64,000 nt of DNA from Acidithiobacillus caldus ATCC 51756 (lineage in GTDB: Bacteria > Pseudomonadota > Gammaproteobacteria > Acidithiobacillales > Acidithiobacillaceae). The stretch is from positions 124,001 to 188,000 of the forward strand of contig NZ_CP005986.1 of assembly GCF_000175575.2 (NCBI RefSeq). Direction: 5' to 3'. The notes beneath the pieces are model-generated. The model had not been told where the DNA came from. It saw only the letters and a program-made list of their open reading frames with translations, and did not search any database. Both the position numbers and the translations under genes were made by a program. The first letter of the stretch is position 1. Every line of letters starts with the position of its first letter. This document shows positions 1 through 64,000 of this stretch, piece after piece.

Positions 1-245
1 TCTGGCTCTACCCCGACACCCCGATGGCGGTGTTCGACGGGTTGGCCTCGCGTCTGACCCGCGAGCTCGCCCAGGCCGCCGTGCTCGGCTGGGACCTGAC
101 CCGCTCCTGGCTGATCGGGCAGTTGCAGCAAGCCGGTATCCACAAGGTCGCGCTGCTCAGTCCGGACGCGGACATTCGTATCCACAGCACCCAGGCGGTG
201 CGCCTGACCGATGTTCAGCTGACCTTCGCGGGCAGAGACCGGTAA
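1..245 (+). CDS. Phage baseplate assembly protein J, C-terminal part (5' partial)
   Basis: The reading frame is open from the window edge (first full codon at 3) to a TAA at 243-245, so the N-terminus lies outside the window. About 80 residues are visible, including a stretch reading GWDLTRSWLIGQLQQAGI and ending in DVQLTFAGRDR. This resembles the C-terminal end of P2 gpJ-like baseplate wedge proteins. The call rests mainly on position: in P2-like phages J lies directly upstream of I, and gene I starts 37 bases downstream here. With so little sequence the family assignment is moderate. Confidence 0.6.
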   Translation, partial: WLYPDTPMAVFDGLASRLTRELAQAAVLGWDLTRSWLIGQLQQAGIHKVALLSPDADIRIHSTQAVRLTDVQLTFAGRDR

Positions 246-282
246 GCGCGCCGCCCTGGGGTTTCTCTACCCAGGAGGGCGC

Positions 283-1854
283 ATGACATCGGATCACCTG
301 CTGCCGCCCAATGCCACGGCGCTGGAGCGTTCGCTGTCGCTCTCGACCGACCTGTTGACCCGACTGGGCGGCGAGACCGAGCCCCTCAAGGGCTTCAAGA
401 CCGACCCCAGCGACAGTCTTTTGCCCTGGTTGATCTGGGAGTACGGACTGGGCGAACTGCTGCCCTACCTGCCCGATCCTCGCCGGGCGATTGCCGAAGG
501 CATCCGCTGGCAACGCTTGCGCGGTACCCCGGCAGCGCTCACGACCGCCTTGTCGTGGATCGGTGCGACCGCCACGGTCGAGCAGGAAACGCCCGGCATT
601 CACTTTGCGGAGTTCCAGTTCGATCCGGGTCAGGTGCTGGATGACGATGGGGCCATCGCTAACCTGATCGCCATCGCCCGGTTGTCGGCACCGGCCAGAA
701 GCCGCCTGTCACGCATCTACCACGGCTGGGATCTGCGCCGTCTGGTGCTCGATGAGAGTCGGCTGGGCGAGGCGCTGCTGTCGGACCACAGCGGCGTGTT
801 CTGGCGGGATGGGCAGACCAAGCTGTCGTTTGGCCGGGTCCGCCAATTGGCGAACCCGCCGCCCGACATCGTGCTGGCGCCCGCGCGGGAAGCCGTGCGC
901 TTTGCGATCGCGCGCCTGATGGATCGCTACTTGTTGAGCTTCTCGGCCCTTGGTGATCCGGGCCATACGCCCAACGAGGAGATTCTGCATTCGCACCTGT
1001 TCACGCTGGCCAATGCGCAGGGAGTGCCCGACCCCGTCGGCGTGCGACCCGAGCGCAGGTTTTGCAAAGCGATGGTGGTGCTCTCGGACAGCACGCCCTT
1101 GGGCGACATCAACGCCAACCTGCCGAGGTTTGTCTGGCAGGAACACGGCGAACAATTCGGACTCGGTAAGGGCACCTTGTCCGAATCGGATCATCGCCTG
1201 CGCCGAGTGGAAGTGCTGGAGCGCTTTTATGCCCAGCATCCGACGGCGCTGGCGGTCCCGGTCGTTGAAGTCACGCCGGGCCGATCACCAACAACCACCG
1301 CCACCGTGCGCGCCCGCGCCGATACGGCGCTGGGCGTACTGCGCCTGGGCGATGTCATGCCGGCCCGGGATGTCCTGTCCCTGACACGGCTGTACAGCCT
1401 GATCCAGGCGCCGCTGCCTGACCCCGCGAGTTTGCGCCCACGTCTGTACCAACGGGCGCAAGTAGTGCTCTCCGAGGTGACGCTGGGCGATGTGAACAGC
1501 CGCACCCCACGTCGGGCCATCTATCGCACCCGGCCTGTTGCCCGACTGGGTGATCTCACTTTGGGTGAGGCCGCTGAGATCGAATGGCGGCCACTCACCG
1601 AGATGCAAATTTGCACATCGGTACTGACGCCGCCACTGCCCTATGACTTTGAAGACGCTGCGGCAAGGATGCTGCGCCTGCTGTCTCAGGCCACTGAGCC
1701 CTATGTCTCGGCGGTGCTGCAGCCGGCACGGATCTCGACGGCCAGTACCCGCGCTGCCTGGCGCGGCCAGACCTGGACCGGCGTGCGCTGGCCACGTTCA
1801 ACCTGGACCGATACCCGCGAGCTGATCGGCAGCGCCCATAGCACGCGGTCCTGA
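283..1854 (+). CDS. Phage tail protein I (P2 gpI-like) with long C-terminal extension
   Basis: This is a baseplate component that in P2 sits between gpJ and the tail fibres. The ATG at 283 follows AGGAGG at about 272-277. Residues 1-180 have the gpI layout (LLPPNATALERSLS near the start, then LLPWLIWEYGLGELLPYL and GTPAALTTALSWIG). P2 gpI is about 176 residues, whereas this protein has 523. The extra 340 residues contain an imperfect internal repeat: VVLSDSTPLGDIN near residue 265 and VVLSEVTLGDVN near residue 394. The extension may replace or anchor a fibre or adhesin, which is inference. It is the first gene of a same-strand late block with short intergenic gaps. Confidence 0.8.
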   Translation: MTSDHLLPPNATALERSLSLSTDLLTRLGGETEPLKGFKTDPSDSLLPWLIWEYGLGELLPYLPDPRRAIAEGIRWQRLRGTPAALTTALSWIGATATVEQETPGIHFAEFQFDPGQVLDDDGAIANLIAIARLSAPARSRLSRIYHGWDLRRLVLDESRLGEALLSDHSGVFWRDGQTKLSFGRVRQLANPPPDIVLAPAREAVRFAIARLMDRYLLSFSALGDPGHTPNEEILHSHLFTLANAQGVPDPVGVRPERRFCKAMVVLSDSTPLGDINANLPRFVWQEHGEQFGLGKGTLSESDHRLRRVEVLERFYAQHPTALAVPVVEVTPGRSPTTTATVRARADTALGVLRLGDVMPARDVLSLTRLYSLIQAPLPDPASLRPRLYQRAQVVLSEVTLGDVNSRTPRRAIYRTRPVARLGDLTLGEAAEIEWRPLTEMQICTSVLTPPLPYDFEDAAARMLRLLSQATEPYVSAVLQPARISTASTRAAWRGQTWTGVRWPRSTWTDTRELIGSAHSTRS

Positions 1855-1887
1855 TTTTCTGACCCCATTCATTTCCTGGAGCACCCG

Positions 1888-2580
1888 ATGGCCATCCTGA
1901 CTGCCAGCGGTCGCGCGGCCCTTGCCGCCGCGATCAAACAACAGACCCTGCACCTCGCCTTGGGCGAGGGCGACCCCTTGTGGGACACCACCAACGCGAT
2001 CAGCCCCCCGTTTGATGAGGCTGGGGTGATTGAGCTGGGTTTCCAGCATCTGGCCGACATCCGCGTCACCTCACTCGATGACCAGACCGAATACGCGCTC
2101 GACATCGACTACAGCGCCAATGCCCGTGAGGGCGTGATCCGGCGTCTGCCTGACAGCACCATCCCGGAAGGCGGTGACGTCACCGTCCACTTCAAGGTCA
2201 CGCACCCGCCCGAGTCGATTGGCCAGACGGCGCTGCTGCGCGAAGTGGGCCGCCGGGTGGTGGACGAGGTGCATTTCGTCACGGCCGACCCCGAAGGCGA
2301 GATCGTCGTGCCGACTGGGCGCTACCGGCTGGTCACCGAGCCCACGAACCACCTGTTCATCCGCGTGCGTTTCGACTTCGAGGATGCCGCCACCAGCGTG
2401 GTGCGCGAGCAAGGCCTCTTCGTCGGCACCCAGACCGATCCCGCTTTGCCTATCGGGCAGAAGTTTTTCATCCCCGCCCAGATCACCGATCCGGGCATTT
2501 TGCTCGTGCTGCAGAACTCGGTGCCCATCGTGCGCCAGCCTTCGACGCGCGAGACCTTCGAATTCGTCGTCACGTTCTAA
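1888..2580 (+). CDS. Phage tail/fibre-associated protein (unknown, 230 aa)
   Basis: The ATG at 1888 is preceded by a CTGGAG ribosome-binding site. The N-terminus (MAILTASGRAALAAAI) resembles the start of fibre-attachment proteins in which an ILTxxGRAALAxA helix is followed by beta-rich sequence. The rest is beta-strand-rich with no signal peptide or membrane segment. It lies between gpI and the large DUF4815-like protein, where P2 has its fibre gene H, so a baseplate-proximal fibre or connector role is likely. Beyond that position I do not recognise the family with certainty. Confidence 0.6.
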   Translation: MAILTASGRAALAAAIKQQTLHLALGEGDPLWDTTNAISPPFDEAGVIELGFQHLADIRVTSLDDQTEYALDIDYSANAREGVIRRLPDSTIPEGGDVTVHFKVTHPPESIGQTALLREVGRRVVDEVHFVTADPEGEIVVPTGRYRLVTEPTNHLFIRVRFDFEDAATSVVREQGLFVGTQTDPALPIGQKFFIPAQITDPGILLVLQNSVPIVRQPSTRETFEFVVTF

Positions 2581-2592
2581 GCGAGGCCATCC

Positions 2593-5500
2593 ATGATCGA
2601 GCGTTACTACAACCTGTTTGACCCGGCCAAGCATTACAGCCAGCTCTTGTTCCGCGCCGGCGATGGCCTGCAGTCCCGAGAACTCAACGAGATCCAGACG
2701 ACCCTGATCCACCGCCTGCAAGGCGTGGCCGATGCCTTACTCAAGGATGGCGACATCGTGTCCGGCTGCAATCTGCAGGTCAATCCCGATACCGGCGCAG
2801 TAACGCTGGAGGCGGGTCGCGTCTATCTGCGCGGCGCGGTGCGCGATGTGCCGGCCGCCACTTTCACAGTGCCTGTTGATGGTCGCGTGGCCGTCGGTGT
2901 GCGCTTCACCACCCGCATCGTCACCGAACTCGAAGACCCCAACCTACGCGAGCCCGCCGTCGGCGTGCGCAACTACCAGGAGCCGGGGGCCGGTCGTCTG
3001 CAGGAGACCATCGCCTGGGGCTGGGAAGGCGCGGGCACCAGTGACGGTCAGCCCGGTGACTTCCACGCCGTCTATGCGCTGGACAATGGCATCCTCGAGA
3101 ACCGCCGCCAGCCGCCCGTGCTCGATGGCGTGATCGCGAGCCTGGCGCGCTACGACTATGACGCCAACGGCCACTACGTCACCGAAGGGCTGGGCGTCCG
3201 ATTCCTCAGTACCGATGCCCAAGAGCACATCTTCTCGGTCGCCGAAGGCCGGGCCAACATCGACGGTTTCAAAGTCGAGCGCAGCCAATCGCAGCGCCTG
3301 CGGCTGCCCATCGATCCGGATTTGCAGCGGGTGTCCTCGGAACCGCAGGTCTTCAATGATTCGGGCGATGGATCGATGGTCGTCACCATCAACCGGCCAC
3401 CGCTAGCCCAGGTGCTCGACATCAAGGTCACCCAACAAAAGACCGAAACGGTGGCGCACGGTGCCTTCACCGGTAGCCGCGATGTGCTGACCGAACCGAC
3501 GGTGGTCGCGGTGCTGGAGATCAAACAGGGTGGAACGACCTACGTGCAAGGCACTGATTACAAGGTGGTGGGCGATGAGATCGACTGGAGCCCGGGGGGT
3601 GCCGAGCCGGCTCCCGGATCGAGCTACCAGGTCACCTACCAGTACATCGCCAGCATCACGCCGACCGAATTGACCGACACCGGCTTCAAAGTGGCTGGCG
3701 TCGTACAGGGCTCGACGATGTACATCGACTACCAGTGGAAGCTGCCGCGCGTGGATGTGCTGGCGCTCACCGCCGATGGCCAGGTCGAGCGCATCAAGGG
3801 CATCAGCCAAGTGCGCAATCCCGTCGCACCCACCGTCCCGGCCTCGCGCCTGGCGCTGGCGGAGATTGCCTACGACTGGCGCAGTGGTTCGCAGCCGGTC
3901 GTGCGCAATGTGGCGATTCGCACCATCAAGGTCGCGGAACTGACCGCGATGCAGCGCCAGATCGCGGACCTCTACGATCTGATGGCGCTCGAACGGCTGC
4001 GGGTCGACGCCAATATCCGTGAGCCCGCCGTCAAGAAGGGGCTGTTCGTCGACAACTTCCTCGACGATGACCTGCGCGACCATGGTGCAGCGCAAACCGG
4101 GGCCATTGTGGCCGGGGTGCTGACGCTGCCGATCACTGCTTCGGCGCAGCACGCCAAGGAGAACGGTAATGCGCTGCTGACGTTGGACTACACCCTGACC
4201 CCGGTGATCGAGCAGCTGGCCCGTACCGGGTCGATGAAGATCAACCCCTACCAGGCCTTCGAGCCGGTGCCGGCCCGGGTGACGTTGAATCCGGCGGTGG
4301 ACCAGTTCACGGTGACGAATACCACCTGGGCCTCGGACGTCACCGAGCGGCTCATCACCGGCAGCGGCTTGCTCGAGCAGGTCGTCGAGGTTCGCCGTTC
4401 GGAGCAGGTGCTGGCCTCCTCGAGTGAGGAGGCACGGTTTCTGCGCAGCATCGATGTGGCCTACACCGTCATGGGCTTTGGGCCGAACGAGGCGCTGGCG
4501 CAACTGCGCTTCGACGGCCTCGTGATCGGCCAGCCCTCCGGCAAGGCGGCCGATGCTGCCGGTCTGCTCACAGGCAGCTTCCGCATCCCGCAGGCCATCC
4601 CCGCCGGTGCGAAGCTGGTGGAATTCCTGGGTGCCGGCGGCAGCTACGGCTCCGCCACCTACGTCGGTCGGGGTCAGATCGTGACGGAGACCCGTCGTCG
4701 CATCCTGACCACGGTAGTGCGTCGCTGGGACCCACTGGCGCAGACCTTCACGTTGCCCGAGCGCCGCACCATCGGTGGCTTGGAGTTGTGGTTCACCACC
4801 AAGGGCGGCGCTGCGCCAGTGATCGTGCAGATCCGTGAAACCCAAGTGGGCCTCCCGACCACGACCGTGCTGACTGAAGGTCGCCTGGCGGCTGCTGACA
4901 TCAAGACCGATGGCAACCCGACCCGGATCACCCTCGATCCGGTGGCACTTGAGGCCAACCGCGAGTACGCCATCGTGGTGCTCACCGACGATGCGAACCA
5001 CGCCGTGTCGGTGGCCGAGCTCGGCAAATACGACCCGCGCACCGGCTGGGTCACGGCGCAGCCCTACCAGATCGGGGTACTGCTCTCGTCCTCCAACGGC
5101 ATCACCTGGACGCCGCACCAGACGCAGGACCTGACGTTTCGACTCTTGGGTTGCCGCTTCACGCAGCAGTCCAAGACGATCAGTTTGGGCCAGTACACGG
5201 TGACCAATCTGTCGGATCTGATGGCACTTGCCGGCGTTGAACGCCCTGCGGCCGGCACCGATGTGCAGTTCCTGGCGACCGACCCCCAGGGGCGGATCTA
5301 CACCCTGTCGGAAGACCAGGGACTGGCGCTCACCGAGAAGCTCTCCGGCAACCTGGCGGTGTCGGCCAAGCTGACGGGTTCGGAGACGGCCAGTCCGATC
5401 TTGTATCCGGGCACCCAGCTGGTGTTCGGCACGCTCGAAGCCGCAGGCGACTACCTGTCGCGCGCCATTCCCGCTGCTGCCACCTTCAATGTGTCCGTCA

Positions 5501-5748
5501 CCTTCGATGCGCTCACCCCCGGCACGTCCAGTGTCACGGTGCAGGCCGAGTCCGGCACGCCAGGCAGTTTTACAGACCTGGCGCTGGACAAGGGCGTGGA
5601 AGTGGGCAACGGCTGGGTCGAGCGCACCTACAAGGCCAGCAGCCTCGTTGGCGTCGGTGCCGACCGCACCACGCGCGTGAAGCTGGCGTTGTCCGGCAAT
5701 CCCCAGCACCGGCCCTTCGTGCGCAACCTGCGCGTCATCGTCACCTGA
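2593..5748 (+). CDS. Large phage tail fibre/baseplate protein, DUF4815-like
   Basis: This 1051-residue protein starts MIERYYNLFDPAKHYSQLLF, followed by RAGDGLQSRELNEIQ near residues 22-36. That is the characteristic opening of DUF4815 phage structural proteins, found near baseplate genes of contractile-tail phages. The remainder is long, beta-rich, hydrophilic sequence (for example TFTLPERRTIGGLELWFTT around residue 718) and fits a trimeric or receptor-facing structure. It has no transmembrane segments. The gene begins 12 bases after its upstream neighbour. It probably sits at the tail tip or host-recognition apparatus (inference). Confidence 0.75.
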   Translation: MIERYYNLFDPAKHYSQLLFRAGDGLQSRELNEIQTTLIHRLQGVADALLKDGDIVSGCNLQVNPDTGAVTLEAGRVYLRGAVRDVPAATFTVPVDGRVAVGVRFTTRIVTELEDPNLREPAVGVRNYQEPGAGRLQETIAWGWEGAGTSDGQPGDFHAVYALDNGILENRRQPPVLDGVIASLARYDYDANGHYVTEGLGVRFLSTDAQEHIFSVAEGRANIDGFKVERSQSQRLRLPIDPDLQRVSSEPQVFNDSGDGSMVVTINRPPLAQVLDIKVTQQKTETVAHGAFTGSRDVLTEPTVVAVLEIKQGGTTYVQGTDYKVVGDEIDWSPGGAEPAPGSSYQVTYQYIASITPTELTDTGFKVAGVVQGSTMYIDYQWKLPRVDVLALTADGQVERIKGISQVRNPVAPTVPASRLALAEIAYDWRSGSQPVVRNVAIRTIKVAELTAMQRQIADLYDLMALERLRVDANIREPAVKKGLFVDNFLDDDLRDHGAAQTGAIVAGVLTLPITASAQHAKENGNALLTLDYTLTPVIEQLARTGSMKINPYQAFEPVPARVTLNPAVDQFTVTNTTWASDVTERLITGSGLLEQVVEVRRSEQVLASSSEEARFLRSIDVAYTVMGFGPNEALAQLRFDGLVIGQPSGKAADAAGLLTGSFRIPQAIPAGAKLVEFLGAGGSYGSATYVGRGQIVTETRRRILTTVVRRWDPLAQTFTLPERRTIGGLELWFTTKGGAAPVIVQIRETQVGLPTTTVLTEGRLAAADIKTDGNPTRITLDPVALEANREYAIVVLTDDANHAVSVAELGKYDPRTGWVTAQPYQIGVLLSSSNGITWTPHQTQDLTFRLLGCRFTQQSKTISLGQYTVTNLSDLMALAGVERPAAGTDVQFLATDPQGRIYTLSEDQGLALTEKLSGNLAVSAKLTGSETASPILYPGTQLVFGTLEAAGDYLSRAIPAAATFNVSVTFDALTPGTSSVTVQAESGTPGSFTDLALDKGVEVGNGWVERTYKASSLVGVGADRTTRVKLALSGNPQHRPFVRNLRVIVT

Positions 5749-5760
5749 TGGGGGTGAGCG

Positions 5761-6009
5761 ATGACCCAGGAGCGCACACCGCGCGGCTATCCACTGCCGC
5801 ACCCGACACATCTTCTGTCGGACGACGTGCATCGACTGCGCGAGGCGATCACCCGCATCGACGCCGACATCACCGAGGCGGCGCAGCAGCACTCGAGTGT
5901 GAGCACCTTTTTGTCTGGTGCGATCGATGGCCTGGCGGCCGAGCAGTCGGCCACCGACCGCTACGTGCATCGGCTGCGTCTGCGCGCTTTGCACGGGTAT
6001 GACTTTTGA
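5761..6009 (+). CDS. Small phage protein of the fibre block (82 aa, unknown)
   Basis: The ATG at 5761 lies 12 bases after the preceding stop, with GGGGGTGAG as ribosome-binding site. The protein is short, hydrophilic and helical (VHRLREAITRIDADITEAA near residues 23-41), with no signal or membrane segment. Similar short helical proteins accompany DUF4815 tail proteins in prophages, which suggests an accessory or chaperone role for the fibre, but I cannot name a family. It overlaps no other credible gene. Confidence 0.55.
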   Translation: MTQERTPRGYPLPHPTHLLSDDVHRLREAITRIDADITEAAQQHSSVSTFLSGAIDGLAAEQSATDRYVHRLRLRALHGYDF

Positions 6010-6023
6010 GCGAGGAGCCACAC

Positions 6024-6551
6024 ATGGCACGTGATCCCCTGTTGCGCGACGCAGTGCGCGCGATCAAGACCAAGATCGGAGTGGCGGCGGAGACCGCCAC
6101 ACCGGAGGAGCTGGCCTATCTCGGTACCGCGATTGACCGCATTGGCGGGCGCGCGACCGTCCTCGAAGTCGAGGAGATGGGTGACATCAAGATCGCCGAG
6201 ATCACCGAGCACGCGGCATCGGTCGAGTCGCAGACGATTGCCAGCATCACCGCCACCAAGGAGGCAGCCGAGGCGTCGGTGACCGCCACCAAGGAGGCGG
6301 CGGAGGGCTACATCGTGGCGACGCGCAATGCCGCGCAGGCCGAGATCGACGCCACCAAGGTCAGCGCCGTCAACACGGTCAATGCCGCGCGCGACGCAGC
6401 GGTCAATACCGCCAACGCCAACCGTGATGCCGTCATCGCCGAGGTCAATGCCTTCAAGGCGGCTGCCTTGGCCGACGTGGCGGCCGCTGCTGGCAGCGTG
6501 ACGCAGCAGCTTGTGTTTGGCGCGCGGGCGTTTTTCTACGCGCAGATGTAA
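6024..6551 (+). CDS. Alanine-rich coiled-coil phage fibre-type protein
   Basis: The start is placed at the ATG at 6024, preceded by GCGAGGAG, rather than at a TTG at 6006 that overlaps the previous stop. The 175-residue product is dominated by a continuous Ala/Glu/Thr heptad region. It includes two near-identical TATKEAAEA-type units around residues 77-95, typical of trimeric coiled-coil shafts. It has no signal peptide. Its position among fibre-block genes supports a shaft or neck role in a tail fibre. The exact family is not recognised. Confidence 0.6.
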   Translation: MARDPLLRDAVRAIKTKIGVAAETATPEELAYLGTAIDRIGGRATVLEVEEMGDIKIAEITEHAASVESQTIASITATKEAAEASVTATKEAAEGYIVATRNAAQAEIDATKVSAVNTVNAARDAAVNTANANRDAVIAEVNAFKAAALADVAAAAGSVTQQLVFGARAFFYAQM

Positions 6552-6572
6552 CCCTCTTGAAGGAGTCAACCC

Positions 6573-6884
6573 ATGGGCTTGTTAGCAACCCTCAAATCCG
6601 CTGCCGGTACGGCGGCTGTGCTCTACACCGTACCGACCGGGCGGTCGGCTACGGTCAATCTGTCTGCTTGCAATGCGGGGCAGGCGGACGCGCGTGTGCG
6701 CGTGGCTGTCGGCACCGGCGATGCACCGCCTGGGAGCGGCTGGATCGAGTTTGATGCGACGCTGGCGTCGTCGAGTGTGCTCGAGCGCACGGCGATTGCG
6801 CTGGCCGCTGGTGAGCGTTTGTTCGTGCAGGCGAGCACGGCGGATGTTTGTTTCAACGCCTGGGGCATCGAGGAGGTCGCGTAA
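6573..6884 (+). CDS. Small phage structural protein (103 aa), likely fibre tip or decoration
   Basis: The ATG at 6573 follows GAAGGAG. The protein is compact and beta-rich (VLYTVPTGRSATVNLSACN; VLERTAIALAAGERLFVQAS), resembling small virion beta-sandwich proteins annotated hypothetical next to fibre genes. The stop overlaps the next start by one base (TAATG at 6882-6886), implying translational coupling. No catalytic motif is visible. Confidence 0.55.
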   Translation: MGLLATLKSAAGTAAVLYTVPTGRSATVNLSACNAGQADARVRVAVGTGDAPPGSGWIEFDATLASSSVLERTAIALAAGERLFVQASTADVCFNAWGIEEVA

Positions 6885-8296
6885 TGGGACGGTATCTATC
6901 CAATCCGCTCGGCCGCAGTGACGGCCCCGTGAGCGATGTGCGTTACGCCGTGTGCAACTTCGGGGGCAGCGGGGGCAGTTACTACCGGCTGCTTGATGGC
7001 GACTTCAAGCCGGCGCGACAGATCCCGAATCTTGCGCCCGCGATGACGCCCATCTCGGTCAGTGCCTATGCCTCTTACGGCACCGTCCAGCCCTCCGGGT
7101 TGGGGATTTCGCTGGACCCGGTGTTTGCGCTGGGCGGGGCTTGGTCGGGACCGGCCAACACCAGTGGAACCTCGACCTACTACGACGGTGCGCTGCAACA
7201 GGCCATCAACTTCGGCGGAGCCACTGCCGCGCCGAGCACCAGCAACAGCAATTACGACCACTACACCGGCCGCTGCGGCGAGTTCGGCCACGACCGCTGG
7301 AACCTCGACAACCGTGGCGCGATCCTGCTGCCCCAGCGCAGCCCGACCTTCGGGGTGGAGACCAAGACCGAAGCGAACGATGCCTTCGTCAATGGCGATC
7401 TGGCCGACGGGAGCCTCACGCTGCTGCTTTGGAATGGACGCCTGTATCTCACCCGCCGCGCTGAGGTGGAAACGGTGGTGGTTTCCAACGGCGTCCGGGG
7501 CTGGATCAGCCGCTTCACCGTCCCAGGGTTGCCCAACGGCTACTTTGGCACGGCGTCCTACAACCGCACCCGCAACGAGATCGTCATCCTGGGCGGCAGT
7601 TCCGCCACGTCCAGCAGCGGGATGTGGCTGCGGCTGTACCGCAATCTGCCGGTGCTCGACGAGACCAGCAACCTGGAGACCATCCTGTCGGCCATCACGC
7701 CGCTCGAGGTGGCGATCACCTGGTCGGGCTGGACGCCGGCAGCCAATGCCGAAGCGGTCGGTGGGGCCACGCCGGTGCTCACCGATAACGGCGATGTCTA
7801 CATCGGCTTCTTCAACGCCGGTACTGCGCTTTATGTGGTGCGCTTGCCGCGTACTGGGGACACCACCTTCGGTGCCCTGGTCAATGCCATTTCCTTTGGC
7901 GTGACAACCAGCTATGGCCGGCACAACGCCCGGGGTTCCGGGATGCAGGTGATGCAGACCCGCGATGGCAGCACCGTGGCCTTCTACAGCCAGTACTACT
8001 ACTACGGCGCGGGCCTGGGGGTCATCACCGTCAACAAGCGCTCGAGCAGCGCCCGGGTGATGTACGCCGACAACCAGACCTCGGACGGTCGCAGTCTGCT
8101 GCACTGGGGTGCGTCGGGTTTTGCGGTGGCGTTCAATGCGTCGAGCAGCTACAGCGCGGGCAGCAGCGGTGCGGTGTACGGCTACGACTGTGCGGTGCAA
8201 ACCGCCACCGTGTCCCCGGCGCAAATCGTGCTGCCCATTCCCAACGGCTACAACACCGGCGGCACCTATCCCTTCTACGTGGAGGTCAGTGTATGA
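6884..8296 (+). CDS. Putative phage tail fibre/receptor-binding protein (470 aa)
   Basis: The ATG at 6884 is coupled to the upstream stop and is preceded by GAGGAGG, so it is preferred over a start 36 bases upstream. The sequence is rich in Gly, Ser, Tyr and Thr, with repeated short beta segments (SNYDHYTGRCGEFGHDRWN; YYYYGAGLGVITVNK). This composition is common in fibre tips and receptor-binding domains. There is no signal peptide. It is the last large gene before the small genes that close the fibre block, the usual place for host-range determinants. No catalytic site is recognised. Confidence 0.55.
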   Translation: MGRYLSNPLGRSDGPVSDVRYAVCNFGGSGGSYYRLLDGDFKPARQIPNLAPAMTPISVSAYASYGTVQPSGLGISLDPVFALGGAWSGPANTSGTSTYYDGALQQAINFGGATAAPSTSNSNYDHYTGRCGEFGHDRWNLDNRGAILLPQRSPTFGVETKTEANDAFVNGDLADGSLTLLLWNGRLYLTRRAEVETVVVSNGVRGWISRFTVPGLPNGYFGTASYNRTRNEIVILGGSSATSSSGMWLRLYRNLPVLDETSNLETILSAITPLEVAITWSGWTPAANAEAVGGATPVLTDNGDVYIGFFNAGTALYVVRLPRTGDTTFGALVNAISFGVTTSYGRHNARGSGMQVMQTRDGSTVAFYSQYYYYGAGLGVITVNKRSSSARVMYADNQTSDGRSLLHWGASGFAVAFNASSSYSAGSSGAVYGYDCAVQTATVSPAQIVLPIPNGYNTGGTYPFYVEVSV

Positions 8297-8745
8297 GTGT
8301 CTATTTCGATATCCGCAACGACGCGGTGGCGGTGATTGAGACCGACACACCCGAGACCGGCTGGATCAAATTGACCACCAAACAGTCGCGGCTGGCGGCC
8401 CGCTACCGAGTCGAGGCGGGCAAGGTGGTGGACGCCTATCCCGGCAAGACGGACGAGGAGGTGCTGGCCGCGATTGCCGAGCAGCAGGCGGCGCAGGAGC
8501 AACCAACCAAGCCGTCGTCTCCGCGTGTCTTGACCAAGTTGCAATTCCTCAACCGCTTCACGAACGAGGAACTGGCCGCTGTGTACACGGCGGCCAAGAC
8601 CAACGTGCTGATTGAGGTTTTCCTGGACAAGCTAAAGCTCGCGCAGGAAATCAACCTGGACGACCCGCAGACCGTGGGCGGCTTGCAAGCGCTGGCGGCG
8701 GTTGGATTGCTGTCGGAGGCCCGCGTGCAGGAGGTGCTGGCGTGA
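8293..8745 (+). CDS. Phage protein, possible fibre-assembly or tail accessory protein
   Basis: It overlaps the preceding gene by four bases (GTATGAGTG region). The N-terminal part (residues 1-50) is beta-rich. The middle holds a Pro/Gln linker (AAQEQPTKPSSPRVLTK near residues 65-81), followed by a helical C-terminal segment beginning LQFLNRFTNEELAAVYTAAK. Its position directly after the putative receptor-binding gene is where fibre-assembly chaperones usually lie. I do not recognise a named family. Confidence 0.5.
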   Translation: MSVYFDIRNDAVAVIETDTPETGWIKLTTKQSRLAARYRVEAGKVVDAYPGKTDEEVLAAIAEQQAAQEQPTKPSSPRVLTKLQFLNRFTNEELAAVYTAAKTNVLIEVFLDKLKLAQEINLDDPQTVGGLQALAAVGLLSEARVQEVLA

Positions 8746-9074
8746 TGCGGACGCTGCAGCGCGCCATCGGACAGCGTCTGTCGCTGTTGGCGATCTGGCT
8801 GCTGTGTCAGGTCGCCGCAGCGGTGGCATCCGCGTGGATGCTGCTGGCCATCGTCACCGGTTCCCGCCGCGCCTGGACGCTGGCGGTGTCCTACGACCAG
8901 CTCGCCAACGCTGCGTTTGGCGGGCACGAGGACGAGACGATCTCCAGCCGCGCCGGTAAAGCCGCACGCCGAGGCAAGCGCTGGGCCTGCGTGCTGTGCC
9001 GGCTGCTGGATCGGCTTGACCCCGGGCACTGCGAGAAGGCCATCGAGCCGGATCGGGGCACGGCGCTGCGCTGA
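8745..9074 (+). CDS. Small phage membrane protein (109 aa)
   Basis: The ATG at 8745 overlaps the preceding TGA by one base. One strong hydrophobic segment (LLAIWLLCQVAAAVASAWML, residues 14-33) is followed by a hydrophilic, basic C-terminal half ending in a Cys-containing stretch (WACVLCRLLDRLDPGHC). It could be an accessory lysis or membrane protein of the prophage. No family is assigned. It is the last gene before a strong terminator at 9118. Confidence 0.5.
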   Translation: MRTLQRAIGQRLSLLAIWLLCQVAAAVASAWMLLAIVTGSRRAWTLAVSYDQLANAAFGGHEDETISSRAGKAARRGKRWACVLCRLLDRLDPGHCEKAIEPDRGTALR

Positions 9075-9117
9075 GCGCTCAATCTCAGCGCATCCAACTC
9101 CTTTTCAACCCCCCCGT

Positions 9118-9141
9118 AATCCGCCAATTGGCGGATTTTTT
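9118..9141 (+). terminator. Rho-independent terminator upstream of the tail sheath gene
   Basis: A perfect 20-base palindrome at 9118-9137 (AATCCGCCAATTGGCGGATT) runs directly into a T tract. It closes the fibre block. It lies only 18 bases before the ATG of the tail sheath gene, so any promoter for the next operon must overlap or precede it. Confidence 0.85.
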
Positions 9142-9155
9142 GTCTGGAGACACGC

Positions 9156-10652
9156 ATGACAGACCGTTTTCTGCACGGCATCGAGATCGTCGAGATCAAC
9201 GAAGGCGCGCGCAGCGTGCGCACCGTCAAATCCTCCGTCATCGGGCTGGTCGGCACAGCGCCCGACGCCGCCGGCGCGCAGCGCGCCGAACTGACGGTCG
9301 GCAGCGGCAACGCGGCGCTGCGCGTCGTCGCCAAACAGGCTGGTGTCGTCGGCAACGCGCTGCGCCTTGAGTTGTGTGCAGCCGCCGAGCCCAACCAGCC
9401 GTTGGCCATCGCGGTCGATGGGCGTGCGCCCGGCCTGATCCTGATTTTGGTCACGCTGGCCAGCGATGCCGATGGCCAGCGCATCAGCACGGCAAGCGAT
9501 GTCGCCGCCGCGTTGAATGCGGACGATGACACCAAGGCCCTTATCGAGGCCGCCGCTTTGGGCGACGGAGCCGGCATCATGCAGTCGACGCTGGGCCCGA
9601 AAGCGCTGGATGGCGGCATGGACGAGCCGTTCCCGCTCAATGTCCCGGTGCTGATCACGAATCGTCGCCTGATCCCGCATCTGGGCCAGTCCGGCACGCT
9701 GCCGTGGGCCATCGCCGGCATCTACGACCAGTCCGCGCCCATGATCTACGTCGTGCGCGTTGCCGAAGGCAGCACGATGAGCGAGACGATCAGCCACGTC
9801 ATCGGCGGCCGCGACGCCGCCGGGCAGCTCACGGGCATCAATGCTTTGCTGACGACCCGCGCAGAGATCAAGCCGCGCATCCTGATCGCGCCGGGGTTTT
9901 CGCACAACAAGCCGGTGGCGGACGCACTGATATCGGTGGCGCACAAGCTGCGCGCCATCGCCGTCATCGACGGGCCCAATACCAGCGACGAAGCTGCCAT
10001 CGACTATCGAGCGCAGTTTGGCTCGGAGCGGGCCTATCTTGTCGATCCGTGGCTGATGGTGCGTCGCCCGGACGGCTCGCAAGCGCCCGAGCCGGCGTCG
10101 GCGCGCGTCGCCGGGCTGATCGCGCTGTCCGATGAGATCAACGGCTTTTGGGCGAGCCCCTCCAACCAGGTCATCCGCGGTGTGCTGCGCCCGGCGCGCT
10201 CGCTGTCGTGGGCGATCGACGACCCCAACACGCAGGCAAACTACCTCAACGAGTTTGGCGTGGCGACCTTCATCGTGCACGACGGAGTGCGTCTGTGGGG
10301 CAACCGCAGCTGCGCCACCGATCCGCGCTGGAGCTTTCTCTGTGTGCGCCGCACCGCCGACATGATCAACGAAAGCCTGCTGTACGCGCATCTGTGGGCG
10401 GTGGACCGCAACATCACCAAGACCTACGTCGACGAGGTCACCGAGGGCGTCAATGCATATCTGCGCCAGCTCAAGGCCAAGGGCGCGATTCTGGGCGGCA
10501 AATGCTGGGCCGACCCCGACCTCAACACACCCGAAGCCATTGCCGATGGGCGCGTGTACTTCGACTTCGACTTCACGCCGACATACCCGGCCGAGCACAT
10601 CACCTTCCGCTCGCGCATGGTCGGCGACTACCTCGAGGAAATCTTCAAGTAA
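9156..10652 (+). CDS. Phage tail sheath protein (P2 gpFI-like)
   Basis: This is the contractile tail sheath subunit. The 498-residue length and the N-terminus (FLHGIEIVEINEGARSVRTV, then SSVIGLVGTAPDA) are typical of the P2 FI family. Other family features are WAIAGIYDQSAPMIYVVRV in the middle and a C-terminus with RTADMINESLLYAHLWAVD and YFDFDFTPTYPAEHITFRS. The ATG at 9156 has a CTGGAGA ribosome-binding site. The tube gene follows 11 bases later, the same FI-FII order as in P2. This gene shows the particle has a contractile (myovirus or R-type) tail. Confidence 0.95.
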   Translation: MTDRFLHGIEIVEINEGARSVRTVKSSVIGLVGTAPDAAGAQRAELTVGSGNAALRVVAKQAGVVGNALRLELCAAAEPNQPLAIAVDGRAPGLILILVTLASDADGQRISTASDVAAALNADDDTKALIEAAALGDGAGIMQSTLGPKALDGGMDEPFPLNVPVLITNRRLIPHLGQSGTLPWAIAGIYDQSAPMIYVVRVAEGSTMSETISHVIGGRDAAGQLTGINALLTTRAEIKPRILIAPGFSHNKPVADALISVAHKLRAIAVIDGPNTSDEAAIDYRAQFGSERAYLVDPWLMVRRPDGSQAPEPASARVAGLIALSDEINGFWASPSNQVIRGVLRPARSLSWAIDDPNTQANYLNEFGVATFIVHDGVRLWGNRSCATDPRWSFLCVRRTADMINESLLYAHLWAVDRNITKTYVDEVTEGVNAYLRQLKAKGAILGGKCWADPDLNTPEAIADGRVYFDFDFTPTYPAEHITFRSRMVGDYLEEIFK

Positions 10653-10663
10653 GGAGCAAGGCC

Positions 10664-11176
10664 ATGCCCATTCAACTGCCCCGCGTGCTCAAGAATATGA
10701 ACCTCTTTGTCGATGGCCGCGGCTACGCCGGGCGCATCGACGAAATCCAGCTGCCCAAGCTCACGCTCAAGACCGAGGAGCACCGCGCTGGCGGCATGGA
10801 TGTGCCGGTCGAAATTGACCTCGGCATGGACAAGCTCGAAGCCGAGCTGACCATCTCGGACTACGATCCCGAGGTGTACAAGCTGTTTGGCCTGCTTGAC
10901 CTCAAGCCGGTGCAGATCACAATCCGCGGCGCGATCCAGGCGCAGGGCGAGGATGCCAAGCCGGTGGTCGTCAACCTGCGCGGTGGCTGGCGCGAGATCG
11001 ACGCTGGCACCTGGAAGCCCGGCGACAAGAGCACGCTAAAGGTCTCGGTGGCTGCGAGCTACTACAAGCTCACCATCGACGGCCAAGAAGTGGTGGAGGT
11101 GGACGCCATCAACCTGGTACGCAAGGTCGGCGGCGTCGATCAGATAAACGCCATCCGGGCTGCGATCGGGCTGTAA
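10664..11176 (+). CDS. Phage major tail tube protein (P2 gpFII-like)
   Basis: The 170-residue protein begins MPIQLPRVLKNMNLFVDGR and contains YDPEVYKLFGLLDLKPV and a C-terminal YYKLTIDGQEVVEVDAINLV. These are hallmarks of the FII tail tube family that forms the inner tube inside the contractile sheath. The ATG at 10664 follows AAGGAG. It sits between sheath and tail chaperone exactly as in P2. A longer open frame starting upstream at 10148 is ignored because it reads through the sheath gene out of frame. Confidence 0.95.
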   Translation: MPIQLPRVLKNMNLFVDGRGYAGRIDEIQLPKLTLKTEEHRAGGMDVPVEIDLGMDKLEAELTISDYDPEVYKLFGLLDLKPVQITIRGAIQAQGEDAKPVVVNLRGGWREIDAGTWKPGDKSTLKVSVAASYYKLTIDGQEVVEVDAINLVRKVGGVDQINAIRAAIGL

Positions 11177-11188
11177 CTGGGGGTCGCT

Positions 11189-11437
11189 ATGGGTCACGTC
11201 GAACGCATCAAACTCAACTTTCCCATCGAGCACGACGGTCTGCCGATCCAAGAGATCGCCCTGCGCCGCCCCACCGTCGGCGACCACCTGGCCGCGCAGA
11301 AGGCGGCTGGTACCGACGCCGAGCGCGAGATCCGGCTCATCGCCAACCTGGCCGAGTTGCCGACTGACGCCATCCTCAAGCTCGACATGAAGGACTACGC
11401 CCAGTTGCAGAAGGTGCTGGGCGGTTTTTTGCAGTGA
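11189..11437 (+). CDS. Tail assembly chaperone gpE
   Basis: This is an 82-residue P2 gpE-type protein. The middle holds the family pattern ALRRPTVGDHLAAQKAAGTD and IRLIANLAELP, and the end reads LQKVLGGFLQ. It acts during tail-length assembly together with a frameshifted longer form (E+E'). The last codons contain T TTT TTG at 11425-11431 just before the TGA, the same slippery sequence known for P2 gene E. The tape measure gene follows, as expected for this chaperone pair. Confidence 0.9.
   Translation: MGHVERIKLNFPIEHDGLPIQEIALRRPTVGDHLAAQKAAGTDAEREIRLIANLAELPTDAILKLDMKDYAQLQKVLGGFLQ
11425..11431 (+). promoter_or_regulatory. -1 programmed ribosomal frameshift site (T TTT TTG)
   Basis: In the gpE frame the codons are GGT TTT TTG CAG TGA. 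Slipping back one base on TTT TTG bypasses the stop at 11435-11437 and enters the overlapping -1 frame, which stays open to 11580. This matches the mechanism established for the P2 E/E' genes. Confidence 0.85.
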
Positions 11438-11580
11438 ATCCGGGTGAGCTCTCCGCCCTCGTGGTGGAGCTTGCCCTCTACACCCATTGGCCTCGATCCG
11501 AGTTGCTCGCCCTGGAGGTGAGTGAGTTGGTCGAGGCCTTGTCATTGGCGCGGCGCTTGTCGGCCACGCCGTCTTCCTGA
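11434..11580 (+). CDS. Tail assembly chaperone extension E' (GpE-like, frameshift product)
   Basis: This short frame (about 48 codons) lies -1 relative to gpE and ends at TGA 11578-11580. Its product contains HWPRSELLALEVSELVEAL, like the small GpE/E' family whose central element is a Trp-Pro-rich turn followed by an ELxALxVSEL helix. It is expected mainly as the C-terminal part of the E+E' fusion made by slippage at 11425-11431. A GTG at 11434 could also allow weak independent starts. The tape measure gene starts 9 bases later. Confidence 0.8.
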   Translation: MNPGELSALVVELALYTHWPRSELLALEVSELVEALSLARRLSATPSS

Positions 11581-11589
11581 GGTTTCCCA

Positions 11590-14500
11590 ATGGCCACCGC
11601 ACATCCTGTTCAGATCAGTATCGGTGCCACGCTGGCGGCATCCCTTGGTTCGGCGGTGCGCGGTGCCCAGGCGCAGCTGAACCAGCTGGGCTCCACGATG
11701 GCCGAGCTGGGTAACAAGCAGTCCGGCATCAAGCAGCTGGAGACCCTGCGCGCCCAGGCCAAGGATGCCGCACTGGCGATGCGTGCTGCCCAGCAGAAGG
11801 TTTCCGGGCTGGAAGCGAACATTGCCAACCAGGGCGGTGAGCCTTCGGCCAAGCAGGCCCGCGAGCTGGAGCGTGCCCGTGCCGCAGCGGCTCGGGCGGA
11901 GGCAGCCTACCGTCGCCAGCGGGCAGCGGTGGATGAACTGAGCACCTCTTTGCAGCGTGCGGGCGTCAACACCCGCGCCATGGGCAGCGAGTCTGCGCGG
12001 CTCGGCAGCCAGCTGGAAACGCTCCGATCCCGTACCGAAGCCCTGACCCGTGCCCAACAGGCACAGGCCCGCAACCTGGAGAGCCGCAGCGCCTACCGCG
12101 CCCAGATGATGGATGCGGTGGCCCTGGGCGGCGCCCTCTATGGTTTGGTGCAACCGGCGGTCCAGTTCGAGTCGGTGATGGCCGACGTCAAGAAGGTGGT
12201 GAACTTCGACACGCCGGATCAGTTCGGGCAGATGAGCAAGGATGTGCTCTTGCTGTCGACGCGCATTCCGATGGCCGCTGACGGCATTGGCGCCATCGTC
12301 GCGGCCGCCGGTCAGGCCGGCATCGCCCGCGAGGAGTTGCTGCGCTTTGCCGAGGACGCCGCCAAGATGGGGGTGGCATTTGACCTAACCGGTGAGCAGG
12401 CCGGAGCCGCGATGACCGGCCTGCGCTCGATCTTCGGATTGACCCAGGACGAGGTGGTGAAGTTGGGGGATGCCATCAACCACCTGTCCAACAACATGGA
12501 TGCCAAGGCATCCGATCTTCTGAACATCGCCAACCGGGCGGGATCGACGGCGAAGCTGTTCGGCCTGTCCGGGGCACAATTGAATGCCCTCGGGGCGACC
12601 TTCCTCGCCTTGAAGACGCCGCCCGAGGTGGCCGCCACCGGCATCAACGCCTTGCTGATGAAGCTGGCAACCGCCGACAAACAGAACGAGAAGTTCCAGC
12701 AAGGCCTGCAGGACATCGGGCTGTCGGCCGAGGTCATGAAGAAGATGATCCAGCGCGATGCCCAAGGCGCGCTGACCACCTTCCTGCAGCAGGTGAAGAA
12801 CGCGCCCGATCTGATGGGCACCCTGTCTGATCTCTTCGGCATGGAGTACGCCGACGACATCGCCAAGCTGGTGGGCTCGATGGAGACCTACGAGAAGGCG
12901 GTGGGCCTGGTAGCCGACCAGACAGCCTATGCAGGCTCGATGCAGAAGGAGTACGAAGCACGCTCGGCCACCACCGCCAACAATCTGCAGCTCCTCAAAA
13001 ACCAGATGAGCCGGCTCGGCATCACGGTGGGCAATGCGCTGCTGCCGGCCTTGAACAACTTGGTGGGCGCGCTGATGGCGCCCATCGACAGCCTGGCCAA
13101 TCTGGCCGAACGGTTTCCTATCGTCACCCAGGTGGTGGTGGGGACTGTCGGTGCCGTGCTGGGGCTGAAGGTGGCGACGATTGCGCTGGGTTACGCCTGG
13201 ACCTTTGTGAAGGGGCCGATCTTGGGGGCGCGGGTAGCGTTTCAGTCGGCACGCGCTGGTCTTGCGTTACTGCAAGTTCAAGCGGCGGCCACCGGAGCTA
13301 GTGCCGGAATTTTGTCCATCGCCTGGAGCCGCATCCAGACAGGTGCCCTTGGGCTGATCGCGCCGATCAAGTCGGCGGCACTGGCTTTCTGGTCGATGTT
13401 GCCGGCGATTGGTGCGACCACGGTGGCGCTCTTGGCCAACCCGATCACCTGGATCGTTGCCGGCATTGGGGTGGCGGTTGCCGGACTGGCCTTGGTGATC
13501 CGCAAATACTGGGACCCGATTGCCGCTTACGTCGGCGGTGTGTTCGAGGGCATTCGTTCGGCCATGCAGCCGGCCATCACCAGCTTGACCACGGCCCTGG
13601 CCCCGCTGGCACCGATTGGCCAAGTGGTGGCGTCGGTCTTCGGGGTTGTCGCCGATGCAGTCAGCGGCCTGGTCGGCTGGGTGAGCGAGTTGCTCGCGCC
13701 GGTGACGCTCTCCAAGGATGAATTCGACAGCCTCTCGGCATCGGGCCAGTCCCTCGGGACGGTGATCGGCAGCGTATTGAGCGCGGCGTTTACGGTGCTG
13801 ACATTCCCGATTCGGGCAGTCGGTACGTTGGTGGGCTGGGTGATGGAGGGCTTTCGGTGGCTGGTGTCGTTCTCGCCGCTGGCTGCGCTGCAAGCCGCCT
13901 GGCAACCGCTCTCGGGCTTCTTCGGTAGCCTGTGGGCCGGCGTGGTCAGCGGGGCACAGTCGGCCTGGCAGCAACTGACCGCTGTGCTGAGTTCGCCCAA
14001 CCCGCTGCAGGCATTGCAGTCGGTGATGGGGTCGATGCTGAGTGCGCTCGGCAGCCTGCCCGGCCAGTTCATGAGTCTCGGCAGCGCGATGCTGCAAGGC
14101 CTCGCCCAAGGCGTGCGCAATGCCGCAGAGCAGGCCGTCGCAGCCGTGGGTGAAGTAGCCGCAGGGGTGCGTGACCGCTTCAAGGCGATGCTGGGCATCC
14201 ACAGCCCGTCGCGGGTGTTCGCCACGCTGGGCAGCGCGCTGTCGCTCGGCCTGGCGCAAGGGGTGGCGGCAGCGGGGCCGGCGGTAGTGAATGAAGTCGG
14301 GCAACTCGCGCAGTCACTGCAGGCGGTGCCGTTGGTACTGGCCACACCCGAGGTGTCGTCACCCGGGCTGCGCCTGCCCTCACCGGATCGGCCTTCTATG
14401 GGCTTGGCCGTGCCGTCGGACTGGGGCGTGTCGATCCGTCGTGATGGGGTCAATCGGGGTGACGAGCCTGTTCTCCCTCGTTCAATGCGTGCGGTGCCGT

Positions 14501-14670
14501 CTGGTCAGATCTCCACGCCCGGTGCGCCCTCGATCCACTTCGCCCCGCAGATCACCATCCACGCGCCCCCGGGCAGCGACCCACAGGCCCTGGCCGATCT
14601 GCTCGACAGTCGGCTGCGCAGCCTGATCCGCGAAGTCTTGCGTGGCTCCAGCGCGGCACTGCACGACTGA
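11590..14670 (+). CDS. Phage tail tape measure protein (P2 gpT-like)
   Basis: This 1026-residue protein sets tail length and is ejected ahead of DNA. The N-terminal 180 residues are coiled coil (LRAQAKDAALAMRAAQQKVS and similar). Next comes the conserved tape-measure domain (GIAREELLRFAEDAAKMGVA; TPPEVAATGINALLMKLATA; GTLSDLFGMEYADDIAKLVG). The middle has hydrophobic segments (around residues 510-545 and 595-640) and the C-terminus carries the ARDRFKAMLGIHSPSRVFA-type motif common in these proteins. It is preceded by E/E' and followed by U, as in P2. Confidence 0.93.
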   Translation: MATAHPVQISIGATLAASLGSAVRGAQAQLNQLGSTMAELGNKQSGIKQLETLRAQAKDAALAMRAAQQKVSGLEANIANQGGEPSAKQARELERARAAAARAEAAYRRQRAAVDELSTSLQRAGVNTRAMGSESARLGSQLETLRSRTEALTRAQQAQARNLESRSAYRAQMMDAVALGGALYGLVQPAVQFESVMADVKKVVNFDTPDQFGQMSKDVLLLSTRIPMAADGIGAIVAAAGQAGIAREELLRFAEDAAKMGVAFDLTGEQAGAAMTGLRSIFGLTQDEVVKLGDAINHLSNNMDAKASDLLNIANRAGSTAKLFGLSGAQLNALGATFLALKTPPEVAATGINALLMKLATADKQNEKFQQGLQDIGLSAEVMKKMIQRDAQGALTTFLQQVKNAPDLMGTLSDLFGMEYADDIAKLVGSMETYEKAVGLVADQTAYAGSMQKEYEARSATTANNLQLLKNQMSRLGITVGNALLPALNNLVGALMAPIDSLANLAERFPIVTQVVVGTVGAVLGLKVATIALGYAWTFVKGPILGARVAFQSARAGLALLQVQAAATGASAGILSIAWSRIQTGALGLIAPIKSAALAFWSMLPAIGATTVALLANPITWIVAGIGVAVAGLALVIRKYWDPIAAYVGGVFEGIRSAMQPAITSLTTALAPLAPIGQVVASVFGVVADAVSGLVGWVSELLAPVTLSKDEFDSLSASGQSLGTVIGSVLSAAFTVLTFPIRAVGTLVGWVMEGFRWLVSFSPLAALQAAWQPLSGFFGSLWAGVVSGAQSAWQQLTAVLSSPNPLQALQSVMGSMLSALGSLPGQFMSLGSAMLQGLAQGVRNAAEQAVAAVGEVAAGVRDRFKAMLGIHSPSRVFATLGSALSLGLAQGVAAAGPAVVNEVGQLAQSLQAVPLVLATPEVSSPGLRLPSPDRPSMGLAVPSDWGVSIRRDGVNRGDEPVLPRSMRAVPSGQISTPGAPSIHFAPQITIHAPPGSDPQALADLLDSRLRSLIREVLRGSSAALHD

Positions 14671-14700
14671 TCCTTCTATTCCTTGTTGCGGAGGTTCGCT

Positions 14701-15570
14701 ATGGCCGAACGCGTGATGTTGGCCCTGGGGCCGTTTCGTTTCGAGATGGGGCACGCCACCTACCAGAGCCTGGCCATGAGCCAGTCCTGGCGCTGGCCGG
14801 AACAGGCCCGTATCGGGCGAGAACCTGCGCTGCAGTTCACTGGCCGTGAGCCAGCGGAGATTCGGCTGCAGGGTGTGCTGTTTCCGGGGTTCGATGCCGG
14901 TTTGGCACAAGTCGAGGAAATGCGCGAACTGGCTGATCGGGGCGAGCCGCTGCAACTGGTCGACGGCCTGGGGCGGGTGTGGGGCGCGTGGGTGATCGTC
15001 GAAGTGGGCGACACCCGCAGCGTGCTGATGGACGATGGCCAGCCGCGCCGAATTGCGTTCGAACTCAAGCTCAAGTCGTACGGCGAAGACAACATCGTCA
15101 CCGATATCAGCGGCGGCTGGAGCCCGTTTGCCGTGCTGCTGCCGATCATCGATGAGGTGGCGACCGACCCGCTGGGCGCGCTCAATACCGTGGTCGGCGA
15201 TGTGGTGCAACGAATTGCGGGGTCGATGGGCGGCAGCGTCATACAGCGCGCATCCGTGCTGCAGGACGCCGTGCGCGACGTGATGCAGCCGTTGCGCACC
15301 GCGCTCAACGGCGCAGTCAGCCGACTGCGCGAGGCAGGCGTGACGCTGCCGGCCATCGATGCGCTGCTCACGAGCGTGGCGCGCGCCAGCGCCGCGCCGC
15401 TGTCGTCGTATGACGTGATGGCCGCGCAGATCGCGGCGCTGCGCGACGACATCGAGCGCGCCCGCCGCGAAGCCGAGCGCCACCCGCAGGCCGCCGAACT
15501 CCAAGAGGTGCTGGGCAGCGCCGAGCGCGCCTTGCAAGGTCTGGTGCCCGCCGAGCAGGAGACTGCCTGA
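14701..15570 (+). CDS. Phage tail protein U (P2 gpU-like) with C-terminal extension
   Basis: gpU caps or terminates the tail. The ATG at 14701 with GCGGAGG upstream is chosen over a TTG at 14683. Residues 1-140 match gpU (MLALGPFRFEMGHATYQSL; WRWPEQARIGREPALQFTG; IRLQGVLFPGFDAGL; GWVIVEVGDTRS-type ending). P2 gpU is about 159 residues, while this one is 289. The additional part is helical and Arg/Ala-rich, similar to extended U proteins of other proteobacterial prophages. The stop overlaps the ATG of gene X by one base. Confidence 0.9.
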   Translation: MAERVMLALGPFRFEMGHATYQSLAMSQSWRWPEQARIGREPALQFTGREPAEIRLQGVLFPGFDAGLAQVEEMRELADRGEPLQLVDGLGRVWGAWVIVEVGDTRSVLMDDGQPRRIAFELKLKSYGEDNIVTDISGGWSPFAVLLPIIDEVATDPLGALNTVVGDVVQRIAGSMGGSVIQRASVLQDAVRDVMQPLRTALNGAVSRLREAGVTLPAIDALLTSVARASAAPLSSYDVMAAQIAALRDDIERARREAERHPQAAELQEVLGSAERALQGLVPAEQETA

Positions 15571-15800
15571 TGCTGACGCAAGACGACATCGTGGTCATGG
15601 CCCGCGAAGGGGACATGATCGACTACCTTGTGTGGCGGCACTACGGGCGACTGGACGTGCTGCCGCTGGTGCTGCAGCACAACCGGGCGCTGGCGCGCCT
15701 GAGTGCGCGCGACATGCTGCGCTTGCCGCAAGGCACGCCCGTGCGCATGCCCGTGCTGGCCGATGCGCCGCAGCTGCCTGTCGTGCGCCTGTGGTCGTAA
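15570..15800 (+). CDS. Phage tail protein X (gpX, LysM-like)
   Basis: The 76-residue protein has the gpX pattern: an N-terminal AREGDMIDYLVWRHYGR, a central VLQHNRALARLS, and a C-terminal LPQGTPVRMP. It corresponds to a LysM-like fold proposed to bind peptidoglycan or contact the baseplate hub. The start (TGATG) overlaps the U stop and gene D follows after 3 bases. The U-X-D order is common in P2-like elements outside the enterobacteria. Confidence 0.9.
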   Translation: MLTQDDIVVMAREGDMIDYLVWRHYGRLDVLPLVLQHNRALARLSARDMLRLPQGTPVRMPVLADAPQLPVVRLWS

Positions 15801-15803
15801 GCC

Positions 15804-16871
15804 ATGCAGCCGCGCTTTCGAATCATCGCCGACCGGAACGACGTCACGCGCGCCGTCGCCGATCGGCTCATCGAGCTCATCATCACCGACGAGGCGGGGC
15901 TGGCGTCCGACGTGGTGCGCTTGACGCTCGATGACCGCCGTCGCGCCGACGGCGCAATCGCGCAGCTGCCGCGCATTGGCACGCAGCTCGAGGTTGCCTT
16001 GTCATACGCCGGCGGCGCGTGGGTACCGATGGGTCGCTACATCATCGATGAGGTCGAAATCAGCGCGCCGCCGGCCACGCTGACGGTCTCGGGCAAGGCC
16101 GCCGACATGGTCGGGCCATTTCGCAGCCCCAAGACGCGATCGTGGCACGACACGACGCTGGCACGCATCGTCGAAGCCATCGCCGCCGAGCACGGCTACA
16201 CGCCCAAGATCGACCCCGAACTGGGCGCAATCGCCATCCCGCACGTCGACCAGACCGAGGAGTCTGACATGGCGCTGCTCACCCGGCTGGCGTCCAAGCA
16301 CGATGCCGTATCCAAGCCGGTGGCCGGCCACCTGGTGCTGGCCAAGCGCGGGGCGGCCAAGAGCGTCACCGGCCAAGCGCTGCCGACGATCACGCTGCGG
16401 CCGGATCAGATCAGCGAGTGGCGCTATCAGTACAGCGCCCGCCGGATAGCGGGCAAAGGCGGCCCCGGTCTCGCCGACAACAGTGACGAGAGCCACGGCG
16501 GAGTCAAGGCCTACTGGTGGGACTACCAAAAGGGCGAGCGGCGCGAAGTCGTCGTCGGAAACCCGCCTTATGAGGAACTGCGCTACGTGCACGCCACCGA
16601 AGCCGAGGCCCGAGCCGCTGCCGCCACCCGCAAAAACCGCGGCGAGCGCTCGCGGGCCGAGCTGAGCTTTCGGATGCCCGGAGACCCGCGCCTGGCCGCC
16701 GAGGCGCGGCTATCCATTGCACTGCGACCGGTCATCCCGACTCGGTGGCGCATCACGCGCGTCGAGCACCGCTTGAGCGCGCAGGGGTACAGCACCAGCG
16801 TCGAGTGCGAACGCGACGTCACCGATCCGATATCGATCACGCAAAGCGAGGTGAACGATGACACCCCATGA
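15804..16871 (+). CDS. Phage late control gene D protein (tail hub, gpD-like)
   Basis: A 355-residue baseplate hub protein, related to gp27-type hubs. It shows the family's beta-rich N-terminal half (DVVRLTLDDRR; GTQLEVALSYAGGAWVPMG; KAADMVGPFRSPKTRSWHD) and the conserved middle LTRLASKHDAVSKPVAGHLV. The C-terminus has FRMPGDPRLAAEARLSI and RWRITRVEHRLSAQGYST. It overlaps the following small gene by 14 bases. It closes the P2-type FI-to-D tail operon before the lysis genes. Confidence 0.92.
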   Translation: MQPRFRIIADRNDVTRAVADRLIELIITDEAGLASDVVRLTLDDRRRADGAIAQLPRIGTQLEVALSYAGGAWVPMGRYIIDEVEISAPPATLTVSGKAADMVGPFRSPKTRSWHDTTLARIVEAIAAEHGYTPKIDPELGAIAIPHVDQTEESDMALLTRLASKHDAVSKPVAGHLVLAKRGAAKSVTGQALPTITLRPDQISEWRYQYSARRIAGKGGPGLADNSDESHGGVKAYWWDYQKGERREVVVGNPPYEELRYVHATEAEARAAAATRKNRGERSRAELSFRMPGDPRLAAEARLSIALRPVIPTRWRITRVEHRLSAQGYSTSVECERDVTDPISITQSEVNDDTP

Positions 16872-17142
16872 CACCCAGCCGATCACGATCACAGCCAACG
16901 AGCTCAAGGCGATGCTGGAGCAGGCTGCCGAGCGCGGCGCTGAGCAATGCCTGGCCCGCCTCGGCCTTGAAAACGGCCACGCCGCGCGCGACATCCGCGA
17001 GCTGCGCGACCTGCTGGCCGCTTGGCGCGAGGCGCGCCGCGCCGCCTGGCAGACCATCGTCAAAGTCACCACGACTGGCATCCTGGCTGCGCTGCTGGTC
17101 GGCATTGCAGTCAAGCTCAAACTGACAGGAGGCGGCTCATGA
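16858..17142 (+). CDS. DUF6127-like small membrane protein
   Basis: The 94-residue product has a helical N-terminal domain (ITANELKAMLEQAAERGAEQ; DIRELRDLLAAWREARRAAW) and one C-terminal hydrophobic helix (VTTTGILAALLVGIAVKLKL). This arrangement fits the DUF6127 proteins found beside holin genes in P2- and Mu-like prophages. It overlaps gene D and the next gene (ATGA-type), so it is probably translated with the lysis cassette. A role as holin partner is plausible but unproven. Confidence 0.7.
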   Translation: MTPHDTQPITITANELKAMLEQAAERGAEQCLARLGLENGHAARDIRELRDLLAAWREARRAAWQTIVKVTTTGILAALLVGIAVKLKLTGGGS

Positions 17143-17615
17143 TCGAAACCCTGTTGGGCGGATTGCTGGGCGGCGCTTTCCGGCTCGCGCCCGAAATCCT
17201 CAAGTGGCTCGACCGCAAGGGCGAGCGCAGCCATGAACTGGCGATGCAGGACAAGGCGCTGGAGTTCGAGAAGCTGCGCGGCGCGCAGCGGATGGCCGAG
17301 ATCGGTGCCGGGGCCGATGCAGCGTGGAACGTCGGCGCCATTGAGACGCTGCGCGAGGCGGTCGCTGCGCAAGGGCAACGATCCGGCGTGCGCTGGGCCG
17401 ATGCCTTGTCGGCCAGCGTGCGGCCGGTGATCACCTACTGGTTCATGGCGTTGTACTGCTCGGCCAAGACGGCGGCGTTCGCGGCCGCAGTGACTGCCGG
17501 TGCGGGCTGGGGCGCGGCCATCCTGCACGCCTGGACAGACGCCGATCAGGCGCTGTGGGCCGGGGTGCTGAACTTCTGGTTCCTTGGGCGGGTATTCGAA
17601 CGGGTGTGGCCGTGA
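17139..17615 (+). CDS. Holin, three-TM (GTA-type holin) family
   Basis: The 158-residue protein starts METLLGG-like (MIETLLGGLLGGAFRLAPEI), followed by the conserved amphipathic ELAMQDKALEFEKL region and the signature PVITYWFMALYCSAKTAAF. A final hydrophobic segment (LWAGVLNFWFLGRVFE) follows. This is the pattern of holins of the 3TM gene-transfer-release family, which form membrane lesions that let endolysin reach the wall. The ATG at 17139 overlaps the previous stop and the stop overlaps the endolysin GTG, giving a compact lysis cassette. Confidence 0.8.
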   Translation: MIETLLGGLLGGAFRLAPEILKWLDRKGERSHELAMQDKALEFEKLRGAQRMAEIGAGADAAWNVGAIETLREAVAAQGQRSGVRWADALSASVRPVITYWFMALYCSAKTAAFAAAVTAGAGWGAAILHAWTDADQALWAGVLNFWFLGRVFERVWP

Positions 17616-18094
17616 TCACGGTTCCGCAGGCGGCCATCGACCTGGCCAAGCGCTTCGAGGGCTTCCACCGCGTGGCGAAGAACGATCCCGGCCGCGCCCA
17701 TCCCTACGTCTGCCCGGCTGGGTACTGGACCATCGGCTATGGGCATCTCTGCGATCCCAAGCACCCGCCGATCACCGAAGCCGAGGCCGAAGCCTACCTC
17801 GCCCAGGACTTGAAGGCAGCGCTCGCTGCCACGCTGCGCTACTGCCCAGTGTTAGCCACCGAGCCGGAAGGGCGGCTTGCCGCCATCGTGGACTTCACGT
17901 TCAACCTCGGCGCGGGAAGGTTGCAGACGTCGACGCTGCGGCGGCGGGTCAATCAGCGGGACTGGCGCGGTGCAACGCAAGAGCTACGCCGCTGGGTATA
18001 CGGCGGAGGCCGGATCTTGCCAGGTTTGGCTTTGAGGCGAGAGGCAGAGGTTGCGCACCTTGACGTCGATCCACTGAAAAGTGGAGCTGCGTGA
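17612..18094 (+). CDS. Phage lysozyme (endolysin, glycoside hydrolase 24 type)
   Basis: This 160-residue muramidase cleaves the beta-1,4 bond between N-acetylmuramic acid and N-acetylglucosamine. The catalytic Glu lies in LAKRFEGF near residues 11-18, and CPAGYWTIGYGHLC follows with the expected spacing to the Asp/Thr catalytic region. The IVDFTFNLGAG motif near residue 93 is typical of T4-lysozyme-like proteins. The GTG at 17612 overlaps the holin stop, and an upstream open stretch in the same frame is not needed. No signal peptide is visible, so export would depend on the holin. Confidence 0.92.
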   Translation: MITVPQAAIDLAKRFEGFHRVAKNDPGRAHPYVCPAGYWTIGYGHLCDPKHPPITEAEAEAYLAQDLKAALAATLRYCPVLATEPEGRLAAIVDFTFNLGAGRLQTSTLRRRVNQRDWRGATQELRRWVYGGGRILPGLALRREAEVAHLDVDPLKSGAA

Positions 18095-18133
18095 CTTCGT
18101 AGGCGCTTGATTGCGCACAAGTACGCATTTGTC

Positions 18134-18164
18134 TTGCTTTGTGAGGATTTTGGTGGTCTAATAT
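18134..18164 (+). promoter_or_regulatory. Possible sigma70-type promoter for the restriction island
   Basis: TTGCTT at 18134-18139 and TAATAT at 18159-18164 are separated by 19 bases, a little long, and lie 28 bases before the RHH gene. The G+C content drops here relative to the phage block. This is a tentative call from sequence alone. Confidence 0.35.
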
Positions 18165-18191
18165 GAGGTATACCCTGTACAAGGAGCCACC

Positions 18192-18407
18192 GTGGCTGTG
18201 CCAACGAAGATCTCAGTACTTGTCCCCGATGACGAAGCTCGTCGCTTTGAAGCCTTCTGCAACGAACGTGGGTACAAGAAATCGACGCTGATTGTTCGAC
18301 TGATCAAGGAGCACTTGGATAGAGAGCAGTACCCGTTCCAGGGGTCATTGCTCACCCCAGCCTCCAGCAAGGAACGGGATTCCGTAAGTGCAAAGAAGAG
18401 CCGATAG
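18192..18407 (+). CDS. Small ribbon-helix-helix (CopG-like) protein
   Basis: The 71-residue protein begins with a GTG at 18192 after CAAGGAG. Residues 5-43 (KISVLVPDDEARRFEAFCNE, then RGYKKSTLIVRLIKEHL) look like a strand followed by two helices, the RHH DNA-binding layout. It is the first gene of the restriction island and ends 15 bases before the methyltransferase, so it may act as its controller. That role is inference. The C-terminal tail is Ser/Lys-rich with no further motif. Confidence 0.6.
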   Translation: MAVPTKISVLVPDDEARRFEAFCNERGYKKSTLIVRLIKEHLDREQYPFQGSLLTPASSKERDSVSAKKSR

Positions 18408-18422
18408 AACGGGAACCAAGAA

Positions 18423-19772
18423 GTGACAACACCAAATAAGCCAAGACTTTCCTGCATCGACCTCTTCGCGGGATGTGGTGGCCTGAGTCTCGGGCTTAAG
18501 GAAGCGGGCTGGAGCGGGCTCTTCGCAATCGAGCGCGACCCAATGGCGTTCGAAACCCTGTCTCAGAACTTCCTGGTTCCGGGGGCGCCATACGCGAGTT
18601 TTGCAGACTGGCCTGCATGGCTGCCAAAGACAAACCATGACATCGTGGCCCTCCTGAAGAACGAATCAGTGCGGAAGCACCTTCGATCTTTGCGTGGTGC
18701 GGTGACGATGATAGCGGGAGGGCCGCCATGTCAAGGATTCAGCGTCGGAGGGCGCCGCGATGGTGCAGACGAAAGGAACAGCCTCGTTTACCAAATGCTT
18801 GACATGGTTGAGCTGGTTCGCCCGCGAGTCGTGCTGATTGAGAATGTTGAGGGGATTGCACGCCGGTTCGTTGCACGCCCAGGCGAGGCGAGCACCTCTG
18901 TTGCTGAATCGGTAATCGAACGGCTCTCAGATCTTGGCTATACGAGCATCTTTGATGTGCTCGATGCCAGTCTATTCGGAGTTCCCCAATCCAGGCGCCG
19001 CGTGGTCATTGTGGGCATTCAAGACTGTCCGATGTCTCCTGCAGACCTTAAGGCGACCTTTAACGAGATGCTGAGTAAATCAGCAGTCGCAGTACGCCAA
19101 CATTGGGGTCTACATCAAACCAAGAACGTCACTGCGAAGGAAGCCATAGCCGACCTCACAGGCGGCGCCCGGGTGGTGTGCCCCGATTCAACAGAGTTTG
19201 AGTCGGCCGTATACACCAAGGCCACCTCCGCATATGCACGCGCGATGAGGAGGGGGCAAAAGACGGGGAGCATTCCGGACTCCCACCGTTTCTCGAAACA
19301 TGGCGAGCGAATCCAGGCACTGTACAACCTGGCTCATCAGACCCAACCCCCTGGGCGACTGTCGAAAGCGTTCTTGCTTGAAAACGGCACAAAGAAGGAC
19401 AAGAAAGTTCTCATCGATGCGTCAGCGGTAGTGTCGACGATCACGACTCACCCGGATGAATTTATTCATTATGCTGAGCCGCGGAATATTACTGTCCGCG
19501 AAATGGCAAGACTTCAATCATTTCCTGACAACTTTCACTTTTACGGCCGATATACGATCAACGGACCGCGCCGAAAACACGACGTAGCAAGGTGCTCGCA
19601 AGTGGGCAATGCAGTGCCGCCGCTGATGGCTGAAGGTCTTGGTCTAGCGTTGCGCAACCTTCTTGACTTGCTGAATGCGCAATCTGCCGCTGCATCCCCC
19701 GCGCTGCCAGCAAGACAGCGCCCCAAGGTTTCAGCGCAGGAAAAGATCTTCTCGGGGATTGTTGCCGACTGA
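18423..19772 (+). CDS. DNA (cytosine-5-)-methyltransferase
   Basis: It transfers a methyl group from AdoMet to C5 of cytosine in its recognition sequence. All key C5-MTase motifs are visible. Motif I is DLFAGCGGLSLGL (from residue 13). Motif IV is GGPPCQGFSVGG with catalytic Cys103. Motif VI is ENVEG near 138, motif VIII is QSRRRVVIVG near 190, and motif X is QVGNAVPPLMAEGL near 397. The target-recognition region lies between VIII and IX. The start is a GTG at 18423. The partner genes downstream (McrB/McrC-like and Vsr) suggest a restriction-modification role rather than an orphan one. Confidence 0.93.
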   Translation: MTTPNKPRLSCIDLFAGCGGLSLGLKEAGWSGLFAIERDPMAFETLSQNFLVPGAPYASFADWPAWLPKTNHDIVALLKNESVRKHLRSLRGAVTMIAGGPPCQGFSVGGRRDGADERNSLVYQMLDMVELVRPRVVLIENVEGIARRFVARPGEASTSVAESVIERLSDLGYTSIFDVLDASLFGVPQSRRRVVIVGIQDCPMSPADLKATFNEMLSKSAVAVRQHWGLHQTKNVTAKEAIADLTGGARVVCPDSTEFESAVYTKATSAYARAMRRGQKTGSIPDSHRFSKHGERIQALYNLAHQTQPPGRLSKAFLLENGTKKDKKVLIDASAVVSTITTHPDEFIHYAEPRNITVREMARLQSFPDNFHFYGRYTINGPRRKHDVARCSQVGNAVPPLMAEGLGLALRNLLDLLNAQSAAASPALPARQRPKVSAQEKIFSGIVAD

Positions 19773-19832
19773 GCAGCGAATAAGATTGTATTCACAGGGG
19801 CAAGTCGCCCCTTTTCTTCTTCCAGGATAAAT

Positions 19833-21815
19833 ATGGCTCTTCTCGACCTTCTACGATCAAACAGCAAGCCGACCTGCGAAGCTGAGCGCACAAGCGCCCT
19901 CGCTGAGATAGGCGGGCTATTCCCGGACACAGAGTGGGGGGTGGACGCCGACTTCAACTATTACACACAAGCCAACATTGACAACCTTTGGACCAATGAG
20001 CTTCGCCGGGGCATCAAGAACAAGCTCGAGACTGCCGGCCTTGGTGAAGCGGATTACGGGACTTGGCTTGGGGACGTCCATTTCCTGAACATCGGGATTT
20101 ACCGCAAAAGCCTCTTTGAGCGCTACAGAAGTAACGCGGGCTGGCGCCTAGTTCTCATGGCCTTGCCACGGGCAGGCGCGATCTTGGTAGGTTTGGCGTC
20201 CCATTATCAAAACGCCCAGAATCACAACAGGCTCGGCGAAGTATCGAATCTTCTCTTCGACATCGCCTCGGAAGCATTGGTGAACGATGGGCAAGGGCCA
20301 ATGTACGGCCGCAAGATCTCAAGCGCCGACTGGGACCAGAACGGCTTATTTCCGACTCCGCTAGCGTCCATCGCAGGCATCTCCGTTGCCCCAGACGTTG
20401 TCTTTCTGAAAGACATTCGAACAACAACGCTCAAGAAGATATTGGCATCCTTTGTCGCGGTCAAAGTTCTGCCCAACTCGGTTGCCCAGGCCGACCTGCA
20501 TCGCGAGCTCATGGAATTGGCAGTTTCCGCGAAATACCTCTCCGCAAAGGTCTACCCATTCAGGAGCCTCGAGGAATTTGAGGCTCTCCGGGCCCTTGCG
20601 CTGCAGGACCTGGCCGCAGCCGGTACGCGGTTGCTATTACGGAAGAAGAGCTCAACCCGATCTATCGTTCGCGTCTATTATGGCCCACCCGGCACCGGTA
20701 AGACCCTAGCAGCCGTCCGCGAAGCGGTGAAACTTGTCGAGCCAGGCTTCGACGACAAGGGAAACCCGACGACGTCTTTCGAAAAATTCAACGACTATCG
20801 AGATCAGTGCGCTTTCATCACTTTTCATCCTTCGCTTCAGTACGAGGACCTTGTCGAATCGATTCGGCCGGTGATATCCGATGACAATGACGCCCCTGGC
20901 GATGAAGGCGATACGCCTGACGAAGCCTCACCAAAAGGTCAGCTTCGTTACAGAGTGCACGAGGGTTTGCTACTCCGCATGATCCGGCGAGCGCTTCAGA
21001 CGCCTGGGAAGGAGTTTGTGATTGTCGTAGATGAGATAAATCGAGGTGATGTCAGCCGAATCCTGGGTCCGTTGATATCAACCTTGGATTCTGACAAGAG
21101 AGTTGGAGCTGAATTCCCGATTGGAATAGAGCTTCAATACCCCCGCGCAGAAGAGTTGGAATCCCGGCTTTTTATGCCGTCAAACCTACATTTGATTGGG
21201 ACAATGAACTCGTCCGATCGGAATATCGCGCTCGTTGATCATGCGCTTCGACGCAGGTTTGAGTTCATTCAAATTCCGCCAGAGCCTTCCCTGCTGCGAA
21301 GCACGACAGATGCGCAATCGATAGATTGCGGGCTGCTTCTGCGAACGATCAATGCCAGGATCGAGCATCTGCTAGATGCAGATCATTGCATCGGTCATGG
21401 CTACTTTATCGGCTGCGATACCAACGCAAAAGTGATCGAGCGACTAGCGACTAAGGTCATTCCGTTGCTGCGAGAGTATTTCTATGGCAACGAGGGCTTG
21501 ATGTTGATGGTCCTTGGGGACTCTGCCTCGCAGACTGCGAACTTCTTCAAGCTCAATCCCCCTGAGAAGCAGTTCGAGACGCTATTTGGAATAGATCAGG
21601 ATACGGCGTCCGCCTACGGCTACCGCCCTCACAAGACTCCCAAGAGCCTTGAGCTGGACTCCCGATTTTGGAATCCGACAAGGCTTATTCCCGGGCCTGA
21701 TGACGAAGCTTATGCAGTTAGCTGTCTACTGAAGCTTTGTCAATCAGGATCGCCAGTTCCTCCGAACTCTGGTGACGTCGAGGGGGAAGTGAATGAAGCG
21801 CCTGCTGCGGTGTGA
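19833..21815 (+). CDS. McrB-like AAA+ GTPase subunit of a restriction enzyme
   Basis: The 660-residue protein has an unrecognised N-terminal domain (about residues 1-270, probably target recognition) and a C-terminal AAA+ motor. The Walker A is GPPGTGKT at residues 284-291 and the Walker B is FVIVVDEINRGD near 395. The McrB-type sensor is GTMNSSDRNIALVDHALRRRF near 455; the classical NTAD of McrB reads NSSD here. Such subunits hydrolyse GTP to translocate DNA and activate a McrC-like nuclease. The next gene overlaps by 23 bases and is that nuclease. The order after a 5mC methyltransferase matches LlaJI-type systems. Confidence 0.85.
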   Translation: MALLDLLRSNSKPTCEAERTSALAEIGGLFPDTEWGVDADFNYYTQANIDNLWTNELRRGIKNKLETAGLGEADYGTWLGDVHFLNIGIYRKSLFERYRSNAGWRLVLMALPRAGAILVGLASHYQNAQNHNRLGEVSNLLFDIASEALVNDGQGPMYGRKISSADWDQNGLFPTPLASIAGISVAPDVVFLKDIRTTTLKKILASFVAVKVLPNSVAQADLHRELMELAVSAKYLSAKVYPFRSLEEFEALRALALQDLAAAGTRLLLRKKSSTRSIVRVYYGPPGTGKTLAAVREAVKLVEPGFDDKGNPTTSFEKFNDYRDQCAFITFHPSLQYEDLVESIRPVISDDNDAPGDEGDTPDEASPKGQLRYRVHEGLLLRMIRRALQTPGKEFVIVVDEINRGDVSRILGPLISTLDSDKRVGAEFPIGIELQYPRAEELESRLFMPSNLHLIGTMNSSDRNIALVDHALRRRFEFIQIPPEPSLLRSTTDAQSIDCGLLLRTINARIEHLLDADHCIGHGYFIGCDTNAKVIERLATKVIPLLREYFYGNEGLMLMVLGDSASQTANFFKLNPPEKQFETLFGIDQDTASAYGYRPHKTPKSLELDSRFWNPTRLIPGPDDEAYAVSCLLKLCQSGSPVPPNSGDVEGEVNEAPAAV

Positions 21816-23118
21816 GGAATGGTCAAAGCTGCGCGTAGGTCCCGGACTTGAGCTGGAGTCCTTAGAAGAACTTACCTCGATTGTTGCCGGCTGGAAGTAT
21901 AGTACCGGCGAAGATCCCGACGCGTACTTCGACATTTTGCCAGGAGCGCTAGTGCCCAAATTCTGGACGGGCACGCTGGAAACCGAGCTTTTAGTCCTTG
22001 AGGTTGCGCCGATTGGGGCGAAGCAACTCGAACCAGAACTACGGTCCAACCTGGATGGCAGCTTGTCGGCGATGCTGGCAACCGCCTTGTCGGCCCAGTC
22101 AATGACAGCGGGACTGGCATCCATAAGCGCAGATGGCAGTAGGCATGACGCTCTTATGGAGATGTTCTGCGATGAACTGCAACTCGCGCGTCGCCGCCAA
22201 GTAATCCGAAGATACGCATCGACCTCCGATAGCCTGCCCTCGCCCAGAGGCCGAATATCGTTTCCGGGCCAGTGCTATGAGAGCATTCGGAGACCAGGCC
22301 GCTTCGCGTCTGCGTGGGTGGCACTCACCGAAGACGTCCCTGAAAACAGGATATTCAAGGAAGTCTTACTCCGCTACCGGCCGCGATGCTCTGCACGAAT
22401 CCGCGGCCGCATTGATCTATGTCTATCCGAACTCGACTCCGTTGATGCTTCCGGAGATCACCGCTTGGAGTGGGCAAAGGTGCGCGCGGACCGGCTTCCA
22501 CCCATTTATCACTCCTTGCTTCGGCAAAGCAAGGCCCTCTTGGATGAAGAGGGTGCCGGAGTTTTTGCTGGAGACAAGCTTGCCACGGCAGAGATTGTCT
22601 TTACGTCACGCCTTTTTGAGCAATTTGTGGCCAAGGAACTGTCTTGGATCTCGCCGGCAGCCGGCTTGGTCTCCAAAGCGCAGGATCGAGGGACATTTAC
22701 ATGCTCACGAGGCGACGGAAAAGGTGTTTTTGAGTTGATTCCGGATGTGAGATTGATTGACGACCGTGGAAAGACTGCGCTGATAGTGGACACCAAGTGG
22801 AAGTCCCTTGACATGCGCAAGCGTCATCTTGGCATTTCGCGCGAAGACATCTATCAAGTCTTGACTTATGGGTCGCGCTTCAATTGCGCCGACGTTGTCC
22901 TCCTATACCCCGACGTGACAAACGAGACAGGCAAGACCGGTTACTACCAAAAATTCGAGTCCATCTTAGGTGCTCGAAAGTATTCGGTCCATGTCCTGAA
23001 GATACCGCTGCTTGCACCCACGCTCATGGTTGCAAGGGACTTGCTTAGGAAGCTAATTACAGAGAAGGGCCTGCCGGTTACGAATTCTATAGCCCAGGCT
23101 TCTGCCTTGATTACATAG
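21793..23118 (+). CDS. McrC-like nuclease subunit
   Basis: This 441-residue McrC-family protein is the expected partner of the upstream GTPase. The C-terminal half carries a PD-(D/E)xK-type core: LIPDVRLIDD near residue 315 and ALIVDTKWKSL near 330, followed by ISREDIYQVLTYGSRF, the motif typical of McrC. The N-terminal part (VAPIGAKQLEP; LATALSAQSMTAGL) fits the McrC regulatory domain. Together with the McrB-like protein it would cleave DNA lacking the cognate methylation (LlaJI model) or bearing foreign methylation (McrBC model). The sequence alone cannot decide which. Confidence 0.83.
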   Translation: MKRLLRCEEWSKLRVGPGLELESLEELTSIVAGWKYSTGEDPDAYFDILPGALVPKFWTGTLETELLVLEVAPIGAKQLEPELRSNLDGSLSAMLATALSAQSMTAGLASISADGSRHDALMEMFCDELQLARRRQVIRRYASTSDSLPSPRGRISFPGQCYESIRRPGRFASAWVALTEDVPENRIFKEVLLRYRPRCSARIRGRIDLCLSELDSVDASGDHRLEWAKVRADRLPPIYHSLLRQSKALLDEEGAGVFAGDKLATAEIVFTSRLFEQFVAKELSWISPAAGLVSKAQDRGTFTCSRGDGKGVFELIPDVRLIDDRGKTALIVDTKWKSLDMRKRHLGISREDIYQVLTYGSRFNCADVVLLYPDVTNETGKTGYYQKFESILGARKYSVHVLKIPLLAPTLMVARDLLRKLITEKGLPVTNSIAQASALIT

Positions 23119-23134
23119 GAATGGTAGGCTTGGC

Positions 23135-23465
23135 TTGGCGCGGGTAAAAGATGAGTCCCGATCAAAAATCATGGCCTCAATCAAGAGGCGTGATACGAAG
23201 CCTGAACTTCTGCTCCGCAAGGAGCTCTGGCGGCGAGGGCTTCGTGGATATCGACTAGACGTCCAACTCCCGGGGCGGCCCGACATATTTTTCCCGAAGC
23301 ACAAACTTTGCATATTTGTGGACGGGTGCTTCTGGCACGGATTGCCCAATCCACTACAAAGGCGTTGCAAGAAATACAGAGTACTGGGATGCAAAAATTC
23401 AACGCAACATTGCGCGGGACCAGGCAATCACGAAGAGCCTCATCGCAATGGGTTTTGCCGTTATG
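23135..23465 (+). pseudogene. vsr-type very-short-patch repair endonuclease, frameshifted and 3'-truncated
   Basis: Vsr nucleases nick next to T:G mismatches produced by deamination of 5-methylcytosine and often accompany C5-methyltransferases. Visible motifs are SIKRRDTKPELLLRKEL, PGRPDIFFPKHKLCIFVDG and CFWHG. After CFWHG an extra T near 23342 shifts the frame. The +1 frame then resumes the family sequence as CPIHYKGVARNTEYWDAKI followed by QRNIARDQAITKSLIAMGF. The C-terminus is lost where IS3 sequence begins near 23466. The likely start is the TTG at 23135. With a frameshift and a truncation the protein is almost certainly inactive. Confidence 0.8.
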
Positions 23466-23896
23466 CAGGGCAGCATCCGGTCGCGGCGGGTCATCGAAGT
23501 GCTGGCGAAGCTGGTCAGCGAACATGGCGCACCGCGCTATCTTCGTTCCGACAACGGCCCGGAGTTCGTCAGCCGGGCCATCCTGCGCTGGCTGCACGGC
23601 GAAGGCATCGAGACCGCCTTCATCGAACCGGGCAAGCCTTGGCAGAATGGCACCGCCGAGAGCCTCAACGGCAAGTTCCGTGATGAGTGCCTGAGCATGG
23701 AGTGGTTCCGGAATCGGTTCGAGGCCAAGGTGCTGATCGAGACCTGGCGGCGGCACTACAACGAAGACCGGCCGCATTCGAGCCTCGGCTACCGCACACC
23801 GAAGCAGTTCAAGGCAGAGCAGAAGCAACAAGACGAATCATCAACCACCCCGGCCATCCTCAACTGATCGGTGGTCCTAAGAAATCCGGCAGGTCA
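23466..23896 (+). mobile_element. IS3-family remnant: C-terminal part of OrfB transposase
   Basis: Only the 3' part of an IS3-type orfB remains. Its frame runs from the vsr junction to TGA at 23865-23867. It encodes RYLRSDNGPEFVSRAILRWL (second Asp of the DDE triad), EPGKPWQNGTAESLNGKFRD (with the final Glu) and WRRHYNEDRPHSSLGYRTP. The right end probably lies near 23896, where the sequence switches to an IS5-type transposase. OrfA and the first half of OrfB are absent, so it cannot transpose on its own. Confidence 0.8.
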
Positions 23897-25007
23897 CCAC
23901 CCGCTGGCGGTACTGGCCACGCGCATGCCGTGGGACGAGATCGAGAAGTCGCTGGCTCCAGCGTTCGCACACAAGGACCGCGCTGGTCGCGCTGTGGAGG
24001 AGGCGGACCTGTTCGGCACGACGCTGCAATTGGTCGGCGGTGGTGTGAGCAACCGCGGCCGGCCGCGCCTGCCGATCCGGCTGATGGTGGCGCTGCTGTA
24101 CCTGAAGCACGCGTTTGACCTCAGCGACGAGGAACTCGTCCTACGCTGGAGCGAGAACGTGGTGTGGCAGTTCTTCAGCGGCATGGCGTACTACACGCCC
24201 AAGCTGCCGTGCGACGCCACGCAGATCGGGCGCTTTCGGCGCGTGCTGGGCGAGGCCGGGGTGGAGCAACTGCTGAAGTCCACGATCGAGGCGGCGGTGG
24301 CGATGAAGGCCGTGGACAAGCGCGAGTTCGAGCGCGTCATCGTGGACTCCACGGTGCAGGAGAAGGCCATTGCGCACCCGACCGACAGCCGGCTGCTGGA
24401 GGTGGCGCGCGAGAAGATCGCTCGTCTGGCCAAGCGTGCCGGCATCCAGCTCAAGCTCACGCACGCGCGCGAGGGCAAGACGCTGCGCCGCCGGGCCGCG
24501 GGCTACGCCCACGCCAAGCAGTTCAAGCGCCTCAAGCGCGTGCTGCGCCGCCAGCGCACCATCCTGGGCAGTCTGCTGCGCGAGGTGCGACGCAAGATGA
24601 CGGCGTTGCCACAGGCGGCGCAGGACGGCCTGACGGTCTGGCTGGAGCGCGCCGAGCGGCTGCATGCCCAGAAGCCGCACGACAAGGGCAAGCTGTACGC
24701 GCTGCACGCCCCGGAGGTCGAGTGCATCGGCAAAGGCAAGGCCCGCCAGCCCTACGAGTTCGGCGTCAAGGTCTGCGGATTCCGACCCAACGTGACCGCT
24801 GATTCCGAAATAGTGTGACCGGCGATTCCGCGATCGTGACCGCGGATTCCGATTTGATCGTGACCGATTTCGGCCGGTTGTCGGAATGAGCGGTCACGTT
24901 GTCGGAATGACCGGTCACGATCAAATCGGAACGGGGTTTGTGCAGTCAGGCGTGGCAACGTCGTTTGTCAGGCCGGTTACCCTCGCGCGCTTTGCGCGGA
25001 GACGGGG

Positions 25008-26567
25008 ATGCCGGCGGAGCCGATTGCCATGCACAAGATCAAGGAGCTGTTACGGCTCAAGTACGACTGCGCGCTCTCGCACGAACAGATCGCCCGCGCG
25101 CTGTCGATTTCGAAAGGGGTGGTCGCCAAGTATGTGAAGGCGGCCGAAGTCAGCGGCCGACCGTGGGCGGAGCTGTCCGCTACCGACGAGGCCGAGCTGC
25201 GCCGTCTGCTGAGCGTCGGCTCGCGCGGCCGCGGGGCGAGTCTCGGCTACGCGACGCCGGACCTGGCGGCGGTGCATCAGGGCCTCAAGCAGAAGAACGT
25301 CACGCTGGCGCTGCTGTGGGAGGAGTACGTGCAGGCGGCCGACGGGCCAGCCTACCAGTACTCGCGCTTTTGCGACCTGTACCGCGAGTTCGCCCGGCGC
25401 CTGAAACGCTCGATGCGCCAGGTGCATCGCGCCGGCGAGAAACTCTTCATCGACTACGCTGGCGACACGGTACCGATCGTCGATGCCGCGACCGGCGAGA
25501 TCTCGCGGGCGCAGATCTTCGTCGCGGTGCTGGGCGCATCGAGCTACACCTTCGCCTGCGCCACGGCGACACAGTCGCAGGCCGACTGGCTGGGAGCGAC
25601 GGCAAAGGCGCTCGCCTTTATCGGCGGGGTGCCCGAGTTGATCGTCCCGGACAATACGCGCTCGCTCGTCGGCCAGGCCGACCGCTACGAGCCGCAATTG
25701 CAACGCACGACTGCCGAATTCGCCGCGCATTACGGCGTGGCGATCCTGCCGGCGCGCCCCTACAAGCCGCAGGACAAGGCCAAGGTCGAAGTTGGCGTGC
25801 AGGTCGTGCAACGCTGGATTCTCGCGCGGCTGCGCCATCGGCGCTTCTTCTCGTTGATGGAGCTCAACGAGGCCATCGCCGCCCTCATCGAACCGCTGAA
25901 CGCACGCGCCTTCCGGCGCCTGCCGGGGTCGCGTCGTAGCGCCTTCGAGACGCTCGACCGGCCGGCGCTGCACCCGCTGCCGGCGACCGCGTTCCAGTTC
26001 GCGACGTGGAAGCGGGCCAAACCCAACATCGACTACCACGTCGAGTTCGACGGCCACTACTACAGCGTGCCGTATGCGTTGGCCGGTCAGGCGGTGGAGC
26101 TGCGCATCACCGCGAGCAGCATCGAGTGCTTCGCCGCCGGCAAACGTGTCGCGGTGCATGCGCGCAGTCACCGCCGCGGCGCCTTCACTACACTGGACGA
26201 GCACATGCCCGCCTCGCATCAGGCGCACCGTCAATGGACGCCGGGCAAGCTCATCAGCTGGGGCACCGCGATTGGTCCGCATCTGGGGGAGGTGGTGCGC
26301 TACCAGCTCGAACGCATGCCCCATCCGGAACAGGGCTACCGCGCCTGCCTCGGCCTGATGCGGCTCGCCCGCCAGTACGGCAAGGAGCGCCTGGAGGCCG
26401 CCGCGACCCGCGCCGTCACACTCGGCGCGATGCGTTACCGCAGCGTCGCTTCCATCCTCAAGAGCGGCCTCGACCGCGCCCCCTTGCCCCCGACCGCCCC
26501 GCAGCAGGCCGAACTCGCGTTGCCCACCGCCCACGAGAACCTGCGCGGCGCGCACTACTACCACTGA
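25008..26567 (+). CDS. istA: IS21 transposase IstA
   Basis: This 519-residue DDE transposase has an N-terminal helix-turn-helix ([20 protein letters not shown]). The integrase core includes [17 protein letters not shown] (first Asp), [11 protein letters not shown] (second Asp) and [20 protein letters not shown] (Glu). The C-terminal Mu-type region contains [19 protein letters not shown]. The length is normal for the family. An alternative start at 25029 ([13 protein letters not shown]) is possible. It works with the IstB ATPase 22 bases downstream. Confidence 0.93.
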
Positions 26568-26589
26568 TTTCTACCACCGGAGCCACACA

Positions 26590-27324
26590 ATGCTGATGCA
26601 CCACAGTCTGGAACAACTGCGCGCCCTGCGTCTGGAAGGCATGGCGCGCGCCTTCGAGGAACAGCTCGCGCAGCCGGCAATCGCCGCCCTCAGCTTCGAG
26701 GAGCGCTTCGCGCAACTCATCGACCGTGAGGTGCTCGCGCGCGATGGCAAGCGTATCGACCGCCTGCTCAAGGCCGCCCGCATCAAGGTCGGCGGCGCTT
26801 GCCTCGAGGACGTCGATTACCGCGCCGGGCGCGGCCTCGACCGCAGTCAAATCGCCGCACTCGCAACGGGCCACTGGATTCGCCAGCACCAGAACTGCCT
26901 CATCACCGGCCCGACCGGCAGCGGCAAGACCCGGCTCGCCTGCGCGCTCGCCAACGCCGCCTGCCGCCAGGGGCTCTCCGCGTACTACGTGCGCCTGCCA
27001 CGCCTCTTCGAGGAGCTGCGTATCGCGCACGCCGACGGCAGCTTCAGCCGGCGGCTGATGCAGCTCGCCCGCCTCGATCTGATCGTCATCGACGATTGGG
27101 GGCTGGCCGCGCCCTCGGCGCAGGAGCGCTCCGACTTGCTGGAGCTGCTCGACGACCGGGTCGGATCGCGCGCGACGCTCATCACCAGCCAGCTGCCGAT
27201 CGAGCACTGGCATACCTACCTGGGCGATCCGACCTTCGCCGACGCGATCCTCGACCGCGTCGTGCACGCCGCCCACAAGCTCGCCCTCACGGGCGAGTCG
27301 ATGAGAAGAAAGGAGAAGGCATGA
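26590..27324 (+). CDS. istB: IS21 helper ATPase IstB
   Basis: The 244-residue AAA+ ATPase has Walker A GPTGSGKT, Walker [11 protein letters not shown] and the IstB start [19 protein letters not shown]. It assembles on target DNA and directs the IstA transpososome. It has a normal length and an intact frame. It ends with a basic tail (MRRKEKA). Confidence 0.93.
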
Positions 27325-28164
27325 GGCCGTGCAGGCGAGACGGCTTACCCACAGGCGCCCGCCCGCCAGCGTATGAGGCGCGCTGGCGTTCGCCTGTGGA
27401 TAAGCCTGCGCCCACGCCCGAATTGACCGTGATCGTGACCGACGCGGTTAGAATCTGAACCCCACGCTTGCGCGCAAACCCACCCGGTCACGATCCTCGG
27501 TGCAGGCGGTCACGTTCGTCGGAATGCGCACAAGGTCAGCGTGGCGGTGACCCACCGGCATGGACTGATGGTCGGCGCGCGCAGCTTCCCCGGCAACCCG
27601 TACGACGGTCACACGCTGGCCGCGCAGTTGGAGCAGACGACCACGCTGCTGCAGGACATCGGCGTGAAGCCGACCACGGCCGTCGTGGACCTGGGCTACC
27701 GCGGCGTCGATGCCCAGATTGCGCCGGTGCAACTCGTCCATCGGGGCAGGAGCAAGACGCTAAGCGCCGCGCAACGCGCCTGGCTGCGCCGACGCCAGGC
27801 CGTGGAGCCGGCCATCGGGCACCTGAAGGCCGATCACCGGATGGACCGCTGCTGGCTGAAGGGAGCAGAAGGCGACGCGCTGCACGCGGTGCTGTGCGCG
27901 GCAGGCTTCAACATCCGCTGGCTGCTGCGGGCCATCGACCGCCTGGGCCTGGCGGGCCTTTTCTTCGCCGTAACCTTCGCCCTGACGCCGCTGGCACGCA
28001 TCGGCCAACAGGCCATGACCACCCTGGCGCCCCGTCGGGGCGCGCTCCGCTCATCGATGGCGCGTCAGCGTTTGGTCCATCGCCCAGTGGGTGGGTGAAT
28101 TTCGCAGGACCGACTAATTGCCCAAATCATCGAATCCGCACCCTCAAGGCCGAGGTGTTACTAT

Positions 28165-28210
28165 CTGGCTCAGAAAACGGACGCGGGTTCGGTTCCGTGT
28201 TCCGCCACCA
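28165..28210 (+). other. tmRNA/tRNA-like 3' end, probable attachment-site remnant
   Basis: A 7-base loop TTCGGTT is closed by a 5-bp T-stem (CGCGG/CCGTG). It is followed by a 7-base acceptor-like strand TTCCGCC and ACCA at 28207-28210. The core ACGGACGCGGGTTC (28177-28190) matches the conserved T-arm of bacterial tmRNA and recurs exactly at 30292-30305. No upstream tRNA or tmRNA body is present. A strong terminator follows 13 bases later, as expected behind a real RNA gene. It is best read as an att scar of an integrative element. Confidence 0.55.
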
Positions 28211-28222
28211 TTTAGAAAAGAC

Positions 28223-28272
28223 AAACCCGTCTCTCTGGGGTCATTCTCCGGGGTGACGGGTTTTCTTTTTTT
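28223..28272 (+). terminator. Strong rho-independent terminator after the RNA-gene 3' end
   Basis: AAACCCGTC (28223-28231) pairs with GACGGGTTT (28255-28263). The T tract then runs to about 28272, interrupted by one C. It lies just behind the CCA end of the tRNA-like remnant and would stop transcription coming from the insertion nest. Confidence 0.85.
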
Positions 28273-28579
28273 TCCTTGTTTCTAAAGGGTTTGCGCCCGT
28301 TTCACATCTTTCCAAAGCACCTCTCCGCACCATCGATTCTCCCCATCTTCCCGCCTTTCTTTCTCTGTTTGGCCCCTGATTCTCTGTTTTCTCCGGACCA
28401 AGTCCGAAGCGCGTCCGGAAAGCTACATCCATGATTGATATGGGTTTGCGGCTTGTTGCCGTTTTTGGCGGTTGTCTTAGGTCATCGCTCGATGTCGCAA
28501 CCGGACGTTTTTTTCGAAATCGCCCGCCTCGGCCATGAAAAGAAGCGCGGTCAACTCCGCTTTCCTACCCCCCAAAATA
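28273..28579. other. Gene-free stretch between insertion nest and Fic region
   Basis: This roughly 300-base stretch is pyrimidine-rich near its start (TTTCC/TTTC runs). No open frame with a ribosome-binding site or recognisable domain was seen on either strand. Nothing functional is called. Confidence 0.5.
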
Positions 28580-28604
28580 GAAAAGCCGACGCTGATGGTC
28601 GGCT
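28580..28604 (-). terminator. Terminator behind the HTH pseudogene (reverse strand)
   Basis: On the reverse strand AGCCGAC (28604-28598) pairs with GTCGGCT (28590-28584) and is followed by TTTTCT. It lies 27 bases downstream of the stop of the reverse-strand pseudogene ending at 28631. Confidence 0.7.
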
Positions 28605-28630
28605 CTCTGGGGTGGTCTCCGGTCCAGTCG

Positions 28631-28945
28631 TCACTCGGTGGCGAAGCCGAACTGGCGGCGCTGCTCGGTCCAGTCCTCGGGAAAGGTCTGGGTCAGCTTC
28701 GCCAGCGAGAGCCCGTTGGGTTCCTCACCGTTGATCAGGGCTTCGACGATGTCGGGGGCCAGGGTCGTCAGTTTGAGGATGCGGGCCACATACGAGCCAT
28801 CGACGTCAAGGGTACGGGCAAGCTCGCTGATGGACTTGATCTGGCCGGATTCGAGGATGTTGGTCCAGGAAAAGGCTCTTCCCAGCGCCTGGAGTGTTAA
28901 TCAGCGAGCAGCCAGTTGTTTTTGATTGAGATGAGCGACTTCCAT
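28631..28945 (-). pseudogene. Small HTH protein gene with an in-frame opal stop
   Basis: Reading from the ATG at 28945 (good AAGGAG site upstream) gives 14 codons and then TGA. The same frame continues uninterrupted to a second TGA at 28631. The continuation encodes LGRAFSWTNILESGQ, ISELARTLDVDGSYVARILK and LTTLAPDIVEALINGEEPNG, the helix-turn-helix pattern of the small proteins found beside serine recombinases in many proteobacterial islands. The first TGA follows LAAR, so a single base change may be responsible. As written the protein would be only 14 residues. Confidence 0.7.
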
Positions 28946-29028
28946 CTTGGTCTCCTTCCGAACGAGTTGGCAGGATTCCATGAAGGCGCTGTTCGGCCGA
29001 CGAGCCAAGGCAATTCCAGGAAGCGCCG

Positions 29029-30153
29029 CTACTCCGGCAGATCGTTCAGCTCGTAGGTGGTGCTACGTCCGCCCGCATCCGATTTCCGCAATACACCCCG
29101 AGTGAGCAGGTCATTGATGTCGCGCAGCGCCGTGTCCGGCGAGCATTTGGCGATGGCCGCCCACTTGCTGCTGGTGAGTTTGCCTTCGAAACCGTCGAGC
29201 AGCTTGTTCAGCAACTTCACCTGTCGCTCATTCAAGGGTGTGGTCGCCCAGCGCTGCCAGAAACGGGCTTTCGTCAGGACGGCGTCCAGCGTGTGCTGGG
29301 CCTCGTCGACGGCACGATGAAGGGTGTCGAGGAACCACGCGAGCCACTCGGTGACATCCAGCGACCGTTTCTGGGTCCGCTCCAGGATGTCGTAGTAAGC
29401 CTTGCGTTCGCGCTGGATCTGCGCCGACAAACTGTAGAAGCGTTGCGGGCTGCCGTCGGCGCGTGCCAGCAGCAGATCGCCAATGGCCCGCGCGATACGG
29501 CCATTGCCATCGTCGAACGGATGCAGCGTGACGAACCACAGATGGCCGAGCCCCGCTTTGATCAGTGGTGGCTCGTTTGACGCACCATTGAGCCAGTCAA
29601 GGAAGCGGCCGGTTTCGGCCTCGAGGCGATCAGCCGGCGGTGCTTCGAAATGCACCCGCTGGCGGCCGATGGGTCCGGACACCACTTGCATGGGGCCACT
29701 GGCGTCATCGCGCCAGCTACCGACCTTGATCTTGGCAAGACCGGAGTAGCCGGTAGGAAACAGCGCGGCATGCCAGCCGAACAGACGCTCCCGCGTTACC
29801 GGTGCCTGGCAGTTGGCCGTGGCGTCCAGCACCATCTCGACCACGCCCTCGACGTGCCGATCGACCGGGGCCAAGGCGCCGATGTCCACGCCCAGCCTGC
29901 GGGCGATGGAAGAGCGCACGGATTCGACATTGAGCTGCTCGCCCTCGATCTCGCTGGTCTTGACCACGTCTTCGGTCAGTGCCGCCAGGCTCGCCTGATC
30001 GCGCAGGGCCATGCCCACGTCGGCCAGACGGCCCATCAACAGCCCCTGGGCGCGGCTGACCTCAACCATAGGCCCAGCCAGTGCTGCCAGGTCGAAGTGC
30101 CAGTTCGGCCAGTCTTTCGACTGCCAGATGTACTTGTAATCGCCGCTATTCAT
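29029..30153 (-). CDS. Fic-domain protein (DUF4172 N-terminus), probable AMP transferase
   Basis: Fic enzymes attach AMP or other nucleotide groups to target proteins. The 374-residue protein starts with a DUF4172-like segment (YIWQSKDWPNWHFD, residues 8-21). It has the inhibitory motif TSEIEG at 66-71 (class II, N-terminal) and the complete catalytic motif HPFDDGNGRIAR at 211-222. A winged-helix region follows near the end (SSKWAAIAKCSPDTALRDIN). The conserved His and the inhibitory Glu are both present, so an auto-inhibited active enzyme is expected. It stands alone, between two copies of a tmRNA-like att core. Confidence 0.93.
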   Translation of the reverse strand: MNSGDYKYIWQSKDWPNWHFDLAALAGPMVEVSRAQGLLMGRLADVGMALRDQASLAALTEDVVKTSEIEGEQLNVESVRSSIARRLGVDIGALAPVDRHVEGVVEMVLDATANCQAPVTRERLFGWHAALFPTGYSGLAKIKVGSWRDDASGPMQVVSGPIGRQRVHFEAPPADRLEAETGRFLDWLNGASNEPPLIKAGLGHLWFVTLHPFDDGNGRIARAIGDLLLARADGSPQRFYSLSAQIQRERKAYYDILERTQKRSLDVTEWLAWFLDTLHRAVDEAQHTLDAVLTKARFWQRWATTPLNERQVKLLNKLLDGFEGKLTSSKWAAIAKCSPDTALRDINDLLTRGVLRKSDAGGRSTTYELNDLPE

Positions 30154-30291
30154 GCGGAGATTATGGGGCGCATTCTCCGCACACGCAAGTCTTTCCCCGC
30201 ATACGGCGCGGTGAATAGGAGCGCCATTCGCCGCATGGAGGGCTGCCTTGCCCCGGAATGGGTGTAAATGGGTGTGCTTTTGGTCAGGATG

Positions 30292-30318
30292 ACGGACGCG
30301 GGTTCAATTCCGCGTGTG
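30292..30318 (+). repeat. Second copy of the tmRNA-like att core
   Basis: ACGGACGCGGGTTC at 30292-30305 is identical to 28177-28190. It is followed by AATTCCGCGTGT, which again can close a T-arm (CGCGG/CCGCG) but lacks a CCA end. The two copies flank the HTH pseudogene and the fic gene, as direct repeats would flank a small integrated segment. Confidence 0.5.
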
Positions 30319-30756
30319 GGAACTGAACTGACCTTGGAAAGCAGACGAGGTTGAACGCCATTTTCGGTGACCAATCAGGCCAATAAAACTGCTTGATTGT
30401 CCGCAGATTAGCCTGTCAACCCCCGCTTTTCGCTCTGGTACGCAGGGCTTCGCAACTTGCCAGAACGCCGGTATCGCGTACTTTCAATAGTCGTTTGATG
30501 CGGGATACCACCCCACCACCAATTACTCCGTTTCGCCCGGACCCGCGCGGCGATCGAAGAAGCGGGCGCCGCTACCCAAGGCGAGCAACCGTCACGGTTA
30601 GCCGGTGCCAAAGGCACCTTGGGAGGCCTGAGTAGGCAACGCCCGCGGTCCCCATGCAAGGCAGCCCTGGCATCGCGATAGTCGATAAAGATCCGTTCAT
30701 GTACACTTTTTACGATCTAGATCGAGTGTGACGCAAACCAATGGATGGCCAACGCC
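30319..30756. other. Gene-free stretch upstream of the Wadjet locus
   Basis: No gene is supported here. The one notable element is the perfect 12-bp palindrome CGATCTAGATCG at 30713-30724, inside a longer imperfect ACACT...AGTGT arrangement, 33 bases before the excisionase-like pseudogene. It could be an operator for the Wadjet operon. No clear -35/-10 pair was identified. Confidence 0.4.
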
Positions 30757-30964
30757 ATGAATGCCGAACCGTTGGTCACTACCATCGATGTCGCTCGTCA
30801 CTTGGGCGTGGTGAAAGACACCAACTACCGCTGGCATGGGCGCTAAGGGTCGCCAGTGCACCGCGTGGGGCGCTTGTGTGCGACGTTCAAAATGTCCGAG
30901 GTGGCAGAATGATGGACAACGGCAGTAGGAAAAACACGGACATCGGTGCCAAGCTGGACTGACT
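30757..30964 (+). pseudogene. Excisionase-like (MerR-type HTH) gene, broken by stop codons
   Basis: From the ATG at 30757 the frame reads LVTTIDVARHLGVVKDTNYRW. It then meets TAA at 30844-30846, continues as SPVHRVGRL and KMSEVAE, and meets a TGA where the family normally has DEW. The pattern matches small excisionase-family DNA-binding proteins that precede some defence and integrase loci. At least two stops show it is inactive. It ends directly before jetA and may once have regulated the operon. Confidence 0.7.
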
Positions 30965-30965
30965 G

Positions 30966-32420
30966 GTGACCCTCGACTACGCCACCCTAGACGCCCTGCG
31001 CACCCACCATCCCGCCTGGCGACTGTTGCGCTCGGACCATGCGCCGCTGGTAGCGGCCTTTCTGCACCGCATATTCGTGGTGCCCAACGTGCGGATGATG
31101 GCTGCCGCCGACTTGTCCGAGGCGCTGGAAGACGAGTTGTACGCCTTGCGTCTGCAGCTCGGCGAAGCGGCGTTTCCCAAGCCCGCTCTCGACTATCTGA
31201 ACGATTGGGCGTCGCCGGATAAGGGCTGGCTGCGCAAGTTTTACAAGCCCGGCACCGACGAGGCGCAATTCGATCTCACACCCGCGACCGAGAAGGCCAT
31301 CGCCTGGCTGGCGCAGCTTTCCGAGCGGCAGTTCGTTGGGACGGAATCGCGCCTGCTCACCCTGTTCGATCTGCTCAAACAGATGAGCGAAGGCAGTGAG
31401 GCCGACCCGGCCAAGCGCATCGCCGAGCTGCACAAAAAACGTGATGACATCGATGCCGAAATTGCCCGGGTGTTGTCGGGCGACGTGCCGCTGCTGGATG
31501 ACACAGCGCTGAAGGATCGGTTTTTGCAGTTCATCCAGGGGGCGCGCGAGTTGCTCACCGACTTTCGCGAGGTAGAGCACAACTTCCGTCAGTTGGACCG
31601 GCGCGTGCGTGAGCGCATCGCGCTGTGGGAAGGCGGCAAGGGCGACCTGTTGGACGATATCATGGGCGAGCGTGACGCCATCGCCAATTCCGATCAGGGC
31701 AAGAGCTTCCGCGCCTTCTGGGACTTTTTGCTATCCAGCCGTCGTCAGGAAGAATTGACCAAGCTATTGGATCGCGTGCTCGCGTTGCCCGCGGTGGCGG
31801 ACCTGAATCCAGACACCCGGACCCGCCGCGTGCATTACGACTGGCTGGAGGCCGGCGAACATACCCAACGCACGGTGGCGGCTTTGTCGCAACAACTCCG
31901 CCGCTTTCTCGACGACCAAGCCTGGTTGGAGAACCGCCGCATCATGGATATCCTGCACGGCATCGAGAGCAAGGCCCTGGCGTTGCGGGAAGCGCCGCCA
32001 ACGGGAACGGTGATGGAGGTGGCTGAGGCCTGCGCCGATATCGCACTGGCGATGGAGCGGCCCCTGTTCACGCCGGCGATCAAACCAGTCATTGCCAGCC
32101 TGACGCTGCTAGCGGGGGACGAGGATATCGACCCCTCCGCCCTGTTCGAACAGGTGGTGGTGGACAAAGCGAGGCTCACCCGTTATATCCGCCATACCTT
32201 GCAGGATAGGGCGCAGATCACCTTGCGCGAACTGGTGACCTCCCAGCCCCTGCGGCAGGGCTTGGCGGAACTGGTGGCCTACCTGCAACTGGGCAGTGAC
32301 GCCTTCAACACGGTGGTGGATGAGGACACGCCGGAAGCCATTCACTGGCAGGCTGAGGATGATCGTGGCGAAACTGTGCATCGCACGGCCCGCTTGCCTC
32401 GAGTGATTTTTACGCGCTGA
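30966..32420 (+). CDS. jetA: Wadjet protein JetA (DUF3375, MukF/kleisin-like subunit family)
   Basis: Wadjet is an SMC-type complex that recognises and cleaves closed circular plasmids. JetA is a condensin-like accessory subunit. The 484-residue product starts with a GTG at 30966 (MTLDYATLDALRTHHPAWRL), continues VAAFLHRIFV and matches DUF3375 in length and layout. Other features are ERQFVGTESRLLTLFDLLKQ near residue 118, GKSFRAFWDFLLSSRRQEEL, and a C-terminal VTSQPLRQGLAELVAYLQL. The order jetA-jetB-jetC-jetD identifies a type I system. The frame is intact. Confidence 0.92.
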   Translation: MTLDYATLDALRTHHPAWRLLRSDHAPLVAAFLHRIFVVPNVRMMAAADLSEALEDELYALRLQLGEAAFPKPALDYLNDWASPDKGWLRKFYKPGTDEAQFDLTPATEKAIAWLAQLSERQFVGTESRLLTLFDLLKQMSEGSEADPAKRIAELHKKRDDIDAEIARVLSGDVPLLDDTALKDRFLQFIQGARELLTDFREVEHNFRQLDRRVRERIALWEGGKGDLLDDIMGERDAIANSDQGKSFRAFWDFLLSSRRQEELTKLLDRVLALPAVADLNPDTRTRRVHYDWLEAGEHTQRTVAALSQQLRRFLDDQAWLENRRIMDILHGIESKALALREAPPTGTVMEVAEACADIALAMERPLFTPAIKPVIASLTLLAGDEDIDPSALFEQVVVDKARLTRYIRHTLQDRAQITLRELVTSQPLRQGLAELVAYLQLGSDAFNTVVDEDTPEAIHWQAEDDRGETVHRTARLPRVIFTR

Positions 32421-32551
32421 ATACAAGACGAAAAGGGCAATGCAACAGGGATGGAACAAGATAGCACCGGCGCAATGACCACTGCTGCAGCCGAGCCGGA
32501 TCTGTCGTCGTTACTGATCGGGCTGCTCAAGGGGGTGCAGTACCGGGAGCA

Positions 32552-33970
32552 GAGCTATGCTCGAATCTGGTGTACGGGAGGTCTACAACTAGCTTGAGGA
32601 GGGTGGCGCACTGTTGCTAGAAAAGGGTTTCTGGATCCGATTCGCAACGAATGAGGAGTGCGCCATGCAAGAGAGTACTGGTTTCGACGGAGGAATGGGA
32701 GAGTTGGGCCTGAACATCGAGGGCTTATTGCGGCGGTCCGCGCGCCAGCTGATCCAACAGGCCATCGAGGGCGAGGTGCAGGTGCTGCTGGAGGAGTATG
32801 CCGCGGTACGCATGGTCGATGGTCGCCGGGCCGTCGTGCGGAATGGATATCTGCCGGAGCGGGAGATCCTGACAGCGGTCGGCCCCGTGCCTGTACAGGT
32901 CCCCAAGGTGCGAGACCGCTCCGGTTCGGGCGTGGTCTTCCGTTCTTCCCTGGTACCGCCCTACGTGCGCAAGTCGCGGACCGTGGCCGCAGCGCTCCCC
33001 TGGTTGTACCTGCACGGGGTATCGTCGGGACGGATGCACGAGGCGCTGTCTGTTCTCCTGGGCGAGGAGGCCAAGGGGCTTTCTCCGGCCGTGCTGGGAC
33101 GCTTGAAAGTCGAATGGGCGCAAGAGCATGCCCAATGGCAGCGCCGGTCTCTACAGGGAAAACGCTACGCCTATTGGTGGGCCGACGGGGTCTATACCCA
33201 GCTGCGGGCGGAGGACGATCCCCGGATGTGTCTCTTGGTCATTATTGGCGTGACGGCCGAGGGCAAGAAGGAGGTCGTGGCGGTCACCGACGGTTTACGG
33301 GAGTCCAAAGCCTCCTGGCTAGAGATCCTGCGGGACTTGCGCGACCGCGGGCTGCAGGAGGCGCCACTACTGGCCATAGGAGATGGGGCGATGGGTTTCT
33401 GGGCCGCCCTGGACGAGATTTACCCACAAACCCGTCATCAGCGCTGTTGGGTGCACAAGACGGCCAACATCCTCAACGAGCTACCGAAGCGCCTTCAGGG
33501 GAAAGCCAAGGCCGCCCTGCAGGCGATCTGGATGGCCGACACCCGTGAAGCTGCGGAGAAAGCCTGGCAAGCCTTCGTGCGGGACTACCAGGCCAAATAT
33601 CCCAGAGCGGTCGCAAAGCTCGAGAAGGACCGGGACGTGCTGCTGACCTTCTTCGACTTCCCGGCAGAGCACTGGCGGCATATCCGCAGCAGCAACGCCA
33701 TCGAATCGACCTTCGCCACCGTACGGCAACGCAGCAGCCGCACTAAAAACTGTGTCTCTCGAGCCACTTTCCTTGGCCTGAGCTACAAGCTCATCCAGCA
33801 GGCAGAGAGACACTGGCGCGGGATTCAGCATCCGGAAAGACTGCGCGAGCTCTTTGCCGGGGTGACATTTGTCGATGGGATGCCTGCCAACGAAACCCGG
33901 CTGGATCCTCAACAGGACGCCGCCTGAATCGTGTTAGCAAATGCTCATACACCAATCTTGACCATAGCTC
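32552..33970 (+). mobile_element. IS256-family insertion sequence (1419 bp) inside jetB
   Basis: Exact 9-bp direct repeats CCGGGAGCA occur at 32543-32551 and 33971-33979. The termini are inverted repeats beginning GAGCTATG, with GGTGTA at a matching distance inside (left TCTGGTGTACGGG, right read inward ATTGGTGTATGAG). One intact transposase gene fills the element. The exact duplication and intact frames on both sides suggest a recent insertion. Confidence 0.93.
32665..33927 (+). CDS. IS256-family (mutator-type) transposase
   Basis: The 420-residue transposase has the family features [36 protein letters not shown] (first Asp), [16 protein letters not shown] (second Asp), [17 protein letters not shown], and [16 protein letters not shown] with the Glu. 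The ATG at 32665 follows GAGGAG; a longer version from a TTG at 32614 is possible. The frame is intact and probably active. Confidence 0.92.
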
Positions 33971-34533
33971 CCGGGAGCAGGACGAGCGCCAGTGGGCGGC
34001 ATTGCTAAACCTGCAGGCCCGCGTGCGGGACTACGTGGCGGTACTCAATCTGGAACTGGTGCTGGATGAGGCGGAAGGGTATGCCTTCCTGAAAAGCCGC
34101 CCGGAACCTGCTGAGGATGATCCGTCGCCACGCTTGCCCCGTCTGGTTGCACGCCGCCCCCTGTCGTTTCCGGTGAGTCTGTTACTGGCCTTGCTGCGCA
34201 AGAAACTGGCCGAATTCGATGCTGGCGGTGGCGACACGCGTCTGGTGCTATCGCGAGACGAGATCGTCGAACTGGTCCGGGTTTTCCTGCCGGACGGGCC
34301 CAACGAGGCCAAACTGATCGACCAGATTGAAACCACCATCAACAAGGTGGTGGAACTGGGCTTTCTACACAAGCTCAAGCCTGCGAGTGGTAGCTTGGCA
34401 GGGCAGGCCAATTTCGAGGTTCGGCGCATCCTTAAGGCCTTTGTCGACGCGCAGTGGCTGGCCGAGCTTGATGCCCGCCTGGCGGCCTACCAATCCGCCC
34501 TGTCTGGCGCGGCGTCGAGCAAGGAGGCGCGCG

Positions 34534-37500
34534 ATGAGTGAGGCGCAGTCCCTGGGGCTGGATTTCGTGGCGGACGATGCCTTGTCGGGTTTTCGTCTCA
34601 TGCGGCTTTCGGTTTTCAATTGGGGCACCTTCGACGGCCGGGTCTGGACGCTGCAACTGGACGGCAAGAATGGGCTACTCACTGGTGACATCGGTTCCGG
34701 CAAGTCCACGCTGGTGGATGCCATTACCACGCTGCTGGTGCCAGCCCATCGCATCGCCTATAACAAGGCCGCCGGAGCGGACAGCAGGGAACGGACCTTG
34801 CGTTCCTACGTGTTGGGGCACTATAAATCCGAACGCAACGAGGTCACGGGGGTGGCTAAGCCGGTATCCCTGCGCGACGAGCACAGCTATTCCGTCATCC
34901 TGGGCGTGTTTTACAACGCGGGGTACGACCAGATGGTGAGCCTGGCGCAAGTGTTCTGGATGAAGGAGGCGCAGGGGCAGCCCGCCCGCTTCTTCCTCGG
35001 GGCCGAGCGCAGCCTGTCGATCGCCGAGGACTTCGCAAACTTCGGCACCGACATCGCTGCCCTGCGCCGCCGGCTGCGCGGAACCGGCGCCGATCTCTTT
35101 GACAGCTTTCCGCCCTATGCGGCGTGGTTCAGGCGCCGCTTCGGCATCGAGAACGATCAGGCGCTGGAGCTCTTTCACCAGACGGTGTCGATGAAATCGG
35201 TGGGCAATCTCACCGACTTCGTGCGCAACCATATGCTGGAGCCGTTCGAGGTGGCATCGCGCATCCAGGCACTGATCGGCCATTTCGACGATCTCAACCG
35301 CGCCCATCAAGCCGTGCTCAAGGCCCAGCAACAGGTGGAGTTGCTGACGCCCTTGGTGGCCGACTGCAAGCGGCACAGCGAACTGGTGAAGGAGGTGAAT
35401 CATCTGCGGCAATGTCGCGACGGCCTGCGGGCGCACTTTGCCAGCCTCAAATTGGGATTGCTGGACAAGCGCCTAGATCTGCTCGATGAAGAGTGGAACA
35501 AGATCGATGGGCAGGTTCGACGCCTGGACGGTATGCGCGAGGAGCAAGGCCGACAGGTCGATGAGCTGAAACAGGCCATCAACGACAACGGCGGCGACCG
35601 TCTGGAGCGGCTCGCCGCCGAGATCCACAGGAAAGAGCAACTGCGCGATGCGCGCAAGGCCAAGGATGCGCGTTACCGTGAACTGGTGGCCGTTTTGGGT
35701 GAGTCCGTGCCCCGCGACGATGCCGGCTTTACCGCGCAGCGGGCGCAATTCAAGGCGTGGCGGGAAGATATCCAAAACCGCGATGCCGACCTCCAAAATA
35801 CGCTGACCGAGCATGGCGTGAGCTTGCGCCAGGGAAAGCTCGAGCACGAACGGTTGACCGCGGAAATCGAGAGTCTCAAACGCCGTCGCAGCAACATCGA
35901 CGACCAGCAGATTCAGATACGCGCCGCCCTCTGCGCCGCGCTGGGCCTGGAGGTGGATGATATGCCCTTCGCGGGCGAGTTGATCCAAGTACGCGATGAG
36001 GAGCGCGACTGGGAAGGTGCGGCCGAAAGACTGCTGCGCGGCTTCGGTCTGGCCCTGCTGGTGCCGGATGCCCACTACAAGGCGGTGGCCGAGTGGGTGG
36101 ACAGTAGCCATCTGCGCGGGCGCTTGGTCTATTTCCACGTGCGACCGCGCAAAACATCCGATCTGCCGGAACTGCACCATGACTCCTTGGTGAGGAAACT
36201 CGTCATCAAGCCCGATTCACCCCACTACGACTGGCTGGAGCGGGAGCTCGCCCATCGTTTTGACGTGGCCTGTTGTGCCACGCAAGAGCAGTTCCGCCGG
36301 GAAACGCGGGCGATCACCCGCGCCGGCCAGATCAAAGACCCGACTGGCCGGCACGAGAAGGACGACCGGCACGCCATCTCCGACCGCAGCCGCTACGTGC
36401 TTGGCTGGAGCAACAGCGCCAAGATTGCCGCGCTGGAAGCCAAGCGCCGCCAGCTCGAAAGCCATCTCGGCGAGCTGGGCAGCCAGATCGGCAAGATCGA
36501 CGGCGAGCGGAAGGAACTGCTATCCAAACTGGATGCATTGACCCGCCTGGAAGAGTTTACGAGCTTCGAAGAAATCGATTGGGCCAGCGTGGCAACGGAC
36601 ATCGCAGCTCTGGAAGACGAGCGCCAAAAGCTTGCGCAGGCATCGGATGTCCTCAGCCAATTGAACGAACGCTTGCAGGAACTGCAGCAGGCGCTCAAGG
36701 GCACCGAAGAAGAATTGCAATCCGTGCGCGACCGCCGCGCCAAGGTGGAGCAGCGTCGCTCGGATGCACAGGAACTACGCCAGCAGACGGCTTTACTGGT
36801 CCAGGACGCCGCTATCGATGCGACGCTGTCGACCACCTTGGAGGCGATGCGGGCCGAGGCCCTGGGAGAACACCAATTGACCGTAGAATCCTGCGACAAC
36901 CGCGAGCAGGACGTACGCGCCTGGCTACAAGCTCGGATCGATGCCGAAGATCGGAAACTTCGACATCTCACAGAAAAAATTATCAAGACGATGGTCTCAT
37001 TCAAGGAAGCCTTCAAGCTTGAGACCGCCGAGATGGATGCCAGCCTGGAAGCCGCCTTCGAATACGAAAACCTGCTCATACAGCTCAATCGCGATGATCT
37101 ACCGCGTTTTGTTGCGCGGTTCAAAGAACTGCTCAACGTCAACACCATTAACGAAATCGCCAACTTCAATGCCCAACTGGCTCGCGAGCGTGAAACCATC
37201 AAGGAGCGTATCGCCCACATCAACAAATCGCTGGGTGAGATTGACTACAACCCCGGGCGCTATATCGTGCTCGAATCGCAGGCCAGCCCCGATGCCGAAA
37301 TTCGCGATTTCCAGCAGGATCTACGCTCCTGCACCGAGGGTGCGATGACTGGCTCAGATGATACCCAGTATTCCGAAGCTAAGTTCCTCCAGGTCAAGGC
37401 CATCATCGACCGGTTCCGTGGCCGTGATGGCTTGTCGGAACAGGACCGCCGCTGGACCGCGAAAGTCACCGACGTGCGCAACTGGTTCGTGTTCGCCGCC

Positions 37501-37926
37501 AGCGAACGCTGGCGCGAGGACAATAGCGAACACGAGCACTACTCCGATTCTGGCGGCAAGTCGGGCGGGCAAAAAGAGAAATTGGCCTACACGATTCTCG
37601 CCGCCAGTCTGGCCTACCAATTCGGCCTGGAATGGGGGGCGGTGCGCTCGCGCTCCTTCCGCTTCGTGGTCATTGATGAGGCGTTTGGGCGCGGCTCGGA
37701 TGAATCTGCCCAATACGGCCTAAAATTGTTTCGACAACTCAACCTGCAATTGTTGATCGTGACGCCGCTACAGAAAATCCACATCATCGAGCCCTTTGTA
37801 TCCAGCGTAGGGTTCGTGCACAACGAAGGCGGTCGAGCCTCCAAATTGCGTAACCTGTCCATCGAAGCGTACCGGGCGCAGAAGGCCTCGATGCCAAGCA
37901 AATCGCAGCAGGCGCCTACGCCGTGA
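34534..37926 (+). CDS. jetC: Wadjet SMC-like ATPase JetC
   Basis: JetC is the MukB-like motor of Wadjet, expected to extrude DNA loops. The 1130-residue protein has Walker [13 protein letters not shown] (51-62). Long coiled-coil arms follow (about 310-560 and 680-960) around a hinge-like region. The ABC signature [15 protein letters not shown] is near 1005 and Walker [12 protein letters not shown] is near 1043. The ATG at 34534 overlaps the jetB stop; an upstream open stretch in this frame covers jetB and is not part of the gene. All catalytic motifs are intact. Confidence 0.93.
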
Positions 37927-39116
37927 CTTGGACTGGCCCAAAAGAATTGAAAGCGCAGTTGGTGCGGCTTTGGGAGCGCGGTGAACTGCTGCGAGATACT
38001 GTGACAGGCCAGACGCGTTTTCCTTTGCGCATGTCTCTCAGGTCCCCAACCTCTGCGGACATTACAAATCGTTTTGATGAAGTTCGCCAATGGGCCGCCG
38101 AATTGGACGCGACGAATGCAGTGCGCGTGGAGTGGCAGGAGCGCAAGCACCGCGTCCAGGGCGCGCAAAAGCTGCCAACTTGCGTGTGGGTCGAGACGAT
38201 TGAGGATGCGTTGACCTGGTTAGGCAAACGCAAAGATTGGGAACGCTTTTCCGCCCTGATTTCCGCCACCCGACAAACGCACCCAGTCTTGCTGCCCTGG
38301 CTAGAGAAGCACCCACTGCAGGCATTGGCGCTATCCGAAGAATGGTCACGATTACTTGCTGTAGTAACATGGCTTGCCGAGCATCCGCGTCCCGGCATTT
38401 ACTTGCGGCAAGTGGATTTGCCAGGCATTCACAGCAAATTCATCGAAACCCATCGCGGTGTACTGACCGAATTACTGGATCTGGCCTTGCCTGTCGCTGC
38501 GGTGGAGACCAGCAAATCCGGTCTGCGTCAGTTTCCAGCCCGTTACGGATTTTTGGAAAAACCGATCCGTATTCGCTTCCGCGTACTTGATCCGTCGATT
38601 CATGTCGTACCCGGCTCAGCATCCCCCGACATAACTCTGGATGCCGATAGCTTCAGTCGCTTGGCGCTCGACGTGCAGCGTGTATTCATCACCGAGAACG
38701 AAACCAACTTCCTGGCCTTTCCGCAGGTAGCGAATGCCATCGTGATTTTTGGTGCTGGTTATGGTTGGGATGCACTTGCCCGCAGTCATTGGCTCAAAAG
38801 CAGTGCCATGTATTATTGGGGTGATATCGATACGCACGGTTTTGGCATTCTGGATCAGCTTCGCGGCCACTTTGACCACGTGGTTTCGTTCTTGATGGAT
38901 AGAGCCACGCTCCATGCGCACGCGGTTTTTTGGGGCAGTGAGGACAAACCCCTCCGAGTGGACTTGCACCGACTCACGATCGAGGAGAGAGCCCTCTACG
39001 ACGACCTGCGCAATAACCGCATTCGCCCCGGACTACGGCTCGAGCAAGAGCACATCGGCTTTCACTGGCTCGCCCACCGCCTTCATGTCCCTGATAGCAC
39101 GTGCACATCCAATTGA
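37923..39116 (+). CDS. jetD: Wadjet nuclease JetD (DUF3322/DUF2220, Toprim-like)
   Basis: JetD is the topoisomerase VI A/Toprim-related nuclease that cuts the plasmid. The 397-residue product starts with a GTG at 37923 that overlaps the jetC stop (GTGA). The N-terminal DUF3322-like domain is followed by DUF2220 with [12 protein letters not shown] near residue 256 (metal-binding Glu) and [13 protein letters not shown] near 297 (Asp-x-Asp). The C-terminus carries [16 protein letters not shown]. The gene is intact even though jetB is broken. Confidence 0.92.
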
Positions 39117-39122
39117 GCTGCC

Positions 39123-39151
39123 TTGCCGTAAGACCAAAATAAGACTATATT
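39123..39151 (+). promoter_or_regulatory. Sigma70-type promoter of the toxin-antitoxin pair
   Basis: TTGCCG (39123-39128) and TATATT (39146-39151) are spaced by 17 bases and lie 27 bases before the antitoxin start. The segment is clearly A+T-richer than its surroundings. TA antitoxins of this type usually repress such a promoter. Confidence 0.6.
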
Positions 39152-39178
39152 TGATCTCATCGAGTCGGGAGCACAGCT

Positions 39179-39442
39179 ATGCGCTACTCATCACAAGTCA
39201 AGCCGATCAGCTATCTCAAAGCCAACGCAGCCGAGGTGCTGACGCGCCTCGCGGAGCAGCGTGAACCGATGGTCATCACCCAAAACGGCGAAGCCAAGGC
39301 GGTACTGCAGGACATCGCTTCGTTCGAGGAGACGCAAGAAACACTGGCCTTGCTAAAGATTCTCGCGTTGGGCAATCGGGATTTGGCCGCTGGCAAGGTC
39401 AAGCCTGTCTCTGACGTCGTTGCCCGCTTGCGGGCCAAGTGA
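39179..39442 (+). CDS. Antitoxin, YefM/Phd family
   Basis: The 87-residue protein has the Phd/YefM N-terminal fold (VKPISYLKANAAEVLTRLAE, QREPMVITQNGEAKAVLQDI) and a C-terminal helical tail (LLKILALGNRDLAAGKV) that would bind the toxin. It likely neutralises the RelE/ParE-type toxin encoded next and represses its own promoter. The stop overlaps the GTG of the toxin by four bases. It lies directly behind the Wadjet operon. Confidence 0.9.
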   Translation: MRYSSQVKPISYLKANAAEVLTRLAEQREPMVITQNGEAKAVLQDIASFEETQETLALLKILALGNRDLAAGKVKPVSDVVARLRAK

Positions 39443-39795
39443 ACTCCACTCCGATGGCAGGCACGCCTGCCAAGTTTGAGGTCTTGCTCACCGAGGGTAC
39501 GGAGCAGGACTTGGAGGCCATCCACGATTACCTCTGCGAATTCGACTGCATCGCCAACGCCACCCATGTGTTGGATGAGTTGATGTCCGTTGGGGAGAGT
39601 CTGTCGAAATTCCCGGAACGCGGTAGCTATCCGAAGGAACTGGTCGGCCTTGGGATCAAAGAATACCGCCAGATCTTCCTTAAACCCTATCGCGTGATCT
39701 ACCGTGTCACAGGCAGCCAAGTCATTATTTACCTGATTGCGGACGGACGCCGCGACCTGCAATCCATACTCGCTCGTCGCCTGTTAGGTGCTTGA
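39439..39795 (+). CDS. RelE/ParE-family toxin
   Basis: The 118-residue product has the family pattern TEQDLEAIHDYLCEFD, LMSVGESLSKFPERGSYPKE and LGIKEYRQIFLKPYRVIYRV, ending in YLIADGRRDLQSILARRLL. Toxins of this fold either cleave mRNA at the ribosome or poison gyrase; the sequence does not settle which. It starts with a GTG at 39439, with an alternative ATG at 39454. It is coupled to the antitoxin by overlap. Confidence 0.9.
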   Translation: MNSTPMAGTPAKFEVLLTEGTEQDLEAIHDYLCEFDCIANATHVLDELMSVGESLSKFPERGSYPKELVGLGIKEYRQIFLKPYRVIYRVTGSQVIIYLIADGRRDLQSILARRLLGA

Positions 39796-40148
39796 CGTGC
39801 AGCAACCCGCGCCAGCGCTCATCAGCTCGGGAGGCCGGCGGGACGCGCGCCTGCGCGCCAGACCCCGTCTGTATTGGGCGATGGCCCTAGCGAGCGCCGC
39901 CGAATTGGCCGGATCGCTGGTCAGCTGCAGAGTTACCATGATGCAGTCGCCGCTCTGAGCGACATGACGACCACATCGCCCTTGGCAGCGCGGCGGCTGA
40001 TGATTGTAAAAACTGCCTCGCCCGCACGAGTTGCGCTGCTCGTATCGAACCTACCTACTTTTCGCCGATCTCTACCCCATCACGAGGACGCCGCCGCACA
40101 CACTCTATTGACAGCACCGGCGCTTGGGGCTTAAATGGCAACCCTCAC
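39796..40148. other. Gene-free stretch between the toxin gene and tRNA-Met
   Basis: No supported gene was found; short open frames here lack ribosome-binding sites and recognisable domains. The stretch separates the Wadjet/TA block from the tRNA that marks the start of the par-tra block. Confidence 0.5.
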
Positions 40149-40225
40149 GGCGCTTTAGCTCAGTCGGTTAGAGCAGCGGAATCATAATCCGCGTGTCCGG
40201 GGTTCGAGTCCCTGAAGCGCCACCA
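40149..40225 (+). tRNA. tRNA-Met (CAU)
   Basis: The 77-base cloverleaf has acceptor GGCGCTT/AAGCGCC, a D-arm TAGCTCAGTCGGTTAGAGC, an anticodon stem GCGGA/TCCGC with loop ATCATAA (anticodon CAT), a T-arm with GGTTCGAGTCC, and an encoded ACCA end. The anticodon arm sequence is that of elongator tRNA-Met rather than tRNA-Ile2. It lies at the boundary with the reverse-strand par-tra operon, a classical integration target. Confidence 0.95.
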
Positions 40226-40233
40226 ATAAAAAC

Positions 40234-40252
40234 AAAAAGTTAAGAACTTTTT
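40234..40252 (+). terminator. Terminator after tRNA-Met
   Basis: AAAAAGTT and AACTTTTT (40234-40241 and 40245-40252) form a hairpin with a 3-base loop directly behind the tRNA. The stem is A/U-only except for one G:C pair, so it is weaker than usual, but the position is right. Confidence 0.6.
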
Positions 40253-40286
40253 CCCACCCATCCAAATCGACTTCCGTGCAATTTGT

Positions 40287-40345
40287 GTGCAAATCGGCTC
40301 GAAAGGCACCTGCTTTCCCGCAGACCCGTGAAGCCCGATTTGCAC
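40287..40345. repeat. 11-bp inverted repeat at the par side of the tRNA
   Basis: GTGCAAATCGG (40287-40297) and CCGATTTGCAC (40335-40345) are exact inverted repeats separated by 37 bases. They lie between the tRNA and the parB stop. They could be a partition, recombinase or att-flanking site. No function can be assigned from sequence alone. Confidence 0.5.
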
Positions 40346-40354
40346 AGCGGTTGC

Positions 40355-41662
40355 TCACGACAGGGCCCTGCCCAAGGCATCCAGCAGGGTGTCCCGATCC
40401 AGATCCAGAGGGCGGGCCAGGCCCGCTTTCTCAAAGATCAAGGCGATCAGCTCGCCTGGTAGCTCGATCGTGATGGAGTCACTCCGACCGCGACTGGCCT
40501 GTTCCACTGCCGTGTAGGGGCTGGCTACGGGATCCGAAGCATCCTGCCGCTCAAATCTGGGTTGATCGATCTCTGGCTCCAACCGATCCGTCTCCGGGTT
40601 CCAGTGCTCCGGAGCGTCCTCAAAGCCTCCGGCGTTGCCGGAATCTTCCACTGCATTCTGCTCGTGGTTCCGGAAACTGGTCGGAGTTTCGGTTTCTGCT
40701 TGGGGCTCTTTTTTCCGCTCGTCAGTGCCTGAACGGTCCACGGTGCTCGCCAGGGCATCGGCAAGGCTCATGCCGCCCTGCACCCGTGCCAGTGCCGCCG
40801 CCTTTTCGGGATCGGCTTGCCAGGACTGGAGTATCCGCAGATCGTCCAGAGAGAGCCCCCGCCTCTGGAGACCCAGACCGGACTCCAGATCGTAACGGCT
40901 GGCTTCTTCGTCCACCAATGAACGCGAATAAGGCTCGCCTTGGGCAATCCGCACGCGCACCGCCTCCAGGATGGCTTGCCGCCCATCGGCAAGCCAAGGC
41001 TTCATGCGCATCAAGTCGGCTTGCCCAATCTCTTCCAGGGGTACACCGATTCGATTGGAGACTTCCTGAGCCTCTGGGCTGGCAACATTCAGTATTTGGA
41101 GAACCCATGTCCGCGATTTTCCCAAGCGCCGAGCTAGTTCACTCACGGAAATCTTCGTCTCGTCCAGTAGCTTTTGCAGTGCCCTGGCCGTATCCAGGGG
41201 GGTCATATCTGCCCGCGCCAGATTCTCCACCATCTGCATTTCCAGCCGGTCGTGTTCCGACTCGGGAGTCACCAGCACTGCCGGAATCCGTGCCAGGTCA
41301 TACCCTTTGCGCCGACAGGGCTCCCCCGTTTGCAGGGCGATTTTTGCGGCACGCCAACGCCGCTCGCCGCTGACTATGCGGTAACGGCCACCGCCCAGAG
41401 AGCGCACGGTAATGGGCTGGATAATGCCGTGCGCCAAGATGCTGCCCGCCAATTCTTCCAGCCCGTGCGGGTCATCACCGTCCGACATACCGGAGATGCG
41501 CCGGGGCTGATCCGGGTCCGGTTCGATGGCATCCAGCGGCAAAAATTGGTAGGCCGATTGGGGTGTGTCCGCAGGCTTTTTGGCGACGGCGGCCTCCAGA
41601 TCCTGGAATGCCCGCCTGGTGACATTGTTCTGAATCGCCTTGCTGATATCCACCTTAGCCAT
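40355..41662 (-). CDS. parB: ParB-family partition/nucleoid-binding protein
   Basis: This 435-residue ParB/Spo0J-type protein binds parS sites and works with ParA in segregation. The N-terminal domain has IEPDPDQPRR, LAGSILAHGIIQPI and the CTPase motif SGERRWRAAK. Next comes MVENLARADMTPLDTARAL and a helix-turn-helix (ISVSELARRLGKSRTWVLQI). The C-terminal third is long, acidic and less conserved. It overlaps parA by 8 bases and is the last gene of the reverse-strand operon. Its occurrence at a tRNA boundary suggests maintenance of an integrated or circularising element. Confidence 0.92.
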   Translation of the reverse strand: MAKVDISKAIQNNVTRRAFQDLEAAVAKKPADTPQSAYQFLPLDAIEPDPDQPRRISGMSDGDDPHGLEELAGSILAHGIIQPITVRSLGGGRYRIVSGERRWRAAKIALQTGEPCRRKGYDLARIPAVLVTPESEHDRLEMQMVENLARADMTPLDTARALQKLLDETKISVSELARRLGKSRTWVLQILNVASPEAQEVSNRIGVPLEEIGQADLMRMKPWLADGRQAILEAVRVRIAQGEPYSRSLVDEEASRYDLESGLGLQRRGLSLDDLRILQSWQADPEKAAALARVQGGMSLADALASTVDRSGTDERKKEPQAETETPTSFRNHEQNAVEDSGNAGGFEDAPEHWNPETDRLEPEIDQPRFERQDASDPVASPYTAVEQASRGRSDSITIELPGELIALIFEKAGLARPLDLDRDTLLDALGRALS

Positions 41663-42434
41663 ATGCCTCCTCCTGAGTTTCTATATCGTCCACCACCAAA
41701 ACCTGCTCGATGAGTTTCTTGCAGACCGATGCCCACACCGCCACGGCCGGGTCGTTCCGGTCGTAATCCCAGACGGGCTTCCCGTCTTTCAGCGCGTTGG
41801 GAACGAGGGTTCGGGAAGTCAACTCCTCCGGCAGCATGTGCGGTCCAGCCGCAGCAGAGCGACGGAGCGTGTCAAGAATCGCTTCCTGATGCGTGGAGTT
41901 CTTGATGCGCTTGTTGACCACCAGCCGCAGGTCCAGACGAATCTCCTGGGCAATGTCCGTCCAGATTTGCAGCAGCCCGGCGAGCCCCTGGATCGCCTGA
42001 ATCTCCGGCTCCAGAGGAACCACCAGCAATCCGCCCTGTTGCATGGGAACCACCTGCCGCGCCCCCACAGCAGGCGGCGTGTCGAATACCACCAGGTCGT
42101 AATCGAGGGAGTGCAGCCGGTGTAGCGCCCTCTGCGTCTCTTCCTCGGGCTGCTTGTCGACCTCGGCGGCATACTCGTTGCCAGGCAGCACGTCAAAGGA
42201 CATGCGCGACGCCACGGGCCTTGGAACCGGCAACTCGTCATCCCACAGATCAAGCACCGTACCTGCTTCGTGCCGCGCTCTCCCGGTAGCCAGAAAGGTC
42301 GCGTTTCTTTGGCCGTCCAGATCGACCAGCAGAGTCCGTGCGCCCTTGGCCCGCGCCGCGTATTCGGCGATGTGCAGGGACAGGGCGGTTTTTCCAACTC
42401 CGCCCTTCTGGTTCGTTACCGTAATGAACTTCAT
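41655..42434 (-). CDS. parA: ParA-family ATPase
   Basis: The 259-residue P-loop ATPase has a deviant Walker A (KGGVGKT at residues 10-16), LLVDLDGQRNATFLA, and Walker B-type LVVFDTPPAVG. The ATG at 42434 has GGGAG upstream; a longer open stretch upstream overlaps the RHH gene in another frame and is excluded. It lacks an N-terminal DNA-binding extension, as in the short type of plasmid ParA. It overlaps both neighbours, so it is translationally coupled. Confidence 0.92.
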   Translation of the reverse strand: MKFITVTNQKGGVGKTALSLHIAEYAARAKGARTLLVDLDGQRNATFLATGRARHEAGTVLDLWDDELPVPRPVASRMSFDVLPGNEYAAEVDKQPEEETQRALHRLHSLDYDLVVFDTPPAVGARQVVPMQQGGLLVVPLEPEIQAIQGLAGLLQIWTDIAQEIRLDLRLVVNKRIKNSTHQEAILDTLRRSAAAGPHMLPEELTSRTLVPNALKDGKPVWDYDRNDPAVAVWASVCKKLIEQVLVVDDIETQEEAYG

Positions 42435-42955
42435 GAGGAATCTCCCTTGTTCGCAAGAGCTTTCGCTCGCCGTTCCCGTTCGTAGGCGGGTGGGTACTGG
42501 TACCAGGCCCACCAGTAGAGCATCGTGTAGTAGAGGCTCGACACGCTGATCTTCTCTTTCGCCGCCAAGGCCTCCAGCCGTATGGCGGTCTCGTACCGGA
42601 CGCGCACGTTGACCTGCGTCCAGCCGGTGACGGTTTTGCTGCCCACCTCCGAAAGCCGGGTGGTCAGGCCCCTGGTAGGCCGCCAGCGCAGGCCATATTT
42701 CCACGGCGCTTCGGTGAGGAACCGCTCCGCGCAGTCCTGATACATGGACTTGAGCGTCTTTCCCAGGGCGAAGGCCAGCGCCTTGGTGTACAGGTGCATC
42801 TTCACGGGCAGGCGGGTGGAGACTTCGGCGTATCGGCTGCCCCTTTCCTGTAAGACACGCATGGGCTTCGACTCCATTGTTGTTGACGTTCCTAGGGTAG
42901 GGCCAAAGCCCGATTGCTCAGCCGGATGCCCCCGCAGGTTTTGGGAAAGCCGCAT
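42431..42955 (-). CDS. Ribbon-helix-helix-type protein between parA and traF
   Basis: The 174-residue product is basic in its N-terminal part and ends in a likely RHH module: strand VNVRVRYE, helix TAIRLEALAAKEK, helix VSSLYYTMLYWWAWY. The ATG at 42955 overlaps the traF stop; a shorter form from an internal ATG near 42878 (MESKPMRVL) is possible. Its place next to parAB suggests a partition or transfer-gene regulator, as ParG/TraY-like proteins are. The family is not recognised further. Confidence 0.6.
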   Translation of the reverse strand: MRLSQNLRGHPAEQSGFGPTLGTSTTMESKPMRVLQERGSRYAEVSTRLPVKMHLYTKALAFALGKTLKSMYQDCAERFLTEAPWKYGLRWRPTRGLTTRLSEVGSKTVTGWTQVNVRVRYETAIRLEALAAKEKISVSSLYYTMLYWWAWYQYPPAYERERRAKALANKGDSS

Positions 42956-43542
42956 CAATCCCCCTTCCGAAGCCAGTATTGGCTACCGGGGAGGATCCAG
43001 TACGGATGTGCCGCTTGCAGGATATGCCCTTGAGACGCCGGCCCGTAATAGCTGGAGTCAAAGGCGTAGTTCCCCGGTGCGTAGAGCCAGACCTGGCCGT
43101 TTTTGAGGTGGTAGGTGCCGAAGGGGTAATGCAGGATCGCATCCCGCCCGCCTGGGGTGCGCCGGTCCACGTGCGAGTTCGGCAGGTAGCGGCCATCCAC
43201 CCAGACCCCCTGACGGGAGAGCGTGACCGTCTGGCCGGGTAGTGCCCCGACCTGCTTGATCCAAGGCTGATTCTCGGGAAACCAATGGTCCCGGAGGCCT
43301 TCGGCAACCGCAGGGTGGGTGATGGGATCGGGAAGCTCCACTTCCACCAGCTCTCCATCGTGCAGCGGATAGGGGTTGCCGATGAGTTGGTAGAGACCCA
43401 ACGGCTCGCAGGTCGACAGGTTCAGGACCAGATGCTCCCGTTGCATCCAGATCCCCACGCCAGCGAGCAGGCACAGCAGACCAACGATTGCCCAGAACAG
43501 CCACCAAAGCAGTCGCTTTGCCCAGACGTACCAGCACTTCAC
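42955..43542 (-). CDS. traF: Conjugal transfer peptidase TraF (S26 signal-peptidase family)
   Basis: The 195-residue protein has an N-terminal membrane anchor (LLWWLFWAIVGLLCLLAGVG), the S26 Ser motif NLSTCEPLGLYQL near residues 41-53 and the Lys motif IKQVGALPGQTV near 95-106. A C-terminal YAFDSSYYGP segment follows. TraF of IncP- and Ti-type systems processes and cyclises conjugative pilin. In those systems traF neighbours traB, which is also in this operon. All active-site residues appear present. Confidence 0.88.
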   Translation of the reverse strand: MKCWYVWAKRLLWWLFWAIVGLLCLLAGVGIWMQREHLVLNLSTCEPLGLYQLIGNPYPLHDGELVEVELPDPITHPAVAEGLRDHWFPENQPWIKQVGALPGQTVTLSRQGVWVDGRYLPNSHVDRRTPGGRDAILHYPFGTYHLKNGQVWLYAPGNYAFDSSYYGPASQGHILQAAHPYWILPGSQYWLRKGD

Positions 43543-43829
43543 TGGTTGCTCCAGTGTCGGTTGCAGGGACGAAGGCTACGGGCCGAAATGCAGGCGTTGG
43601 CGGCATGCTGCGCCCGATATTTCGAGAGCATCCGCTCCGAGCGTTCGCTCAAATAATCCGGCCCACGCTCTGCGATGACGGCGCGTTCCACGGCGGCTGC
43701 TGGGATGCCAAAGCGCAACAATGCCCGTTTCAGGACTTTTCGCTTGGGCATGTCGGTGCGGTCGAGTACCCAACAGGCCCAACGCACCGCTTCCTGTATG
43801 GCCGTGGTTTCTGTGCGGTTCATGTTCAT
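43539..43829 (-). CDS. Small unknown protein of the tra-par operon (96 aa)
   Basis: The product is helical and basic (AVRWACWVLDRTDMPKRKVL; ERAVIAERGPDYLSERSER), with no signal or membrane segment. It overlaps traF by four bases and abuts the next upstream gene, so it is clearly part of the operon. No family is recognised. A double start (MNMN) is present. Confidence 0.6.
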   Translation of the reverse strand: MNMNRTETTAIQEAVRWACWVLDRTDMPKRKVLKRALLRFGIPAAAVERAVIAERGPDYLSERSERMLSKYRAQHAANACISARSLRPCNRHWSNQ

Positions 43830-44054
43830 TTACTGCAGCGTAATTGCTATACAGTTGTCTGGGTTGCCATCATCAACCCAAATAAAATCCGTTTTGACCG
43901 ATTCAACATCATCTACCGCGCCCATTTCCTTCAAAGTAAAAAGCGCTTTTCGTGAGAGACGATGCCATTCAATAAGATCGGGTAACATCCTCTGCAAGGT
44001 CTCTTCATCCAGTCGTAAAAAGTCTCTTACCTCATTGAAACATTGTTCTTTCAT
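43830..44054 (-). CDS. Small unknown acidic protein of the tra-par operon (74 aa)
   Basis: A short acidic helical protein (NEVRDFLRLDEETLQRMLPD) ending in a hydrophilic strand segment (FIWVDDGNPDNCIAITL). It overlaps its upstream neighbour by four bases. Local G+C is lower than that of the flanking genes. No domain is recognised. Confidence 0.55.
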   Translation of the reverse strand: MKEQCFNEVRDFLRLDEETLQRMLPDLIEWHRLSRKALFTLKEMGAVDDVESVKTDFIWVDDGNPDNCIAITLQ

Positions 44055-44329
44055 GAATAATTTCCCTTGTCTCGTAGACGGTCACGGATCTCCCGCATCT
44101 TTCTGCCATGGCGATCCAGAATCCAGGCCATGGGAACAAAGAACAGCCGGAACGGGAGAAAAAACAGGATTTCGAGATGCGTGGCGGCCCAGAGCAGTCC
44201 CTCCGCCATCTTGCGGGGGGCGGGACGCTCGAAGTACCGAATCAGTGCAGCATCCCACTTTCGGAATAGCGCTTTAGCTTTCATGCACAGGGTATAGACC
44301 GAGCGGGCCCGAGATAGCGCAGCCATCAC
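44051..44329 (-). CDS. Small membrane protein of the tra-par operon (92 aa)
   Basis: A basic N-terminal half is followed by a hydrophobic segment (LEILFFLPFRLFFVPMAWIL, residues 52-71) and a charged tail (HGRKMREIRDRLRDK). It starts ATGATG overlapping the traB stop. It is probably an inner-membrane protein accompanying TraB; no named family is recognised. Confidence 0.55.
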   Translation of the reverse strand: MMAALSRARSVYTLCMKAKALFRKWDAALIRYFERPAPRKMAEGLLWAATHLEILFFLPFRLFFVPMAWILDRHGRKMREIRDRLRDKGNYS

Positions 44330-45525
44330 TGGTTCACCGCGAAGAGCACCGGAACCCCGAGAAAAGTCCCCCAGGCCTTGGCGGAAGCTCGCTGAATCGC
44401 AGGGATGTCAGTGCCCCTGGCCCACCAGTCGTTCGCCGGAGCCAGCAGAACCTGTGGGCGGTGGAGTGCCAGATTCAGCGCAGGCCACATCAGCAGTTGT
44501 TCGTAACAGATCAGATACCCTACCCGCAGGCTCCCAACCCGGGTCATTTCCGGCCTCTGGGAAAAGGGGGCCATGCGAAAACTTCCTACGGGTGTCCAGG
44601 GGTGCCACATGGAGAATGGGACGGGAATAGTATCGGGAAGCACCCGAGTCCGCCCGTCGTGGATCTGCACGAGCGCGTCCACGTAGCCGCGACCATGGGG
44701 GACGAAGGTACCGACAAATACCGTCTGGCATGGATGATCGGCGGTCCAGTGCACCACCGGCCTCCAGATGTCCTCCGTCCCGACCAGCCAGAGTCCAGCT
44801 ACGGTCTCCGGCAGCAGAACTATATGGACACCCTTGTGCAGCAATGCCATGGTGCTTCGCTCCAGTCGCATCGAAGCCTCGACGTAGGACAGCGGCGAAT
44901 CGAGATGCCCCAGGCGGGTATTCACCCCAACCCAACTGGCAGGAGCAGGATGGCGCGCGGCCAGCACAAGCGATCCCGCCCCCAAGGCGGCGGCCGTGCC
45001 GACACCAATCACCAGCCCGGCCAATGCCGCTTTTCTGCCCAAGGCTGCCAATGCGATACCGAGCAACACCAGCATCACGCCCGTCCATCCCTCCGAGATG
45101 GCCCCCAGCCAGGGAGAGGTCCATCCAATGATCCCCAGTGGGGGAAGGATGGTGGAGATGGCCGACAGCAAAGCCGTGGTCACCACTCCGGCGCAGGGTG
45201 CCCCGATCAGTGATCGGGACTTACGAAAGATTGGGCTGTAGAAGAAATAGGGGAGAGCAAAGATCAGCGACGATCCGGTCCAGAAGGCCAAGCCCAGAAG
45301 CAAACCGGCAGACGGAAAGAATACCGCCGTTCCGTGAATGAGCCCCCAGGTGGTTGCCAGGTGATAACCGAGCATTAGCAGGAACGGTCCCGCCCAGCCA
45401 CGGAAGGCAACGGATGGGATTGCCACCAAGGCCGCAGGAGCAAGCCAAATGGCGTGAGGCCAGGAGAGCCAGCCGATGGCCGCGCCGATCAGAAATGGAG
45501 TCAGGAGATGGATTGCTTGCTTCAT
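44326..45525 (-). CDS. traB: Conjugal transfer protein TraB (Lnt/nitrilase-like)
   Basis: The 399-residue protein has about six N-terminal membrane segments followed by a carbon-nitrogen hydrolase domain. The domain has a Glu in IVLLPETVAGLW, a central FVGTFVPHGRGYVDALV and the Cys motif GYLICYEQLLMWP. It ends with PANDWWARGTDIPAIQ. TraB of Ti/IncP-type conjugation is an apolipoprotein N-acyltransferase relative that assists transfer. It is the first gene of the operon. Its start codon coincides with the TGTCGG end of the neighbouring transposon, so the native N-terminus may have been altered. Confidence 0.85.
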   Translation of the reverse strand: MKQAIHLLTPFLIGAAIGWLSWPHAIWLAPAALVAIPSVAFRGWAGPFLLMLGYHLATTWGLIHGTAVFFPSAGLLLGLAFWTGSSLIFALPYFFYSPIFRKSRSLIGAPCAGVVTTALLSAISTILPPLGIIGWTSPWLGAISEGWTGVMLVLLGIALAALGRKAALAGLVIGVGTAAALGAGSLVLAARHPAPASWVGVNTRLGHLDSPLSYVEASMRLERSTMALLHKGVHIVLLPETVAGLWLVGTEDIWRPVVHWTADHPCQTVFVGTFVPHGRGYVDALVQIHDGRTRVLPDTIPVPFSMWHPWTPVGSFRMAPFSQRPEMTRVGSLRVGYLICYEQLLMWPALNLALHRPQVLLAPANDWWARGTDIPAIQRASAKAWGTFLGVPVLFAVNQ

Positions 45526-45533
45526 GTCGGGGT

Positions 45534-45570
45534 GTTACGTCCCGCGATAATTTCGGCGTAACGTCCCGCG
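45534..45570. repeat. Tandem 13-bp repeats at the transposon/traB boundary
   Basis: GTTACGTCCCGCG (45534-45546) and GTAACGTCCCGCG (45558-45570) repeat with 24-bp spacing. A weaker GCGTCCCACGCG follows at 45595. They fit transposase-binding sites at a transposon end, or operators of the traB operon. Confidence 0.65.
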
Positions 45571-45634
45571 CTATTTGAGGGCGAACAAGCGGGTGCGTCC
45601 CACGCGGGTTTAGAAGATACGCGCACCCAGAAGA

Positions 45635-45658
45635 GCACGGGACGGCGTCATCCCGTGC
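45635..45658 (-). terminator. Hairpin downstream of the transposon operon
   Basis: GCACGGGA (45635-45642) and TCCCGTGC (45651-45658) form an exact 8-bp stem with an 8-base loop, 8 bases behind the last transposon gene. There is no T tract, so termination would be weak or factor-dependent. Confidence 0.45.
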
Positions 45659-45665
45659 GATGGGT

Positions 45666-45863
45666 TCAGAACGGTGGATGGGATTCTGCGGACCGGATCC
45701 GATGAGCCCTGGCCTGGGCGCCGTAGCGGCTCTCCAGCAGACTCCCCAAGGCGTCGACGAAGTGCAGCAGCGCCGCTGCGGCCTCATCGGACAGCCCTGC
45801 CGGGAACAGCCGGTCCCAATCCTCCAGCAGGGCATCGGCCTCGTCGATTGGCGGAGCCTTCAT
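45666..45863 (-). CDS. Small acidic protein of the transposon operon (65 aa)
   Basis: It starts at the ATG at 45863 overlapping the ATPase stop (ATGA). The sequence is acidic and helical (PIDEADALLEDWDRLFPAGL; DEAAAALLHFVDALGSLLES). A longer reading of this frame overlaps the ATPase gene and is a shadow. Its coupled position in the transposon operon suggests a transposition accessory protein. The family is not recognised. Confidence 0.55.
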   Translation of the reverse strand: MKAPPIDEADALLEDWDRLFPAGLSDEAAAALLHFVDALGSLLESRYGAQARAHRIRSAESHPPF

Positions 45864-46660
45864 CGTAACGCCTCGATGGCGGTCTGGATCAGGTCGTCGG
45901 GCAGATGGTTCAGCCCCTTGGGCACGGCCAGGCGCAGGGCCGTGTGGAGGACGTTGCCGGCCTGCCGTGGGCAACCCTTGGATGCCTGGTGGAGCAGCTC
46001 CAGGCCGGAGTCGGACAGCAGGGTGTGCGAACAGCCGGCGGAGCGGAAGGCATGGGTGATCAGGGCGGCGAAGCGCTCTCGCTCCAGGACCGGGCGCAGG
46101 TGATAGCGGACCCGGATGCGACTGGCCAGGGCGGCATAGGGAACCCGATCCAGGGTTTGTGCGAGGCTCGGGTGGCCCACCAGCCAGACGGTCAGCAGAT
46201 CCCGAGAGTCGAAGGCGAAGTTGAGGAAGGCCGGGAAATCGCGGAAGAAGTCCGGGGGGAGGTTCTGGGCTTCGTCCAGGATCCAGACGGGTAGGACCTG
46301 CTTGTTCTCGACCAAGTCCTGGATGCGTTCCTTGAGGTCTTTCCATAAATGGGCGCGGCGGTAGTGGGGTTCGACGCCCAAGGCGCGGCCCAGAGCGCGG
46401 TAGATATCGACCCGGCCGAAGTCCGTGTCGGACTGGTAGACGACGCGGTAGCGATGGGGATTGAGTGGCTCGGTGAGCAGGCGCAGGGTGGCGGTCTTGC
46501 CCACCCCGGGGTCGCCGGTAAGCAGCCCGAGGCCGGGAGTGTGCAAGAGCCATTGGAAGGACTCACGCAGACTGGCAAGGCTGCCGTCGTCCCAGAGTTC
46601 CGGGGACTCTTTGCTCAGAGGTAGATGTTTCAGACCGAAGTGTTGGAGAAGCATGGTCAA
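45860..46660 (-). CDS. ExeA/TniB-like AAA+ ATPase of the transposon
   Basis: The 266-residue ATPase begins LLQHFGLKHLPLSKE, the typical ExeA-family start. It has Walker A GDPGVGKTATL near residues 49-59 and Walker B PVWILDEAQNLPPDF near 124-138, then WLVGHPSLAQTL and a C-terminal GCPRQAGNVLHTALRLA. Such ATPases (TniB, TnsC, MuB relatives) bind target DNA and activate the DDE transposase. It overlaps that gene by four bases. Confidence 0.85.
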   Translation of the reverse strand: MTMLLQHFGLKHLPLSKESPELWDDGSLASLRESFQWLLHTPGLGLLTGDPGVGKTATLRLLTEPLNPHRYRVVYQSDTDFGRVDIYRALGRALGVEPHYRRAHLWKDLKERIQDLVENKQVLPVWILDEAQNLPPDFFRDFPAFLNFAFDSRDLLTVWLVGHPSLAQTLDRVPYAALASRIRVRYHLRPVLERERFAALITHAFRSAGCSHTLLSDSGLELLHQASKGCPRQAGNVLHTALRLAVPKGLNHLPDDLIQTAIEALR

Positions 46661-47970
46661 CCCTCCTTCTTGCCGTAATACTGCCGATGGGCGATCTCGA
46701 CCAGGCTGCTGCCGGTTTTTTCGGGGGCATCTGGGGCCGGACTGGGCTTGTGGCGGCGACGTTGGGCGTTGGCTTCCAGATCCAAGGGGGTAGCCGGTCC
46801 CAGATCCTCGCCGGTTTCCTTCTCTACGCGAAGGACGCGCTTGCCGTGGGGATCCACGACCAGGGTGACGGCTTTGCCGGCAAGTTCGTAGGGGACTTCG
46901 AAGCGCCGCCCTTCCCAGGAGACGGTGCCATCCTTGCGCACCTTCCGGGGGAGCCGGTGATAGAAGAGATCATCGATCCGGGGAGCCTGGATGCCGAGGC
47001 TGCGGATATGGGGCAAATCCTGCTGGTAGCGCTGCAGCGGTGTGAGCCCGGCCAACCCGCCATGGGGCCGCTGGTGATAGACCTGCTCCAGCCAGGCCCA
47101 GAGGCGGGCGTTGAGGTCGTCGAGACCGCGAATGGCCCGTAAATCCAGTTCGCTGAGGAACTGATCGCGGAAGGTGCGGTGCCAGCGCTCCAGCTTGCCC
47201 TTCCCCTCGGGGGCATAGGGGCGGCAGTAGATCAGCGCGATGCCCAGGTGGACGCAGATACCTTGCAAAGAGGCCGAGCGGTAGGCGGCGCCGTTATCCA
47301 CCACCAGTTTCCGGGGCACGCCCCGCTTGAGCAAAGCCTGTTTGAGGACGCCCTCGATATCGAGGGCCGTCTCTCCGAGACAGAAGGCGCTGTGGGTGAG
47401 GAGCCGGGAGGCGTCGTCCATCAGGGAGACGAGATAGACCTTGCGCGGTTTCCCATGGAGGGAGATCCGGGGGCCATGCAGCACATCGCCATACCAGACA
47501 TCCCCGGCATGGGCGGCGACGAAGCTGCGTTTTTCCTCTGGCGCCCGTTCCTCGGGCCGGGACAGGCCATGATGTTGCAATAGGCGGTGGATGGCCGAGC
47601 GCGACACGCTCCCCAAGGGGACTTGGCCGCTGCTTTCCAAGAGCAGCACGATCTGCCCCAAAGAGCGGCGGGGATTCTCCCGCTTGAGCACCAGGATCTG
47701 TTCCTGAACCTCGGCGGCGATCTGGGACCGGCCGCGGTCCCGACGGGGACGGGGCGCGAGGCCATCGATCCCATGATCCCGATAGGCGTAATACCAAGCG
47801 GCGATGGTCTTGGGGCTGAGCAGGGTCCGGCGGGAACCGGGGACCTCGTAGTGGCGCTCGGCCAACTCCCGGACCAGGCGCTGGAACTCTCCCCGGTTCA
47901 AGGAGCGGTGCAACAAGGGGCCGAGTACCGACAAGCGGAACAAGGCCACTGGATCGATCGGTTTGGTCAT
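46657..47970 (-). CDS. DDE transposase with Mu-type C-terminus
   Basis: The 437-residue protein has N-terminal helix-turn-helix segments (LLSPKTIAAWYYAYRDHGID; RSLGQIVLLL). The rve core has Asp in DVWYGDVLHGP, Asp in LVVDNGAAYRSASL and Glu in PEGKGKLERWHRTFRD. The C-terminal part (FYHRLPRKVRKDGTVSWEGR) is like Mu/IS481-type proteins. It is paired with an AAA+ ATPase, as in Tn5053/Tn7-superfamily transposons. The frame is intact. Confidence 0.87.
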   Translation of the reverse strand: MTKPIDPVALFRLSVLGPLLHRSLNRGEFQRLVRELAERHYEVPGSRRTLLSPKTIAAWYYAYRDHGIDGLAPRPRRDRGRSQIAAEVQEQILVLKRENPRRSLGQIVLLLESSGQVPLGSVSRSAIHRLLQHHGLSRPEERAPEEKRSFVAAHAGDVWYGDVLHGPRISLHGKPRKVYLVSLMDDASRLLTHSAFCLGETALDIEGVLKQALLKRGVPRKLVVDNGAAYRSASLQGICVHLGIALIYCRPYAPEGKGKLERWHRTFRDQFLSELDLRAIRGLDDLNARLWAWLEQVYHQRPHGGLAGLTPLQRYQQDLPHIRSLGIQAPRIDDLFYHRLPRKVRKDGTVSWEGRRFEVPYELAGKAVTLVVDPHGKRVLRVEKETGEDLGPATPLDLEANAQRRRHKPSPAPDAPEKTGSSLVEIAHRQYYGKKEG

Positions 47971-48103
47971 GGCAATTCCTCATGGGGCAAAAACGCAGCC
48001 CCATGCCACCAGAACCGCCCCCATCGTGGGGAGAGGGTAAAGTGTGTGGGGTCAATCTGTGGGTGGGTTTTCCTCCGTCTCGCCAGGATCAGCGTGCCAA
48101 AGA

Positions 48104-48637
48104 TCAGGGGACGGTGGCATCGTGGCTATCGAGCCAAGCAACCAGTTCAGAGAGCGGTTGCCGATCCAGGACCTCGACCCAAAACTCCGGCCAGCCGGGT
48201 GTGCGCCCCCAATGGGGATGATCGGTACACAGATGGAATTGCCAGAGGGGATGCCGGCCTTGGAGCCAGCGCAACCAGCGGCGGCAAGTATCTCGGCTGG
48301 GTCCAAAGCGCAGGCTGGTGAACGACAAGGAGAAACTCAGCCACAGGTACAGCAAGACGCACTGCTGGATGGCCCAGCCATACCAGCGTCGTGGGGCTAC
48401 ACAGGAAGGCAGTCGGGAACACGTGTGGCGGCAGCGTCGGCAATAAAAGCGAGGGATCCAGACGGGGTTTTCCGGCCCCCGAGGCGAACGGTCCGCCTTG
48501 CGCTCATAGTGGCCATGGTGCCAGGGGTGACCAGACCCACAATGGGGGCAATGCGCTGGACGATAGCGTTCTTGATACTGGGCAAGGGTTTCCCGGTGTT
48601 GTTGTAAGGACAGAATACCAGCTACGATGCGCTTCAA
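48104..48637 (-). CDS. DUF6431-like zinc-ribbon protein of the transposon
   Basis: The 177-residue protein carries two Cys pairs (CPHCGSGHPWHHGHY near residues 30-44 and FYCRRCRHTC near 63-72), forming a zinc ribbon like those at the N-terminus of many transposases. After it comes a helical hydrophobic segment (WAIQQCVLLYLWLSFSLSF). Such proteins are found next to DDE/ATPase pairs in several acidophiles and Firmicutes (recalled association, not checked here). It may help recognise transposon ends or target. Confidence 0.65.
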   Translation of the reverse strand: MKRIVAGILSLQQHRETLAQYQERYRPAHCPHCGSGHPWHHGHYERKADRSPRGPENPVWIPRFYCRRCRHTCSRLPSCVAPRRWYGWAIQQCVLLYLWLSFSLSFTSLRFGPSRDTCRRWLRWLQGRHPLWQFHLCTDHPHWGRTPGWPEFWVEVLDRQPLSELVAWLDSHDATVP

Positions 48638-48852
48638 GGGCAGATCCTCCAGGTTGAGCAGGTTGGAACGTCTCGAAAGCTTCCTACCATACCCAAGGGG
48701 AGTCTGCCCTTCCTACCCTCCTAGCTGTCCCAGTTTATCCAGGAACTGTTTCCCATAATCCCTCCAACGGAAAGCGGGATAACTCGCTTCGCTGATTCTG
48801 AAATAACGAAAGACGTAACACGGGGTATAGACCGACAGAAGCAGAGATAGCG

Positions 48853-48919
48853 ATGCGGGTGTTTTCGGAACCCCCGCATGGAGACGACCCGGCACCGGCA
48901 GGTGTTTTCGGAAAACACC
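48853..48919. repeat. Palindromic repeats, copies 1 and 2
   Basis: Copy 1 (48853-48879) has 7-bp outer arms ATGCGGG/CCCGCAT around TGTTTTCGG. Copy 2 (48901-48919) is GGTGTTTTCGGAAAACACC. Copy 2 is followed by AAGATCGGGGAGGGCGCAGG, which recurs in altered form after copy 3 near 49935. They belong to the family described at 49915-50109. Confidence 0.75.
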
Positions 48920-49173
48920 CCAAGATCGGGGAGGGCGCAGGCACGAGCCAAGGCCAGCGACACAGCACAGGTGATTTAAAGCGGCATTCTCTCCCCCCGC
49001 GCCCCCTCACCCGATTCGTGTCGGACTTCCTGACCGTACCTACGTTCGTTTCCGATGGGGGCGGCCACACGCTTTCCACCGGGCTGCGGAAGAAGAAATA
49101 CGCCGAACTCAGCGACAAGGAGCTATTCCCTATCGCCTGGCAGAAGTACCGCAACCGCCTCAGCGGCAGGCCG

Positions 49174-49202
49174 AAAAAAAAACGCCCCAGGAATGACCTG
49201 GG
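49174..49202 (-). terminator. Rho-independent terminator of the small membrane protein gene
   Basis: On the reverse strand CCCAGG (49202-49197) pairs with CCTGGG (49191-49186). It is followed by GCG and nine Ts. It lies 26 bases behind the stop at 49228. Confidence 0.85.
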
Positions 49203-49227
49203 ACGCCCTCTTCACTGGTCCTCTGGC

Positions 49228-49548
49228 TTACCTACGCCGGTTCATCCAGTAGTATCCGGCAATCGCCCGCCACTTGGCGGCCTCGTCCTCTGCACTCTCT
49301 GGTTCGCTTGGCGTACCGTCGGCTTCCTCCATGCAAGCGGCCTTGTACTCCAGCCAACACCACACGATTGGGAACAGAAAATACCAGCTCAATATAAAGA
49401 CCAACGCTACAGTGAAGTCATCCACTGGCAACCCACGGGCGAAACCGTAGCCGATCAGTGCCATGATAATGGCCCAAGCAGTGCCGTGGACCTGAACATA
49501 GTCCTTGAGAACCTTCTTCGCGTAATCCTTTCGAGACAATTTTTTCAT
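49228..49548 (-). CDS. Small two-segment membrane protein (106 aa, unknown)
   Basis: The ATG at 49548 follows AGAGGT. The protein has a basic start (MKKLSRKDYAKKVLKDYV), two hydrophobic segments (TAWAIIMALIGYGFARG; FTVALVFILSWYFLFPIVWC) and an acidic C-terminal tail. It has its own strong terminator, which supports it as a real gene. Similar small membrane proteins occur on plasmids, but I do not recognise a family. Confidence 0.7.
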   Translation of the reverse strand: MKKLSRKDYAKKVLKDYVQVHGTAWAIIMALIGYGFARGLPVDDFTVALVFILSWYFLFPIVWCWLEYKAACMEEADGTPSEPESAEDEAAKWRAIAGYYWMNRRR

Positions 49549-49681
49549 CTCTAACCTCTTTGCGGAATCGTTTCCTCACACCTTGCCACCCATATAGTAT
49601 TTTTTGGGGCGCGTCGCAAGTTTTTGCCAGAAATCTTGTAAAGAATCTCCTTTGGATATTTCATCACCATGTTATCGCCTA
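49549..49681. other. Upstream region of the small membrane protein gene
   Basis: A+T-richer sequence without a gene. It contains runs such as TAGTATTTTTTGGGG and probably the promoter of the reverse-strand gene ending at 49228. No single promoter could be fixed with confidence. Confidence 0.4.
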
Positions 49682-49780
49682 TTACATGAGGGTCAGAGGG
49701 GCCGGATCGCCGTCCAGCTGGTCCACCGCGCCCCGCACGTCCTCCAGCATCACCCGCCTCGACGGCACCTCCGCATGCAT
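49682..49780 (-). pseudogene. Possible KfrA-like N-terminal fragment (32 codons)
   Basis: From the ATG at 49780 the reverse strand encodes SRRVMLEDVRGAVDQLDGDP and then stops at TAA 49682-49684. This resembles the first helices of KfrA-type plasmid DNA-binding proteins, whose helix-turn-helix normally continues after this point. The identification rests on a short pattern and is tentative. Confidence 0.35.
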
Positions 49781-49803
49781 GGTCGCATCCCCTATCCTAA
49801 ACG

Positions 49804-49817
49804 GTTACATTGTAAAC
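49804..49817. promoter_or_regulatory. Operator-like palindrome upstream of the KfrA-like fragment
   Basis: GTTACATTGTAAAC is a near-palindrome in an A+T-rich island 24 bases upstream of the fragment's ATG. It is surrounded by a wider ACGGT...ACCGT inverted pair. This is where an autoregulatory operator is expected in kfrA-type genes. Confidence 0.45.
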
Positions 49818-49914
49818 GTAATTACCGTAAGTTTTAAGAGGATTAGAGTAATCCGTCTGCCCAATCGGTGGGGTGCGTGCCTGGCCCGCCGCGCCACCCC
49901 AACCCAAAGTCGGA

Positions 49915-50109
49915 GGTGGACACGGGTATCCACCCTAAGGTCGGAGAGCGCGCAGGCATCAGCCAACTACCGGCGAGTGGAATCCCGGATTCCATCCAGA
50001 GCCCAGATGAACTCCCGGAGTTCACCCCAATACGGGGGAGACACGGGCTAGTGAATGCCGGGCGTTCACCCCAGAGCCGATGACGCGGCAGGTGTTTTCG
50101 GAAAACACC
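49915..50109. repeat. Array of short palindromes with self-complementary but variable arms
   Basis: Five units: 49915-49934 (GGTGGACACGGGTATCCACC), 49978-49994 (TGGAATCCCGGATTCCA), 50008-50024 (TGAACTCCCGGAGTTCA), 50051-50069 (GTGAATGCCGGGCGTTCAC) and 50091-50109 (GGTGTTTTCGGAAAACACC, identical to 48901-48919). The arms differ between units but pair within each unit. The centre is C/GGG-like, and most units are followed by CC. Flanks such as CCAGAGCC...GATGA recur. A related bulged hairpin lies at 50289-50313. No gene overlaps them convincingly. Confidence 0.8.
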
Positions 50110-50833
50110 CCATCTCGCTGGGAGGGCGGAACCGCTCTAGGCGAAACGTGGGCTGCGTCACGGCTCCAAGGAACCGACAAGCGCGTCCCTATTTTCCCTT
50201 TATCTTGCGTTCCAATCTCATGGAGTAATAACTCCAGACGCTTCACTTTGTAGGGAATGTTCAGGAAAAATGGTTTGGCTCGACGGCAGGTGGTTTCCCG
50301 GAAATCATCCACCTATCGCCGAGAAGGCAATCTGCGAAAGCCAGCCTTTCGCCTTGGTGACCAGGTCACCGCCAGTGGATCGTCTACCTACCCGCACTCA
50401 ATCCTGGTCTAATTACGCTTGCGTTCCACTTTCAAGGGGTAACAGCCCACATGTCCGCGTTTTACCGAGCATGACCGCTTGCCAGATAGCTTCCGCAGGC
50501 AGCCACCACCTGCCCTCTGAGCGTTACCAAGCCCGCTCTTACGGGTTAACCTTCCACTGAGGTATGACGGCTTGAGACTGGAAGCGGTCATTGGGAACAT
50601 ATGCCACAAGCGGTAGAGTACGGGGCGTGGGCGCTCTCACATCGCCGCCGTGGTCCGCGCACGCTACTCGTCGGCAGTGCTCTGGCGGAGCTTGTATAGC
50701 GCCAAATTGTCTAGCACGCTTGGTCACCGGAGCAGATTGCCGGGAGATTGCGTATGGAGCACCCGGAAGACCCCAGTCAGCGGGTTTCACTCGAGGCTAT
50801 ATATCAAGCGCTGTGAAAGACCCTGACCTACGA
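50110..50833. other. Gene-free stretch before the first IS5 copy
   Basis: Apart from the hairpin at 50289-50313, no supported gene, RNA or repeat was seen in this roughly 720-base stretch. Open frames on both strands are short, lack ribosome-binding sites and have no recognisable sequence. Confidence 0.5.
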
Positions 50834-50837
50834 CTAA

Positions 50838-52097
50838 GAAGCTGCTGAAAAAGTCGGTGGTATACTGGGCAAAATGGTGCAGCGGGGGGTGGAAAGATGC
50901 GTGGAGCCAAGGTAGAGACTCAAGGGTTATTCAGCTACGTTTCCCCGGAGCAACGGGTGCCCCAGGACCATCCGCTGAGAGCGATCCGGGCTATCGTGGA
51001 GCGGTCCCTAGCGGAGATGGATAGCCACTTCAGCACGATGTACTCGAGCTACGGTCGCCCCTCCATTCCCCCGGAGTTTCTCCTGCGCGCACTGCTCCTG
51101 CAGGTCTTCTACAGCATCCGCTCGGAACGGCAGCTGATGGAGCAACTCAACTACAACCTGCTGTTCCGCTGGTTTGTCGGTTTGGGAATGGACGACGAGG
51201 TCTGGGTGCCCACGGTCTTTACTAAGAATCGCGATCGGTTGCTGGATCACGGGACGGTACGGGAATGCTTCCGATCCGTACTGGAACAGGCTCGCGGCCA
51301 GAATCTGCTCTCCGAAGAGCATTTCTCCGTCGATGGTACGCTGTTGGAGGCCTGGGCCTCGCAGAAATCCTTTCAGCCCAAGGATCCCGAAGATCGTAGC
51401 GGTGATGGCTCCGACTTCCGGGGCCAGGAGCGCAGCAATGAGACCCACGCATCGGTGACGGACCCCGATGCCCGGCTGTACAAGAAGGCTCCCGGAGAGG
51501 CGTCCCGTCTGGCCTACCTGGGTCATGTGCTAATGGATAATCGGCATGGATTGATTGCCGGGGAACAGGTGACCACCGCCGATGGCACGGCAGAAGTGGA
51601 TGCCGCTACCCAATTGGTGGATGATCTGGGCGGGAACCAGCGCATCACCCTCGGTGCCGACAAGGGCTATGACCGTCACGGCTTTGTTCAGGATCTCCGG
51701 GACCGGAATGTGACCCCTCATGTAGCCCGCAAGCGGAAAGGCTCGGCCATCGATGCCCGGACTACTCGCCACCGGGGCTATGCCATGAGCATCCACGTCC
51801 GGCGGCGGATAGAATCCATCTTCGGCTGGATGAAGACTGTGGGAGGGATGCGGAAAACCCGATTCCGTGGTTTGGAACGGGTCGGTCTGCACTTCTCCTT
51901 GGCGGCCACCGCGTACAACCTCGTGCGGATGGCGCGACTGGCAGTGGCTTGATGGGATTCGTGCGTCCGGAATCCGTCCAAGGGCTACCAAAAGCTCAGA
52001 AAAACAACAAAACAGCTGCGCCCGCGCCTGTTTCCCGGGGTTTTGTGACCGAATATCCCAATCAAAAGAGATTTTTCAATATTTTTTCAGCGACCTC
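50838..52097 (+). mobile_element. IS5-family insertion sequence, copy 1 (1260 bp)
   Basis: Target duplications CTAA lie at 50834-50837 and 52098-52101, the YTAR type expected for IS5. The imperfect terminal inverted repeats are GAAGCTGCTGAAAAA (left) and GAGGTCGCTGAAAAA (right, read inward). It is the same length as copy 2 (52907-54166) and nearly identical, in opposite orientation. Confidence 0.95.
50897..51952 (+). CDS. IS5-family transposase, copy 1
   Basis: This 351-residue DDE transposase has SPEQRVPQDHPLRAIRAIVE at the N-terminus and the catalytic Asp in HFSVDGTLLEAW. Next are Asp in TLGADKGYDRHGF and Glu in HVRRRIESIFGWMKTVGGM. The ATG at 50897 follows GGGTGGAAAG. It differs from copy 2 at residue 124 (Cys here, TGC at 51266-51268; Phe in copy 2). 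The frame is intact. Confidence 0.95.
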   Translation: MRGAKVETQGLFSYVSPEQRVPQDHPLRAIRAIVERSLAEMDSHFSTMYSSYGRPSIPPEFLLRALLLQVFYSIRSERQLMEQLNYNLLFRWFVGLGMDDEVWVPTVFTKNRDRLLDHGTVRECFRSVLEQARGQNLLSEEHFSVDGTLLEAWASQKSFQPKDPEDRSGDGSDFRGQERSNETHASVTDPDARLYKKAPGEASRLAYLGHVLMDNRHGLIAGEQVTTADGTAEVDAATQLVDDLGGNQRITLGADKGYDRHGFVQDLRDRNVTPHVARKRKGSAIDARTTRHRGYAMSIHVRRRIESIFGWMKTVGGMRKTRFRGLERVGLHFSLAATAYNLVRMARLAVA

Positions 52098-52101
52098 CTA
52101 A

Positions 52102-52405
52102 GGTAAGAAAATGCCGCGACACGAAGAGCTGTAGAAGCATATCCTGCTGCGTGAGTATTTTGCTGACCCACATAGCCCCTGGCAGCGGCCCACTTACCTA
52201 ATTGCCAATGGGCGTGCTGCGTCAGCACTGCCCGAAGGGTACGGATTTGGCGCTACACTCCCAGTAATACTTGACTATTGAAAATCTCTGGTTTCCTAAC
52301 GCCAGCTAAAGTCTTGCCTAGAAATCAGCTCGTTAAATAGGCGTGTTGCGGCAAATTGAAATCGACTTTCAATGCTCATATGCTCCCTGCCATCAGCCAA
52401 TTTGG
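52102..52405. other. Gene-free stretch downstream of the dsrE-like gene
   Basis: This 304-base stretch lies between IS5 copy 1 and the stop of the dsrE-like gene. No gene or structural RNA was recognised. A short open stretch from an ATG at 52111 meets a stop within a few codons. Confidence 0.5.
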
Positions 52406-52903
52406 CTAGGGTTTTACGTAGTCAAATCCATGGCTCTCTAATTGCATAATTCTGACTATGCCAGCAGGGACAATAACCGCAGAAGGAACCAACTTTGGCA
52501 TATGCCCTAACTTCTTTTTAAACTGGAGCATGGTGTTGTGGCATGCATCAAATTCAACGCCTTCTGCATTCAATGCCGCTATTCTTTGTTTCATCGGGCT
52601 GTTCGCCAGCAAGAATTTCAGACCGGGCCCGAATGCGACTATCACTACTTGGACTTTTTCTTGCCCGAAATAGTTTAAAATATTCTGGCTGGTATTCAGA
52701 GCCAAGTTCCATCGCGCCGGGTTATCCTGACTGATTTGTACCACTAGCTTTCTGTTCGCAAACGGGTGATCGTGAACGAAAGCGGGATGATCGAAATGAA
52801 AATCATGTAGCATTGAAACATTGGCTACCGCCAATGTTGTTCCGAAGATAATGAACAACATCCCCAGAAACAGTTTATTCACTGCGTGTTTTAGAAACAT
52901 CAT
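52406..52903 (-). CDS. Exported DsrE-family protein
   Basis: The 165-residue product has a signal-peptide-like start (LFLGMLFIIFGTTLAVA). The DsrE-type core follows: RKLVVQISQDNPARWNLAL, VQVVIVAFGPGLKFLL, and a conserved Cys in EGVEFDACHNTM. DsrE-fold proteins handle sulfur carriers; periplasmic members are frequent in sulfur oxidisers. The start is one of two adjacent ATGs (52903 or 52900). A longer reading begins inside IS5 copy 2 and is an artefact. The IS lies directly before the ATG, so the natural ribosome-binding site (GGCGAGGAGG near 54173-54182) is now 1.26 kb away. Confidence 0.85.
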   Translation of the reverse strand: MMFLKHAVNKLFLGMLFIIFGTTLAVANVSMLHDFHFDHPAFVHDHPFANRKLVVQISQDNPARWNLALNTSQNILNYFGQEKVQVVIVAFGPGLKFLLANSPMKQRIAALNAEGVEFDACHNTMLQFKKKLGHMPKLVPSAVIVPAGIVRIMQLESHGFDYVKP

Positions 52904-52906
52904 TAG

Positions 52907-54166
52907 GAGGTCGCTGAAAAAATATTGAAAAATCTCTTTTGATTGGGATATTCGGTCACAAAACCCCGGGAAACAGGCGCGGGCGCAGCTGTTTTGTTGT
53001 TTTTCTGAGCTTTTGGTAGCCCTTGGACGGATTCCGGACGCACGAATCCCATCAAGCCACTGCCAGTCGCGCCATCCGCACGAGGTTGTACGCGGTGGCC
53101 GCCAAGGAGAAGTGCAGACCGACCCGTTCCAAACCACGGAATCGGGTTTTCCGCATCCCTCCCACAGTCTTCATCCAGCCGAAGATGGATTCTATCCGCC
53201 GCCGGACGTGGATGCTCATGGCATAGCCCCGGTGGCGAGTAGTCCGGGCATCGATGGCCGAGCCTTTCCGCTTGCGGGCTACATGAGGGGTCACATTCCG
53301 GTCCCGGAGATCCTGAACAAAGCCGTGACGGTCATAGCCCTTGTCGGCACCGAGGGTGATGCGCTGGTTCCCGCCCAGATCATCCACCAATTGGGTAGCG
53401 GCATCCACTTCTGCCGTGCCATCGGCGGTGGTCACCTGTTCCCCGGCAATCAATCCATGCCGATTATCCATGAGCACATGACCCAGGTAGGCCAGACGGG
53501 ACGCCTCTCCGGGAGCCTTCTTGTACAGCCGGGCATCGGGGTCCGTCACCGATGCGTGGGTCTCATTGCTGCGCTCCTGGCCCCGGAAGTCGGAGCCATC
53601 ACCGCTACGATCTTCGGGATCCTTGGGCTGAAAGGATTTCTGCGAGGCCCAGGCCTCCAACAGCGTACCATCGACGGAGAAATGCTCTTCGGAGAGCAGA
53701 TTCTGGCCGCGAGCCTGTTCCAGTACGGATCGGAAGAATTCCCGTACCGTCCCGTGATCCAGCAACCGATCGCGATTCTTAGTAAAGACCGTGGGCACCC
53801 AGACCTCGTCGTCCATTCCCAAACCGACAAACCAGCGGAACAGCAGGTTGTAGTTGAGTTGCTCCATCAGCTGCCGTTCCGAGCGGATGCTGTAGAAGAC
53901 CTGCAGGAGCAGTGCGCGCAGGAGAAACTCCGGGGGAATGGAGGGGCGACCGTAGCTCGAGTACATCGTGCTGAAGTGGCTATCCATCTCCGCTAGGGAC
54001 CGCTCCACGATAGCCCGGATCGCTCTCAGCGGATGGTCCTGGGGCACCCGTTGCTCCGGGGAAACGTAGCTGAATAACCCTTGAGTCTCTACCTTGGCTC
54101 CACGCATCTTTCCACCCCCCGCTGCACCATTTTGCCCAGTATACCACCGACTTTTTCAGCAGCTTC
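52907..54166 (-). mobile_element. IS5-family insertion sequence, copy 2 (1260 bp, inverted)
   Basis: Target duplications TTAG lie at 52903-52906 and 54167-54170. The ends are the same as those of copy 1 in reverse orientation. It sits between the ribosome-binding site and the start codon of the dsrE-like gene, separating it from the porin gene it would otherwise follow by about 15 bases. Confidence 0.95.
53052..54107 (-). CDS. IS5-family transposase, copy 2
   Basis: The protein is identical to that of copy 1 except Phe124 for Cys124, caused by one base (TTC instead of TGC). All DDE motifs (SVDGT, GADKGYD, RRIESIFGW) are present. It is likely functional, which means one or both copies could still move. 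Confidence 0.95.
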   Translation of the reverse strand: MRGAKVETQGLFSYVSPEQRVPQDHPLRAIRAIVERSLAEMDSHFSTMYSSYGRPSIPPEFLLRALLLQVFYSIRSERQLMEQLNYNLLFRWFVGLGMDDEVWVPTVFTKNRDRLLDHGTVREFFRSVLEQARGQNLLSEEHFSVDGTLLEAWASQKSFQPKDPEDRSGDGSDFRGQERSNETHASVTDPDARLYKKAPGEASRLAYLGHVLMDNRHGLIAGEQVTTADGTAEVDAATQLVDDLGGNQRITLGADKGYDRHGFVQDLRDRNVTPHVARKRKGSAIDARTTRHRGYAMSIHVRRRIESIFGWMKTVGGMRKTRFRGLERVGLHFSLAATAYNLVRMARLAVA

Positions 54167-54185
54167 TTAGGTTGGCCTCCTCGCC

Positions 54186-55547
54186 TCAAAAACTGATCAT
54201 CGCCTGCATGGCAAACTCATTGTCGGTTGCAGCGCTAACGGCTGCGCCGGGGCTGTTTGGTGCCACCCCTGGGGCCTTGAGCGTGCGAAAATAGTATCCC
54301 GCCATCAATTTTGTGAACGGTGTGAAGTGGTACTGCAGGGCAAGAGCCCAGGTCTTGAATATTCGCTCCTGACCCGCTGCCTCTAAGTTGGGGAGACGAT
54401 TGTAATAGTCATAGCGAACGTCCGCCTCAATCCGTTTGGTGAGGAAAAGCCCTCCCTCGATATAATATCCGTTGGCAGTGTTGTTAATGTTCGTATACAA
54501 CTGATCATTGTACAGTGCTGGCTGCAAGCCGAGTGCTTGACTGAAAGCGGCAGGCGCAGAGATCCATCCATTACCTCGCATATACTCGAATTTCAGCCTG
54601 CGACCCCACTGGTGCATGTAGCCTTGCAGGTACTGAAATCCAGCCCCCTCCCGCTGCATGGTATATGCGTGGCCAAGATAGTCCGGCTGTGCGTTCTGGT
54701 ACCAAACCCAAGCGGTGACATCACTGCGGAACGGGCCGTGCCCACCGAAGATATATGATCCCTGAAGTCGGGCTGCATACAGGGGACTATTGGAGAGATT
54801 CCCCGCCGCTACGCTTCCATACATGCCAACCATGGCCCCGTAAGCGACCTGCCAGTGTCCCCATGTCTTCCAGTCAAAAAGCTGAATACCTGGGTACCGG
54901 AACGCGTTGACTCCGAGGGCTTCAGAAGAGGGGACAAGCACAGATCCACTGGGACCCGTTGCATAGGGCGATGACGGACTCGCCTCATAAAATGGTTGCA
55001 GCATTAGCTGATTGATGACCGTAGGGAAAACCACATAGTTGTAGCTCATGTACCCATTCATGGCATCTTCCGCACTCGGTGCGCGGATTATTCCTGCTTC
55101 AATGCGCACCCCGGGAACGTAGCCACTGAACGTGAAACGACCATCTTGCAGTTGTGGAGTATACTGCCCCCTGACCATAGTAGCGGCATTATTCCCAAAT
55201 TCACCCGCAAAAAAGTAAGAAATATGTGGATTGATCCACCCTCGGATCATTAAACGAGCACGCTGGATAATACCCGTAGTGCTATTTGAAAAATTCGGCC
55301 CCACCAAATTGTCATGGGGTACAGCGGAAATATATCGTTTCAGAGCTGGATTATAGATCTCTGCCGGCGTTCCCGCCATCGCGAAAACATCTGGTTCGAT
55401 AAACCCAGAAATCAGAGGAACATTCTTGGCGTTGGTATCCTGAATTTTAAACCAGTTTGCTGCCGACGCTGTTGTGAAGCATATGCCAATCGAACTTACC
55501 GCCAGAGCGATAGCGAGTCGACGTTTTGCCGCGACGGGACCATTCAT
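54186..55547 (-). CDS. Outer-membrane porin-like protein
   Basis: The 453-residue product starts at the ATG at 55547, which follows AAAGGAG; an upstream extension of the frame is rejected. A signal peptide is visible (RRLAIALAVSSIGICF, cleavage near TASA-AN). The mature part has alternating beta-strand patterns (RFTFSGYVPGVRIEAGIIRA; GYYIEGGLFLTKRIEADVRY) and ends in Phe, the usual C-terminal residue of beta-barrels. It resembles phosphate-selective porin-like (OprO/P-type) proteins. Before the IS5 insertion it was probably followed by the dsrE-like gene in one operon. Confidence 0.8.
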   Translation of the reverse strand: MNGPVAAKRRLAIALAVSSIGICFTTASAANWFKIQDTNAKNVPLISGFIEPDVFAMAGTPAEIYNPALKRYISAVPHDNLVGPNFSNSTTGIIQRARLMIRGWINPHISYFFAGEFGNNAATMVRGQYTPQLQDGRFTFSGYVPGVRIEAGIIRAPSAEDAMNGYMSYNYVVFPTVINQLMLQPFYEASPSSPYATGPSGSVLVPSSEALGVNAFRYPGIQLFDWKTWGHWQVAYGAMVGMYGSVAAGNLSNSPLYAARLQGSYIFGGHGPFRSDVTAWVWYQNAQPDYLGHAYTMQREGAGFQYLQGYMHQWGRRLKFEYMRGNGWISAPAAFSQALGLQPALYNDQLYTNINNTANGYYIEGGLFLTKRIEADVRYDYYNRLPNLEAAGQERIFKTWALALQYHFTPFTKLMAGYYFRTLKAPGVAPNSPGAAVSAATDNEFAMQAMISF

Positions 55548-55732
55548 TGTTCCACTCCTTTGGACTTGTGTTAATTGGTTATTCGTGTAAGCATTATTCG
55601 TGCCGCTTTGAAAATATTGACAACCATCCTCAGAGTGGCGCGAAATGGCGCAGCTAGGCCTTGTACTAATGTCCGACAAGGAACAGCGCAATCTGTTTTT
55701 ATTATGATTTACTTATTTTTAGGAGATGTGAA

Positions 55733-56212
55733 ATGAGAAGCTCTGTAACAATTCTTGCAGGTATCACAGCCGCCATATTCATGACGTCTGTAGCCGGCGC
55801 GACCGACCTGTATGTTGAGACCATTTCGGCACCAATCAATCAAGTCGCCCCAGAGCTGGCGCACGCCTTGGCTGCACACCACTTCAAGGTCGTGATGCAT
55901 CTGGACATATTGAAGCGAATCGAAGCGAAAGAAATGCAGTTGCATATCCCTCACCTGAATAGGGGTCAGTTCACCGATGTACAGGCTTTTGTATTTTGCA
56001 ACCCAATGTTTTTTAGTCAGTTACTCAACAGTGACTGGAAGTCCGCTTCGCTCTGCCCCTTGAATCTAACAGTGTACGGAAAGGGTATGTCTACCACGAT
56101 CGTGTATCCTGAGCGCATCGCGTATGTTCAGAAGACTCCCGCCAATCGGACAGCACAGCGTATCGACTCCGCAGTTATCGCAGCTCTGAAAAGTATTCCC
56201 AAAGTAAACTGA
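55733..56212 (+). CDS. Exported DUF302-family protein
   Basis: The 159-residue product has a signal peptide (VTILAGITAAIFMTSVAGA). A DUF302-like domain follows: VAPELAHALAAHHFKVVMHL, LKRIEAKEM, AFVFCNPMFF, LCPLNLTVYGKGMSTTIVYP. DUF302 proteins are small sulfur- or metal-stress-associated proteins of unknown chemistry. The ATG at 55733 follows TAGGAGATG. It is transcribed divergently from the porin gene, so the two may share a control region (55548-55732). Confidence 0.8.
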   Translation: MRSSVTILAGITAAIFMTSVAGATDLYVETISAPINQVAPELAHALAAHHFKVVMHLDILKRIEAKEMQLHIPHLNRGQFTDVQAFVFCNPMFFSQLLNSDWKSASLCPLNLTVYGKGMSTTIVYPERIAYVQKTPANRTAQRIDSAVIAALKSIPKVN

Positions 56213-56305
56213 TCCTCACAACGAAACGCTTTTACTCTTGGCGCTAGGGTTGACATCAGGGCGCCAGGATGATGAGCGTTAGGCACAGCGTGGCATATTG
56301 AGCCA

Positions 56306-56800
56306 TCAATACACGGGAACCAAGGCGTATCCTCGCTGCTGGTAAGCAATCACCGAGATGAAGCCACTCTCGACAGGCTGTACAGTTGGTATCAACGCAG
56401 AGGGATGAACATCCATGCCATGGAGAGCAACACCGCAGGCCTGGAAGCGGATACCTTCCTTGGTGAGCATACCAATCTCATGCTCGATAGTTGCAACAGC
56501 TCGTTCCTCGGTATACGGGATTCCCCTACGGTTTTTTGTCAAGAAGGCAACGTCTGGTCCAATAAAGACCACGATGAAATGTGGCGTTACCTTCTGTTGT
56601 AGAAGCTGTTTACGGGTTAGGCCGATAACTTTTACCAAGTGGGCAACAGCATTGGGATTTTTGATGTTAACCAGAAACACCGCCTTGGCCGAATGAAGAC
56701 CAGAAAGTGCCTGTGCATCGGATAGGGTGTTACCTTGACTGATGCAGGAAAAGAGGCCTGACGATATAACCAACATAATTGCTAATATTCTGAAGCTCAT
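56306..56800 (-). CDS. DsrE-family probable lipoprotein
   Basis: The 164-residue product starts at the ATG at 56800 after AGGAGAGG. The signal peptide ends in a lipobox-like LFSC (residues 17-20). The DsrE-type core reads AKAVFLVNIKNPNAVAHLVK, HFIVVFIGPDVAFLT and EGIRFQACGVAL with the conserved Cys. It is a divergent paralogue of the protein at 52406-52903. An ISL3 element lies 53 bases upstream of its start and may have cut off its promoter. Confidence 0.8.
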   Translation of the reverse strand: MSFRILAIMLVISSGLFSCISQGNTLSDAQALSGLHSAKAVFLVNIKNPNAVAHLVKVIGLTRKQLLQQKVTPHFIVVFIGPDVAFLTKNRRGIPYTEERAVATIEHEIGMLTKEGIRFQACGVALHGMDVHPSALIPTVQPVESGFISVIAYQQRGYALVPVY

Positions 56801-56853
56801 GGCGTTTCCTCTCCTAGTCAACGAGTCAGCCTGCTAACCACGAAGCAAAATCA

Positions 56854-58157
56854 GGCTCTTCGACATTTTGAGTGGGTAAGGCGGTATGATTGCCTAGTGG
56901 AGCGGTCAGCAAGCCGAGGGGATTTATGGACCAAGGGAATCAGCTGTTCACGCTGGCATTGGGCCTAGTTCCACCGTGGGCGGTGGACGCGGTTCGGTTT
57001 ACGGTGGAGGAGAAGCGCCTGGACCTCTATGTGAACTTCTCAAGAGGTAGCCACTTCCCTTGTCCGGTCTGCGGTCAGGATTGTCCCGTCCATGACACGC
57101 AGGAGAAGGTCTGGCGCCACCTCGACTTCTTCCAGCATGCGGCCTACCTCCATGCTCGGGTGCCGCGGGTCCAGTGCCCGGAACACGGTGTGCATTTGGT
57201 GCCCGTCCCCTGGGCGCGGGAAGGCTCAGGATTCACACTGCTCTTCGAGGCTCTCGTCATGGCCATGGTCCGGGAGATGCCGGTGTTGACGGTTTCCCGA
57301 TTGGTCCGGGAGACGGACCAGCGACTCTGGCGGGTGATCGACCATTATGTCTCCAAAGCCCGCGAGGCGGTGGACATGTCGGAGGTTCAGGCCATCGGTG
57401 TCGACGAAACCAGCAGCCGGCGCGGCCACGACTACATCTCCCTGTTCGTGGACCTGGCGGCCAAGCGCTTACTCTTCGCCACCCCAGGCAAGGATGCTCA
57501 GACCTTTGAGAAGTTCTGCGAAGATCTGCAGGCCCATGGTGGTAACTCCGAGGCTATTGCGGAGGTGAGCATGGACCTCTCTCCAGCCTTCCAAAAAGGT
57601 GCCGCAGAACACCTACCCAACGCCCAGGTCACCTTCGATCGCTTTCACCTGATGAAGCTCATCAATGAGGCCGTGGACGTCGTGCGCAAGGGAGAGGTGT
57701 ACTCCCAACCCGACCTAAAGAAGAGCCGCTGGCTTTGGCTCAAGAATCCAGGAAAGCTCTCGGCCAAGCAGAGCGCCAAGCTCCAGGAGCTCCTCAAGAA
57801 CCAGAACCTCAAGACGGCCCAGGCCTACCAGTTCCGCCTGACCTTCCAAGAAATCTTCACGATCCAGAATCGCCACCAGGGCGCTGTGCTCCTCAAGGCC
57901 TGGATGGAAAACGCCAAGGCCAGCGGACTACCCCCTCTGGTCAAAGTCACCTACACCCTCATGAACCACTGGGATGGCATCCTCCGCTGGTTCGAGAGCC
58001 AGATCACCAACGGTATCTTGGAGGGCTTCAACAGCCTCCTGCAGTCTGCCAAGGCCAAGGCCCGTGGCTACCGAACCCACAAGAACTTCATCAATATGGC
58101 CTATCTCATCCTGGGTAAGCTCGATCTCCGGCTACCCACATGAAACGTCGAAGAACC
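56854..58157 (+). mobile_element. ISL3-family insertion sequence (1304 bp)
   Basis: It is flanked by 8-bp target duplications CAAAATCA at 56846-56853 and 58158-58165. The terminal inverted repeats align as GGCTCTTCGACATTTTGAGT (left) and GGTTCTTCGACGTTTCATGT (right, read inward), both continuing GGGTA. It contains one intact transposase and is similar in type to ISL3 elements known from Acidithiobacillus. Confidence 0.95.
56926..58143 (+). CDS. ISL3-family transposase
   Basis: The 405-residue protein has an N-terminal zinc-finger region (FPCPVCGQDCPVHD; HARVPRVQCPEHG) and the DDE core. The core has Asp in AIGVDETSSRRGHDY, Asp in EVSMDLSPAFQKG and Glu in ITNGILEGFNSLLQSAKAKA. The ATG at 56926 follows CGAGGGG; a longer start at 56890 is less likely. 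The frame is intact. Confidence 0.95.
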   Translation: MDQGNQLFTLALGLVPPWAVDAVRFTVEEKRLDLYVNFSRGSHFPCPVCGQDCPVHDTQEKVWRHLDFFQHAAYLHARVPRVQCPEHGVHLVPVPWAREGSGFTLLFEALVMAMVREMPVLTVSRLVRETDQRLWRVIDHYVSKAREAVDMSEVQAIGVDETSSRRGHDYISLFVDLAAKRLLFATPGKDAQTFEKFCEDLQAHGGNSEAIAEVSMDLSPAFQKGAAEHLPNAQVTFDRFHLMKLINEAVDVVRKGEVYSQPDLKKSRWLWLKNPGKLSAKQSAKLQELLKNQNLKTAQAYQFRLTFQEIFTIQNRHQGAVLLKAWMENAKASGLPPLVKVTYTLMNHWDGILRWFESQITNGILEGFNSLLQSAKAKARGYRTHKNFINMAYLILGKLDLRLPT

Positions 58158-58241
58158 CAAAATCAGTACCGACGTCTTTACGCCCCGTAAGAAAGGTGTT
58201 TTGGCAGAGTAAGCGCTAAGACTGAACGACAGCTAACGCTG

Positions 58242-58796
58242 CTATTTTTCCCTGATTACCGGCAGTACATGTAACATGTATCCGCCAAAAAGTCCTACCA
58301 TAGCCCCAAGCAGAACCTCGCCCATCCGCATGGTAGCATTCAGCCATGGAGGGCTAGTATTCAAATGGGAGAAAATCACGATCAGCAGTAGCGTCGATAC
58401 GACCTGCCGCCCGCGATCAGCAAACCCTAATATTTGGCTGAGTAGTAAGGATAGACCTATCACCACGGCCAAGGATCCCATGTTTGGCGGAAAGTAAATT
58501 AGATAAATCACCGCGGCAAAGGCCCCCAGGATGCCTGAGATCAAGGTGGCCCAAAAACTGGATCGTGTTTCCTGCCAGTGATCCTTGAAGACGGCCAAGA
58601 CCGTGACCGCTGACCATAATGCGCCAATGACTGCTGCCGTGACATGGGTGGGTACCAGTTCATCAAGGCCATAGCCCATGAAATACGCGATGAGAACCAG
58701 GACGGTGATGATCGTACTGCGCAAATACGGATCCCGGCGCTGCAATTGCATTTGCTTTTCTTTTAGTTGCAGAGCACTTCGTGTAAACAATGACAT
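58242..58796 (-). CDS. FUSC/aromatic-acid-exporter-type membrane protein
   Basis: The 184-residue protein has a basic N-terminus and about five hydrophobic segments (TIITVLVLIAYFMGYGLDEL; VTAAVIGALWSAVTVLAVF; LISGILGAFAAVIYLIYF; SLAVVIGLSLLLSQILGF; VLLGAMVGLFGGYMLHVL). This is the pattern of the FUSC membrane domain. Full-length exporters are longer and carry a cytoplasmic domain, so this is a minimal version. It precedes nothing on its strand within 80 bases. The substrate is unknown. Confidence 0.7.
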   Translation of the reverse strand: MSLFTRSALQLKEKQMQLQRRDPYLRSTIITVLVLIAYFMGYGLDELVPTHVTAAVIGALWSAVTVLAVFKDHWQETRSSFWATLISGILGAFAAVIYLIYFPPNMGSLAVVIGLSLLLSQILGFADRGRQVVSTLLLIVIFSHLNTSPPWLNATMRMGEVLLGAMVGLFGGYMLHVLPVIREK

Positions 58797-58832
58797 GACA
58801 GTGGCAAATCCCCCATTTTCAGTGTCGTCGAC

Positions 58833-59738
58833 TTACCTCGGACCAAGTTCGTCGAGAGTGTAGCCCGTAGGGTAGCTTGGTCGACGTAATCGCGTGCGTA
58901 AAACAGGTCTTTGGTGTAGTGGCAAGGCGGCAGCAACTTTTCCTCGCACGCGCAGCGCTTGAGTCAGTGACCATCTCAACCAGGCTGGTTGAGGCGGGAT
59001 GCCTAAGGCGGATAGCAGGGGTGCATCGAGCAAGGCATGGATGGCGGGGCGGCCCAGCGCAAAAAGAGCGCGGGGCAGATAGAATCCGAGCAGCAGATCG
59101 GAGGTCTGCCGGGCAACGTCGCGGTTGGACTGAGCAAGGCGGAATCGTGCGCTTTCATAGGCGATGTTGAACCGCTCGAACTCCCCATAGTCCATAGGGA
59201 TGTCTTGAATATGCATGCGCTCACCGACGGCATGCCAAAAGTAGAACCAGGCCAGTCGTTCGCTTTCCTGCAGGGCGCGGTACCCATAGCGGTCTATCCA
59301 GCGGATCGGTTCGTAGACGAAGGTGGACAGCACATAGAGATAGTCTTCATTCCGAATGGGATAGCGTGCATGTTGGCTATTGATATTGGCGATGGCGGCC
59401 TTTCCCCGTGGGCTATTGTAGCCGTGCTCGATGATCTCGCTGAGCAAGAGATCGGTGTCGTCATAGCGTTTTCGGGTCCGTTCTGTGAGCTCACCCGTGC
59501 TGCGCAGCAGCGCGGATATCCGTGGAACGGCGTAGGTCCGGAATAATGCCAACTCCAATGAGCGGGCCACATCGAAGGGAAACGCGCAGGTGGCGATCAG
59601 GAAGGTCATGCGGCAGTGATCGGCCAGGGGATCGAGCTGCAGGAGTTCCTGGGTATAGGCGGTATCGGGACGGATGAGCCCTCCACAGAGGATGACGGTG
59701 AAGGATAGGATGGTGCCCGAAGAGGCCTCCGGGAGCAA
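58833..59738 (-). CDS. MpaB-type oxygenase-family protein (DUF2236)
   Basis: The 301-residue protein carries the DUF2236/MpaB pattern: TFLIATCAFPFDVARSLELA, LFRTYAVPRISALL, TRKRYDDTDLLLSEIIEHG, NEDYLYVLSTFVYEPIRW and YFWHAVGERMHI. The family includes heme-dependent latex-clearing and MpaB'-type oxygenases, but most bacterial members are uncharacterised. The start is uncertain: the ATG at 59738 gives the longest form, and internal starts such as 59609 (MTFLIATC) are possible. It lies 36 bases upstream of the FUSC gene, so both may form one operon. Confidence 0.75.
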   Translation of the reverse strand: MLPEASSGTILSFTVILCGGLIRPDTAYTQELLQLDPLADHCRMTFLIATCAFPFDVARSLELALFRTYAVPRISALLRSTGELTERTRKRYDDTDLLLSEIIEHGYNSPRGKAAIANINSQHARYPIRNEDYLYVLSTFVYEPIRWIDRYGYRALQESERLAWFYFWHAVGERMHIQDIPMDYGEFERFNIAYESARFRLAQSNRDVARQTSDLLLGFYLPRALFALGRPAIHALLDAPLLSALGIPPQPAWLRWSLTQALRVRGKVAAALPLHQRPVLRTRLRRPSYPTGYTLDELGPR

Positions 59739-59993
59739 ACGACGGACTGGGGATTATCGCCGTATCGCGATGCGCAGGTTGCCGGCGTCCGGAATATTCC
59801 CCGATGGGTCTCTGAAGAGAGTCCCGCGCAAGATCACGGACTCCGCTGGTAGCGTGAACCCAGTTTGGGCAAGTTGTCGCTAAGCGCGCAAGTTTCTTCG
59901 CTACCGAGAGGGATCCAGAATCGGATCCACCGTCTCCGACCATTTGGTGTTGGTTCCCTTGCCAACAATGCTGCCCATGGCTACTCTTAGCCC
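59739..59993. other. Intergenic region between the MpaB-type gene and the TumE/TumA pair
   Basis: A 255-base divergent spacer. It should hold promoters for both sides, but no clear consensus pair was found. There is no coding sequence beyond the possible upstream extension of the reverse-strand gene. Confidence 0.4.
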
Positions 59994-60290
59994 ATGAAGG
60001 CCACAAAACTGGCTCAACGCCGAGTCGTTCTTTCGGAGACGCGCTTCGCCGAGATCGTGGTCTGGCATGTTGCTAACCCGGTACCAGGCAGCGCTCACTC
60101 GTTCAAATATCGGCTTGCCTATGTGGTCCTTGGTGACTGCGTTCTGCGCTACGACAACGAGGCTGGGAAAGGAGACCATCGGCACGTGGGCGGTACGGAA
60201 GAGGTCTACCGATTCTCCAGCCCGCGCCAGTTGATGGCCGATTTCTTTGAGGATATTGCGAGGTGGAATGATGAACACCCTGACGATTGA
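59994..60290 (+). CDS. TumE-family toxin (DUF6516)
   Basis: The 98-residue protein has the family pattern RRVVLSETRFAEIVVWHVAN, PVPGSAHSFKYRLAYVV, CVLRYDNEAGKGDHRHVG and YRFSSPRQLMADFFEDIARW. This matches the TumE-type toxins of type II systems. Its stop lies 23 bases inside the next gene, the matching antitoxin, giving a toxin-first order. The antisense frame covering it is a shadow. Confidence 0.87.
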   Translation: MKATKLAQRRVVLSETRFAEIVVWHVANPVPGSAHSFKYRLAYVVLGDCVLRYDNEAGKGDHRHVGGTEEVYRFSSPRQLMADFFEDIARWNDEHPDD

Positions 60291-60612
60291 GGTCCGCCCC
60301 CTGCGCGACAGTCTAGCGAACGCCGCGCAGGCTATGGAGGACTTGGTGCCGACCGAGACCTCTATCAGCTTTGATTCTCCCGAGCTGCTCTGGAAGGTTT
60401 TGACCGCAAAGCGGTGGGAACTCCTGAAGGTCATGGTGGGCGCCGGTCCGCTGGCGTTACGTGAGATCGCACGGCGGACGGGGCGCGCCGTGAAATCTGT
60501 CCATATGGATGTTCATGCACTGTTGGATGCGGGGGTCATCGAGCGCCGGGCGGCGGGTTTTATTTTACCGTACGATGCCGTGCACGTTGATTTTTTTCTC
60601 AAAGCTGGATGA
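60268..60612 (+). CDS. TumA-family HTH antitoxin
   Basis: The 114-residue protein has an N-terminal helical part (LANAAQAMEDLVPTETSISF) and a winged helix-turn-helix (RWELLKVMVGAGPLALREIA, RRTGRAVKSVHMDVHALLDA). Its closing wing segment reads IERRAAGFILPYDAVHVDF. Two adjacent ATGs (60268 and 60271) follow GAGGTGG. It overlaps the toxin gene by 23 bases, and such antitoxins usually autoregulate the operon. Confidence 0.85.
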   Translation: MMNTLTIEVRPLRDSLANAAQAMEDLVPTETSISFDSPELLWKVLTAKRWELLKVMVGAGPLALREIARRTGRAVKSVHMDVHALLDAGVIERRAAGFILPYDAVHVDFFLKAG

Positions 60613-61102
60613 TGTGCCAACTATGGCAGCTCTGCGGGAACATTGCACCTACGGGGCTTGCGGAGATATTATCGAATGCGGAGAATGGCAAATTCAGACT
60701 GAAAGCGGTCATTCAACGTGTTGAATAATTTGCCTATAGATAGCGTTATATCACATCAATTTGAAACAAAATGGCACTCTCCCTATTTCCCAATGTGCAA
60801 CGAGGGGCGATCCTTCTTCGGCAGATTGTAATAGGCAACAGTTCCCGCACCATTGAGTGCAATGAGAGCCAGACATCCGGAGAGCGGTATCAGCAAGAGA
60901 AGCACAATGGTGATTTGAAGTATCCGACGCAACGCGTGAGGGTAAATCATCAGTGTCGTCTCGCTACTGTAGGTATCTGGCTACAGTCAGTCTTCGCATA
61001 TTGGCCGCCAATTCTGCTGTTCATCGGATAATTGTTGCATCTTTCCTCTTGGCACGAAACATGCTGCTATTCAAGCTGTCTCAACAAGCGGGAGGGTACA
61101 CC
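60613..61102. other. Gene-free stretch (490 bp) before the glycine-zipper lipoprotein gene
   Basis: No supported gene was found. An 86-codon open frame at 60771-61031 lacks a ribosome-binding site and any recognisable pattern. The frame of the downstream lipoprotein is open upstream from 60953, but the true start is at 61103. Confidence 0.5.
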
Positions 61103-61390
61103 ATGTCTTCGTTTGCCAAATCACGAGGTCTAGAGCGGCCTCAGTCTTCCACCTTGCGGATTAGCTTCAATGGTCGCAAGGCTTGCTTTTTCGCACTGTG
61201 CCTGACGGCTCTCACGGGTTGCGCGAATATGACGCCCACCCAACAATCTGCTTTGAGTGGCGGGGCGATCGGTGCGGCTGGCGGTGCAGTGATGGGTGCC
61301 GTGGTTGGCGGGAGTCCCGCCGTGGGTGCTGCCGTCGGCGGCGCAGCCGGAGCTGCCGCCGGGGCATTGCTGTCACAAAATAGACAATGA
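61103..61390 (+). CDS. Glycine-zipper lipoprotein (OsmB/YMGG-like)
   Basis: The 95-residue product starts at the ATG at 61103 after GGGAGG. Its signal region is unusually long and ends in the lipobox LTGC near residue 46. The mature part is a glycine zipper (GGAIGAAGGAVMGAVVGG, then AVGGAAGAAAGALL), as in outer-membrane OsmB-like proteins. It overlaps the next gene by four bases (ATGATGAAT). Confidence 0.8.
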   Translation: MSSFAKSRGLERPQSSTLRISFNGRKACFFALCLTALTGCANMTPTQQSALSGGAIGAAGGAVMGAVVGGSPAVGAAVGGAAGAAAGALLSQNRQ

Positions 61391-61830
61391 TGAATCACCC
61401 ATTCGAGGGTTTACAGCTGGCGGGTCAGGTGCCACGATCCATCAATGATGTCGAAGGCTCGGTGATTACAGAGATGAGCTGTCTGGGAGCTGATCTCCTC
61501 TATGTGTATGCCCCTCCGTGTGATGAGTCAGGGAAGGCAGCCCGACCTGCCAACGACTCTCTCGTGATGTTCTGGGATTTTCCTGGGATTTCCCGGACCT
61601 TCTTTCACCGGTCAGAGGCGCTGGCGATGTTTCTTCCGGTACGGTGGCTTCTGCGAGAGGGGCCACCGGGAGTCTGGGTATACACCACAATACCCGTGGT
61701 GTGGAGTAAAGATCCCGGAGATAGGGCGCTAAATCCTGTCCTTCACAAACTGGCGGCAAATGTACAGTCCGTTTTTGATCGCGTCTGCGGGGAATCAGTC
61801 CCCACGAGTCCCTCTTGCGCTCGGGATTGA
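61387..61830 (+). CDS. Unknown protein coupled to the lipoprotein gene (147 aa)
   Basis: It starts ATGATG overlapping the lipoprotein stop. The sequence is neutral and soluble, with no signal peptide or membrane segment (LVMFWDFPGISRTFFHRSEA; LPVRWLLREGPPGVWVYTTI). It ends 5 bases before the transglycosylase start, so the three genes form an operon. No family is recognised. Confidence 0.55.
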   Translation: MMNHPFEGLQLAGQVPRSINDVEGSVITEMSCLGADLLYVYAPPCDESGKAARPANDSLVMFWDFPGISRTFFHRSEALAMFLPVRWLLREGPPGVWVYTTIPVVWSKDPGDRALNPVLHKLAANVQSVFDRVCGESVPTSPSCARD

Positions 61831-61835
61831 TCACC

Positions 61836-62426
61836 ATGCGCCTGGGCAGACTTCGTCAGCGGGATCGATGGATCCAGGGACTCGTTCTGCTGCCGCTATT
61901 CGTTTTTCTCCCCCAATCCTTGCAACCCGCCCCGCCCGGTATCCCTGTTGTGTTGCAATGGAAAGTGATGGTGTCGGAGCGGAATCAAGCCTGGCATCGC
62001 TTGGCGGGATCCCTTGTAGCGCCAATCCGGCTGGCATCCCACAAGACGGGTCTTTCGCCAGCTCTTCTGGCCGCTGTGGTCTATGTGGAGAGTCGAGGGC
62101 GGGCAGGGGCAGTCAGTGCTGCTGGGGCCATTGGCCCCATGCAGCTGATGCCAGCCACCGCATGGACGGTTTTGCACGTCAACCCCTGGCAAGTGCAACA
62201 GAACATTCTGGGTGGGGCGCAGTTTCTGCAAAGCCTCCTCAAGCTCTTTCATGGAAACCTGACCTTGGCATTGGAGGCGTATAACGCCGGCCCCACCCGG
62301 GTAGCCTCGGGAGAACCGCCTCCACCATCTGCCGTCACCTACGCGAAAACCGTTGAAACGTTTCTACGGCGGGCAGAGGTTAGAACCGATTCGTCGCCGC
62401 AGAAGCGCTTCCTCCATCAGTTGTAG
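61836..62426 (+). CDS. Lytic transglycosylase (SLT family)
   Basis: The 196-residue protein has an N-terminal signal/anchor (IQGLVLLPLFVFLPQSL). The SLT domain has the catalytic Glu in LLAAVVYVESRGRAGAVSA, then GAIGPMQLMPATAW, NILGGAQFLQSLL and LALEAYNAGPTRV. It cleaves peptidoglycan glycan strands. The ATG at 61836 is taken, with an alternative at 61815. Its 3' end overlaps the convergent lipoprotein gene by 10 bases. Confidence 0.88.
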   Translation: MRLGRLRQRDRWIQGLVLLPLFVFLPQSLQPAPPGIPVVLQWKVMVSERNQAWHRLAGSLVAPIRLASHKTGLSPALLAAVVYVESRGRAGAVSAAGAIGPMQLMPATAWTVLHVNPWQVQQNILGGAQFLQSLLKLFHGNLTLALEAYNAGPTRVASGEPPPPSAVTYAKTVETFLRRAEVRTDSSPQKRFLHQL

Positions 62427-62641
62427 TATCCGGGAGGCGGTGGTGGCGGACCCGGTGGTGGTGGCGGAGGAGCCCCTGGCCCGGGCGGAGGGGGTGGTGG
62501 CGGTGGCCCGTAAACTCCTCCGGGACCCGGAGGCGGCGGTGAAACTTCTGCGTAACAACCCGTGAGCCCCAGGCTCAGCCCGAGGAGGGTCAACCAGCCA
62601 ACTAGCCTCACGCCCTTGCGTTTGCGCCCATCAATGTTCAT
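62417..62641 (-). CDS. Proline-rich lipoprotein (74 aa)
   Basis: The product has a signal peptide (LVGWLTLLGLSLGL) with lipobox LTGC (residues 26-29). The mature part is almost pure Pro/Gly repeats (PPPPGPGGVYGPPPPPP and similar). Proline-rich lipoproteins of this size are seen in Acidithiobacillus and other gammaproteobacteria, with unknown role. It starts 12 bases after the upstream exported-protein gene, so the two are probably co-transcribed. Confidence 0.7.
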   Translation of the reverse strand: MNIDGRKRKGVRLVGWLTLLGLSLGLTGCYAEVSPPPPGPGGVYGPPPPPPPPGPGAPPPPPPGPPPPPPGYYN

Positions 62642-62653
62642 TCGTGTTCTCCT

Positions 62654-62998
62654 TCAATACCCATAGATCGAGCGGTCGTACTTGCGCTCTGCTTTGTACA
62701 TCCTCTTGTAATATTTACGGCGCGCCTTCCAGTAGCGATGTTCCGCCTTACGCTGACGCTTCTCCCAGCGCCGCTCCCAATGCGCCTCTCTCCGATACGC
62801 CCGCCAGGAATATGCCGGACCGTAGCCATCGGTATACAGGTCCCCTCCTGCAGGTTGTACCCAGACACTGGCAGAGGGTACTCCCAAAGCCAAACTGAGC
62901 GTATCGGCCCGCGCGCTGCTGAGGCTTGTGGCGAAAACGGCCCAGAAGACCAATGGGATTCCCCAAAGAACTATACGGCTGTGAAGCTTGCTATTCAT
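62654..62998 (-). CDS. Small exported basic protein (114 aa)
   Basis: The start at 62998 (MNSKLHSR) follows GGGAGG and is preferred over an upstream ATG at 63046. The signal peptide (LWGIPLVFWAVFATSLSSARA) is followed by a short Gly/Tyr segment and a strongly basic tail rich in Arg, Lys and Tyr (RREAHWERRWEKRQRKAEHR). The pattern resembles small YXWXXR-type or RYxxxK-type envelope proteins. No function is assigned. Confidence 0.65.
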   Translation of the reverse strand: MNSKLHSRIVLWGIPLVFWAVFATSLSSARADTLSLALGVPSASVWVQPAGGDLYTDGYGPAYSWRAYRREAHWERRWEKRQRKAEHRYWKARRKYYKRMYKAERKYDRSIYGY

Positions 62999-63273
62999 TG
63001 CTGCCTCCCTATCGTACTCTGCAAACCCAAGCAGGAAAGATGCCAATCCGTAAAATCCGCTGCCAGGCTGCGAAACTCTCGCATCTTCAACGCTGAGATG
63101 CCACTCCCCAGGCCGATCGGGGCTGATCTCGTCTCCTTCAGGCGACAGTTCTGGGGGAAGTGACCAAGGGGTTACACTGTTTGCCGCGGTATCCCCACGA
63201 AAAGGAAGGGCGTTTTGCGGTTGGCACGAGGATTGCTGACCTTGCTCACAAGCCGTGAAACAGGAGTGATCCC
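62999..63273. other. Divergent intergenic region before the beta-barrel gene
   Basis: A 275-base spacer between the exported protein gene (reverse) and the outer-membrane protein gene (forward). It must hold both promoters, but no clear consensus was fixed. No coding sequence was seen. Confidence 0.4.
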
Positions 63274-63948
63274 ATGAAAAGAAATCGGTTGTTCGCAGTA
63301 TTGATTGGCACCGGTCTGCTCGCTGCTACCGCAACGGCAGAGGCCTCTATTTACTCGGTCATGAATCAGGCCGACGTGTCCGGCAATGTCCAGGGCACTA
63401 CCAACCAGTATGGCAACACTACCGGCGGCCTCGGTGTGCGGGGAAGCCTGTTTTCGAATGGACTTTTCGGTACCGCCAAGTATCGCCATCAATTCGGTAC
63501 AGCCGATCAAGGAGATACGAGCGGTGACAGCAATACCTTTGGTCTGAAAATCGGTTACCTCTTCCCAGCAAGCCCGATTCTCGCAGTCGGACCGTATCTG
63601 GGCTACGAATACAACCGATTCTCGCAGAACGATGCGTATCTGAATTCCCAATCGTCTCAGAGCCTCGACAACCTTGGCGGTGGTTTGTACGCCGCAGCTT
63701 CCTTACCTTTTGCGAACGTAACCGGGTATCTGGGATATCTGGGGGGTGTCTCGGAAACCAGCCACGTCACAGGCTTTCCGCCCCTGCGGTATAACCGATC
63801 CTCGAATCTGCTGCAGTTGGGGGTGACCGCCTATTATCCTCTAGTTGCCAATCTGAATTTCTTTGTGGGCCTGCACGATGATGACTTCACCCAAGCCGGC
63901 GCTCCCAACCTGTTGCGGGGCACGGTCGGAATTGGGGCGGCGTTTTAA
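63274..63948 (+). CDS. Outer-membrane beta-barrel protein (224 aa)
   Basis: The ATG at 63274 follows CAGGAGTG. A signal peptide (RLFAVLIGTGLLAATATAEA) leads into an alternating beta-strand barrel of roughly eight strands (GGLGVRGSLFSNGLFGTAKY; TFGLKIGYLFPASPILAVGP; LGYEYNRFS; NVTGYLGYLGGVSE). The C-terminus is Phe. It resembles OmpX/opacity-type small barrels; no specific substrate or ligand is known. Confidence 0.75.
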   Translation: MKRNRLFAVLIGTGLLAATATAEASIYSVMNQADVSGNVQGTTNQYGNTTGGLGVRGSLFSNGLFGTAKYRHQFGTADQGDTSGDSNTFGLKIGYLFPASPILAVGPYLGYEYNRFSQNDAYLNSQSSQSLDNLGGGLYAAASLPFANVTGYLGYLGGVSETSHVTGFPPLRYNRSSNLLQLGVTAYYPLVANLNFFVGLHDDDFTQAGAPNLLRGTVGIGAAF

Positions 63949-63977
63949 GCGTTCCGTGATGGAATAAGGAGTCTTTC

Positions 63978-64000
63978 ATGTTGCCGCCGAAGAAATCCTT
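63978..64000 (+). CDS. Start of a further gene (3' partial)
   Basis: An ATG at 63978 follows ATAAGGAG, and seven codons (MLPPKKS) are visible before the window ends. Start context and spacing are good, but there is too little sequence to name a product. Confidence 0.45.

Follow-up and report, generated by a model that had tools for sequence, protein, structure and literature searches.

The window (the whole 64,000-nucleotide stretch of Acidithiobacillus caldus DNA analysed here) contains four neighbouring open reading frames on the minus strand, in the order DUF6431 protein, DDE transposase, AAA ATPase, and small protein (Table 1). The transposase and ATPase genes overlap by four bases (TTGA), as do the ATPase and small-protein genes (ATGA); an alternative ATG start of the ATPase gene is located at 46654, two codons beyond the TTG. 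The DUF6431 and transposase genes are separated by a 133-bp spacer that holds a conserved motif. The four genes presumably form one operon. The first-pass annotation had described these genes, including the overlap between the transposase and ATPase genes, as a Mu/Tn7-superfamily transposon at 45525–48837. All of the frames and the overlap were found; the interval given was slightly too wide, and the complete transposon occupies 45533–48820 (3,288 bp).

Table 1. Features of the transposon and its flanks, in window coordinates.
Feature	Position	Strand	Remarks
Target-site duplication copy, CGGGG	45528..45532		Single in the empty site of genome G011, as CTGGG
Terminal inverted repeat, operon 3' side: TGTTACGTCCCGCGATAATT	45533..45552	+	Genome-wide end scan, second copy
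Internal direct repeat of the end	45555..45576	+	82% to 45531–45552
Small acidic protein, 65 aa	45666..45863	-	ATGA overlap with ATPase gene; two helices predicted
AAA_22 ATPase (MuB/TnsC/TniB-like), 266 aa	45860..46660	-	TTG start overlapping the stop of the DDE gene
DDE transposase, 437 aa	46657..47970	-	HTH region, rve core, Mu-transpos_C
Conserved intergenic motif CCCCACACACTTTACC, consensus CCCCACACACTTTGCC	48036..48051	-	In the spacer ahead of the transposase gene
DUF6431 zinc-ribbon and HTH protein, 177 aa	48104..48637	-	C30, C33, C66, C69; first start TTG
Leader hairpin	48636..48711	-	3' arm over DUF6431 Shine-Dalgarno and start codon
Terminal inverted repeat, DUF6431 side: TGTTACGTCTTTCGTTATTT	48801..48820	-	Genome-wide end scan, second copy
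Target-site duplication copy, CGGGG	48821..48825		Second flank of the element

The edges of the element were fixed by a second copy in the same genome, which aligned over 45529–48821 with 97% identity. The ends, which the first-pass annotation had proposed to define, are TGTTACGTC...GACGTAACA and are flanked by a 5-bp target duplication (CGGGG). A whole-genome scan with the end pattern matched just the four ends of both copies. In the related genome G011 the site is empty, and the alignment through the junction is gapless (234 bp). The second copy, the four end matches, and the empty site support both the edges and the mobility of the element. A chance gene cluster was ruled out by the defined ends together with the co-occurrence of the genes described below. 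The ends of relatives carry extra sites at about +31 and +62, plus an inverted site near +105.

A flanking repeat was detected in 26 of the 32 copies with both ends readable; its length was 5 bp in 21 copies, 6 bp in three, 7 bp in one, and 4 bp in one. No target duplication was found at the second copy in the same genome, and five of the 31 other readable copies were also without one. Comparison of 21 duplications revealed a weak CCTGG-like preference and no further motif, which speaks against site-specific targeting. Targeting of plasmids alone was rejected on the basis of the Accumulibacter ACC003 and AB_14 copies, which lie on contigs of 0.58–3.6 Mb. The five copies from C. necator UYPR2.512 among those listed were all plasmid-borne.

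In Pfam, the transposase matched rve at 4e-14 and Mu-transpos_C at 24.6 bits, above the cut-off of 21.7, and its catalytic residues D162, D225, and E261 (DD35E) were invariant in nine aligned sequences. The best match of its profile in the PDB was TnsB (2.6e-10), and IstA was also matched (8.6e-8). The PHROG matches were transposase (4e-49) for this protein and “DNA transposition protein” (2e-23) for the ATPase; the latter matched AAA_22 in Pfam (2e-25), and its sole match in a sequence search of the PDB was Cdc6 (0.0029). By sequence, the transposase is nearest to TnsB/MuA, and the ATPase is of the MuB/TnsC type. The element thus has the features of the Mu/Tn7 (TnsB-TnsC) superfamily, namely a DDE RNase-H core with a Mu C-terminal domain, an adjoining AAA+ ATPase, TGT...ACA ends, and a 5-bp duplication, and the TnsB match and the MuA/MuB-type PHROGs bear out the original assignment. 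It is very improbable that this is a plain IS481 or IS21 insertion sequence beside which the other genes lie by chance. IS481 was the best NCBIfam match of the transposase, and database records label some relatives IS481; however, the score (205.7 bits) is below the cut-off of 224, Mu-transpos_C is present, a MuB-like ATPase gene adjoins, and all four genes co-occur inside defined ends. IS481 membership was rejected on the score and on the location of the four genes within the ends. IS21 (IstA/IstB) resembles the element in its DDE transposase and AAA+ ATPase, its overlapping genes, and the IstA structure match, whereas the ATPase here is AAA_22 and not IstB, and two further conserved genes are present.

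Phage Mu (MuA/MuB) is likewise similar in the PHROG matches of both proteins and in the Mu C-terminal domain, but the element is only 3.3 kb long, carries no phage genes, and encodes a DUF6431 protein. The core of Tn5053/Tn402 and Tn7 also comprises a TnsB/TniA-like transposase and a TnsC/TniB-like ATPase, and these transposons have TGT...ACA ends, a 5-bp duplication, and repeated end sites (described in part in PMC9527255 and PMC4739549), as does the element. In contrast to the Tn5053/Tn402 gene set (TniA, TniB, TniQ, and TniR), the element has the zinc-ribbon DUF6431 protein and a small helical protein, and, unlike in the Tn7 core (TnsB, TnsC, and TniQ/TnsD), no TniQ/TnsD was found in it. 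A domain search of the four genes, which fill the element, detected neither a TnsA nuclease nor a TniR resolvase.

The first-pass annotation had asked whether all four genes co-occur and held that absence of the DUF6431 and small genes from most relatives would speak against its proposal. In 79 related loci, DUF6431 was present in 74 and the ATPase in 77. Four of the five loci without DUF6431 are cut by contig ends, and one has a remnant; every complete relative among the 79 has DUF6431. The small gene was found in 61 of 70 assessable loci, in 60 of them at the ATGA overlap and in L084 with a start 45 bases further on. Thus, the four genes do co-occur. The small gene is absent from the most divergent relatives, and its protein had no Pfam or NCBIfam match. 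The distance correlation between the transposase and DUF6431 was 0.82 (best of 2000 permutations, 0.41); the values were 0.88 for the transposase and ATPase and 0.59 for the transposase and small protein. DUF6431 is therefore co-inherited with the transposase. The DUF6431 cassette reaches Proteobacteria, Firmicutes, and Actinobacteria, where it is annotated as scattered “IS481,” “ExeA,” and “DUF” genes.

The DUF6431 protein of the window scored 28.9 bits against Pfam PF20020 (cut-off 26.6). Among 59 DUF6431 proteins, the four cysteines were invariant, and matches were obtained with PF20020 (57), the ISL3 transposase model (43), and IS1 (13). The AlphaFold model (pLDDT 91) contains an HTH. The TTG start of the window gene is unlike that of most relatives. 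Sequence and predicted fold indicate that DUF6431 is likely a DNA-binding protein. Its zinc ribbon and HTH are akin to the DNA-binding modules of ISL3 and IS1. Those modules are either part of the transposase or joined to it by a frameshift, whereas DUF6431 is encoded on its own, next to a transposase of another family. A Foldseek search with the model gave no match at E<=0.001, and VIA-align gave matches with Z<5 that mostly spanned the HTH, with no TniQ chain among the matches listed. A PDB sequence search returned weak matches to RNA-polymerase zinc ribbons. DUF6431 might be a functional counterpart of TniQ/TnsD, that is, a target-side DNA binder loading the ATPase, since it is the third conserved component beside TnsB- and TnsC-like proteins and combines a zinc ribbon with an HTH, as TniQ does. 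However, the TniQ model matched none of the four proteins of the element (Pfam) and none of the 59 DUF6431 proteins, and no target motif was found besides the CCTGG-like preference; we consider this role rather unlikely. According to one study, TniQ is the third component in the gene sets of Tn5053 and type V-K CAST (PMC9527255).

The 5' arm of the leader hairpin is located upstream of a TGnTATCGT-like block. In 39 aligned leaders, with the seven leaders that have no such block excluded, 33 double-change cells were counted, compared with 7.2 in shuffles (0/500 shuffles reached this value). An arm of at least seven perfect pairs was present in 28 of 48 leaders, the seven without the block included, against a shuffle mean of 1.2, and the leader fold z was as low as -7.4. 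In 12 to 15 loci of distant relatives, shuffles gave no clear signal for such arms, although some of these loci show hairpins on visual inspection. The inverted repeat could instead be a DNA operator for a DUF6431 dimer, as it flanks a promoter-like block adjoining the DUF6431 gene. However, the arms vary jointly among elements with pairing kept, and the start codon is where the 3' arm stops. In an operator, conservation of sequence rather than of pairing would be expected, which makes this explanation improbable. A sigma-70 promoter scan found none within the element, and the TGnTATCGT-like block itself suggests a promoter of the DUF6431 gene. In IS10/IS50-type leaders, fold-back protection involves a stem over the start codon whose outer arm precedes the promoter. 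The hairpin of the DUF6431 leader, which covaries and spans the ribosome-binding site and the start codon, resembles such protection against read-through; here the stem over the start codon is supported by covariation, and the promoter position is putative.

Comparison with named transposons demonstrated that Tn6049 of Cupriavidus metallidurans CH34 encodes a zinc-ribbon protein, a DDE transposase, an AAA_22 ATPase, and a small protein in the same order as the window; the locus compared (L027) was identified as Tn6049 from the organism that carries it, the number of copies, and an end that matches, and not from a sequence record of that name. Its transposase is about 29% identical to that of the window, and its zinc-ribbon protein had no Pfam DUF6431 match at E<=1. 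Tn6049 is reported to be about 3.5 kb long (PMC2864759) and to have 12-bp TGTGCaTaAGCA ends with 4-bp repeats (PMC4739549), unlike the TGTTACGTC ends and 5-bp duplication of the element, and its transposition module was reported in 2018 as not categorisable (PMC6210171). The first-pass annotation had suggested that the zinc ribbon could be an end- or target-recognition subunit, which would make the architecture distinct. Such a role for the zinc ribbon is a possibility, and the distinctness holds in part, since an element with this gene order, Tn6049, is already named in print. The gene layout is common to many bacteria; what is new here are the complete ends with internal repeats and the covarying hairpin. 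Among the open-licence papers found by search, titles and abstracts gave no description of a DUF6431 transposon family and no agreed family name. In the same literature, DUF6431 matched a Ruminococcus gnavus strain study, and DUF5348 matched nothing.

We propose that the locus is probably a self-contained Mu/Tn7-superfamily transposon of a widespread DUF6431–transposase–ATPase–small-protein family, with DUF6431 as an obligatory DNA-binding cofactor whose leader is guarded. The transposase would bind the repeated end sites via its N-terminal HTH region and join both ends of the element to the target at positions staggered by 5 bp, and the MuB/TnsC-like ATPase would deliver target DNA and activate the transposase. 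As the element has no TnsA-like nuclease or resolvase, the products are probably cointegrates, which the host would resolve. DUF6431 would sit either on the element itself, at its ends or at the internal CCCACACACTTTGCC site, or on the target DNA. The hairpin would hide the DUF6431 start codon in transcripts reading in from outside, so that outside transcription would not switch on transposition, and a transcript begun inside the element would be without the 5' arm.

Alternatively, DUF6431 could be a regulator of the transposase operon, parallel to InsA, that binds the ends or leader and acts outside the transposition complex. The zinc ribbon and HTH, as in IS1/ISL3 DNA-binding modules, its own leader, the motif-bearing spacer ahead of the transposase gene, and standalone DUF6431-HTH genes without a transposase on actinobacterial plasmids are consistent with a regulator. 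However, if DUF6431 were a repressor, masking its start codon on read-through transcripts would work against its purpose, and DUF6431 is kept in every complete relative among the 79 loci; such a regulator is possible but doubtful. A cofactor, and not simply a repressor, is preferred because of the ISL3/IS1 kinship, the near-universal retention, and the guarded translation. More tentatively, DUF6431 may mark a separate branch of Mu/Tn7 transposons, in which a zinc-ribbon–HTH module of the ISL3/IS1 kind became an independent, obligatory subunit that replaces TniQ, binds end, internal, or target DNA, and limits transposition; the fold-back leader would then make this subunit, and not the transposase, the control point. 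Recognition of the cassette gives DUF6431 a context and Tn6049 a family, and a minimal 3.3-kb TnsB/TnsC-type system without TniQ offers a setting in which the role of the third subunit may be tested.

The genome contains another copy of the element (L002, G000:C2 137929-141207), 97% identical and with the same two edges, and a genome scan with the end pattern returned four occurrences, namely both ends of both copies. The window copy was flanked on the left and right by CGGGG. When the joined flanks were searched against 29 genomes of the family, an uninterrupted site was found in one relative (G011); it aligned without gaps over 234 bp across the junction and carried the five bases once, as CTGGG. 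Thus, the element was delimited to 45533-48820 (3,288 bp), directly upstream of a traB-like gene. The transposon noticed in the first-pass annotation is real and complete, and the gene set given there was correct. L002 had no target duplication, and about 200 bp of its right-end region (the operon 3' side) had diverged, which would fit a later rearrangement or recombination. Mobile elements are plentiful in the window: two further ORFs at 25008-27324 (519 and 244 aa) look like an istA/istB pair of the IS21 kind, with more transposase-like fragments alongside.

Genes of the transposon (window positions)
Gene	Position	Strand
DUF6431	48104-48637	minus
DDE transposase	46657-47970	minus
AAA_22 ATPase	45860-46660	minus
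Acidic protein, 65 aa	45666-45863	minus

Both ends of the element start with TGTTACGTC. The alignments of 40 non-redundant right ends and 19 non-redundant left ends revealed conserved repeats at 0, ~+31, and ~+62 on the right, with an inverted repeat near +105, and at 0 and ~+38 on the left, with an inverted repeat near +90. A multi-site end layout would be expected for TnsB/MuA-type transposases. Both ends were readable in 32 copies from the 86 loci examined; the copies were 3,277-3,470 bp long, and 26 had a flanking repeat (5 bp in 21, 6 bp in three, 7 bp in one, and 4 bp in one). The target duplications showed a weak CCTGG-like preference, reaching no more than 0.5 bit at any position over 21 sites, and none was accompanied by a flanking attachment site.

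The element is uncommon: when 398 genomes of the phylum were sampled, 5 had a transposase match (E<=1e-30), as did 3 of 57 relatives (1e-40), the window's own genome being included in both counts. One scan of named genomes yielded 79 loci with a transposase identity of 54-73%. DUF6431 lay upstream of the transposase in 74 of them; four others had too little upstream sequence, and L047 retained only a C-terminal remnant. The ATPase came next in 77/79 loci, the exceptions being L066, which was interrupted, and L108, where the sequence ended. The small gene was present in 61 of the 70 assessable loci, 60 times at the ATGA overlap and once, in L084, as a homologue starting 45 bases further on. The nine loci without it included the most divergent members, and a different ORF took its place in L098, L099, and L104. 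In L098 and L104, this ORF likewise lay at the ATGA overlap and encoded 323 and 331 aa, respectively; the protein of L104 (5602-6597), the one scanned, was AAA_25. Contigs with the length of exactly one element included L055, L086, and L094. In the relative G022, two broken transposase copies (C1 136084-139210; L019 and L020; 73% identity), each with one TGA, lay in opposite orientation with ~2 kb between them.

The four cysteines of DUF6431 were invariant in 59 sequences, which matched the profiles PF20020 (57/59), HTH_28 (20/59), an ISL3 transposase model (43/59), and IS1 (13/59). The AlphaFold model was confident (pLDDT 91.4) and predicted a beta part with the cysteines, an HTH within ~88-139, and C-terminal helices. 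Whole-fold searches found no relative; in a second structural look, mainly the HTH aligned to DNA-binding domains (Z <5). DUF6431 was co-inherited with the transposase (r 0.82, 35 elements).

An inverted repeat upstream of DUF6431 surrounds a promoter-like block, and the 3' arm of the resulting hairpin includes the Shine-Dalgarno sequence and ends at the DUF6431 start codon. Across 39 leaders, 82.7% of cells were paired vs 75.3% in shuffles, and double-sided changes occurred in 33 cells vs 7.2, a value reached in 0 of 500 shuffles. Sliding the register of the arms lowered the pairing to 47% or less, and RNAalifold recovered the core of the stem unprompted. An arm of at least seven perfect pairs was present in 28/48 leaders (shuffle mean 1.2, maximum 5); single folds of six leaders gave z-scores of -1.7 to -7.4. 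Fold-back protection is known from IS10 and IS50, and the arrangement resembles it, the promoter here being putative. Since the hairpin guards DUF6431 and not the transposase, DUF6431 may be the limiting component; alternatively, the hairpin could reflect translational polarity onto the downstream genes.

In addition, the spacer between DUF6431 and the transposase contains a motif near CCCCACACACTTTGCC (48036-48051, minus strand). Of 43 non-redundant spacers, 34 matched a strict pattern for it, 64-80 bp upstream of where the transposase starts; the other nine had variants by eye, and look-alikes occurred in Firmicutes. The motif may be bound by DUF6431, the transposase, or a host factor.

The order zinc ribbon, DDE transposase, ATPase was also found on plasmids of Geobacillus, Metabacillus, Ruminococcus, Alicyclobacillus, Planococcus, and Rhodococcus; a Cupriavidus element of the Tn6049 type had it too, at ~29% identity. 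Sporosarcina and Thermobacillus carried an unannotated zinc-ribbon gene; in Streptomyces canus, no ATPase was annotated adjoining the transposase. In the Alicyclobacillus element, the small fourth gene (L115:5137-5373) matched DUF5348, which may therefore be a form that this small protein takes in Firmicutes. Compared by eye, 21 of 22 records with Tn6049-type zinc-ribbon proteins also listed the transposase. Of the 60 actinobacterial-type zinc-ribbon matches that were listed (67 in total), 28 adjoined a transposase match by eye, and at least 17 among the matches listed had no transposase nearby. Four standalone DUF6431-HTH loci on Mycobacterium and Rhodococcus plasmids (L122, L123, L124, and L127) had no transposase or ATPase match nearby; remnants and domesticated regulators are candidate readings. 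Together with the locus counts, these loci indicate that DUF6431 is strictly retained in the transposon, yet able to exist alone.

The element showed the tested features of the Mu/Tn7 superfamily. No TniQ, TnsA, or resolvase was detected in it, so that it is not a strictly Tn7-like or Tn5053-like element. Tn6049, which has the same gene order, is one distant named relative. It is described as present in CH34 in 12 copies with a gspA-like ATPase (PMC2864759) and as having 12-bp ends and 4-bp repeats (PMC4739549), and its transposition module "could not be categorized" (PMC6210171); passages of PMC13192273 and PMC3384475 added nothing on its mechanism. A search of the open-licence literature found no description of DUF6431 as a transposon component. 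The layout of the element is a new variation within the known Mu/Tn7-type transposons.
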